In this document: positions 1 to 35,626 of the stretch, one piece after another
Numbering within the stretch: position 1 is the stretch's first letter
Layout of the letters: every line of letters starts with the position of its first letter
Assembly (NCBI GenBank): GCA_020720045.1
Contig: DYPH01000057.1
Span: forward strand, 1 to 35,626
Origin: Sorangium cellulosum
Lineage (GTDB): Bacteria; Myxococcota_A; Polyangia; Polyangiales; Polyangiaceae
DNA: 35,626 nucleotides
Direction of reading: 5' to 3'
Made by a program: the position numbers and the translations under genes
Notes under the pieces: generated by a model
The model's database searches: none
What the model saw: the letters and a program-made list of their open reading frames with translations, nothing else
Told to the model about the DNA's origin: nothing

Positions 1-150
1 GAAAAGAAGCATCCTTTCAGCCACTTGCACTCTCGTGCGCGTCGCCGTCGGGAGGGACGTAGCTAGACCTGGAGCGGCCCTTCGGGAAGCAAATTCGTTC
101 TGGCCCGATCTGCTTTTTTCTAACCGTCGATGCTTCTTCGCGTTTTTGGC

Positions 151-876
151 TCAGAAGCGACCGTCGACGTACCAGAACTCACCGGGCTCGCGGACGAGGT
201 TCATCTCGCGCCCTTGGGAGAGACGGATGCGCCAGCCCCGTTCCCGCGGGGGGAGACCCTGGATTTTTCCCAAGATTTGCAGCTCTTGCGCAACGCCTTG
301 GCCGTCGAAGACCGCGTAGGGGCGCCCTTTGCTGTCTTGGTCGACGCGGACCGAGGTCCACAAACTCGCCGGCGCCTCCCAGCCCCCTTCGTCGGCGAGC
401 TCGCGCTCGGTGACTTCCAGGGCGCGACGGGCGTGCATGCGCGTCACTGCGGCGTCGAACTCGGCGACGAGCGTGTACACGGGGCCGACGCGACGGGCGT
501 AAAGGGTGCGCGTCCCGGGTGTTTCGACGGGGTTTAGGCTGCCGTCGCCGGCGGTTCCGGGCGGATGAGCCGTTGCGCGGGGGAGGTCGGGACCGAAGCG
601 GAAGGTCGCCCAAACGGGCGGATCTTTGAGCCCTTCGCTGACGAGACGGAAGAAGAGCTGCACCTGGGCGCCGACGACGCGCGCCTCGTAGGGGTCGCGG
701 CGCGTCCAGTAATCGACGGTCTCCCCTTCGGAATCGACGAGCACCAACGCAAGGACGCCCGGAAGGCGCGCGGCGAGGCGTTCGAGGATGTCGGCGAAGG
801 CGCTCGATGGATTGTCGCGGCGGGGCGGAAGCGCCTGGATGCGCGCGAACGGCACTCGAAGGGTTCGCACGCTCAT
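151..876 (-). CDS. Roadblock/LC7-like domain protein, function unknown
   Basis: The product is a soluble 241-residue protein with no signal peptide or membrane segment. Residues about 22-80 (AFADILERLAARLPGVLALV, then VDSEGETVDYW and an alternating helix/strand pattern) look like a roadblock/LC7 fold, a dimerising module that in bacteria usually partners small GTPases or regulates motility and polarity. The remaining 150 residues are beta-rich, include an ALYARRVGPVYTLVAEFD-like strand pair, and are not recognised. The start ATG overlaps the stop of the upstream lipoprotein gene as ATGA, so the gene is the last of a translationally coupled operon that begins with pepA. The fold assignment is inference from pattern; no GTPase partner lies in the window. 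Confidence 0.7.
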   Translation of the reverse strand: MSVRTLRVPFARIQALPPRRDNPSSAFADILERLAARLPGVLALVLVDSEGETVDYWTRRDPYEARVVGAQVQLFFRLVSEGLKDPPVWATFRFGPDLPRATAHPPGTAGDGSLNPVETPGTRTLYARRVGPVYTLVAEFDAAVTRMHARRALEVTERELADEGGWEAPASLWTSVRVDQDSKGRPYAVFDGQGVAQELQILGKIQGLPPRERGWRIRLSQGREMNLVREPGEFWYVDGRF

Positions 877-1871
877 TCTCCGGTAACGGCGCGGACGACG
901 CGCCCCATCAGTTCGTCGGCGGTCGGCTCGACGCGAATCGGCTGGGCGCTGCGGAGCTCGGCGATGTGGACATCGAGGCGCTTACGGGCACGAAGCTGAA
1001 GGATTTCATTGTGGTAGGCGGCGAGGATTTCGTCGTCGGTCGGCCGGTAGGGCTCGGTCGCCTGGAGGACGAACGCCACATGGAGCCCGAAGGCGGTGGG
1101 GAAGACGGGGGTGACCGTCGCCGGGCCCGGCTCCCCGTCGAAGGGGATCGCCCAGACCGCCTCGGCGAATTTCGCGTCGAAGGTCCCGCCCTCGTCGTCG
1201 ACGACCTGACCGTTCTTTGCAACCGGCGGCAAAGACTCGGCTTTCGCCTTGAGCATGCCAAAATCGGGGGTCGTCTTCGCCGCTTTGAGGAAGCGCTCCT
1301 CCGGGGAAACGACCGGCGCACCGGCCGGCAGTGGCGTGCGGAGGACCTCGAGGATGTGGGCGCGGGCCGCATCGGCAAACTCGCGCATCTCCGGCGTGAC
1401 CTCAGGCGGCGGCGCATCCTTATTCTTGGCGGCCTTGGGATCGCTCGGGAAGGGGACGAGCATGTGCACGGTGCGGCGGGCGACCGGTCGATCGAGGCGC
1501 AGCCAGCGGGAAGCTCGAAAGCCTTGCAGATCTTCTGGCGAAATCGGTGCCGCCATCGATGCATCGGCGAGGCTTCGCGCGTAGGAACGACCGAGGGCGC
1601 GCGCCTCTCGGCTCTTTCGTTGCCCCTCGGACACAACCCCCGATTCACGGGCGGCCGCGGCAAGCACAGCATCTTCGCGGAGCGACTCGGCGGCGGCTCT
1701 CGGCGTGACGTTCTGCGCGCGGGCGACGGCGGCGACGGTTTCTGGCGCGATAGAAATCCCGGCGCCGTAAATGGCGCTCCCGGGGACGGTCGGCGTCGCG
1801 TCCTGGCCACGACCGCTGCAGGCCGCAAGCGCGGCAAGCGCGACCAGCACCAACCCGCGCGCGCGCATCAT
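873..1871 (-). CDS. Lipoprotein with parvulin-like (PpiC/SurA-type) segment
   Basis: This is a 332-residue protein with an N-terminal lipoprotein signal (MMRARG, hydrophobic core, lipobox LAAC with Cys18). It is probably tethered in the periplasm or at the outer membrane. A long helical part rich in Ala and Arg is followed at residues about 190-280 by a segment resembling a parvulin peptidyl-prolyl isomerase. Its features are a GGTFDAKFAEAVWAIPFDGE stretch, a PVFPTAFGLHVAFVL strand and a final YHNEI helix. This matches the usual pattern of G-D-G, F-A-AF, GE-S-PV and FG-H-I-L found in SurA/PpiC chaperones, which help outer-membrane proteins fold. The start is chosen because ATG at 1871 overlaps the upstream TGA (ATGA); a second ATG follows directly. 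Isomerase activity is uncertain because the domain is divergent. Confidence 0.75.
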   Translation of the reverse strand: MMRARGLVLVALAALAACSGRGQDATPTVPGSAIYGAGISIAPETVAAVARAQNVTPRAAAESLREDAVLAAAARESGVVSEGQRKSREARALGRSYARSLADASMAAPISPEDLQGFRASRWLRLDRPVARRTVHMLVPFPSDPKAAKNKDAPPPEVTPEMREFADAARAHILEVLRTPLPAGAPVVSPEERFLKAAKTTPDFGMLKAKAESLPPVAKNGQVVDDEGGTFDAKFAEAVWAIPFDGEPGPATVTPVFPTAFGLHVAFVLQATEPYRPTDDEILAAYHNEILQLRARKRLDVHIAELRSAQPIRVEPTADELMGRVVRAVTGE

Positions 1872-2059
1872 TTCGCCTCTCCGGAAATCGGCCGGCCGGC
1901 GAGTTTTGCCAACGAAAGCGAGGCCAGTCCGAAGGCGAGCGCGCCGAACAGGGCGACGGTCGCGTCGACATCGGCACGAACGACGCCCGCATCCACGGAG
2001 ACCACCAAGAGGATGGCGGCCGACGCGAGGGCGATCAGCGCGGCGATCCGAAACGGCAT
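1868..2059 (-). CDS. Small two-helix membrane protein
   Basis: This 63-residue hypothetical protein is almost entirely two hydrophobic helices (residues about 5-22 and 32-52) with a short basic C-terminus. I chose the ATG at 2059 (MPFRIAALIALASA); the frame is open further upstream, but that part lies over the upstream membrane gene's 3' end and is not hydrophobic. The gene sits 17 bases after the upstream membrane protein and its TGA overlaps the start of the lipoprotein gene. Coupling to the operon is the best evidence that it is real. No family is recognised. Confidence 0.65.
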   Translation of the reverse strand: MPFRIAALIALASAAILLVVSVDAGVVRADVDATVALFGALAFGLASLSLAKLAGRPISGEAK

Positions 2060-2076
2060 AGCGCCTCTTCCGTACC

Positions 2077-2778
2077 TCAGAATCGGCGGCGCGCGACCAG
2101 GAAGACGATCGCCGCGATGCCGATCGCCACGGAGACGAGGAGCGACGTCCACGGACTGCGGATTCCGCGGTCGCCGCCGGTGAAGATCGCCGAGGCGCCA
2201 GCGACCAGGACGAGCCCACAACCGGCCGCTTCGAGGGCGATCAGCATCCGGCGCTCAGGCCCGTCGGCGGTGAGGCTCGCCCCCAAGGAAAAGAGGCTCA
2301 CGAGCACGACCGCGAGGAGGACGGCGAGCGGCGCCCGGCGACGAAGGGCGCTCATGGCGGTTTCTGGCGCTGCCGTCTCCGGGCGGACCGGCCGCGGATA
2401 GGAGGGGCCGGCGGCGATAAACGCAAAGAGGAACCAGGCGGCCACCGCGGCGATCCCGCCGACGCGATCGAGGCGATCAAAGGGGCGCGATGGGCCGAAG
2501 AGCCAGCTCGCTGCCGAGAAAATCAGGAAGAAAATCGGGGCCCCTTGCTCGGCGAACCGGAGGGGCGACCCCTTCTGGCCCGTCGGCAGGCGCGGCTCCA
2601 GGAACACCGCCGCCACCAACGGCAACGGCGCCGCGATCGCGAAGAGCCCCGCCGGCGACCCAGCCCCCGCCGCCGCCAGCACCGGCGCGACCGTCACAAA
2701 CCATGCGTACGCCCCAAAAAGGAGGCGTTGCCCCGCCGGCCCGAGCCACTGGACCCTCGCCGCGGCCGCTTCGCTCAT
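2077..2778 (-). CDS. Polytopic membrane protein, unknown function
   Basis: The 233-residue protein has about seven hydrophobic segments (near residues 18-38, 42-60, 78-95, 106-124, 148-168, 178-200 and 211-229) and a short basic tail (ARRRF). A charged, Pro-rich loop at about 125-147 separates two groups of helices. No transporter or enzyme motif is visible. Its ATG overlaps the TGA of ttcA as ATGA, so it is translated from the pepA-ttcA message. It may be an envelope protein working with the small membrane protein and the parvulin-like lipoprotein that follow, but that is inferred only from position. Confidence 0.75.
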
Positions 2779-3644
2779 CCGAGGTCGGCGTCGCGGAGGA
2801 TCGGGAGGCGCTTCACGAGAGGATCGCTCGTCCCCGGCTCTTCCTGGCCGTCCTTCGCTTCGCGGGCGAGGTCGATGCCGAGGTTCGCCCAGAGATCGCG
2901 ATCGAGGAGCTGGGAGGGGCGGACGTTCATCGTCGCCGCGAGCATCGTCTGCTTCATGCCGGGGTGCTTCTGCTCGAGATCGTTGATCATTCGACCGACG
3001 ATCTTCCGCTGGAGCGTCTCCTGGGAGCCGCAGAGATCGCAGGGCAGGATCGGAAATTCGAGGGCGGCCGCGTAGGCGGCGATGTCGTCTTCCGCGCAGT
3101 AGACGAGGGGGCGAATCACCAGGTGCTTGCCGTCGTCCGAGAGGAGCTTCGGCGGCATCGCCGCGAGCTTCCCGCCGAAAAAGATGTTGAGCAGGAGCGT
3201 CTGGAGGATGTCGTCCCGGTGGTGGCCGAGGGCGATCTTCGTGCAGCCGAGCTCACCGGCGACCCGGTAAAGGACGCCGCGCCGGAGCCGCGAACAGAGC
3301 GAGCAGTAGGTCTTCCCTTCGGCGACCTTGTCCTTGACGATCGCGTAGGTGTTCTCGGCGACCATCGTGAAATCGTAGGCCTCGCGGGCCATGTATTCGC
3401 GAAGAATATGGCCCGGATAGCCGGGATGCCCCTGGTCGAGGTTCACCACCTTTAGCTCAAACCGAATCGGCGCCCGCTTCTGGAGGCCGCGGAGGAGATG
3501 GAGGAGCGTGTAGCTGTCCTTCCCGCCGCTGACGCAGACCATGATGCGGTCGCCGTCTTCGATCATGGAAAAGTCGGCGAGCGCACGCCCCAGCCCTCGC
3601 TGGAGACGGCGCTCGATGGCGTGAACCTCGCCGACGTTCGTCAT
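2775..3644 (-). CDS. ttcA: tRNA 2-thiocytidine synthetase TtcA
   Basis: TtcA inserts sulfur at C2 of cytidine 32 in some tRNAs, using ATP and an oxygen-sensitive 4Fe-4S cluster in the cytoplasm. The 289-residue product carries the PP-loop SGGKDS at residues 39-44. It has the first CxxC pair at 114/117 (CSLC) and the second at 202/205 within [13 protein letters not shown], and it keeps the YCAEDDI and LALGHHRDD-type motifs typical of TtcA rather than of MesJ/TilS. The start ATG at 3644 overlaps the pepA stop (ATGA); the frame is open upstream but runs over pepA. The C-terminus after about residue 262 is a short Glu/Lys-rich tail. All catalytic residues appear intact. Confidence 0.93.
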
Positions 3645-5158
3645 TCGCGATCTTGGCGGGTGGCGTTCTCGACGAGCGCGAGGAACGTAAGCACGCCGTG
3701 GCCGGTGCCCCCCTTCGGGTCCCAGCGGAAGGTGCGATCGGCCATGGCGGGGCCGGCGATGTCGGCGTGGACCCAGTTCTTGATCGAACCGATGAACTCG
3801 CGGAGGAAGAGCGCCGCGCTGATCGAGCCGCCGTAACGGTCGCCGGCGTTCTTCAGGTCGGCGACTTCGCTCTTGAGTTGGTCCTTGAGCTCTTCGAGGA
3901 GCGGCATCCGCCACATCTGCTCGCCGGAGGTCGTCACCGCCGCGCCAAACTCCTTCGCCGCCTCGTCGCCGTTCGCGTACCAGGCGCTCGCCGTGGTGCC
4001 GAGGGCGACGACGCACGCGCCGGTCAAGGTCGCGTTGTCGATGAGGAAATCGGGCTCAAGCTTCTGCGCGTAGGTCATCGCGTCGGCGAGGATGAGGCGC
4101 CCTTCTGCGTCGGTGTTGACGATCTCGACCGTCTTCCCCTCGTAGGAGGTCCACACGTCGCCGGGGCGGTAGGCGGTGCCGTCGGGCATGTTCTCCGCGC
4201 AGGGCATGATGCCGTGGACTTCGACGTCCGGCTTGAGGGCGGCGATCGCCTGCATGAAGCCGACGATGTTCGCCGCACCCGACATGTCGTGCTTCATCTC
4301 CTGCATGCCGGCGGCCGGCTTGATGGAGATGCCGCCGGTGTCGAAGGTGACCCCCTTGCCGACGAAGACGTAGCGCTTCTTGGCATTTTTCGGCGTGTAG
4401 GCGAGGTGGACGAGGCACGGCTTGCGCTCGCTCCCCTGCCCGACCGCCTGGAGGAGGCCCATGCCGCGCTTCTTGATTTCCTTGAAATCGAGGACGGTCG
4501 CCTTGAGGCCGTTCGCCTTGGCCATCGCGACGGCGGCGTCGGCGAGGCTCTCCGGGTAGATGACGTTCGGCGGCTCGTTCGACAGGTCGCGGGCGACGTT
4601 CACCGCGGCGCCGATCTGGGCGCCGAGCTCGACGGCGCGGCGGGCGTCGGCGGAGACCTTGGCGCCGGTGACGAACGAGACGGCGGCGAGGGCGGTCTTC
4701 GGGGCCTTGTCGCCGGTGAAATACTTGGTGAACCGGTAGGCGCCGAGCTCGATGCCTTCCGCGAGGGGGCGGAGCTCGCTGAGGAGGCTGTCCGGGAGGG
4801 CGATCGCGAGGCTCTTCGCCTTCTCCCCCTGGGCGCTGCGCGCGATTTTCGCGGCGAGCGTGCGGGCGGCGGCGGTGTCGAGGGCTGCGTCGCCGGTGCC
4901 GCAGAGGAGCACGCGGTCGAAACCGAGGCGGCCGTGGGGCGAGAACGCGAGGACCTGGTCCTTCTTCGCGGAGAACTCTTCCTTCTTCACGAGGGCGAGG
5001 AGGGCGCCGTCGACGGCGGCGTCGATCTCGTCGAGAGGTGCCGGAAGTGCCTCTTTCCCCTTCTTTTTCACGAGTTGGAACGCGGGGAGGACGACCGCCA
5101 GAACCTCCGCGGAGGCTTCAAGCGCTTTGCCGGTACGCACCTGGATCTTGAGCGACAT
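3641..5158 (-). CDS. pepA: Leucyl aminopeptidase (M17 family)
   Basis: This cytosolic two-metal aminopeptidase removes N-terminal residues, with a preference for Leu. The 505-residue length is normal for the family. The N-terminal macro-like domain covers about 1-165 and the catalytic domain about 170-500. Visible metal ligands by alignment with the family pattern are Lys268 and Asp273 ([11 protein letters not shown]), Asp291, and Asp350 and Glu352 in the signature NTDAEGRL (348-355). Lys280 and Arg354 fit the catalytic Lys and the bicarbonate-binding Arg. It is the first gene of the minus-strand operon, and the 122 bases between it and the PilZ-like gene should hold the promoter. No good Shine-Dalgarno is visible before the ATG. 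In some bacteria PepA also binds DNA at recombination sites; nothing here shows that. Confidence 0.95.
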
Positions 5159-5280
5159 GCGCGCGACTCTAGACCCGGTTTCCGTTTCGTTTCGATGGAA
5201 AAACGCGGTCTCCGTCGGTTAGCATTCGTCTCTGCCCGGCGACGCCGGATCGGAGAACGCGCGACGCAGTGCGGCGCGCC

Positions 5281-5760
5281 TCAGCCGACGAGGCGCCGCG
5301 CCGGGGCGAGACCAAGCGAGGGCTGGACCATCGGAAAGCCCTGAAAGCGCTGGCGATTCGGGATGCCATCGACGACGAGCGCCATCGTGCTCGGCGATCC
5401 CTTCGCCTGCCAGACGACCCGGCACGGGAGCACGTACTCGACGCCGGCGACGGCATCGGTCACCCGGACGAGCACTTCGCGGCCGACGGGGATCAGGTCG
5501 GCCGAGGAGAGCACGAGGGCTCCGGCGGTCACCCGGAGGATCTCGCCGCGGGAGACGCCCCCTTCGGCAAAGACCTGCGCGGGGAGCGGCACCTCTTTGC
5601 GCTTGACGGTGCCCGGCGCCGGGATCTCGACGTCGTTGCCGACCATCGCGAGAAGCGCCAAAAGTTCGCGGCGTTCCGAAGCGTCGAGCGGTTCGGCGGC
5701 GCGGGCGAGTCGCCCGGAGAGGGCCCAGAAACGGACGAGGACGTCGAGCTTTTCGAGCAT
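5281..5760 (-). CDS. PilZ-like domain protein
   Basis: The 159-residue cytosolic protein has an N-terminal helical region (MLEKLDVLVRFWALSGRL, then a Glu/Arg-rich helix to about residue 45). A beta-barrel-like domain covers residues about 55-150, with a GGVSRGEILRVTAGALVLSS strand pair, PVGREVLVRV and a final CRVVWQ strand. This order fits a PilZ-type fold, known for c-di-GMP binding. The canonical RxxxR and D/NxSxxG motifs are not clear, so ligand binding is doubtful. I prefer the ATG at 5760 over one 11 codons upstream because the extra codons (LGPRSSWRVA) are atypical. A 49-bp palindromic element lies 50 bases upstream of the start, where the leader or promoter should be. Confidence 0.65.
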   Translation of the reverse strand: MLEKLDVLVRFWALSGRLARAAEPLDASERRELLALLAMVGNDVEIPAPGTVKRKEVPLPAQVFAEGGVSRGEILRVTAGALVLSSADLIPVGREVLVRVTDAVAGVEYVLPCRVVWQAKGSPSTMALVVDGIPNRQRFQGFPMVQPSLGLAPARRLVG

Positions 5761-6120
5761 GGCAACCCTCCACGAAGACCGAGGACCGAGCACCTGAAAG
5801 ACCTGGCCGCTGCGCGTCCGCCCGGAACCGCCGAAGGCGGTGAGGAAACGGCGCGCAGGATGGCAGGTGCTCAGCAGTCAACGTGCCAGTTACCGAGAAG
5901 CTTTCCTCGCTGCGTGTGGGCAACGTAAAGTTTCATGGTGCCCCGGGATACGCGGACATTTCATCGCTTTCGCCCTTTCGCGAGCGGCCGCTTTTTCCGC
6001 CAGCGGCGCCGAGCTACACACACCGATCGAGCGCGTCCAGGGCGCCTGTGTCAGAGGCGCCTCATTCGCGGCGCAGCGGGAGATGGCGCCGGCTTCTCGG
6101 GAAACTCAAAAGCAGGAAAC
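5761..6120. other. 360-base intergenic region
   Basis: No gene is supported here. The region holds the upstream side of the PilZ-like gene, a 49-bp palindromic element (5810-5858) nested inside an outer 9-bp inverted repeat (GAGCACCTG at 5788-5796, CAGGTGCTC at 5864-5872), and the downstream flank of the lipoprotein gene that ends at 6121. The open frames crossing it change composition at the neighbouring genes and look like chance openings in GC-rich DNA. Confidence 0.6.
5810..5858 (+). repeat. 49-bp palindromic element, copy 1
   Basis: The element has 7-base arms (CTGCGCG and CGCGCAG) that are perfect complements, and a central hairpin CCGCC-GAA-GGCGG. Between arm and centre are asymmetric stretches (TCCGCCCGGAA on one side, TGAGGAAACGG on the other). 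It is the exact reverse complement of copy 3 at 28050-28098, all 49 bases. An outer copy-specific inverted repeat of 9 bp (5788-5796 and 5864-5872) extends the stem, with GGATGG between the inner and outer arms on the right side. No transposase or RAYT gene is nearby. Confidence 0.9.
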
Positions 6121-6804
6121 TCAGAACGTCCGTGAGAGCGCTTCGCCGCGGGCGACGGTCGCCGCCTCTTCCGGGTTCAGATCCCAGCGGAGCTCCTGGT
6201 TCCCTTCGGCGCCGGCAAAACGGAGCCCGAACCACTTCGCCTTCGGGGAGACGGTCGGCTGGTGGTCGCCGACGGTCACCGGGAACTTGATGCGGAACAC
6301 CTGGCGCCAGACGGTCGTGTACGGGAAATACCGCTGCTCAAGCGCCCCCGGGCGCGGGATCGGCTCGATGGAGGCGGGGGCCGTTTCGTCCCCTTGATCG
6401 TCCACAAGACGCACGACCCAGGAGGAATTCGGCTTCGCGAGATCGGTCCAGCGGGGCTTCGTCCCGTAAAGGGCGACGTAAAAGCGATGGACATCGCGGG
6501 TTTCCGCGAGGGAGCTGTCGAGGAGCGTGCGCCGCTGGTCGATCGTGAGGCGGTAGTCTTCCGCGTACTTCACGACGTAGGCCCAGCGGAAATCCCAGGC
6601 TTCGTAGGTCGCCGTCACCGTGAGGAGATCGTCCAGATCCGACAGCGACAGGAGGCTCTTCGACCGCGTCCAACGGCTGAGAACCCCTGGATAATCGGCC
6701 GCCACGTACTCGCGGGGGCCGTGGGCGACGGAGACCGTCGGGTCGGCGCACCCGACGGCACCCAACGCAACAAGCCCTCCAGCTATCCACGAACGACCGT
6801 GCAT
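6121..6804 (-). CDS. Predicted lipoprotein, unknown function
   Basis: The 227-residue protein starts with a signal peptide and a lipobox-like LGAVGC (Cys19). The mature part is mixed alpha/beta and contains a Tyr/Trp/Arg-rich stretch (residues about 60-110, with AWDFRWAYVVKYAEDYRL). A strand-rich C-terminal half (PYTTVWRQVFRIKFPVTV) ends with GNQELRWDLNPEE. This half resembles small lipoproteins common in Myxococcota, but I cannot name a family. There is no Shine-Dalgarno before the ATG. Instead a GCGATAAGT sequence lies about 12-20 bases upstream, which could be a -10 element of a nearly leaderless transcript; this is weak. The upstream cNMP-like gene ends 53 bases away, so cotranscription is also possible. 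Confidence 0.75.
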   Translation of the reverse strand: MHGRSWIAGGLVALGAVGCADPTVSVAHGPREYVAADYPGVLSRWTRSKSLLSLSDLDDLLTVTATYEAWDFRWAYVVKYAEDYRLTIDQRRTLLDSSLAETRDVHRFYVALYGTKPRWTDLAKPNSSWVVRLVDDQGDETAPASIEPIPRPGALEQRYFPYTTVWRQVFRIKFPVTVGDHQPTVSPKAKWFGLRFAGAEGNQELRWDLNPEEAATVARGEALSRTF

Positions 6805-6857
6805 GAGGGAGGACTTATCGCACTTTTTCGGCGGGGAGGAACAAACGGCGCGCGCCG

Positions 6858-8810
6858 TCACATCCCGGCGAGGAGTTCGATGAGGAACGGCGCCGTCGCC
6901 ATGAGCTCCTGGGTCTTCATGCGATCGGCGAGGAGGATCGTCGCGCCGCCGGGCCCGGCATGCACGGCGACCGGGCATTTGCCGGCGCCGAGCACCTGCT
7001 CGGGGAAGAGGAACCCACCGACGGCGAGGCTGTCGTCGCCGACGGTCACCGAGCCGACCGCGAGCAGCACGAGGCCGGGGACGCGGGCGCCGGCGTCGAC
7101 GATGAGCTCGCCGGCGGCGTAGGGCTTCACTTCGAGTTGATCGAAGAACGGCGCGAGGAGCGAGCTGTCGACGCGCTGGCCGAGGGGGCCGACGGTGAGG
7201 CCGGCGCGGGCCTGGACCGGATCGGCCTTCTCGCGGAGCTCGTCTTCGACCCAGCTGCAGCTGGCGAGCGCTTCGGTGAGCGCCTCCGCTTCCCAAAGGG
7301 CGACGGTTGCCCCCTCTTCGGTTGCAAATACGCGGAGTTCGTTCGCCGGCTCCATGGTGCCGTAGCCGAGGAGCACTTCGCCAGCAGCGAGCGCGTGGAT
7401 CGGGGCATCGACCGCTTCCGCGGTGACGTCGACGGAACCGGCGACGATATAACCGAGCGCGCCGAGGGGGACCGACTCCCCCTCCTGGAGGCTCACGACG
7501 GCAGCCCGCGCGGCAAGACGCTCGCGGACGTCGTCGGGGAGGTCGGCGAAGGCTTCGACGCCGGCGAGATCGACGGCCGGAGCGCTCGTCCGCTCGTCGG
7601 CGGGCTCTTCGCTTGCCTCTTCAACCGGCACTTCAACAGCAATTTCGACCCCTTCTTCCGGGGTCGCGCCGCCTTCCGAGTCGGGATCAAGCGACACCGG
7701 CTCCAGAGAGACCGGCTCGAGGGACGTCGGCCCCTCTTCGATCACCGGCTCCCGGAGGGAGAGCGGCGCAGCCTCCGTTACGGCGACCGGCGGCATCGTC
7801 GGCCGCTCGGCGGCCGGGGAGGCGGTCGGCTGGGGGGTGCGATCGTCGTCGTCGAGATCGACCTCGGCCTCTTCCTCAGCGGCGGCGGCGGCAATCACCT
7901 GGGGGGCCTGCGCGCGCGCTTCGGGGACCGGCGCCTGCGGCATAGGCGGCGGTGCTTGCATCGGCGGTGGGGCGGGACGGGCCCCCGGCAGCGGCGGAAC
8001 TCCCGGACGAGCGGCACCCGGCAACGGCGGAACCCCCGGACGGGCGGCACCCGGCAACGGCGGAACACCCGGCGGACGAGCACCCGGCAGCGGAGGAACA
8101 CCCGGCGGACGAGCACCCGGCAACGGAGGAACACCCGGCGGACGAGCCCCCGGCAACGGCGGAACACCCGGACGAGCCCCCGGCAACGGCGGAACACCCG
8201 GACGAGCCCCCGGCAACGGAGGGACACCCGGCGGACGGGCCGCACCAGATCCTGGCAACGGCGGGGCCCCGGGGCGCGCAGCGCCAGATCCGGGCAGCGG
8301 CGGAGCGGCCGGTTTTGCGTCGCCGGTCGCCGCGCTGCCGATGGCACGGAGGGCGGGGCGCGCCGGCATCGCCGGACGGGAGGGTTCCGCGGTCGCTGCA
8401 TCGGTCGGCGCCGCGGCCGGCGTGGCCGGGCGGGCCGGGATCGGCGGGCGGGCCGGCGGCGGGCGGTCGGAGGTGCGCGCCGCCGGGGCAAAGGCGTCGA
8501 GGGGCGTCACGTAGGGCTTCGAAAGCGACGGAACTCCCTGAGAAATCGGCAGATCGTCGTCGACGGCGTCCCGCTTCCGGCGCACCAGGGCCGCGAGCTC
8601 CTCGGCGGCCTGTTCCAAGGCGGCGCCCCGGGCGTCATCGCCGTCGTCGGTCGCCGTCTGCGCGGCCCGGCGGACCCACACGAGCGCATCGAGGGGCTCC
8701 CCGCGATTCCAGAGCGTTTCCGCGGTCTGGAGGGCCCAGACGACATCCTCCCCATCGCCGGGGGCCGGGGAAACAAACGCAACGGCGGAGAGATCGGGCT
8801 TCGAGGTCAT
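6858..8810 (-). CDS. Cyclic-nucleotide-binding-like protein with PPLPG repeats
   Basis: The 650-residue protein has three parts. Residues 20-80 are helical and TPR-like ([21 protein letters not shown]). Residues about 110-420 are low complexity: a run of [10 protein letters not shown]-type repeats (168-280), then acidic and Glu/Pro stretches (310-410). The C-terminus holds two Crp/cupin-like sensor domains, about 419-515 ([16 protein letters not shown], then [10 protein letters not shown]) and about 550-648 ([20 protein letters not shown]). Each has the start of a cNMP-binding fold (helix, LxxGE strand, G-S-V strand). The phosphate-binding cassette RxA is not clear in either, so they may not bind cNMP. 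No DNA-binding helix-turn-helix follows. Such proteins often act as regulatory scaffolds; the role here is unknown. Confidence 0.75.
7971..8309 (-). repeat. Coding tandem repeats, PPLPGARP(P)GV
   Basis: About ten imperfect units of 30 to 36 bases lie inside the gene at 6858-8810. They encode a PPLPG core followed by ARPGV, ARPPGV, AARPGV or SGAARPG. Unit length varies by whole codons, so the frame is kept. The near identity of neighbouring units at the DNA level suggests recent slippage expansion. PPLPG repeats should form an extended polyproline II linker and might bind SH3-like or profilin-like partners, but no partner is visible. Confidence 0.85.
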
Positions 8811-8890
8811 CGGTTCTTACGGGTGCGAGCGCCGACCGGCGAAAAGCGCAGGAAAGGCGTCAACGAGGGCACGAGCGGGGGCTCGGCGAC

Positions 8891-10246
8891 TCAGGGCGCG
8901 AGAAGATAGACCGAACCGGCCCGCGTGGCGACCACGACTTCACCGCTCGGGAGGACGGCGGGGGGCGCGTCGACGTCCCCATCGACGGGGATCCGCGTCA
9001 CGGTGGCGCCGCCCGCGCCGCCAACAAGAACCAACTCGTCGTGGGGGCTTCCGAAGAGCTCGTAGCCATTCGCGCTTTCCGTCGGGCCGCCGGCGATGCC
9101 GAACTCCGTCGATCCGGTGCCGCGGATGGCGAGCTCGCTGACGATCGCGCCGTCGCCGCCCCGAAGACGCACAAGCCCCGGCCCGTGCTGAAGGATCCCT
9201 TGTTGCGTCGGCCCTTGTTGACTCGGCCCTGGCAACTGGAAGACCGTTTTCCCGCCCGCAAAATGGCCGACGCGGACGTCCCCGTCGCGGCCGATGGAGA
9301 GCGGTCCGCGCACGTGGCCGGCGATGGCGGTCTTCCACAGGATCGCGCCGCGGCCGTCGAGGCGGGCGACGTGCCCCTGGCCGGTGCTGGCGGCGGCGTC
9401 GGTGGCGATCACAAAGTCGCCGTTGGCAAAAACTGCTGGCGATCCGTCGACATCGGGGCCGCCGAGCGAGGTCTTGAAGCGGGGCGTCCCGTCGGCGGCG
9501 ATGCCGTGGACGAAGCCGGCCTGATCACCAAAAACGACGGTGCCATCGGGGAGCGCCGCCGGTGCCGTGAAGATTTTCCCGGGGGCAGCAAACGTGCTCT
9601 TCACGGCGCCGTCGCGGCCGCACCGGTAGAGGACGTTCCCGGCGGCGAAGACGACCTCGTCGCCTAGCAAAAGCGGCGCGACGTCGATCTCCGGGTGCTT
9701 TTTCGGCCCGCCAGCACCACCGGGAAGCTTGGTGCGGAAGCGGACGTCGCCGTTCGGGCGGAGCGCGTAGAGGACGCCGGCGTCGCTGCCGACGTAGATC
9801 GTCCCGTCGGCGGCGACCGCGGGGGCCGTGTAGGAGCGATCGCCCAAATCGAAGGAGAATCGCGAAGATCCGTCGCTCGTCGCGAGCGCTTCGAGGCGCC
9901 CGCCGAGGGTGGCGACGTAGAGGGTCTTCCCGTCCGGAGCGACGCCGATCCCGGCGGCGATCGCCGTCAGCGACGTGCGCTGCCAACGCACCCGAAGCGG
10001 CAACGTGATCGCCCCTGAAGCACGTCCGCCGCGTGATCCTGGTCCTCCTGCAACAGCGGCCGACTCCGCAGGAGCAACCGGAGCAAGCGGCGCGAAGGGG
10101 GTCGGCGCGCTGCCCGAGGGGGCGACGGCGGTCACGGCGCCGACGGGGAGTGGCGCGGCCGGTTGATGGAGGACCCGCCGGACGGTCACCGCCGAAAGCG
10201 TAAGCAGAACGATGACAAACGGCGCGGTCCGGAGCCGCGTCGTCAT
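8891..10246 (-). CDS. Membrane-anchored PQQ-type beta-propeller protein
   Basis: The 451-residue protein has an N-terminal anchor or signal (residues 9-25), an Ala/Pro-rich spacer to about residue 75, then repeated propeller blades of the outer-membrane-assembly BamB/PQQ type. Several blades show the pattern AVAADGTIYVGSDAGVLYALRPNGDVRF, seen at about residues 90-330 in forms such as APDGKTLYVATLGGRLEAL, LPDGTVVFGDQAGFVHGI and FANGDFVIATD. The last blade ends VVATRAGSVYLLAP. A Gln-rich insertion (QLPGPSQQGPTQQGIL) interrupts one blade. It starts one base after the TGA of the small upstream gene, so the two are likely coupled. It is probably a periplasmic scaffold; no enzymatic residues are evident and quinone binding is not implied. 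Confidence 0.8.
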   Translation of the reverse strand: MTTRLRTAPFVIVLLTLSAVTVRRVLHQPAAPLPVGAVTAVAPSGSAPTPFAPLAPVAPAESAAVAGGPGSRGGRASGAITLPLRVRWQRTSLTAIAAGIGVAPDGKTLYVATLGGRLEALATSDGSSRFSFDLGDRSYTAPAVAADGTIYVGSDAGVLYALRPNGDVRFRTKLPGGAGGPKKHPEIDVAPLLLGDEVVFAAGNVLYRCGRDGAVKSTFAAPGKIFTAPAALPDGTVVFGDQAGFVHGIAADGTPRFKTSLGGPDVDGSPAVFANGDFVIATDAAASTGQGHVARLDGRGAILWKTAIAGHVRGPLSIGRDGDVRVGHFAGGKTVFQLPGPSQQGPTQQGILQHGPGLVRLRGGDGAIVSELAIRGTGSTEFGIAGGPTESANGYELFGSPHDELVLVGGAGGATVTRIPVDGDVDAPPAVLPSGEVVVATRAGSVYLLAP

Positions 10247-10247
10247 G

Positions 10248-10652
10248 TCACGGGCCGCGGCGGCCGGGGGACCGGCGGGAATGCGGCGAGAGCTCTTCGT
10301 CGGCGTCGTCGACGGCGCCAGCAAGGTCAACCGGCGGCTCCGAACGGCGGTTACAGCCGATGGCGTGGGGCGCTTCGTGGGCCATCCGGCGGGCGAGCCA
10401 ACCGATGAGTTCGAGGCAGCCGCGGCGTTGATCGTCGGGGACGAGCGGCTCCTGGGCGAGGCGCGTGAGGTCGCCGATGAGGCGCACCCGGTCGCACTCA
10501 TCGGGGAGCCCCTGGCTCGGCACGCGCTGGGACTCGGGCGGCCGCGATTTCGCGCAGGCCTCAAAGGTCGCCGTACGCGCCGCTTCCCGCGCGCGAACAC
10601 GCGGCGAGGCACCGTCGGTATGCAAGCTGTTGGCGGTCGCTTTCTTCTGCAT
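10248..10652 (-). CDS. Small hypothetical protein coupled to propeller gene
   Basis: This 134-residue protein has a basic N-terminus and a central helical part (residues about 55-100: CDRVRLIGDLTRLAQEPLVPDDQRRGCLELIGWLARRM). Its Arg/Pro-rich tail suggests disorder. There are several Cys residues but no clear zinc motif. Its TGA is separated from the next ATG by one base, which supports a real coupled gene. No family is recognised; an accessory or regulatory partner of the propeller protein is a guess from position. Confidence 0.5.
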   Translation of the reverse strand: MQKKATANSLHTDGASPRVRAREAARTATFEACAKSRPPESQRVPSQGLPDECDRVRLIGDLTRLAQEPLVPDDQRRGCLELIGWLARRMAHEAPHAIGCNRRSEPPVDLAGAVDDADEELSPHSRRSPGRRGP

Positions 10653-10921
10653 CGCGTCCTGGAGCGCCCTTCAGGCAGGCGGAACGACTCCGCCACGGTG
10701 GAGATTCCGTGAGCGGCGATCGGGGTTAGAACTTCCAACGTCCGACCGGCGTCCCGAGCGCCGGGCCTTCAGCGGATAGCGGCATTTCCAGCGCTGGCAA
10801 GGAATAGTTGCAGATCCTGTTCCTCGATCCGCGCCAGCGGGCGAGGACGAAGTTGTCGGTTCTCCGACAGCGCCGACCCGTGCTAGCGGCGCCGGCGAAA
10901 AACCTTACAAAACCGAGAGAA
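10653..10921. other. Intergenic region, no gene supported
   Basis: No coding frame here has convincing composition. The minus-strand open frame reading across it is interrupted by the broken gene on one side and is antisense to nothing. A palindromic terminator-like hairpin adjoins at 10922-10960. I checked for a tRNA around 10726-10810 and did not find the T-arm or D-arm consensus. Confidence 0.5.
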
Positions 10922-10960
10922 AATCCCCACGGCGGCCGGGTGCGGCAAGCGGTGGGGATT
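10922..10960 (-). terminator. Probable rho-independent terminator
   Basis: A 9-bp perfect inverted repeat, AATCCCCAC (10922-10930) and GTGGGGATT (10952-10960), with further partial pairing inside, lies just after the stop of the frameshifted gene on the minus strand. A T/C-rich tract (TTCTCTC) follows in the minus-strand direction. It fits a terminator for the upstream broken gene. Confidence 0.6.
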
Positions 10961-10969
10961 CTTCGGCTT

Positions 10970-11798
10970 TCAGCGGAAGGGGCCGTCCTTGGAGATCGGC
11001 GGCTCTTCGATCGCCGGGGCGACGAGCGGTTTCGCGCCACCCGCCAGCACCGGCACGTTCTCGTCTTTCTCTTCCTTGGCGCGCCCCCGCTTGGTGATGA
11101 AGAGCGACGGGGCGATCTCGTCGGCGTCCCCCTCCTCGTGGCGGAGGTAGGCGAGCGCACGGCGGACCTGATCGTAGGCTTTCACGAGCATGGTGAAGAC
11201 CTTCGCCCGCAGGAGCTGGAGTTCGCTCCCCTGGTTTTCGGCCGCTTCCCGCTCGGCGACCACCTTCACGATGCGTGCCGAGCGCCTCGGCGCGGTCGAG
11301 GTCTTCCGGGGCGAGGCCGGAGCGCACCTTCCCGTCGGCGAGGATCGGGCGGACGGCGTTCACCACGGCGATGAGGTCGAGCCCGAGCTTCCGGCGCCCG
11401 TTCCCCCCGTCGAGGCCGGCGAGCGCCGAGCGATCGAGGAGCTTCCGGAGGACGAACGATTCGCTCTCGTGGACGAGAAAGTCGCGAAGTTCCATCCCTT
11501 CCTGAACGAGATCCTCGATGGGCGGCGGGGAGGCGTTCGCCGTCTGGTGGAGCGCCTCCGCGTGGAGGGTGGCGCTCGCGAGCAGCTCGAGGTCGTCGAC
11601 GTCGGCGATCGGAAAGTCGGGCAACCGGGCCATCGCGGCGCGGTGGGCGAGGATCGCCGGGACGCGGGAGAGGACCGCCGCTCCGACGGCCCCCACATCG
11701 GCGTTGATCCGCCGGATCGACGCCTCCGGGAACGCGCGAATGCGCGGCAGAAGGGCGTCGTAGGCAGCACGAAAGGGGAACGCAGGGGAAGTAGGCAT
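10970..11798 (-). pseudogene. Frameshifted hypothetical gene (about 275 codons)
   Basis: The first 176 or so codons, from ATG at 11798, encode an all-helical protein (RAAYDALLPRIRAFPEAS, ALHQTANASPPPIEDLVQEG, ESFVLRKLLDRSALAGL). Near 11275-11290 the good frame jumps: the original frame turns into Arg/Gly-rich noise. A second frame continues as IVKVVAEREAAENQG, LLRAKVFTMLVKAYDQVRRALAYLRHEEGD and ends at 10970 with ISKDGPFR. The junction reads as GAGGCGCTCGGCACGCATCG on the minus strand; removing one G would give AEALARIVKVVAE, a natural helix. The gene is therefore broken by one extra base, either truly or by assembly or sequencing error. A programmed shift is unlikely because no slippery site is evident. 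The family is not recognised. Confidence 0.7.
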
Positions 11799-12199
11799 GC
11801 GGAAAAAATCTCGACGGTCGCGCCCATTTGCACGTTAAAAATCGGTCACAAAAGGCAGCCCTGCGCGGGGTGCCCGAGAGCGCCGGGTCCCCGTTTCCAG
11901 GTTCAACCTGCGCGGAGTGACCTTGGAGGTCGGTCTCGCCAGGAAAATCTGCCCAAACCCGACACCGAGTGATCGAATTTCCAGCTTCGAACTAAAAAAT
12001 CCGACCTCGCAGATCGCTGCCGGCAGGTTGAACCTGAAAAATCGGACCGCGCGGGTCGGTTCCGCCAGGTTGATCCTGAAAAACCGACCTCACGGGTCGC
12101 TTCCGCCAGGTTGATCCTGAAAAACCGACCTCACGGGTCGCTGCCGGAAGGTTGATCCTGGAAAACCGACCTCGCGGGTCGCCCGCGGTCGGTCCCCGG
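11799..12199. other. Intergenic region with repeats
   Basis: This 400-base stretch contains the 5' flank of the broken gene (11799-11890), a 13-base near-palindrome CAGGTTCAACCTG at 11898-11910 and a related hairpin GACCTTGGAGGTC, then the 41-bp tandem array at 12001-12182. No coding frame is supported; the 86-codon minus-strand frame is the repeat translated and shifts register every unit because 41 is not a multiple of three. Confidence 0.7.
12001..12182 (-). repeat. 41-bp tandem array of terminator-like hairpins
   Basis: Four full units (12001, 12043, 12084, 12125) of 41-42 bp are followed by a partial fifth at 12166. Each unit contains CGACCTCACGGGTCG or a variant, a 5-bp stem with a 5-base loop, then AGGTTGATCCT (in the first unit the longer near-palindrome CAGGTTGAACCTG, 12024-12036), then a run of four to five A. 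Read on the minus strand, in the direction of the lipoprotein operon that ends at 12200, each unit is a GC hairpin followed by G and four to five T. This resembles an intrinsic terminator repeated in tandem. Confidence 0.8.
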
Positions 12200-12553
12200 T
12201 CAGCGGCAGAACCCGCCGCTCTCGCATTCGACCATCCCTTTCGGGCAGTCATCGATCGCTTTGCAGGGGTAGCGGCAAGAGCCGGCGATGGTGTCGCAGC
12301 GCACCGGGTTTGGGCATTCGGCGTCGGCGGTACACGAAGTCGTGCACAGCTCCACCGCCGGAACGCGCCCGGTCACAACGCCTACCGGGCAGGCCGCCGG
12401 GCACTTGGACTCGGCCGGGTTCCACCCGTCTGGGTAGACCTTCACCGGGTAGTCGCACCGCGGACCGGCATCGGCGGCGGGGGTTGCCGTTTCCGAGGAG
12501 GAGCAGGCGACGAGCGCAGAAATGGCGGCGAACGCAGCAAAAATACGAATCAT
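12200..12553 (-). CDS. Cys-rich secreted lipoprotein
   Basis: The 117-residue protein has a signal peptide with lipobox LVAC (Cys17). The short mature domain carries about a dozen Cys residues in the spacing C-x3-C, CTADAECPNPVRCD and CRYPCKAIDDCPKG-MVEC-GGFC. This looks like a small disulfide-bonded fold of the kind frequent in Myxococcota surface proteins (DxDCPxGxxC-type repeats). It should be oxidised in the periplasm or outside the cell. Its ATG shares one base with the stop of the upstream gene (TAATG), so it is translated with the FGE-like and metallopeptidase lipoproteins. The function is unknown. Confidence 0.8.
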   Translation of the reverse strand: MIRIFAAFAAISALVACSSSETATPAADAGPRCDYPVKVYPDGWNPAESKCPAACPVGVVTGRVPAVELCTTSCTADAECPNPVRCDTIAGSCRYPCKAIDDCPKGMVECESGGFCR

Positions 12554-13461
12554 TAGGGGATCACCTGGGTGGGAAAGGCACAGCGGAAGGCACTCGTAGA
12601 GGTCGGACTGCTAACGAAGCGGGTGGCCTTGGCACCGACACCGTTCGGGGTCCCTTCGCAGATGGGAAGCGTCCAGCCCATGTTTTGGGAGCCAGCCTCC
12701 GCGAGCAGACGGCGCGGATCGTCGCCCGGAAGCGCGCCGCAGGTCTCGGTGGCGCCCTTGTTGTGCGCTTCGTAGCCGCTGGATCGGATGAATTCCCACT
12801 CGCGGCCCGCGAGTTCGCGGTGGCCGAAGGGGGAGTCGGGCCCGATCGGCTGCGGCGTCCCGCGCAGGCACCCGGGAGGGCTGATGGCGAGCTCGGCGAG
12901 GGTCTCCGTGGGCAGGAACTCCTCGCCATCGACGAGCGCGCGAGCGAATTGGGCCTCCGTCGGCACATCGCCGCCGTACGCCCGGCAAAACGACCGCGCC
13001 TCGTCCGCCGACAGGGCAAGGCTGTCCGTGTAGTCACGCTCGACCGGGTGGAAGTTCCCCGCAACGCAGCGCCCATCGGCAACGCATGCGTCGAGGTCGC
13101 TCCGTCGCGCCTCCCGCACCATCAACAGGTAGCCGGCGACTTGAAGTTGAAGCGTTGGGAAGACCCCGGATTCGTAGCAAATCGTCGGCTCACAACCCAC
13201 AGGCGCGAAGCGTTCGGGATCGAAGGTGCAGCGGTAGGGGCTCACGGGGGCGCCGTACGGCCGCCACTCGCCGAGGTAGGCGATCCCCTCCGGGACCGGG
13301 AGCACGCCCCCGAGCGCGCCGGCCGACGGCGGGCGACTCCCGGACGCAAACGAGTGCTCGGTGATCGGAGGGCGATCAGCGGTGAGCTCGTTGCGGGAGC
13401 CGCAGGCGGCGAGGAAGACGAACGCGATAGCTGCGGCGAGCGGGGGGGCGAGCGTTCTCAT
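12553..13461 (-). CDS. Lipoprotein with formylglycine-enzyme (SUMF1) fold
   Basis: The 302-residue protein has a lipobox FLAAC (Cys20). The mature part matches the sulfatase-modifying-factor / C-type-lectin-like family. It shows SADEARSFCRAYGGDVPTEAQFARAL (the family's DAxxYCxWxGxRLPTEAEWEYA), then ELAGREWEFIRSS (the family's DMAGNVWEWT) and a C-terminal FRCAF (the family's GFRCVR). The paired catalytic Cys of true formylglycine-generating enzymes are not visible in the expected C-terminal GGSW-C region, so it is probably a binding or structural relative rather than an active oxidase. The ATG at 13461 overlaps the metallopeptidase stop as ATGA, and its TAA overlaps the next ATG. A 42-codon upstream extension of the frame is rejected because it lies within the previous gene. 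Confidence 0.75.
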   Translation of the reverse strand: MRTLAPPLAAAIAFVFLAACGSRNELTADRPPITEHSFASGSRPPSAGALGGVLPVPEGIAYLGEWRPYGAPVSPYRCTFDPERFAPVGCEPTICYESGVFPTLQLQVAGYLLMVREARRSDLDACVADGRCVAGNFHPVERDYTDSLALSADEARSFCRAYGGDVPTEAQFARALVDGEEFLPTETLAELAISPPGCLRGTPQPIGPDSPFGHRELAGREWEFIRSSGYEAHNKGATETCGALPGDDPRRLLAEAGSQNMGWTLPICEGTPNGVGAKATRFVSSPTSTSAFRCAFPTQVIP

Positions 13462-14903
13462 GGCTGTGTCGCCGAGAAGCCGGGGAAGGATTTGGCACGA
13501 TTGAACGCCCACGCGCGGACAGCCGTGCACTCGGAAGCGCTTGGCGGCCCTGCCTGTGTGTACGCCTCCGTGGGCATCAATCGGCAATCACTCGTCTTGC
13601 CACTGCAGTGTTTGAGTCCCGCCACATGCCCAATCTCATGCGCAAGCGCGTAGGATTCAGATTTTGGATCATAGCTCTGCTTGAGGCACGCTGGCGTTCC
13701 GGTACTTGCGAGCCCAATGATCTTGTTTGTGGGAAAGGAAACTCGGCTCATGACGATCATGTCGAGCGTCGAGTAGGGGTTCGCGTAGTTCTTTGAGATG
13801 TAGTCGGCGTTGTTTGAGCAGGGCGTCTCGTCCGGCGTCGTGTCGGCCCAGTAGACCGGATCCTCCGGTTTGGCATTTAGCTTGCTGAGCGGGAAACTGA
13901 ATTTCGGCTCACGAACAACGACCTGGTGGTCGACGAGACGGAACTGGACGCCGCAGGCACCGAACACGTCGTCGGGCGAGAGAGGACTCGGATAGCTCTT
14001 GCGGATGTCCTGTTTGAGTTCGTCGACTCCCAGGCTACTTGTCGTGACGGTGCGCGTTGCACGCGCCGGAACTTCTTGCGTCATAGCGAGCGTCGGACCG
14101 CTCGCAGCGGAAGCGCCGTACGTAATAACCGGGCCGGCATCCTGCGCAAAGCCGCCGTCCCAAAAACGCATTTGATTGCTCAGGGAATGCGTTTCCAACA
14201 TTCTCGTCGAGTCGGCCTTATCGACAATAACAAATACCCGAACGGGTACGAGAAGAACGTCGGGATCGAGCCGAGCTTGAAATTCCTCAATAGGTTCTGA
14301 GCGGAAATTCACGTCTTGGTGTTCGATGCGAATTTTCGCTCGGGAGTATCCAAGCCGAGTGCCCATGAATGCGATTTGCTGAAGGTCGCCCGCTTGCGCA
14401 ATGCCGTCTGGTGGGAGTGTCGCCATTTGAGGAACAAACGGTGCACCGCCGAACAAGGCTCCAACGGACCCGCTGGGGGCCTTCGATCCGAGTCTGAACT
14501 CGGGATCGTCGCTGGCGGCGATGAGGTTCAGGGCGTGCTTCGTGCGCGTCGTGCCGTAAATATTCTTTACGGTCTTCCCCTCGAACTGCTCGTAGACGTC
14601 CCCGACCTGGGGGTCGCTGTACTTTCGAAGGGTGTAGCCGTGGGCAATCACCGGGTTGTCGCGAAGCACGCGGAGGTCCTCGCGCAACTCCTTCCGCATG
14701 GTCGCTACGTCGCCGACCGATTCAAGCCACGTCTGGCGGTCGCTGAGCGTCGGCGGCAGCGCCTTGGGCGGCGCGTAGGGGACGGGCGAGAGCGCCTGGC
14801 TGGTCGAACCGGTATCGAACTCGGCGAAAGTCTCGCTCATACACGCGGCAGCGAGGATTCCACAGAGTCCGGACGTGAAAAGGACGGTTTTCTTGGCGGT
14901 CAC
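13458..14903 (-). CDS. Secreted zinc metallopeptidase lipoprotein
   Basis: The 481-residue protein starts at GTG 14903, seven bases after a GAGG ribosome site. The following signal peptide (TAKKTVLFTSGLCGILAAAC, lipobox LAAAC with Cys21) fits a lipoprotein. An alternative ATG at 14957 would put 18 charged residues before the signal. The C-terminus carries HEIGHVAGLKH (residues 422-432), the HExxHxxGxxH zinc site of metzincin-type proteases, with His422, His426 and His432 as ligands and Glu423 as base. LM at 442-443 may supply the Met-turn. The long N-terminal region (residues 30-380) has no recognised domain and may be a propeptide or a beta-rich binding part. Eight or more Cys suggest disulfides. 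Its stop overlaps the FGE-like gene. Confidence 0.85.
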   Translation of the reverse strand: MTAKKTVLFTSGLCGILAAACMSETFAEFDTGSTSQALSPVPYAPPKALPPTLSDRQTWLESVGDVATMRKELREDLRVLRDNPVIAHGYTLRKYSDPQVGDVYEQFEGKTVKNIYGTTRTKHALNLIAASDDPEFRLGSKAPSGSVGALFGGAPFVPQMATLPPDGIAQAGDLQQIAFMGTRLGYSRAKIRIEHQDVNFRSEPIEEFQARLDPDVLLVPVRVFVIVDKADSTRMLETHSLSNQMRFWDGGFAQDAGPVITYGASAASGPTLAMTQEVPARATRTVTTSSLGVDELKQDIRKSYPSPLSPDDVFGACGVQFRLVDHQVVVREPKFSFPLSKLNAKPEDPVYWADTTPDETPCSNNADYISKNYANPYSTLDMIVMSRVSFPTNKIIGLASTGTPACLKQSYDPKSESYALAHEIGHVAGLKHCSGKTSDCRLMPTEAYTQAGPPSASECTAVRAWAFNRAKSFPGFSATQP

Positions 14904-15696
14904 AAATACCTCAACATTCGGACGTTTGACGTCGACTCGCTCGGCACCCAGGCGCATATCACGACCGTACGCGGCTGAGCACGTGGAAGGCTTGTGGCCC
15001 CTGTCAGATGCCGACTGGTGTTCGTGCTTAGCCCGAACCTGCCGACAGGATTTCACGCAATTCCGGCCGGTCTTCATGCTGCCGGAGCTGGTTGACCCAA
15101 TGCCGGCCGGTTTTCACGCTCTGCCGGCGCTGGGTCACCCAATGCCGGCGGGGTTTCGGGCTCTGCCAACGGGTCTTCACGCAATGCCGGCCGGTTTTCA
15201 CCCAATGCCGGCGGGATTTCGCGCTCTGCCGGCGCCGGCATTCACCAAACTCGCGCCGGCATCGGGTCCACTCGCGCCGGCATCGACTGAACTTGCTCTG
15301 GCATCGGGTCAACTCGCGCCGGCATCGGGTCCACTCGCGCCGGCATCGGGTCAACTCGCGCCGGCATTGACTGAACTTCCTCCGGCATCGGGTGAACTCC
15401 GTCCAAAAGCGGGCAAACTCCGGCCGAAAGCGAGCAAACTTGCGCCGGCATTGACTGAACTTCCTCCGGCATCGGGTGAACTCCGTCCAAAAGCTCGCAA
15501 ACTCGGGCCGAAAGCGCGCAAACAGCGGCGGCATCGCTCAACCGGGCGCCGGCAGCGGGCCACGTCGAGCGGGCATCGACCCACCGGCGACCTGTGTGAG
15601 ACCGGCGGCGCTCTCGGATCGGTTTGCCGATTGAGGGACAGCGACTCAGCGCCCGTCAATTTCTTCGAAAACAGCCTGCAAGGTCTTCGCGAAACC
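14904..15696. other. Promoter-side intergenic region with repeat array
   Basis: The stretch holds the 5' flank of the metallopeptidase operon (14904-15050), the two-armed 21-bp repeat array (15052-15560) and about 130 unremarkable bases. Several long frames are open on both strands only because the 21-bp unit contains no stop and is a multiple of three. None has a convincing start with a ribosome site. Confidence 0.6.
15052..15560. repeat. Two-armed inverted array of 21-bp units
   Basis: About nine units in one orientation (core ATGCCGGC then GGTTTTCACCCA, from about 15052 to 15230) meet about thirteen units in the opposite orientation (GCCGGCAT with CGGGTCAACTCGC, about 15240 to 15530). The arms meet at a perfect 14-base palindrome, TGCCGGCGCCGGCA, at about 15227-15240. 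The right arm degenerates into units with CCAAAAGC and CCGAAAGC. Both strands read as Met-Pro-Ala heptads (MPAGFHP on plus, MPARVDP on minus). There are no spacers and no flanking cas-like genes, so it is not a CRISPR. Confidence 0.85.
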
Positions 15697-15882
15697 TCAC
15701 CGGGATTTCGCCAGCGCCCGTGCAACCGCACGAAGCTTCGCGTTCGGTTCCGGCGGGTTTTCCAGCAGTTCCAGGACCCGCTTGAAGTCACGCTCGGAGA
15801 CCTCCACGAGCTGAAGCGCCTTCAACCCCAGTCGGCTCTGGCGGTTCATTCTCTCGCAATCATCGACAGCGGTACGCCGCAT
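15697..15882 (-). pseudogene. C-terminal remnant of DUF1778/TacA-type antitoxin
   Basis: The 61-codon frame ends VSERDFKRVLELLENPPEPNAKLRAVARALAKSR. This closely matches the C-terminal signature of DUF1778 (TacA-like) antitoxins, where LSERDxxxFLxxLxNPPxPNxxLR wraps the GNAT toxin. The N-terminal ribbon-helix-helix DNA-binding domain that the family needs is missing, and no acetyltransferase toxin lies downstream. A GGAG sits six bases before the ATG at 15882, so a short protein could still be made. I call it a remnant of a lost toxin-antitoxin pair; a stand-alone miniature antitoxin remains possible. Confidence 0.55.
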
Positions 15883-15945
15883 AACGGACTCCAGAAGGAG
15901 GTATGCCTCACTCCAGCGCCGGCGCCAGCATCACGTCGCCCCCCC

Positions 15946-16761
15946 TCACCGGCGAAAATGCTCGATGCGGTCGGCGAAGACGACGGAAATCGCCTCGGAA
16001 GAGGGCTCCGCGAAGAGGGCGATCGGCATCGCTTCGAGCTCGTAGAGGACCTCCCCGTCCCCGCGGAAGATCGTCTTTGAACCGACGAAGATCCACTCGT
16101 TCCCCGATTTTGCCGCCAAAAAGGGGAGCGTCTCCAAGCGATAGGTGGCTCGCATTCCGCCGCCCATATCGAATTCGCGGAGGTCGTCGCAGACCGCGAC
16201 CAGCGTATCGCCGCTGCCGCGGAGCGCGACGTACCCTTCCTCGCGATGGACGAGGGCGAGACCTTCTGCAGTTCTTGCAAAAAAATCAATGTGCCCATCG
16301 AGGGTAAGGCTCACCGCCACCCCGGTCGCGGTCGCGTGCACGCGGTTGTGGGAGCAGAAGAAATCCTCAAGCGCGACGTGCGAAACCGCGCCGCTGCCAA
16401 GGGTGTGTTCGATGAGGAAGCCGTCTTCCGAAACGTACCAAAGGCGATCCTCCACGAGCGAGCCGAGCGCGTAGCAATCGCCCATCACCGGAAAAGAGAG
16501 CGCCTCCTTGGAGCCGTCTTCCCCGCATAGAGCGTTCGCCGTCGCGACGAGCCAGCGGTCGCCGGCGAAGACCGCAAACCGAGGCTCTTCCTCGAAAGAA
16601 AGTCGCTTTGTGGCTCCACCGCCGCCCGCCGGGGAAATCAGGAGCGCGTCCGACGGGCCGAGGAGGCAATAGCGCCCCTCCCCGGCGAAGAAGACCCGTC
16701 CGAACCATTCCCCGCGCGGGATCGGGGTGACGCCCGCGCGCTGCCAGGTGTTCCTGTTCAC
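15946..16761 (-). CDS. Propeller-like protein coupled to ftsK
   Basis: The 271-residue protein has no signal peptide and is nearly all beta strand, with about six repeats in the style of FAVFAGDRWLVATANALC, LVEDRLWYVSEDGFLIEH and VALRGSGDTLVAVCDDLREF. This suggests a small beta-propeller in the cytoplasm. The start is GTG at 16761, chosen because it overlaps the ftsK stop as GTGA and gives a compact protein; the frame is open upstream only as an antisense or overlapping accident over ftsK. No family is recognised. Coupling to ftsK suggests expression at a fixed ratio with the translocase, not proven function in division. Confidence 0.7.
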   Translation of the reverse strand: MNRNTWQRAGVTPIPRGEWFGRVFFAGEGRYCLLGPSDALLISPAGGGGATKRLSFEEEPRFAVFAGDRWLVATANALCGEDGSKEALSFPVMGDCYALGSLVEDRLWYVSEDGFLIEHTLGSGAVSHVALEDFFCSHNRVHATATGVAVSLTLDGHIDFFARTAEGLALVHREEGYVALRGSGDTLVAVCDDLREFDMGGGMRATYRLETLPFLAAKSGNEWIFVGSKTIFRGDGEVLYELEAMPIALFAEPSSEAISVVFADRIEHFRR

Positions 16762-19700
16762 AGCGTCGAGATCAAGACCTCGCGGTCCTTCGATCCGTTG
16801 GCGGGGCCGACAACCCCTCGCTTTTCCATCATTTCTACGATACGGGCCGCCCGGTTGTAGCCGAGGCCTAGCTTGCGCTGGAGCCAGGAGGTCGAGCAGC
16901 GGCGGGTGTCTGCGACGATGCGGAGGGCGTCGTCGTACATGGCGTCCTGCTCGGCGTCCTCCTCGACGACCGCCCCCTCTTCGTCGCGCGGCTTGAGGAT
17001 GTTTTCGTCGTAAATCGGCTCCCCCTGCTTGCGGAGGTGATTCGTGACGGCGTCGACTTCCTCTTCGCTGATCCACGGGCACTGGACGCGGCGCGTGTCG
17101 TTCGTTCCGTTGAGGCGGAGGAGGAGGTCGCCGCGGCCGAGGAGGTGCTCGGCCCCCTGCTCGTCGAGGATCGTCCGCGAGTCGACCTTCTGCGCCACCC
17201 GGAAGGCGATACGCGTCGGGAAGTTCGCTTTGATCATGCCGGTGATGACGTCGACCGAGGGGCGCTGGGTCGCCAAAATCACGTGCATCCCGGCGGCGCG
17301 GGCCTTTTGAGCAAGGCGGGCGACGGCCGCTTCGACTTCTTTCCCTTGCTGCATCATCAAATCGGCGAATTCGTCGACGACAATCACAATGTAGGGGAGC
17401 TTCTCGGGGAGCGGGGCGACCCCTTCCACGTCGTCTTTGACGAACTCTTCAAAGCCGTTGTGGTCCTTCGTTGAGACGACCTTCGCGTTTGGATTTTTCG
17501 CCTCGCCGCGCGCCACACGGGCGACCCAACCGTTGTAGGTGCCGATGTTCTTCGTGCCGGCATCGGCGAAGGCTTGGTAGCGACGCTCCATCTCGTCGAC
17601 GGCCCACTTGAGCGCGTTCGCCGCCTGCTTCATGTCGGTGACGACCGGGAGCAGCATGTGGGGAATGCGATCGAAGGGGGCGAGCTCGACGACCTTCGGG
17701 TCGATCATAAGCATGCGCAAATCGTCAGGAGTTCTGCGGTAAAGGAGCGACGTCAGCATGACGTTGAGCCCGACCGATTTACCGGCACCGGTCGCGCCGG
17801 CGACGATGACGTGGGGCATCGAGGCGAGGTCGGCGAAGACCGGGTTGCCGACGATGTCGCGGCCGACGACGACCGGAAGCGGCACGTCGTACTCCTGAAA
17901 GCGCTTGTCTTCGACGAGCTCACGCAGGCTCACCGGCTGCCGCTTTTCATTCGGCAACTCAAAGCCAATTCGGTTCTTCCCAGGGATCGGCGCGACGATA
18001 CGCACCTTCTTCGCGAGCGCGAGCGCGAGGTCGTCGGCGAGACCGGCCACCTTGGAGACCTTCGTGCCGGAAGCCGGGGAGACTTCGTAGGTCGTGACCG
18101 TCGGCCCCGGGAGGATCTCTTCGACCTTCCCGGAAACACCGTAGTCGGCGAGCGTCTTGATCAACAAATCGGCATTCTTGAAGAGAATCTCTTTGTCGAT
18201 CATCGCCGAAGGATCGGCTTTTTGAATGCTCAAAAAATCGATCGACGGGAGCTCGAATTCCTTCTGCATCCGCACCATCACCGGCGGCGGCGACTCGACG
18301 TGCGCGGAGTGGACCGAAGAGGCGGCCGGGATGACTTCCAAGGCGGCGGTCGTGTCGACGATCACCGGGTTCGCCGGCGCCGGCGGCATCGCACGCCCAC
18401 CGGCACTCGCGCCGCTGGAGACCGGGCTCGCGACCGGCTTCTCCGCCGCCCGGAGGACGCGCCCACCGGGGAGCGGCAGCGGAGCCGCAACTGGCGCAAC
18501 TGCCGCAACTGCCGCAGCAGGAGCGGCAGGCGCAACGCGCGCGATCGAAATCGGGCTCGGTTCGTCGTCCGCGTCGTCCGCCTCGTCGTCATCGCCGTCG
18601 AGGGCGTCAACCGGCTCTTCTTCCTCGGATTCGTTGCCGAAATCTTCGTCGAGCTCGTCGGTCCCGTCGGCGGCGTCGTCTTCAAACGCGGGGGCAAAGG
18701 CGGCGACCGGCGGCGGCGTTGCGGTGCGCGGCCGAAGCGTAACGAGCGGCGCGGCAGCAGCTGCTCGTCCGCCCGGAACCGCCGTAGGCGGTGAGGAAAC
18801 GGCGAGCACGGATGGAGCTGCAACGGACGCGACGGAACTGGCGACGACCGGCGCCGCGAGGGACGCCAAGGCCGGTGCGACGACGATCGCCGGCTCGACG
18901 AAAGCCTCCACGTCTCGTCCCGGCGAAGCGCCGGATCCGAGAACTTCCGCAACTTTCGGCTTCCGCCCCCGCTTGGCGGCGACCGGCACCTCGGCAGGAG
19001 CCACTTCAGCAAGGGCAGCAGGCGCGCGCACCAGTGCCGGCGCGACCGCGCGGGATGCCGGGACGATGTCGTGGTCGGCGAGCGCATCGGCGATCGGATC
19101 GCTGTTTCGCAGCCCGGTGCCTGCGCCTGCAACTGCAACTGCCTGCTTCTTTTCGCGTTTCACGGCGACGACCGCCGACGGGCTCGGGGAGCCTTCGAAG
19201 ACGAGCGGCGAGGTGTCGTCGGCCGGCTCTTCGACGGGCGGCGGCAGGCTGCGACGGACCGGCGTGCGGACAACGGCGGCATCGATGGCCGGCGTGAGTT
19301 CAATCCGCGGGCGCTCTGCTTCCCGACGCTCGGCGTCGAGTTCGCGGGCCTTCCGCCAGGCGTCGGCGAGCGACTGGGCACCGCGCGCCGTCGTCGCCGC
19401 ACTGCGGGAACCGAGCGTCGCGAACAGGCGAATCAATGCGATAAACGAGAAGGTCGATCGCCCGATGCAGACGAGCGAGAGGAGCGCGAAACCGACGAGG
19501 AAGGAGCCGATCGTCGAGAAGAGCGACCGGGACACCTCGCCGAAGAGCTCGCCGACGGCGCCGGCAGCATCATGATTTCCAAAGGCTTTTGCCGCCGGCC
19601 AGCCGACTTGCACGAGGGCCGCCGTCAGGAACGCGATCGCAAAATCGCTCCCGAGGCGCGCCGGCGTGAGGGTGCTCCGCCGGTTCGTGACGAAGGGGAT

Positions 19701-20033
19701 CCCGAGAAGAGCAATCTCCGCCGGAACGATCCACGCGATGATCCCAAGCAACGACACAAGCCCGCGCGCCGCCCCTTCGCCGACGGGGCCGACCCAATTC
19801 GCGCCGGTCGTCGCCGGAACGCCTTCTGCCGGCGGGGTCCCGTCGCCCGCGTAGGAGGCGAGCGCGAGCGTGAGGAAGAGCGCCGCCGTCCAGAGGAGGA
19901 GCGCCCCGATTTCCCGGCCGCGCGCGTAGTGGTCGGCTCCGGTGCCGAGCACCTTCGGGAGCTTCATGTTCGACGGCAGCGAAACCCCGGCTTCCGGGAG
20001 CGGTCGACGAGGGGCGAAAAGCGGAAGTCCCAT
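16758..20033 (-). CDS. ftsK: DNA translocase FtsK
   Basis: FtsK pumps DNA at the division septum to clear the chromosome termini and activate XerCD recombination. The 1091-residue protein has about four to five membrane segments (43-62, 90-116, 127-148, 170-202). A long Ala/Pro and acidic linker covers about 210-590. The motor has Walker A GATGAGKS (746-753) and Walker B IVIVVDEFADL (882-892), plus the family motif ILATQRPSVDVITG at 919-932. A C-terminal winged-helix gamma domain (about 1033-1091, RCSTSWLQRKLGLGYNRAARIVEMME) reads orientation sequences. A 49-bp palindromic element lies in frame within the linker (residues about 410-424). The start could instead be Met23 (19967); a weak AGG eight bases upstream favours the one given. 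Confidence 0.95.
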   Translation of the reverse strand: MGLPLFAPRRPLPEAGVSLPSNMKLPKVLGTGADHYARGREIGALLLWTAALFLTLALASYAGDGTPPAEGVPATTGANWVGPVGEGAARGLVSLLGIIAWIVPAEIALLGIPFVTNRRSTLTPARLGSDFAIAFLTAALVQVGWPAAKAFGNHDAAGAVGELFGEVSRSLFSTIGSFLVGFALLSLVCIGRSTFSFIALIRLFATLGSRSAATTARGAQSLADAWRKARELDAERREAERPRIELTPAIDAAVVRTPVRRSLPPPVEEPADDTSPLVFEGSPSPSAVVAVKREKKQAVAVAGAGTGLRNSDPIADALADHDIVPASRAVAPALVRAPAALAEVAPAEVPVAAKRGRKPKVAEVLGSGASPGRDVEAFVEPAIVVAPALASLAAPVVASSVASVAAPSVLAVSSPPTAVPGGRAAAAAPLVTLRPRTATPPPVAAFAPAFEDDAADGTDELDEDFGNESEEEEPVDALDGDDDEADDADDEPSPISIARVAPAAPAAAVAAVAPVAAPLPLPGGRVLRAAEKPVASPVSSGASAGGRAMPPAPANPVIVDTTAALEVIPAASSVHSAHVESPPPVMVRMQKEFELPSIDFLSIQKADPSAMIDKEILFKNADLLIKTLADYGVSGKVEEILPGPTVTTYEVSPASGTKVSKVAGLADDLALALAKKVRIVAPIPGKNRIGFELPNEKRQPVSLRELVEDKRFQEYDVPLPVVVGRDIVGNPVFADLASMPHVIVAGATGAGKSVGLNVMLTSLLYRRTPDDLRMLMIDPKVVELAPFDRIPHMLLPVVTDMKQAANALKWAVDEMERRYQAFADAGTKNIGTYNGWVARVARGEAKNPNAKVVSTKDHNGFEEFVKDDVEGVAPLPEKLPYIVIVVDEFADLMMQQGKEVEAAVARLAQKARAAGMHVILATQRPSVDVITGMIKANFPTRIAFRVAQKVDSRTILDEQGAEHLLGRGDLLLRLNGTNDTRRVQCPWISEEEVDAVTNHLRKQGEPIYDENILKPRDEEGAVVEEDAEQDAMYDDALRIVADTRRCSTSWLQRKLGLGYNRAARIVEMMEKRGVVGPANGSKDREVLISTL
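18762..18808 (+). repeat. Palindromic element copy 2, inside ftsK
   Basis: The core, including CCGCC-GTA-GGCGG and the asymmetric flanks TCCGCCCGGAA and TGAGGAAACGG, is the same as in copies 1 and 3 except for one loop base. The arms are TGCTCG and CGAGCA instead of TGCGCG and CGCGCA: one base changed on each side, so pairing is kept. An outer pair GCAGCT and AGCTGC extends the stem, again with GGATGG on the right side as in copy 1. Read on the minus strand, it encodes about 15 residues of the ftsK linker (AVSSPPTAVPGGRA) without breaking the frame. Confidence 0.85.
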
Positions 20034-20421
20034 ATTGTTGGCCTACGTTGTCCTACATCGGAACCTACGCAGGCCGAGCGGGATCGGTCAACTATCTGCG
20101 GACGGAGGCCGAGCGGCCAACCTTTGTGCATGCCGGCGGCTCCCCCAGGGCCCCATCCAGGACGGTCCAGGACGGTCTCTCGAAAAGAAGATTTGAGGTT
20201 TCGACCGCGGTCGGCGTAGCATCGCCCGTCCCGGAAGCTCTGAAGCTACGGTTCCCGTCGTCGCGATGACGAAAGGGGCCCTAGTTGAGGCGCGCCGGGT
20301 TGGGCATGGACGGCGATTTTCGGCGTCTGTTGCTCCGTTTCCGGCCCAAAAGCCGGCACTTACGACCCGACCGCACCGCTTGCTGGGTTGGGCGTGCGAG
20401 GAACTGACGAGGACGATGACG
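20034..20421. other. Divergent promoter region
   Basis: This 388-base region separates ftsK (leftward) and the HEAT-like lipoprotein gene (rightward) and should carry promoters for both. The only structure I see is a small hairpin, CCGGCCCAAAAGCCGG, near 20341-20357. No clear -35/-10 pair or sigma-54 site is convincing. No coding frame is supported, although one plus frame is open into the lipoprotein gene from 20266. Confidence 0.55.
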
Positions 20422-22023
20422 ATGCGCAAGGGAATTCGCCGAATCGCCATGGCAGCCGCAATCGGGAGCGCTACCGCACTCCCGCTGCTTTCGGGGTGCG
20501 CGGTCGGGCAATCGGACATTCATCGCTGGGAGGGGACCGAGCACGGGCCAGGGAAGCTCGAAGCGGTGCTCGTCCACGACAAGTACTCGATTGAACTGCG
20601 CAAAGAGGCGGCGCTGTCCCTCGTAAAAATGCCGGCTCGCGGCGGGACGCGTATCGGGCAGAAGATCCTCTTCGAAAAGCACAAGACGGAAGAAGGGGAA
20701 GAACGGGGCCCCGCCCTGCTCGCCCTTTCCAAAGATGCACGCGCCAAGGTGATCGACCAGCTCACCCCGGAATTGGTAGCAAAAATCACGGCGCCGCCGC
20801 CGGCACGCCTGGCAGATGGCCGCGCCGCTGCCGATCCGTCGATCCCCTACAAAGATACCGCCTACGCACTCCTGTTCGGGGAGGGCTCCGCCGAGCTCGT
20901 GACGAACCCGGAGAGCCGCAAGAAGCTCGAAACGGCGCTCATCGCCTGGTGCAACACCGATTTCGACGCCCGCATCGACAATAGCTCCCAGCTCTACGGG
21001 CTTGAGCAGGTCATGCGCTCGCTGAAGGCGCCCGCCGTCGTCGGCATTCCAGGGCTGATGAACGAGAAGGCCTACCGCGTCGATCGCATGGCGACCCTCG
21101 TGGCCGATCTCGGCGACGAAGCGACGAAGGCGAAGGGCTCGGAAGCGCTCGTCGCCCTCGGCAAGCGCTTGGAGTCGGCGGAATGGTTCGAAGATCAGAA
21201 GAAGATCGTCGACGCCCACAACAAAGAAGCGAAGACGCCGGCGACGCCGGAGCAGCTCAAGAAGCAGGTCGAGACGATCCAGCAGCGGAAGCTCTCGGAA
21301 GAGCTCTTCCCGGCGATGAAGAAGCTCGGCGGCCGCCCGGTGGTCGAGTTCCTCCTGACCTACGCGGCCGACGGCAAGAAGCCGGAAGATCGACGGAAAC
21401 TCGCCCTCGCCGCCCTCGAAGGGAAGATCGACAAGACCAACAAGTCCGATCTCGATCGCGTCTTCGCGATTGCCTCCGACGACGCGACCCCCGACGCCGC
21501 CCGCGATCTCGCGTTCACGCGCCTCGGCGAGCTCCCGAAGGACCAGATCGTCCCGAAGCTCTACACGCTCTTCGAACCGAAGAAGTGGCAGGTCCGCTAC
21601 GTCGCCGCGAGCCTCATCTTGAAGTCGATCGACGCCGCTGCTGTCCCGGATTTCCTCGCGAAATTGCCGGCAACGAACAAGACCAAGATGGCGCTCACCG
21701 AGCCCCTCGACTACGGGCGAAACCTGAACCGTATCCTCGGTGCAGAAAAGGCGCGCGCCCTCGCGGTGAGCAACCTCGACTCGAAGAGCTTCGGCACAAA
21801 GATGACAGCTCTCGGCATCTTCTGGGACGCCGGCAAGAAGAGCGATGCGAGCATCCTTTCGCCTCTCGAAGGCGATAAGACGCCGGTCCCGGTCTGCGAA
21901 GCGGCCGACGACTGCCTCTGGAAGTGCGAAGCTCCGGCGGCCGATGGCAAGGGGACCGAATTGAGAGAAGTGAAGACCATTGGCGAGGTCGTCACCGTCT
22001 GCATCGTGCCTAAACTTAAGTAA
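20422..22023 (+). CDS. HEAT-like repeat lipoprotein
   Basis: The 533-residue protein begins with a signal peptide and lipobox LLSGC (Cys26 from this start). The mature part is almost all helical and Lys/Ala/Glu-rich, with repeated pairs such as LEAVLVHDKYSIELRKEAALSLVKM, ATLVADLGDEATKAKGSEALVALG and QVRYVAASLILKSIDAAAVPDFL. This suggests HEAT-like alpha-solenoid repeats that could bind protein. A GAGG lies nine bases before the chosen ATG; an in-frame ATG six bases earlier (20416) is only three bases from it and is less likely. The C-terminus has a Cys-containing stretch (CEAADDCLWKCEAP), perhaps disulfide bonded. It is likely a periplasmic scaffold; its partner is unknown. Confidence 0.8.
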   Translation: MRKGIRRIAMAAAIGSATALPLLSGCAVGQSDIHRWEGTEHGPGKLEAVLVHDKYSIELRKEAALSLVKMPARGGTRIGQKILFEKHKTEEGEERGPALLALSKDARAKVIDQLTPELVAKITAPPPARLADGRAAADPSIPYKDTAYALLFGEGSAELVTNPESRKKLETALIAWCNTDFDARIDNSSQLYGLEQVMRSLKAPAVVGIPGLMNEKAYRVDRMATLVADLGDEATKAKGSEALVALGKRLESAEWFEDQKKIVDAHNKEAKTPATPEQLKKQVETIQQRKLSEELFPAMKKLGGRPVVEFLLTYAADGKKPEDRRKLALAALEGKIDKTNKSDLDRVFAIASDDATPDAARDLAFTRLGELPKDQIVPKLYTLFEPKKWQVRYVAASLILKSIDAAAVPDFLAKLPATNKTKMALTEPLDYGRNLNRILGAEKARALAVSNLDSKSFGTKMTALGIFWDAGKKSDASILSPLEGDKTPVPVCEAADDCLWKCEAPAADGKGTELREVKTIGEVVTVCIVPKLK

Positions 22024-22166
22024 TTTCAGGATGCGTTCTCCAGTCCGGCAAATCGCCGGGCGGAGGCAGAGGCATCGCCGGCCCCCGCCGGCGGTGCGAG
22101 CGGCGGAAAAGTTTTCACCCCGCCTCGTCGGAGTGAATCGGTGATCGAGAACGTAGGAGTCGGACG
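22024..22166 (+). promoter_or_regulatory. Gap with hairpins before the FHA gene
   Basis: The gap contains the hairpin CCGGCAAATCGCCGG (about 22045-22059) and a GCCGGC-type inverted pair near 22078-22095. These could end the lipoprotein transcript, although no T run follows directly. TAGGAG at about 22154-22159 is a good ribosome site, seven bases before the next ATG. Confidence 0.4.
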
Positions 22167-23072
22167 ATGAGCGCGGATCCGAACAAGAAGAGCCCCCGCA
22201 CCTTCCAGTGCCGCGACGTGCTCTGGGACAACTTCGAGCAGATGGCTCGCGAGCTGGAATGCAGCGTCGATTACCTCGTAAACGAGGCGATGAAGCAGTA
22301 CGCGCGCCAGCGTGCGGCCCAGGCGGCTGGCGCGGGTGCAGGTCCGGCGTCGCAGGGGCCGGGTATGCGGCCGATCCCGGCACCGCCCCCGGGCGGAGGA
22401 AGCCAAATCGGCGCCGCCTACGGTCCGCCGTCGGGCCGGCTCCCGCCGCCGCCGATGCCGACGCGCGGAGGGGCGCTCCCGGTCCCGCCGCCGCGCAATC
22501 CGGGTCCGCCGGGCCCGCCTTCCATGGGCGGTCCGCCTTCCATGGGCGCTCCGATGCGCTCCGCCGCCCCCCCCGCCCTCGGCGCCGGTCTCCCGTTGCC
22601 GCCGCCGCCTCGTGGGGGAGGGAACTACGATCCGCCGGCCCGCCCGCCGAGTGTCGCGCCGCCGCCGGCCGCGCTCGGACGGACGATGGCCTCGCCGCTC
22701 GCGGCCCCGCCGCCCGCCTTCCGTGCCCCAGCCCCGCCGCCGCCGCCCGCGCAGCCCGCCTACGCGGAGCCGGCCGGCTTCCCCCAGTCGACGGGGACGC
22801 TCTGCGCCTACTACCAGGGCGATCGCGTCCCGGTGAACAAGGACCGCTTCATCATCGGCCGCGGCAAGCAGTCGAGCGATCTCACCCTCAAAGACCCGAA
22901 CGTATCGCGCCAGCACGCGATGGTCGAGTACCAGAACGGCGTGTATTTTATGGTCGATATGGGCTCGACGAACGGCGTCGAGTACAACGGCCAGCGCATC
23001 GCACGGAAGCAGATCGCCGAAGGGGACACCTACCGGATCTGCGATCACGAGATTCGCTTTAGCTACCGCTGA
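22167..23072 (+). CDS. RHH-like / Pro-rich / FHA fusion protein
   Basis: The 301-residue protein has three parts. Residues 11-48 (TFQCRDVLWDNFEQMARELECSVDYLVNEAMKQYARQR) look like a ribbon-helix-helix fold: one strand then two helices. Residues about 60-205 are Pro/Gly/Ala-rich and flexible. Residues 212-301 are an FHA phosphothreonine-binding domain with Gly231-Arg232, Ser247-Arg248-x-His250 and the STNG motif (267-270), all the residues usual for pThr binding. An RHH-FHA fusion could link Ser/Thr kinase signalling to DNA or to dimerisation. A kinase gene lies in the window (30719) but is not adjacent. The TGA overlaps the next ATG (TGATG). RHH is inference; DNA-binding is untested. Confidence 0.8.
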   Translation: MSADPNKKSPRTFQCRDVLWDNFEQMARELECSVDYLVNEAMKQYARQRAAQAAGAGAGPASQGPGMRPIPAPPPGGGSQIGAAYGPPSGRLPPPPMPTRGGALPVPPPRNPGPPGPPSMGGPPSMGAPMRSAAPPALGAGLPLPPPPRGGGNYDPPARPPSVAPPPAALGRTMASPLAAPPPAFRAPAPPPPPAQPAYAEPAGFPQSTGTLCAYYQGDRVPVNKDRFIIGRGKQSSDLTLKDPNVSRQHAMVEYQNGVYFMVDMGSTNGVEYNGQRIARKQIAEGDTYRICDHEIRFSYR

Positions 23073-24049
23073 TGCACGTCACGATTTACGGCGCCGGCGC
23101 CCTCGGGTGTGTCTACGGGACCCACCTCGCGGAGGCCGGCGTTGCCGTTTCCTTTGTCACGGCGCGCCCCCGGGATCCGGCCTGTGCGGTCACCCTCGAA
23201 CGGGTCGGAACTTCCGGAATTCCAAGGCATTTGTACGGTATTGACTGGCGCCTCTCCGCGCTGGCGACGACCGATCTGATCCTGGTCACCGTCGCCGCCG
23301 ATGTCCTCGCCGACGTCGCCCGGACGCTTGCCGCCCTCGGTAGCGCGCCGGTCGTCATTCTTTCGCCGATGCTGCCGCCCCTCTATGCGGAAATTCGCGA
23401 AATTCTTGGGGAACGGCTCTTCGGCGGCCTCCCGACAGCGATCGCCTACCACTCGCCGGGGAGCTCCCGCTTGGAGGAGGTCTACCGCTACTGGCTCCCG
23501 CCCGCGCCGACGAAATTCGACGACGGAACCGGTCATCCCGGGCCCCCCAGTGAAGCCCTCCTGGGCTACCAGGCGACCCTCGCAAAATTCGTAAAACTTC
23601 TGGTAAAATCGGGAGTTCCCGCTGCCCTCGGCCCCCACATGGCCGACCAGGCGGCCGCGGCGACGCTCTCCATGGCGCCGCTGATGATCGCCCTTTACGT
23701 CGCCGGCTCCGTCGACGCGCTGGTGGCCGCCGACGACCTCCGGGACCTCGCCGCGCGCGCCCTCGACGAAACCCACACGCTCGTCGATCGGGCGCTCCCC
23801 AAAGCGGGCCTCCTGGGCGCAGGGATGACGCCCGCCTTCGTCCGGTCGTCGCTCCTCGGCGGCGCCGTCGCGCTCACAAAATTGGTCTCACCGGAGACGA
23901 TCCTCCATCTGAACGCCCATTTTGCCCATGGGAAATTGCGCGGGCAGCACGCAGCATTTGTAAAAGAAACATCAGCACTTGCGGCGACTCATTCCCTGGA
24001 GACGCCCGCCCTCGTCGCCCTCGGGGAGCGGCTCTCCCTACGGCCGTGA
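23072..24049 (+). CDS. Ketopantoate-reductase-fold (ApbA/PanE) protein
   Basis: The 325-residue protein opens with a Rossmann motif, MHVTIYGAGALGCVYGTHLAEAG, that should bind NADP. The second helical domain follows from about residue 180. PanE reduces ketopantoate to pantoate for coenzyme A synthesis. In true PanE a Lys and an Asn (about KxxxN) at the start of the second domain are catalytic; here the matching region reads MADQAAAATLSMAPLMIAL with no Lys. The gene also lies among signalling genes rather than with panB or panC. I therefore keep the fold and withhold panE. Both ends overlap neighbours (TGATG and GTGA), so it is cotranslated with the FHA gene and the sensor kinase. Confidence 0.75.
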   Translation: MHVTIYGAGALGCVYGTHLAEAGVAVSFVTARPRDPACAVTLERVGTSGIPRHLYGIDWRLSALATTDLILVTVAADVLADVARTLAALGSAPVVILSPMLPPLYAEIREILGERLFGGLPTAIAYHSPGSSRLEEVYRYWLPPAPTKFDDGTGHPGPPSEALLGYQATLAKFVKLLVKSGVPAALGPHMADQAAAATLSMAPLMIALYVAGSVDALVAADDLRDLAARALDETHTLVDRALPKAGLLGAGMTPAFVRSSLLGGAVALTKLVSPETILHLNAHFAHGKLRGQHAAFVKETSALAATHSLETPALVALGERLSLRP

Positions 24050-25818
24050 CCGAAGCGTCCGTCCGCGAAGCGGGAGGCGGCGCGGAGTTCGATGCACACG
24101 CGTCGCCCCCTGTCCCGGGGACCGACGAACGGGTTCCGCGCCCGCTCGCGCGACGGGTCCTCCTCGCCTTCGGGTTCGCCTTTGCCGTCTCGGCGATGAC
24201 GTCGCTTTTTGCCGTCGGAGCCCTCCGCCGGGCCGGCCGCGACACCGAACGCCTCGCCACCGGCTTCGTTCCGGTCGCTCTTGAACTCGCCCGCCTCCGC
24301 GCGACGCAAAGCTCGATCGCGACGCTTGTCGACGGCATCCCCGACGATCGCGATCCCTTGGCCGAGCGCCGCCTTTTGGAAGCGCTCGCCGCCGCCCGCG
24401 CCGGCCAGGTACGCAGCTGCCGGAAGTCCTTAGAAGCACTCTCTCTTTCTGGGACCGACGCCCCCGCGAATGAGGCGGTGAACGGCTTCCGCGATCGCTT
24501 GGAGGAAGCGGCGCGCCTCTTCGCCGACGACGATGGAAAATTCGCCGCCCTGGAAGGGACCGGCGAGCGGATCAACCGGCTCGTGATCGACCTCGGTGGC
24601 CGCGAGCACGACGCCTCCAAGAAGCTCGCAAGCCTTCAAAACGACGTGACAAAAACGATCACCGCGACCGCGACCGAGCAGCGGGAAGCCGACGGGCGCA
24701 TGCTCGCCGGACTGGTGCTTTTGTCGTTTGCGTCGGCGCTGGCCGCCTGGTTCGTCGGTCGGCGCCTACAGGTCCTCCTCGCCCCGGTGGCGCGCCTGGA
24801 GTCGCGGGCGCGGGCGGTCGCACGGGGCGATCTCGAACCGCGGGCCGTCGATCCGGGCCCCGACGAGCTCGGTCGCCTCGAAGCGGCCTTCGAAACGATG
24901 GTCACCGGGCTCGCCGCCGCCCGCGAGCGTGCCGTCGCCGCGGAGCGCTTTGCCGCCATCGGAAAAATGGCGGCCCACGTCACCCACGAGATCCGCAATC
25001 CGTTGAGCGCCATCGGCTTAAACCTCGATCTTCTTCAGGAAGATCTTGCCGAAAGCGGCGACGTGGGTGAGCGGACCACCCTCGTGAAGGCGATCGCCCG
25101 CGAGGTCGCCCGCCTTGAAGCGCTCTCCGAAGAATACCTGCGCATGGCCCGCCTCCCGACGCCGCGCCGCGATGGCGATGACCTGGTTGGCGTCGTCGAA
25201 GATGTCGTCGCCTTCTGCGAACCGGAAATGGCGCGCGCCCGGTGCACGGTCACCGTCATCGTCGAACCGGACGCAAGTTCAAGTGGGCCCGCCGTCTCTC
25301 GCGACGAGGGTCGCGAACGGACGGGCCCGAGTCCAAGTGGGCCCGCCGTCTCTCGCGACGAGGGTCGCGAACGGACGGGTCCAAGTGGGCCCGCCGTCTC
25401 TCGCGACGAGGGTCGCGAACGGACGGGCCCGAGTCCAAGTGGCCCGAAGCTCCTCTTCGACGAAGCGCAAATTCGCCAGGCGCTTGCAAATTTGCTCCGA
25501 AACGCCCGCGAGGCGATGCCTCACGGCGGCCCGATCACCGTGACGGTCGCCCGCGAAGGGCTCGCAGTGACGGTGACCGTCGCCGACGCCGGGGAAGGCG
25601 TCCCCGAGGCGCTCCGCGCATCGATTTTTGAAGCGTTCTTCTCGACAAAAGGGAACGGAACCGGCCTCGGCCTCGCGATCACACGCCAGATCGTCCGCGG
25701 CCACGGCGGCGATCTCCTCTGTCTCGCAGCCACCGGTGATTCAAAAGGCGCGCGGTTCCGCATGATCCTCCCGCTCTCGCCGGCCCGAGACGCCGCCGAC
25801 GAAGCCGGCCTCCTCTAA
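24046..25818 (+). CDS. Sensor histidine kinase with repeat insertion
   Basis: The 590-residue protein starts at GTG, which overlaps the preceding stop (GTGA). Order: a membrane helix at 37-60, an extracytoplasmic helical sensor at 61-215, a membrane helix at 219-240, and a HAMP domain at 240-295. The HisKA part follows with the phospho-acceptor His314 in AAHVTHEIRNPLSAIG, then the ATPase with N box NLLRNAREAM (482-491), G1 DAGEGVP (514-520), F box FEAFFSTK (528-535) and G2 GTGLGL (538-543). A three-unit repeat insertion of 52 residues (413-464) sits just before the N box, in a loop, with the motifs intact. No response regulator gene is adjacent, so it is an orphan kinase here. The following gene is rph, 51 bases on. 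Confidence 0.92.
   Translation: MTEASVREAGGGAEFDAHASPPVPGTDERVPRPLARRVLLAFGFAFAVSAMTSLFAVGALRRAGRDTERLATGFVPVALELARLRATQSSIATLVDGIPDDRDPLAERRLLEALAAARAGQVRSCRKSLEALSLSGTDAPANEAVNGFRDRLEEAARLFADDDGKFAALEGTGERINRLVIDLGGREHDASKKLASLQNDVTKTITATATEQREADGRMLAGLVLLSFASALAAWFVGRRLQVLLAPVARLESRARAVARGDLEPRAVDPGPDELGRLEAAFETMVTGLAAARERAVAAERFAAIGKMAAHVTHEIRNPLSAIGLNLDLLQEDLAESGDVGERTTLVKAIAREVARLEALSEEYLRMARLPTPRRDGDDLVGVVEDVVAFCEPEMARARCTVTVIVEPDASSSGPAVSRDEGRERTGPSPSGPAVSRDEGRERTGPSGPAVSRDEGRERTGPSPSGPKLLFDEAQIRQALANLLRNAREAMPHGGPITVTVAREGLAVTVTVADAGEGVPEALRASIFEAFFSTKGNGTGLGLAITRQIVRGHGGDLLCLAATGDSKGARFRMILPLSPARDAADEAGLL
25282..25437 (+). repeat. In-frame palindromic repeat, three units, in kinase
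   Basis: Units of 54, 48 and 54 bases lie at 25282, 25336 and 25384, followed by the start of a fourth at 25438. Each carries TCGCGAC-GAGG-GTCGCGA, a 7-bp inverted repeat, inside outer arms GGGCCCG and CGGGCCC or CGGGTCC. The two unit lengths differ by a GAGTCC/GGCCCGAG hexamer, so the reading frame is kept. The encoded motif is SGPAVSRDEGRERTGP. The units are almost identical, which points to recent amplification. The insertion adds 52 residues to the ATP-binding domain. Confidence 0.9.
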
Positions 25819-25869
25819 CGGCAACCCGGTAGGCGGAGCGGGCGGGAATGCGCTATCGCGTCGGCTCCT

Positions 25870-26661
25870 ATGAGCGAAGCGACGAAAGCAGAGCAGCCGC
25901 TGGCACGGATCGACGGGCGCGCAGAGAACGAACTCCGCCCGGTCTCGATGGACCTCCATTTCCACACGATGTCCGAGGGCTCGGTCCTCTATCGCTGCGG
26001 AAAGACACTTGTTTTGTGCACCGCTTCCGTCGACCTCAAGGTCCCCCCCTTCCTGGAAGGCAAGGGGAAAGGCTGGGTCACCGCCGAGTACCAGATGCAC
26101 CCCCGCTCCAACCCGATTCGTCGCGAGAGCCGCGACGGTCGCGGGAAGGCCCCCTCGGGAAGAACGCAGGAAATTCAGCGCCTTATCGGCCGCGCCCTCC
26201 GCGCTGCCGTCGATCTCGAGAAGCTCGGCGAGCGCCAGATCCAGATAGATTGTGACGTCCTCGAAGCCGACGGCGGCACCCGCACGGCGAGCATCACCGG
26301 CGGCTTCGTCGCCCTCGCGCTCGCCCTCGAAAAACTCCGCAAAAACGGAGTATTGACGACGCCGGTCCTCCGCGCCCCGGTCGCCGCCACCAGCGCCGGC
26401 TTCCTGCCGAACGGCCTCTACGCCCTCGATCTTCACTACGGGGAAGACTCGAAAGCGGAGGTCGATCTCAACGTCGTCGCCACGGAATCTGGCGATTTGA
26501 TTGAGCTTCAAGGGACCGCCGAAGGGGAGCCGGTCGCCCGCGCCGTCATGGACAAGCTCGTCGATCTCGGCCTCGAAGGGGTCGCCTCCCTCTGCGCCCT
26601 CCAGCGGAAAGCGCTCGCCGGCGCCGGCGTCGATCTCGCCCAACTCCTGATCGCGAAGTAG
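25870..26661 (+). CDS. rph: Ribonuclease PH
   Basis: RNase PH is a phosphorolytic 3' exonuclease that trims tRNA precursors in the cytoplasm, forming hexamers. The 263-residue product keeps the family order: GRAENELRPVSM, EGSVLYRCGKTLVLCTASV, GWVTAEYQMHPRS, GRTQEIQRLIGRALRAAVD, CDVLEADGGTRTASI and a C-terminal GTAEGEP. Length is slightly above the usual 238 because of extra residues at both ends. No Shine-Dalgarno is obvious before the ATG. rdgB follows two bases after the stop, a common pairing in bacteria, and the genes lead into the ATP synthase group. Confidence 0.95.
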   Translation: MSEATKAEQPLARIDGRAENELRPVSMDLHFHTMSEGSVLYRCGKTLVLCTASVDLKVPPFLEGKGKGWVTAEYQMHPRSNPIRRESRDGRGKAPSGRTQEIQRLIGRALRAAVDLEKLGERQIQIDCDVLEADGGTRTASITGGFVALALALEKLRKNGVLTTPVLRAPVAATSAGFLPNGLYALDLHYGEDSKAEVDLNVVATESGDLIELQGTAEGEPVARAVMDKLVDLGLEGVASLCALQRKALAGAGVDLAQLLIAK

Positions 26662-26663
26662 CC

Positions 26664-27323
26664 ATGCACACCCTCGTTCTCGCCACGACCAATGCGGGCA
26701 AAGTTCGCGAACTTGCCGCTCTTTTGGCAGGTATTCCCGGCGTTCATGTGGTGATGCCGAAGGAGCTCCTCGGTTACTCGCCGGACGTCGTCGAGGACGG
26801 GGAGACCTTCGAAGCGAACGCCGCCCTCAAAGCGAAGGCGATCGCGGCGCTCACCCACTGCCTCACGCTGGCCGACGACTCGGGCCTTGAGGTCGACGCC
26901 CTCTTCGGCGCCCCCGGTGTGCGCTCCGCGCGTTTCGCCCACGAGCGCGCGACCGACAGCGAGAACAACGCCGCCCTGCTTGCCAAGCTCGGCGCGATGA
27001 CCGCCCCCGATCGCGACGAAGCGCTGACCGCTCGTTTTCGTTGTGCAATTTCCATCGTCGATCCCTTTGGCGACGGCGAGGTCCACACCGTCGATGGCGT
27101 CTGCGAGGGGGAGATCGTCCCCCACCCGCGCGGCGCGAGCGGCTTCGGCTACGACCCGCTCTTTCAAGTCGCCGGCACCGGGCAGACGTTCGCCGAGCTC
27201 AACGACGCGGAAAAACAGGCCATTTCCCACCGTGGAAAGGCGATGGCGAAAGCACGCCTCGTGCTTGAGAAGCTGCTCCTCGCCCGCGAAGAGCGCCTCC
27301 GAAAGCTCGAAATTCATGAGTGA
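26664..27323 (+). CDS. rdgB: dITP/XTP pyrophosphatase (RdgB/HAM1)
   Basis: The enzyme hydrolyses non-canonical purine nucleoside triphosphates (dITP, XTP, ITP) to monophosphates, keeping them out of DNA and RNA. The 219-residue protein begins with MHTLVLATTNAGKVRELAALL (substrate loop), has LADDSGLEVDALFGAPGVRSARFA (metal site and catalytic Asp) in the middle, and SGFGYDPLF and SHRGKAM (nucleotide specificity) near the end. All diagnostic segments are intact. It starts two bases after rph, and its last eight bases overlap the next gene, so it is cotranscribed with both. Confidence 0.95.
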   Translation: MHTLVLATTNAGKVRELAALLAGIPGVHVVMPKELLGYSPDVVEDGETFEANAALKAKAIAALTHCLTLADDSGLEVDALFGAPGVRSARFAHERATDSENNAALLAKLGAMTAPDRDEALTARFRCAISIVDPFGDGEVHTVDGVCEGEIVPHPRGASGFGYDPLFQVAGTGQTFAELNDAEKQAISHRGKAMAKARLVLEKLLLAREERLRKLEIHE

Positions 27324-27609
27324 GCCGCCGGAGGGGGGAAGGCTCAGCGCGCTGAAGGAAGCGGGTCGCTTCGGCACGTTAGGTCTCGAACTCCTTGTTT
27401 TTTTGGCGATCGGCTACGGCGTCGGCCACGCGATCGACAAGCACTTCGGCACCCGCTGGGGGGAGCCCGCCGGTTTCGCCTTCGGGATCTTCGGCGGCTT
27501 CTACAACATGTGGAAGCTCACAAAAAAGGCGCAGGCGGCGCTTGAGCGCGAGGACCGCATCGCCGGTCGCAAAAGGCCGAAAGATCGCGGCAACGAGAAG
27601 GAACCATGA
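27316..27609 (+). CDS. atpZ: AtpZ/AtpI-family ATP synthase accessory protein
   Basis: The 97-residue protein has two membrane helices (residues about 21-40, ELLVFLAIGYGVGHAI; and 50-68, PAGFAFGIFGGFYNMWKL) followed by a basic tail. The short GYGVGHAIDKHFGT motif, Asp in a helix-end loop and the GF-fGfF-N-k pattern fit the AtpZ/AtpI (PF09527) family, which helps assemble the c-ring or import Mg. It overlaps rdgB by eight bases and ends in ATGA with the next gene. The symbol is used loosely because AtpZ and AtpI names are mixed in databases. Confidence 0.8.
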   Translation: MSEPPEGGRLSALKEAGRFGTLGLELLVFLAIGYGVGHAIDKHFGTRWGEPAGFAFGIFGGFYNMWKLTKKAQAALEREDRIAGRKRPKDRGNEKEP

Positions 27610-28040
27610 CGGCACAAACGACGAAAAAGCCTCAGGAAAAGGCCGATTTGCGCGCACCGCTCCTCGGCACGGCGATCACCGGAGCCCTGGTGACGATCGT
27701 CGCGTTTGCCGCCGTCGATCGGGGTGCCGGCCTCTCCACGGCCCTCGGCGCCACCGTCGCCGTCGCGAACTTGTGGGCCCTCGGAAAAATCGTCGTCGCC
27801 CTCACGACGCCCGAAGACGAGGTCGTGGAGGCGGGCCCGCCGACGGAAGAGGCAAAACCGAAGTCAGGACGAGGACTTGCGTGGGGTGGCCTCGCGCTGA
27901 TCAAGTTCGTCGCCATCGGCGCGCTCCTTTGGCTCACGCTGAAGAATGGCCTCGCCCACCCGCTCTTCCTCGCCCTCGGCTTCACCGCGCTCCCGATCGG
28001 CATCACCGCCGCGAGTGTGCTCAGCCGCGCGAAGGTATAA
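27606..28040 (+). CDS. atpI: ATP synthase subunit I-like protein
   Basis: The 144-residue membrane protein has four predicted helices (about 20-38, 43-66, 93-115 and 118-138) and an acidic, Pro-rich loop between the second and third (TPEDEVVEAGPP). This is the layout of ATP-synthase I (PF03899) proteins, which sit next to atpB and assist c-ring assembly. The start overlaps the previous TGA (ATGA). The loop is longer than usual. A palindromic element starts ten bases after the stop. Confidence 0.75.
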   Translation: MTAQTTKKPQEKADLRAPLLGTAITGALVTIVAFAAVDRGAGLSTALGATVAVANLWALGKIVVALTTPEDEVVEAGPPTEEAKPKSGRGLAWGGLALIKFVAIGALLWLTLKNGLAHPLFLALGFTALPIGITAASVLSRAKV

Positions 28041-28049
28041 CGGTACAGT

Positions 28050-28098
28050 CCTGCGCGCCGTTTCCTCACCGCCTTCGGCGGTTCCGGGCGGACGCGCA
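28050..28098 (-). repeat. 49-bp palindromic element, copy 3
   Basis: It is the exact reverse complement of copy 1 (49 of 49 bases), with perfect arms CTGCGCG and CGCGCAG around the central hairpin. Outer bases GGTA (28041-28044) and TACC (28100-28103) can also pair, so the stem is longer than the conserved unit. It sits in the 172-base gap between the subunit I-like gene and atpB, where it may affect the transcript or simply be a tolerated insertion. Confidence 0.9.
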
Positions 28099-28106
28099 GC
28101 TACCAA

Positions 28107-28125
28107 TTCGCGCAAGGATTGCGCG
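28107..28125 (+). promoter_or_regulatory. Perfect hairpin upstream of atpB
   Basis: TCGCGCAA-GGA-TTGCGCGA is an 8-bp perfect stem with a 3-base loop, about 88 bases before the atpB start. With no T run after it, it is more likely a protein-binding or RNA-stability site than an intrinsic terminator. Its close position to the palindromic element makes a long folded leader possible. Confidence 0.5.
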
Positions 28126-28212
28126 ATTGACGCAGAGCGACGTCGCAAGGGCTGCGCACCGGCAAAATGGTGTTCCGTCGACGACGCACCGTGGTAGACG
28201 CGCGCCCGCGCC

Positions 28213-29037
28213 ATGCCCGAGCACACTTCATTCTTCAGTTACCTGATTCATCTCTTCCCGGCCCTCGGGGAGAACATGAAGAACCTCGGTGCTACGTGGT
28301 ACCTCCACGAGCCCATGTCCGAGCACAACGCGGAGCCGCTCGTCGCGAGCCTCTTCGTGGTGCTCTTGATCCTCGGCCTCGCCTTCTCCGTTAAGGGGAA
28401 GCTCGCGAAGCCGGCGGACGCTGTGATTCCTGAGGAATCTCTCACGGTTCGGACGTTTTTCGAACTCGTGATCGGGATGTTCTACGGGATGATGAAGGAC
28501 ATCATGGGTCCGAAGCGGGCGAAGCAATTCTTCCCGGTCATCGGAACCGCCGCGCTGTTCATCCTCTTCTCGAACTACCTCGGCATGATCCCCGGGATCC
28601 TCCCGCCGACGTCGAACCTCCGGATCACCGCCGGCTGTTCGATCGTGATTTTCCTCGCCTTTAACTACTACGGCATCAAGGAAAACGGGATCGGCTACTT
28701 CAAGCACCTGTTCGGACCGTGGATGGGCCCGGTGTTCCTCCCGGTCAACATCCTGATCTTCGCCGTGGAGGTCGTCTCCCTCTTCGTGCGTCCGGTCACC
28801 CTCTCGATTCGTCTCTTCCTGAACCTCGCCGTCGACCACCTCCTCCTCACGATCTTCAGCGGTCTTGTGGCGGTGTTCGTGCCGGTGCCGATCATGCTGC
28901 TCGGCGCTCTCGTCTGCATCGTTCAGGTGGTCGTGTTCTGCCTGCTCTCCTCGATCTACATCGCGCTCGCGACGGAACACGAGGACCACGGTCCGGCTCA
29001 CGGCGAAAAAGCGCACGGCGCCCACGCCCACGCGTGA
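28213..29037 (+). CDS. atpB: ATP synthase F0 subunit a
   Basis: Subunit a carries the two half-channels through which ions reach the c-ring. The 274-residue protein has membrane helices at about 43-60, 82-97, 107-127, 138-152, 177-192, 201-223 and 228-252. The essential Arg is Arg200 in TLSIRLFLNLAVDHLL, matching the family SLxxRLFgN motif with a Leu in place of the Gly. Other family sites near the polar end are present. The C-terminus is a His/Ala-rich tail (HGPAHGEKAHGAHAHA), which might bind metal. No F1 genes follow within the window, so this is a separated F0 group with atpE. Confidence 0.93.
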   Translation: MPEHTSFFSYLIHLFPALGENMKNLGATWYLHEPMSEHNAEPLVASLFVVLLILGLAFSVKGKLAKPADAVIPEESLTVRTFFELVIGMFYGMMKDIMGPKRAKQFFPVIGTAALFILFSNYLGMIPGILPPTSNLRITAGCSIVIFLAFNYYGIKENGIGYFKHLFGPWMGPVFLPVNILIFAVEVVSLFVRPVTLSIRLFLNLAVDHLLLTIFSGLVAVFVPVPIMLLGALVCIVQVVVFCLLSSIYIALATEHEDHGPAHGEKAHGAHAHA

Positions 29038-29137
29038 AAGTTTCTTTCCAAACTGTTTGATTCGCGTTATGGCGCGCCTCGAAAAGCTTTTCGGGCTAGG
29101 GGCGCTCCGGCGAATCGCCGAAGTTCGTAACGATCAA

Positions 29138-29156
29138 ACCCGCAAGTTTTGCGGGT
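29138..29156 (+). promoter_or_regulatory. Hairpin in atpB-atpE gap
   Basis: ACCCGCAA-GTT-TTGCGGGT is an 8-bp perfect stem with a 3-base loop in the 164-base gap between atpB and atpE. A separate 14-base palindrome, CGAAAAGCTTTTCG, lies at 29080-29093. Together they could set the relative amount of subunit c, which is needed in excess, but no promoter or T run is visible. AAGGAG precedes atpE by about seven to eight bases and is a strong ribosome site. Confidence 0.5.
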
Positions 29157-29201
29157 CACCCACTCGATAGCCCATACTTTCCCTCGAAGGAGCCACGTCA
29201 G

Positions 29202-29528
29202 ATGTCCATCGCGAAGAAGCTCGGTCCGGCCACCGCCGCCCTGTTCGTCACCCTCGCGCCGCTCGCGGCCCATGCTCAAGAAGCCGGCCGCATCGGCGAC
29301 GGCGTCAAGATGATGGCGGCTTTCGCAGCCGGTCTCGCGATCGCCCTCGGCGTTCTCGGCGGCACGCTCAGCCAGGGCCGTGCGGCCTCGGCGGCCCTCG
29401 AAGGCATCTCCCGGAACCCGGGCGCTGCCGCCCGTATCCAGACCCCGATGATCCTCGGCCTCGCCCTCATCGAGTCCCTCGTTCTTCTCTCGTTCGTTAT
29501 CGCGTTCCTCCTCGTCGGCAAGATCTGA
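29202..29528 (+). CDS. atpE: ATP synthase F0 subunit c
   Basis: Subunit c forms the rotating ring. The 108-residue protein has two membrane helices, about 37-60 and 83-106, and a polar loop ([11 protein letters not shown]). The ion-binding carboxylate is Glu91 in [12 protein letters not shown]. The N-terminus (residues 1-27, [26 protein letters not shown]) looks like a cleavable signal peptide ending AHA, as in some c subunits of other phyla. Gln58, Glu91 and Ser92 align with the sodium-site residues of Na+ c-rings (Gln32, Glu65, Ser66 in Ilyobacter). Thr67 and Tyr70 are replaced by Leu, so proton coupling is more likely. A strong terminator follows. Confidence 0.93.
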
Positions 29529-29550
29529 TCTTCCTTCGCGGAATCGCTGC

Positions 29551-29584
29551 AAAACCCCCGGTGCTTCGCGCATCCGGGGGTTTT
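29551..29584 (+). terminator. Strong rho-independent terminator after atpE
   Basis: AAAACCCCCGG (29551-29561) and CCGGGGGTTTT (29574-29584) form an 11-bp perfect inverted repeat around a 12-base loop, 22 bases after the atpE stop. The A and T runs on both sides make it function in both directions. It ends the rph-to-atpE transcript and isolates terC. Confidence 0.92.
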
Positions 29585-29675
29585 GCTTTGGAAGAACCGC
29601 ACAATCGCACGCAGTGCCTGTAAAACGACGAATGCGGCGATCGGTCCCCCCGCCGACCGCCCCCCAATCCTCGCA

Positions 29676-30722
29676 ATGACGATCTACAACTTCCTTGTAT
29701 TTGCAGCGATTGCGACGATCGCCGTCCTCGTCGACCTGTTCGCCCAGAACGCGAAGACGATGACCATTGGCCGCGCCGCCGCCTGGTCGCTCGCCTGGAT
29801 CACCCTCTCCCTGGGCTACGCCGGCTATTTGTACAAGGCGGTCTCGCCGGAGACGGCCCACCTTTTCCTCGCCGGCTACCTCCTTGAGAAGGTCCTGTCC
29901 GTCGACAACCTCATCGTATTTATTGCGATTTTCAAGTACTTTAAGATCGACGGCTCGGGTCCGCTTCAGCACCGGATTCTCTATTTCGGCGTCATCGGGG
30001 CGGTCTTGTTCCGCGCAATCTTCGTCGGCGCCGGTTCGCTCCTCCTCGTCGCAGGCCCCTGGGCCGACCTCCTCTTTGGAGCCCTCGTCGCGTTCAGCGC
30101 CTACAAGATGCTGAGCGGCGGTGACGACGACGAAGGGGCCGACAAGGGGGCCGAACAGGCGAACAACTGGCTCGTCCGCCAGGCGCGCAAGCTGTATCCG
30201 GTCGTGCCGCGCTTCGTTGGCGAGCACTTCTTTGTGACTGCAGAAGAGGCGCGCGCCGCCGGAGCCACCGACGAGGAACTCGCGACGGGCAGAGCAGGTG
30301 GAGCGCCTGGAGCAGGCGAAACGGCAAAAAAAGCCGTTCGTTACATGACGCCCGCCTTCGTCTGCCTGCTCACGATCGAAGCGAGCGACCTCCTCTTCTC
30401 CTTCGACTCGGTGCCGACCGTCATCGCCGTCACCCGAAAGCCGCTCGTGATTTACGCGGCGATGATCTTCGCGGTCCTCGGGCTCCGCTCGCTGTACTTC
30501 GTGCTTGAGGCGCTCAACCGCTTTCTCATCCACTTGGAGAAGGCGATTCTCGGTTTGTTGTTCTTCATCGCGGGGAAGATGTTTCTTCACGCCGCAAACG
30601 AAATCCTTCACTGGCCCGGCTGGGACATTTCGCCAAACCAGAGTTTGATGGTGATCGTTGGTGCGCTCGCGATCGGCGTGATCGCTTCGCTTTTTGCGAC
30701 GCGCGAGGGCAAAGACGCGTGA
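29676..30722 (+). CDS. terC: TerC family membrane protein
   Basis: TerC-type proteins are multi-span membrane proteins linked to tellurite resistance and metal (Mn) export. The 348-residue protein has about seven to nine helices. The family's acidic motifs are clear: LLEKVLSVDNLIVFIAIF in the first half and LLTIEASDLLFSFDSVPTVIAV in the second. The central region has a charged insertion (DDDEGADKGAEQ). I chose the ATG at 29676 (MTIYNFLVF) because the upstream extension (31 codons) lies over the terminator loop region and has no membrane features. No ribosome site is obvious. The stop overlaps the next gene as GTGA. Confidence 0.92.
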   Translation: MTIYNFLVFAAIATIAVLVDLFAQNAKTMTIGRAAAWSLAWITLSLGYAGYLYKAVSPETAHLFLAGYLLEKVLSVDNLIVFIAIFKYFKIDGSGPLQHRILYFGVIGAVLFRAIFVGAGSLLLVAGPWADLLFGALVAFSAYKMLSGGDDDEGADKGAEQANNWLVRQARKLYPVVPRFVGEHFFVTAEEARAAGATDEELATGRAGGAPGAGETAKKAVRYMTPAFVCLLTIEASDLLFSFDSVPTVIAVTRKPLVIYAAMIFAVLGLRSLYFVLEALNRFLIHLEKAILGLLFFIAGKMFLHAANEILHWPGWDISPNQSLMVIVGALAIGVIASLFATREGKDA

Positions 30723-32350
30723 AAGAAGCGTTGGGAAAGGTCCCGGCGGGACGCGAAAATCGCGAGGGCGATCTGCGCGCGCGAGTCGACCGGTACCGCG
30801 CGCGTACCGGTCCGCGTTTTCTTGTGGCGGGGCTCGCTACGGCCGTCGTTGGAGGCTGCGCCGTTGCCGGTTTCGTCGTCGCAATCCTTGCATTTACGGG
30901 TAATTCCGAGCATCCGCGCCTCGGGGGCCTGCTCTCCCTCGTGATCCTTGCGCTAACCCCCGGCACGCTCGCCGTAGTGGCAGCGCGGAGCTTGGAGCGG
31001 CGCTACGGCTACCGCGGCGTGCTCTTGCGCGTGCTTGCGCGGGGCGACCACGCAGCCCTGCTCTCGGCCCCCTCGCTCGCCGCGCGTGCGGGGATTCCGC
31101 TTGCCGACGCGATCGAAGTCCTCGCAGAAGCACAACGAAATCAACTTGCTCCGCCGACGGTGCCCCGGACGCCGAGTGGAAATCTTGCCGCGCTCGGCCC
31201 TGCATCCCCGTTGGTTACGGCGGTCTCCGGAGATGCCCCGACGCTCCCGGCGAACCGCGACGACACGCCTGCCCCCGCCACCGCCTGGCTCCCGCGCCCC
31301 AGCCCGTTGGGGATCCCCGTTCCGAGCGCGGAAGGCGGCTTTGGCGGCACTGTCCCGATGGCGCGCCCGCCGATCCCGCCGCCAGCCGGTATTCCGCCAC
31401 GCGCCCCTTCCGCCAACGAGGCGCCGCCGCGAACGGTGCGCCTTCCGGCCGCGCTCCTCCGCCACAACCCGCCGGAAGCGGCGATCCAGGCCCTCGATCA
31501 CTGGGTCGGGCGCACCCTTCACGAGACCTGGACCGTCGAGGCGCCGGTCGGTCGCGGCGGAATGGGGGCCGTTTTCCGGGCACGCCATCGGCGTACCGGG
31601 CGCTACTACGCACTGAAGGTCCTCCTCCCAGGGACGAGCGACGACCCCGCCGATGAAGCCCGCGCGCTCGCCCGCTTTGAGCGGGAAGCGACGGCGGCGA
31701 GCCGGTTGGGCCATCCCGGAATCGTGCAAGTGCACGATTTTCATCGTACTCCTGACGGTGGCGCCTACCTCGTGATGGACCTCCTCGTCGGCGAGACGCT
31801 CGCGGCCCGCCTCGCACGTGCAAAGCGTGGCGGTCAGATCCCATTCTCGGAAGTACGTAGAATCGCAGGCGAAGTCGGAGAGGCGCTTACCGCGGCCCAC
31901 GCCCACGGGCTCGTTCACCGCGACGTGAAGCCGGCGAACATTTTTCTCGTCGCCGCTCCGCCACGAACGGTCCTTGTCGACTTCGGCCTCGTGAAACCGC
32001 CAAGCGACGCCGCGATTTCCGTGCACACCACATCCGGTGAAGTCCTCGGAACTCCACTCTATATGGCCCCAGAGCAGGCCAAAGGGGGGGCCGTGGATGC
32101 GCGAACCGACCTCTACGGCCTCGCGATGGTCGTCTACGAGGCGGTCGTCGGCCTCCCGCCTTGCTTCGAGGCAGACCTCGCCGCCGCCTATGCGAAGCTC
32201 CTCTCGGAGGAGGCGCCCCCGGCAAGTGTCGCCGCCCCAGAAGGGTGCCCGCCGGGGTTTGATGCGGTGATTGGGAGGGCGCTCGCCGCCAAACCGGAAG
32301 ACCGATTCCCAACGGTTGCCGCGTTTGTACAGGCTCTAAACGCTCTCTAA
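30719..32350 (+). CDS. Ser/Thr protein kinase with N-terminal membrane part
   Basis: The 543-residue protein starts at GTG, which overlaps the terC stop. An unusual order is seen: two hydrophobic segments near the N-terminus (33-60 and 69-90), a Pro-rich linker (about 143-245), then the kinase at the C-terminus (about 265-540). Kinase motifs are complete: glycine loop GRGGMGAV (278-285), Lys300, Glu in the alphaC region, HRDVKPAN (400-407), DFG (421-423) and GTPLYMAPEQ (444-453). Most bacterial PknB-type kinases have the kinase first, then one membrane helix and PASTA or other sensors. A conserved threonine-rich activation segment (HTTSGE) is present. Downstream FHA proteins could read its phosphorylation. 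Confidence 0.9.
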   Translation: MKEALGKVPAGRENREGDLRARVDRYRARTGPRFLVAGLATAVVGGCAVAGFVVAILAFTGNSEHPRLGGLLSLVILALTPGTLAVVAARSLERRYGYRGVLLRVLARGDHAALLSAPSLAARAGIPLADAIEVLAEAQRNQLAPPTVPRTPSGNLAALGPASPLVTAVSGDAPTLPANRDDTPAPATAWLPRPSPLGIPVPSAEGGFGGTVPMARPPIPPPAGIPPRAPSANEAPPRTVRLPAALLRHNPPEAAIQALDHWVGRTLHETWTVEAPVGRGGMGAVFRARHRRTGRYYALKVLLPGTSDDPADEARALARFEREATAASRLGHPGIVQVHDFHRTPDGGAYLVMDLLVGETLAARLARAKRGGQIPFSEVRRIAGEVGEALTAAHAHGLVHRDVKPANIFLVAAPPRTVLVDFGLVKPPSDAAISVHTTSGEVLGTPLYMAPEQAKGGAVDARTDLYGLAMVVYEAVVGLPPCFEADLAAAYAKLLSEEAPPASVAAPEGCPPGFDAVIGRALAAKPEDRFPTVAAFVQALNAL

Positions 32351-32370
32351 TAGCGCGCAAGATCCGCCAT

Positions 32371-32404
32371 AAAAAAAGCCCGCCCAAAGGGCAGGCTTTC
32401 TCTT
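32371..32404. terminator. Bidirectional terminator between kinase and lipoprotein
   Basis: AAAGCC-CG-CCC-AAA-GGG-CA-GGCTTT gives stems of 6 and 3 bp around a 2x2 internal loop, with A and T runs on both sides. It lies between the convergent kinase gene (ending 32350) and the lipoprotein gene (ending 32430). Confidence 0.8.
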
Positions 32405-32429
32405 GGAATCCGGGGAGTTCCCCGAGGAT

Positions 32430-33374
32430 TCACTTCTTCATGAGGGTGACCGAGATCATCGCGGAGCTCTTGCCCTTGCTCATGAAGCTCGGCATGACGC
32501 TGAGGTTCACAAAGCCGTCTGCCCCGAACTTCCCCTTCTGGTAGGAGATCGTCTTGGTGACGCTGTCGTTCATCTTCGTCTCGCTCTTCGAAGACTCCTT
32601 GTAGCCGGCGGCGGTGATCTTCTCGCTGTAGAACTTGAGAACGTCATCCGTCGACTGGGCCGACTCAATCGTCGCCGAGAGCGTGGTCGTCTTGCCCGAC
32701 GAGGAAGACATCTGGGTCTTGACGGTGCCGCCTTCGATGACCGGGATCGAATCGGGCCAGCCCTCGGGGAGCTTGCCGCCCGCGATCGACCCGGCAGAGC
32801 CGGTCGAGCCGCCACCAGCGGCCGCCTTCGGGCCAGCGGCGACCTTCGACTTCACCGAGCTGCAGATCTTCTCAAACCAGCCCTGGAGCGCCGCGGCGTT
32901 TTTGATTTCCGAGGACTCGGTATCGTAGGCCGAGCAGTGGATGCTGTAGTCGTCGTTCGCCGGAACCCAGGTGTCGACGTAGAGGGAGGTCTTCTTCTCG
33001 TTCGTCGTCGCGACGATGAAGCCGTCGGCGCCGAGCTTGTCCTTCTTCAGCGTCTTGCGATCGCCGAGCATGTTGACTTCTTTTTCGGCGTCGTCCACGC
33101 TGTCGGGCTGAAGGTTCTTGAAGACCGAGAACGAGACGTGGATGCCCGAGAGGACGTTGCCCTTCTCGATGTAGGCAAGCTGGTTGTCGAGCTTGAGGAG
33201 GGTGTCTTCTTCGAAGCCTTCCGTCGGCATATCGACCGTGAAGGCGACTTCCTTGATCTTCTTCTCCTGGGACGTGAGCGGCTTGGTGCTCCAGTCGGTC
33301 TTCTTGCCGCAGCCGGCGAGGGAACCGAGGGCGAGGACGACGAACGAGGAGAGAAGAACGTTACGAGCGGACAT
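32430..33374 (-). CDS. Predicted lipoprotein, unknown function
   Basis: The 314-residue protein begins MSARNVLLSSFVVLALGSLAGC with Cys22 at the lipobox, and GGAG lies six bases before the ATG. The mature part has two Lys-rich alpha/beta halves joined by an Ala/Gly/Ser linker (AGPKAAAGGGSTGSAG, about 182-200). The second half (about 205-314) repeats the pattern SSSGKTTTLSATIESAQSTDD then FYSEKITAAGYKE, and ends with VNLSVMPSFMSKGKSSAMISVTLMKK. This is close to a family of myxobacterial lipoproteins but I cannot name it. Codon use is more Lys-rich than its neighbours, a sign of selection for solubility or acquisition. Confidence 0.8.
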   Translation of the reverse strand: MSARNVLLSSFVVLALGSLAGCGKKTDWSTKPLTSQEKKIKEVAFTVDMPTEGFEEDTLLKLDNQLAYIEKGNVLSGIHVSFSVFKNLQPDSVDDAEKEVNMLGDRKTLKKDKLGADGFIVATTNEKKTSLYVDTWVPANDDYSIHCSAYDTESSEIKNAAALQGWFEKICSSVKSKVAAGPKAAAGGGSTGSAGSIAGGKLPEGWPDSIPVIEGGTVKTQMSSSSGKTTTLSATIESAQSTDDVLKFYSEKITAAGYKESSKSETKMNDSVTKTISYQKGKFGADGFVNLSVMPSFMSKGKSSAMISVTLMKK

Positions 33375-33729
33375 GGGGACTCCGAGTTGCGAGGAACGTG
33401 GCTGACCATCCCGACGTAAAATGCCGGTTTGTCGTGGGGCGGAAAAACGGAAAGACTCTTCGGGGGCGGCGTGGAGCAGGTCGCCCGTACCGCCGCGCTT
33501 TCGAGGGAGCGCACTGTCGCCGAAATCTTCCGTCAACGCACCTCAAGTTGCATCAAAGAGGGCAGCTGGGGGGCGATCCCTCGCTAACAAATCGTACTTC
33601 AAGACCTTTTCGGCACCACGAGGCACTGTCGCACGCGCGCGAATCTTGCGGGCGAGCAGCGCCGCTCCGTCCGATTCCACGCTTATGAATGCATCATGCA
33701 TGCGTTTATGGCGAACTCCGCGTTCACGC
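33375..33729. other. 355-base intergenic region
   Basis: No gene is supported. It includes the promoter side of the lipoprotein and the downstream flank of the regulator. The only structure I note is ATGCAT-C-ATGCAT at 33689-33701, two copies of a self-complementary hexamer. AT content is a little higher around it. A minus-strand frame that runs in from the regulator has Arg-rich noise-like composition. Confidence 0.5.
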
Positions 33730-35626
33730 TCACTCGTCGGCGAGGACGACGACGGTCTTGAAGTCGAGGCGGTAGCCATCTTCGACGGTCTGGAGGAACT
33801 TGCCGACGCCGAGCTTGCGCATCGTTGAAACCGCGACGCGAACGCGATGGATGCCAGCGCTCGCGAGCATGCGCTCCCCCGGCCAGCCGGCTTCTTGAAG
33901 CTCCTGCGACGAGAGCGCCTTTTTCTGGCTATGCGCCTTCGCAAGCGCAACCAGAATGCGCGCAAGCGGCCGACGCCGTTCCAGGCTCACCAGGCCCCCT
34001 TCCGGGGTCTCACACCAGTGCCCCTCGGCACCGATGCGGACAGCGCCACGCGCGGTGGCTGGCGGCGAAGCAACCGGCGCCACGGTGGGGAAAAGCACGG
34101 CGAGGGCGTTGGCGATCGCGCGCCCCAAGGCCGACGTCATCACCGCGGACGGATCGACGGAAATAGCGAGAAAGACTCGCGTTCGCGCCTCAGCGATCGC
34201 CGCTGCATCGACAAGGGAACGACTGGCGTGCCCGTCAAAAATCGCGCCGAGCGGCACCAAGATCCGCCCAAGGCCGTCGGTCACCGCGTGCGTCTCTACG
34301 GCGGCCCGAAGGCGCGCATGCCCCTCGGCGATCGCGGTGCGCGGCGCGCCGCCAGCGACAACCGCAGCGAGGGCTCCGCGGAGCAGCGCCTCCGCTTCGA
34401 GCGCGACGAGTCCGCGACTCCGCGCCCGAGCGGCGACGTCGTCAAACGCGACGACAGAAGCGGGGAGCGACCGAGAATCATCTGCAAGAATCGCCGCTTC
34501 GAGGAGCGCAAGTCGCAGCGGCGATGCGGGATCGCCAACAAGACCTTCCGTCGCGCGGATACGTGCAATTTCCCCGCGTGCGTCGTCGACGCGCTCCCCG
34601 TCAACGGCAGCCATGGCCGCGGCGAAGCGGGCGCGCGCTTCGAGGATCGGCTCCTCGTCGGCAACCGCAAAGGCAACCGCGCGGGCAATCAGCTCGGCGG
34701 CGGCCGTCCGGTCCCCTCGGGCTTCTTCGACGGCGGCGAGGAGCAGCTGAATTTCCGCTTCAGAAACAAGCGGTTCCGTCGCACGCCCCATCGGAAAATT
34801 CGAGGACCGCCGCCCCGTTTCCGCCGTGGAGGGACTTGGGGCAGGCTTCGAATCTCCGCTCGCGGGCAGCGGCGCAAAGCGCGCCCGTGCAACCCGGCAG
34901 GCGGCAAGCGCAAGACGGGCGTGCTCGCTGGCCGCCGAGAGATCTCCACGCTCGAGAAACAAACGCGAAAGCTCAAGCTCGGCCGTCGCTTCAATTGCAG
35001 GAAATCCAAGAGTCTTTCCTACATGAAGCGCATTTGCGAGGTCTTTCAATGCGGCTGCCCCCCGCCCGCTTCGACGCCGAACGGCACCACGCAATACGAG
35101 AGCGCGGCCGACCAGGGACGGGTCGGCGCCGGAATCCTGGGTCACGTCGAGGACCGGCTCCACCAGCGCAAGGAGCGCCTGAAACGGGGTCGCCTCAGCG
35201 GAGCTCGGCGCCAGGAGGAGGAGCGCGCGGAGCGCCGGTTCTGCGGCGCGCGCGGTGACCGGGCCGCCATCGAGAACACGGCGCGCCGCGGCAAAGAGAT
35301 TTTCGCGTTCCTCGACGACATGGCGAGCCGAAATACGCTTTGAAGCCAGATCGACGATCCAACGAGAATGGCGAACGCGCGCCCCCGCGAGGCGCGGCGA
35401 TGGAGCCCCCTCGTCGAGGCGAATCGATGCCTCTCGGACGGCCCGAAGGAGGTCGAAGCGGACGCCCCCGGTCAGACTCGGGACGCGCTGCAGGAGGGAC
35501 CGATCACGAAGCGCTTCGAGGACGGCGGTGACCGCTGGTAGCGGTCGACCGTCGGCGGTAAACCCATGAAGGTCGATCACTGCTTCGGTGGCGGCGAGAG
35601 AAAATCCCCCTTCAAAAACAGCTAGA
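33730..35626 (-). CDS. NB-ARC/TPR regulator with C-terminal winged helix (partial)
   Basis: The frame is open to the window edge; the 5' part is missing. The visible 630 or so residues start in the end of an NB-ARC/AAA-type ATPase, with FEGGFSLAATEAVIDLHG and LEALRDRSLLQRV then RFDLLRAVREASIRL. These fit the winged segment that follows the ATPase in AfsR/LuxR-type proteins. A long helical TPR-like region follows (about 120-470). Residues at the C-terminus (LARILVALAKAHSQKKALSSQELQEAGWPGERM then VRVAVSTMRKLGVGKFLQTVEDGYRLD) look like an OmpR/SARP-type winged helix-turn-helix. Such signal-transduction ATPases usually have the DNA-binding domain at the other end, so this order is less common. 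ATP and DNA binding are inferred. Confidence 0.75.
   Translation of the reverse strand, partial: LAVFEGGFSLAATEAVIDLHGFTADGRPLPAVTAVLEALRDRSLLQRVPSLTGGVRFDLLRAVREASIRLDEGAPSPRLAGARVRHSRWIVDLASKRISARHVVEERENLFAAARRVLDGGPVTARAAEPALRALLLLAPSSAEATPFQALLALVEPVLDVTQDSGADPSLVGRALVLRGAVRRRSGRGAAALKDLANALHVGKTLGFPAIEATAELELSRLFLERGDLSAASEHARLALAACRVARARFAPLPASGDSKPAPSPSTAETGRRSSNFPMGRATEPLVSEAEIQLLLAAVEEARGDRTAAAELIARAVAFAVADEEPILEARARFAAAMAAVDGERVDDARGEIARIRATEGLVGDPASPLRLALLEAAILADDSRSLPASVVAFDDVAARARSRGLVALEAEALLRGALAAVVAGGAPRTAIAEGHARLRAAVETHAVTDGLGRILVPLGAIFDGHASRSLVDAAAIAEARTRVFLAISVDPSAVMTSALGRAIANALAVLFPTVAPVASPPATARGAVRIGAEGHWCETPEGGLVSLERRRPLARILVALAKAHSQKKALSSQELQEAGWPGERMLASAGIHRVRVAVSTMRKLGVGKFLQTVEDGYRLDFKTVVVLADE

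Follow-up and report, generated by a model that had tools for sequence, protein, structure and literature searches.

A triple palindromic array carried in frame by a sensor histidine kinase gene of Sorangium cellulosum

Protein-coding palindromes and the P75 family

Most of what is known about palindromes carried in frame within genes comes from Rickettsia and Wolbachia, whose reduced genomes make the picture harder to read. The Rickettsia RPEs are hairpins that have become part of unrelated genes without disturbing the frame, and the one enzyme tested with such an insert was still active (Ogata et al. 2000, 2002; PMC2229807, PMC10969869). Intragenic copies, some of them in repair genes, also occur among REPs with GTAG or CGTC tags (PMC3733652), and some MITEs (107-bp Correia, ERIC and YPAL; PMC2229807) are found within genes too. 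Here we describe P75, a new family of this already known kind, protein-coding palindromes, from a 35,626-nucleotide window of Sorangium cellulosum DNA and from the 6.34 Mb genome to which it belongs (G000). No earlier description of P75 was found in the literature searched, which comprised open-licence papers. Rickettsia-like protein-coding palindromes exist in large-genome myxobacteria too.

P75 and the RPEs are alike in being short hairpins of which several families occur per genome, lying both between genes and in frame in unrelated conserved genes, with about half of the copies in genes; in both cases the insertions are tolerated. P75 is a long palindrome that is scattered through the genome, lies in frame in various unrelated genes and is absent from the corresponding (empty) sites of orthologues. 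The likeness drawn here is one of features, and P75 is not an RPE proper: it belongs to a large-genome myxobacterial lineage (Myxococcota) rather than to Rickettsia, measures 75 bp instead of 105–146 bp, is very G+C-rich, and forms head-to-tail tandem arrays with a 10-bp tag. With REP/BIME elements (PMC2817692, PMC3733652) it shares an unpaired tag at one end, clustering, and some intragenic copies, DNA repair genes included, and RAYT-like genes are present in this genome. In contrast to those elements, its tag is CTGTYGAAGT rather than GTAG or CGTC, its hairpin is longer, no rayt gene was found flanked by it, the arrays are direct rather than alternating repeats, and the intragenic share is higher. 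Like the intragenic MITEs it is small and non-autonomous, has open frames, makes in-frame fusions and shows empty and filled sites between relatives, but neither TA target duplications nor terminal repeats of a recognised IS were seen, and tandem amplification is frequent.

The array in the kinase gene

The earlier note on this DNA, made from the letters alone, had described three near-identical units of 54, 48 and 54 bases with nested palindromes, inserted without loss of frame in a histidine kinase ATPase domain just before the N box. Coordinates (Table 1), hairpin folding and the open reading frame all agree with this description. Every unit contains a 44-nt nested hairpin, GGGCCCGCCGTCTCTCGCGACGAGGGTCGCGAACGGACGGGCCC, with GGGCCC ends; the reading frame stays open across the array; and Pfam recognises HAMP, HisKA and HATPase_c domains, with the N-box helix encoded 3′ of the insert. 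The kinase copies of P75 are without 21 bp of the inner hairpin. With the insert excluded, dN/dS against the congener is 0.067, and the kinase gene is therefore under purifying selection.

Table 1. Features of the kinase gene and its array (positions in the window)
Feature	Positions	Strand	Basis
Sensor histidine kinase (HAMP, HisKA, HATPase_c), 590 aa	24046..25818	+	ORF (GTG start), Pfam, orthologues, dN/dS
P75 triple tandem array, internally deleted form (54+48+54 bp; units begin at 25282, 25336 and 25384)	25282..25437	+	
Hairpin 1, 44 nt, GGGCCC...GGGCCC	25285..25328	+	
Hairpin 2, 44 nt; 3′ arm end GGGTCC fused to next tag via 6-bp deletion	25339..25382	+	
Hairpin 3, 44 nt	25387..25430	+	
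Terminal tag and collapsed hairpin end; tag-scar motif CGAGTCCAAGTGGCCC	25431..25446	+	

Alignment of orthologues places the site at a turn that joins two strands, the second of which leads into the N-box helix. An AlphaFold model of the kinase (mean pLDDT 81), whose fold matches HisKA/HATPase_c kinases such as ZraS, has the low-pLDDT insert (residues 415–460, below 50) between strands 400–406 and 468–471, followed by the N-box helix at 473–489. The insert is accordingly predicted to be a disordered surface loop of about 50 residues, rich in Ser/Gly/Pro/Arg/Glu, between two ATPase-domain strands, as one of the two placements first proposed would have it. The other, an effect on the ATP lid, is not supported because the lid lies further along the domain than the insert. 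We infer that the effect on the kinase is likely neutral or slight.

Dispersal of P75 and its filled, empty and scar states

Side-by-side reading of copies showed the P75 unit to consist of a 10-bp tag, CTGTYGAAGT, and then a 65-bp hairpin, GGGCCCGCCGTCTCTCGCGACGCCGCTCCCAGCAAATTCGCTGGCGGTCGCGAACGGACGGGCCC, with GGGCCC ends, 75 bp or 25 codons in all and usually preceded by GGCCCC. The palindrome folds strongly in its 65-, 75- and 56-nt forms (z ~ -5; none of 200 shuffles folded as well), and the 75-bp unit is stop-free in five of the six frames. Copies occur singly or head to tail in arrays that repeat every 75 bp; units within one array have their own mutations and tag in common, which indicates that arrays grew by local duplication. 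Intragenic copies lie in differing frames and both orientations, and hence encode different peptides.

The suspicion that the unit might recur in other genes was borne out. With the 156-base array as query, 53 scored matches, dispersed through the genome, were obtained in G000 and 26 in G001, its sole congener in the comparison, together with one weak match in a third genome, that of a further relative, and none in the other relatives searched. In a set of 184 genomes from the same order (Polyangiales-type Myxococcota), only G000 and G001 matched a 78-bp P75 consensus. The kinase orthologues come from Polyangiaceae-type Myxococcota, and the contig with the congener's kinase matches JAAFHJ01, a Myxococcales MAG. 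There was no Rfam match for P75. A phage or plasmid origin was rejected, with no match in phage or plasmid collections.

A census covered 0.953 Mb of the 6.34 Mb, with a locus defined as an arm with at most one mismatch and genes called by a simple codon-usage gene finder (85.5% coding). It returned 45 loci: 19 intragenic, 14 intergenic, 4 partial and 8 at contig edges. Thus at least 19 of the 37 placeable loci, about half, are intragenic; one called intergenic (C15:3048) actually lies within an alpha/beta-hydrolase-like reading frame, as judged by alignment to the congener. From 18 loci in ~393 kb of contigs not chosen for matches, we estimate ~290 loci per genome. Eight G000 contigs (C1, C2, C4, C12, C20, C294, C345 and C353) break off at or close to a P75 array, and within such an array C294 contains a stretch of N; the true copy number is thus probably underestimated. 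Host genes include priA (a 30-bp remnant), recD, a MATE transporter, a HAGH/glyoxalase II-like gene, genes for LuxC- and LuxE-like proteins, a ChrR-cupin protein and an FHA protein, and a second kinase with its insert also within the HATPase_c domain. The recD copy (C353:1529-1632; L107) has a 39-bp F3-like palindrome nested in the P75 hairpin, with the frame still kept.

The multiple-of-three unit length had been read as a sign of filtering for coding. By itself it is not one, since 75 bp is intrinsic to the element and most intergenic arrays have 75-bp units too; filtering is visible only in length variants. A difference from 65 bp that is not divisible by three was seen in none of 21 intragenic and 6 of 23 intergenic hairpins (3 loci), a contrast that is partly circular because a frameshifted locus would not be called intragenic.

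The two species are polymorphic for P75. Three clean empty sites were found: C15:3048, filled in G000, differs from congener locus L137 by exactly 75 bp within the alpha/beta-hydrolase-like ORF, and the congener is filled at L131 (75 bp, versus G000 C7) and L141 (72 bp, versus C353). P75 has GGGCCC ends and its flanks are GGNNCC-like; at the three clean sites the boundaries are blurred by substitutions. Most other differences are of copy number at sites occupied in both species, in whole units (G000 versus congener: 3 versus 1 at C306, 2 versus 1 at C189, 1 versus 2 at C7:6240).

At the kinase site the congener reads CGAGTCCAAGTGGCC CGAGTCCAGGTGGCC, in which there are two tags and the collapsed ends of hairpins but no hairpin itself. 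The possibility raised in the earlier note, that orthologues lack exactly 156 bases, held only in part. The segment is missing from 86 more distant orthologues, which have a short turn there (e.g. ED-GLP) and relative to which the kinase has ~56 extra residues; the excess over the congener is 141 bp, not 156, because the congener retains a 15-bp scar unit. That the segment is a native part of the kinase domain is ruled out by those 86 orthologues. Tag-only states were also seen in the congener at C353:1529 and C166:23538. Deletion between the GGGCCC ends would be a simple explanation of such scars, the scar state being presumably the derived one. A strict-tag scan of the sampled G000 contigs for scars of tag plus GGGCCC found none, and scars are therefore recognised mainly by comparison between species.

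Origin of the array and other repeats in the window

We consider it very probable that the array arose by local triplication of a copy of P75, and that P75 is a non-autonomous protein-coding palindrome, MITE/REP-like and comparable to the Rickettsia RPEs; most likely the array is tolerated as a passenger and gives the protein a floppy surface loop. An ordinary local tandem duplication that copied native kinase sequence, without any mobile element at its origin, would account for the internal deletion common to the three units, and this deletion does imply that the last steps were local duplication, but the dispersed family and the exact 75-bp empty sites elsewhere refute that origin and leave it next to no probability. 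Three near-identical in-frame copies in a gene that as a whole is under purifying selection might instead mean that the array has a function in the protein and adjusts how the kinase binds ATP or makes contact with its phosphoacceptor domain or with a partner. We regard this as highly improbable: the congener has only a scar and the 86 other orthologues lack the segment, P75 in unrelated proteins is read in different frames as different peptides, and the loop is predicted to be disordered and distant from the ATP lid. It is also improbable that P75 is kept for a role as nucleic acid (mRNA stability, transcription attenuation or chromosome structure) with coding copies as by-products. The strong hairpin would suit such a role, as would the at least 13 intergenic loci and the depletion of P75 from genes relative to the 85.5% coding; against it stand the occurrence of either orientation inside genes, the large copy-number differences between two congeneric species and the lack of an Rfam match.

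Another reading takes P75 for a true RAYT-type REP, whose tag and hairpin foot would be recognised by a Y1 tyrosine transposase of the genus that cuts ssDNA and inserts 3′ of a CCCC-like target. G000 has 9 to 12 copies of PF01797-type transposases and G001 has ~14, and their close relatives are confined to the genus; P75 left flanks read GGCCCC and then TG, and transposase elements start CCCCCTGG; and the palindrome F3 lies just 3′ of several Y1 transposase genes. Yet at nine PF01797 loci, inspected up to ~1.5 kb on each side, no P75 pair flanked the gene and one locus had a single upstream copy, and neither an autonomous element nor a P75-flanked transposase was found. P75 also has no GTAG or CGTC tag and is longer than REPs (20–40 bp). 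Its overall similarity to the transposon is not significant (one weak 13-base match), and descent from a RAYT transposon by deletion was rejected. Because P75 neither flanks Y1 genes nor resembles them in sequence, we think mobilisation of this type unlikely, and a RAYT-like transposase confined to the genus is a candidate mobiliser and no more. An empty-site search for the RAYT transposon itself found both flanks in the congener at one locus only, with a boundary that was not clean.

Under the preferred reading, a tolerated P75 passenger, a single unit would have inserted at a GC-rich site of the kinase gene, perhaps moved by a transposase acting in trans. It could have been tolerated because the unit keeps the frame, most frames are open and a surface turn was hit. 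Comparison of the two species suggests that in the G000 lineage the inner hairpin then lost 21 bp before tandem duplication, and that in the congener the hairpins were deleted, possibly by slippage, leaving tag scars. Whether P75 is in addition shaped for intragenic life, and thereby supplies the proteome with new loops and linkers, is doubtful; on that proposal the multiple-of-three length and five open frames of six would make almost any insertion translatable, and hairpin loss would leave a five-codon linker. The genus has an estimated ~290 loci, is represented by two sequenced species, shows the filled, empty and scar states and contains genus-specific transposase candidates, which makes it a workable system, suited to asking how palindromic elements move, are tolerated and seed new protein loops.

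A further palindromic family in the same window had also been noted, and three are present, F2, F3 and F4. F2 (GCCGTTTCCTCACCGCCTTCGGCGGTTCCGGGCGGACG) has window copies at 5815-5852, 18766-18803 and 28057-28094, only the second of which is called intragenic (gene 16758-20033); 0.95 Mb holds 23 copies, 10 of them called intragenic. F3/F4 palindromes lie at 18912-18945, 22034-22067 and 24055-24090, and also at L032. The kinase ORF, whose start codon is uncertain, has its first codons overlapped by F4, and beside F4 the congener carries an in-frame F3 insertion of 39 bp. F3, and in some copies F4 too, is found directly downstream of Y1 transposase genes; the Y1 (PF01797) transposase element (L121-L129) has the left end CCCCCTGGCCCAGGCCAGG and the right-end hairpin AAATCCAGCTGTCAGCTAGATTT. 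The window also carries a 33-bp tandem repeat (7980-8238) within gene 6858-8810, a 41-bp tandem array (11996-12182) between called genes, and a 21-bp tandem array (15040-15523) directly upstream of the minus-strand gene 13458-15077.
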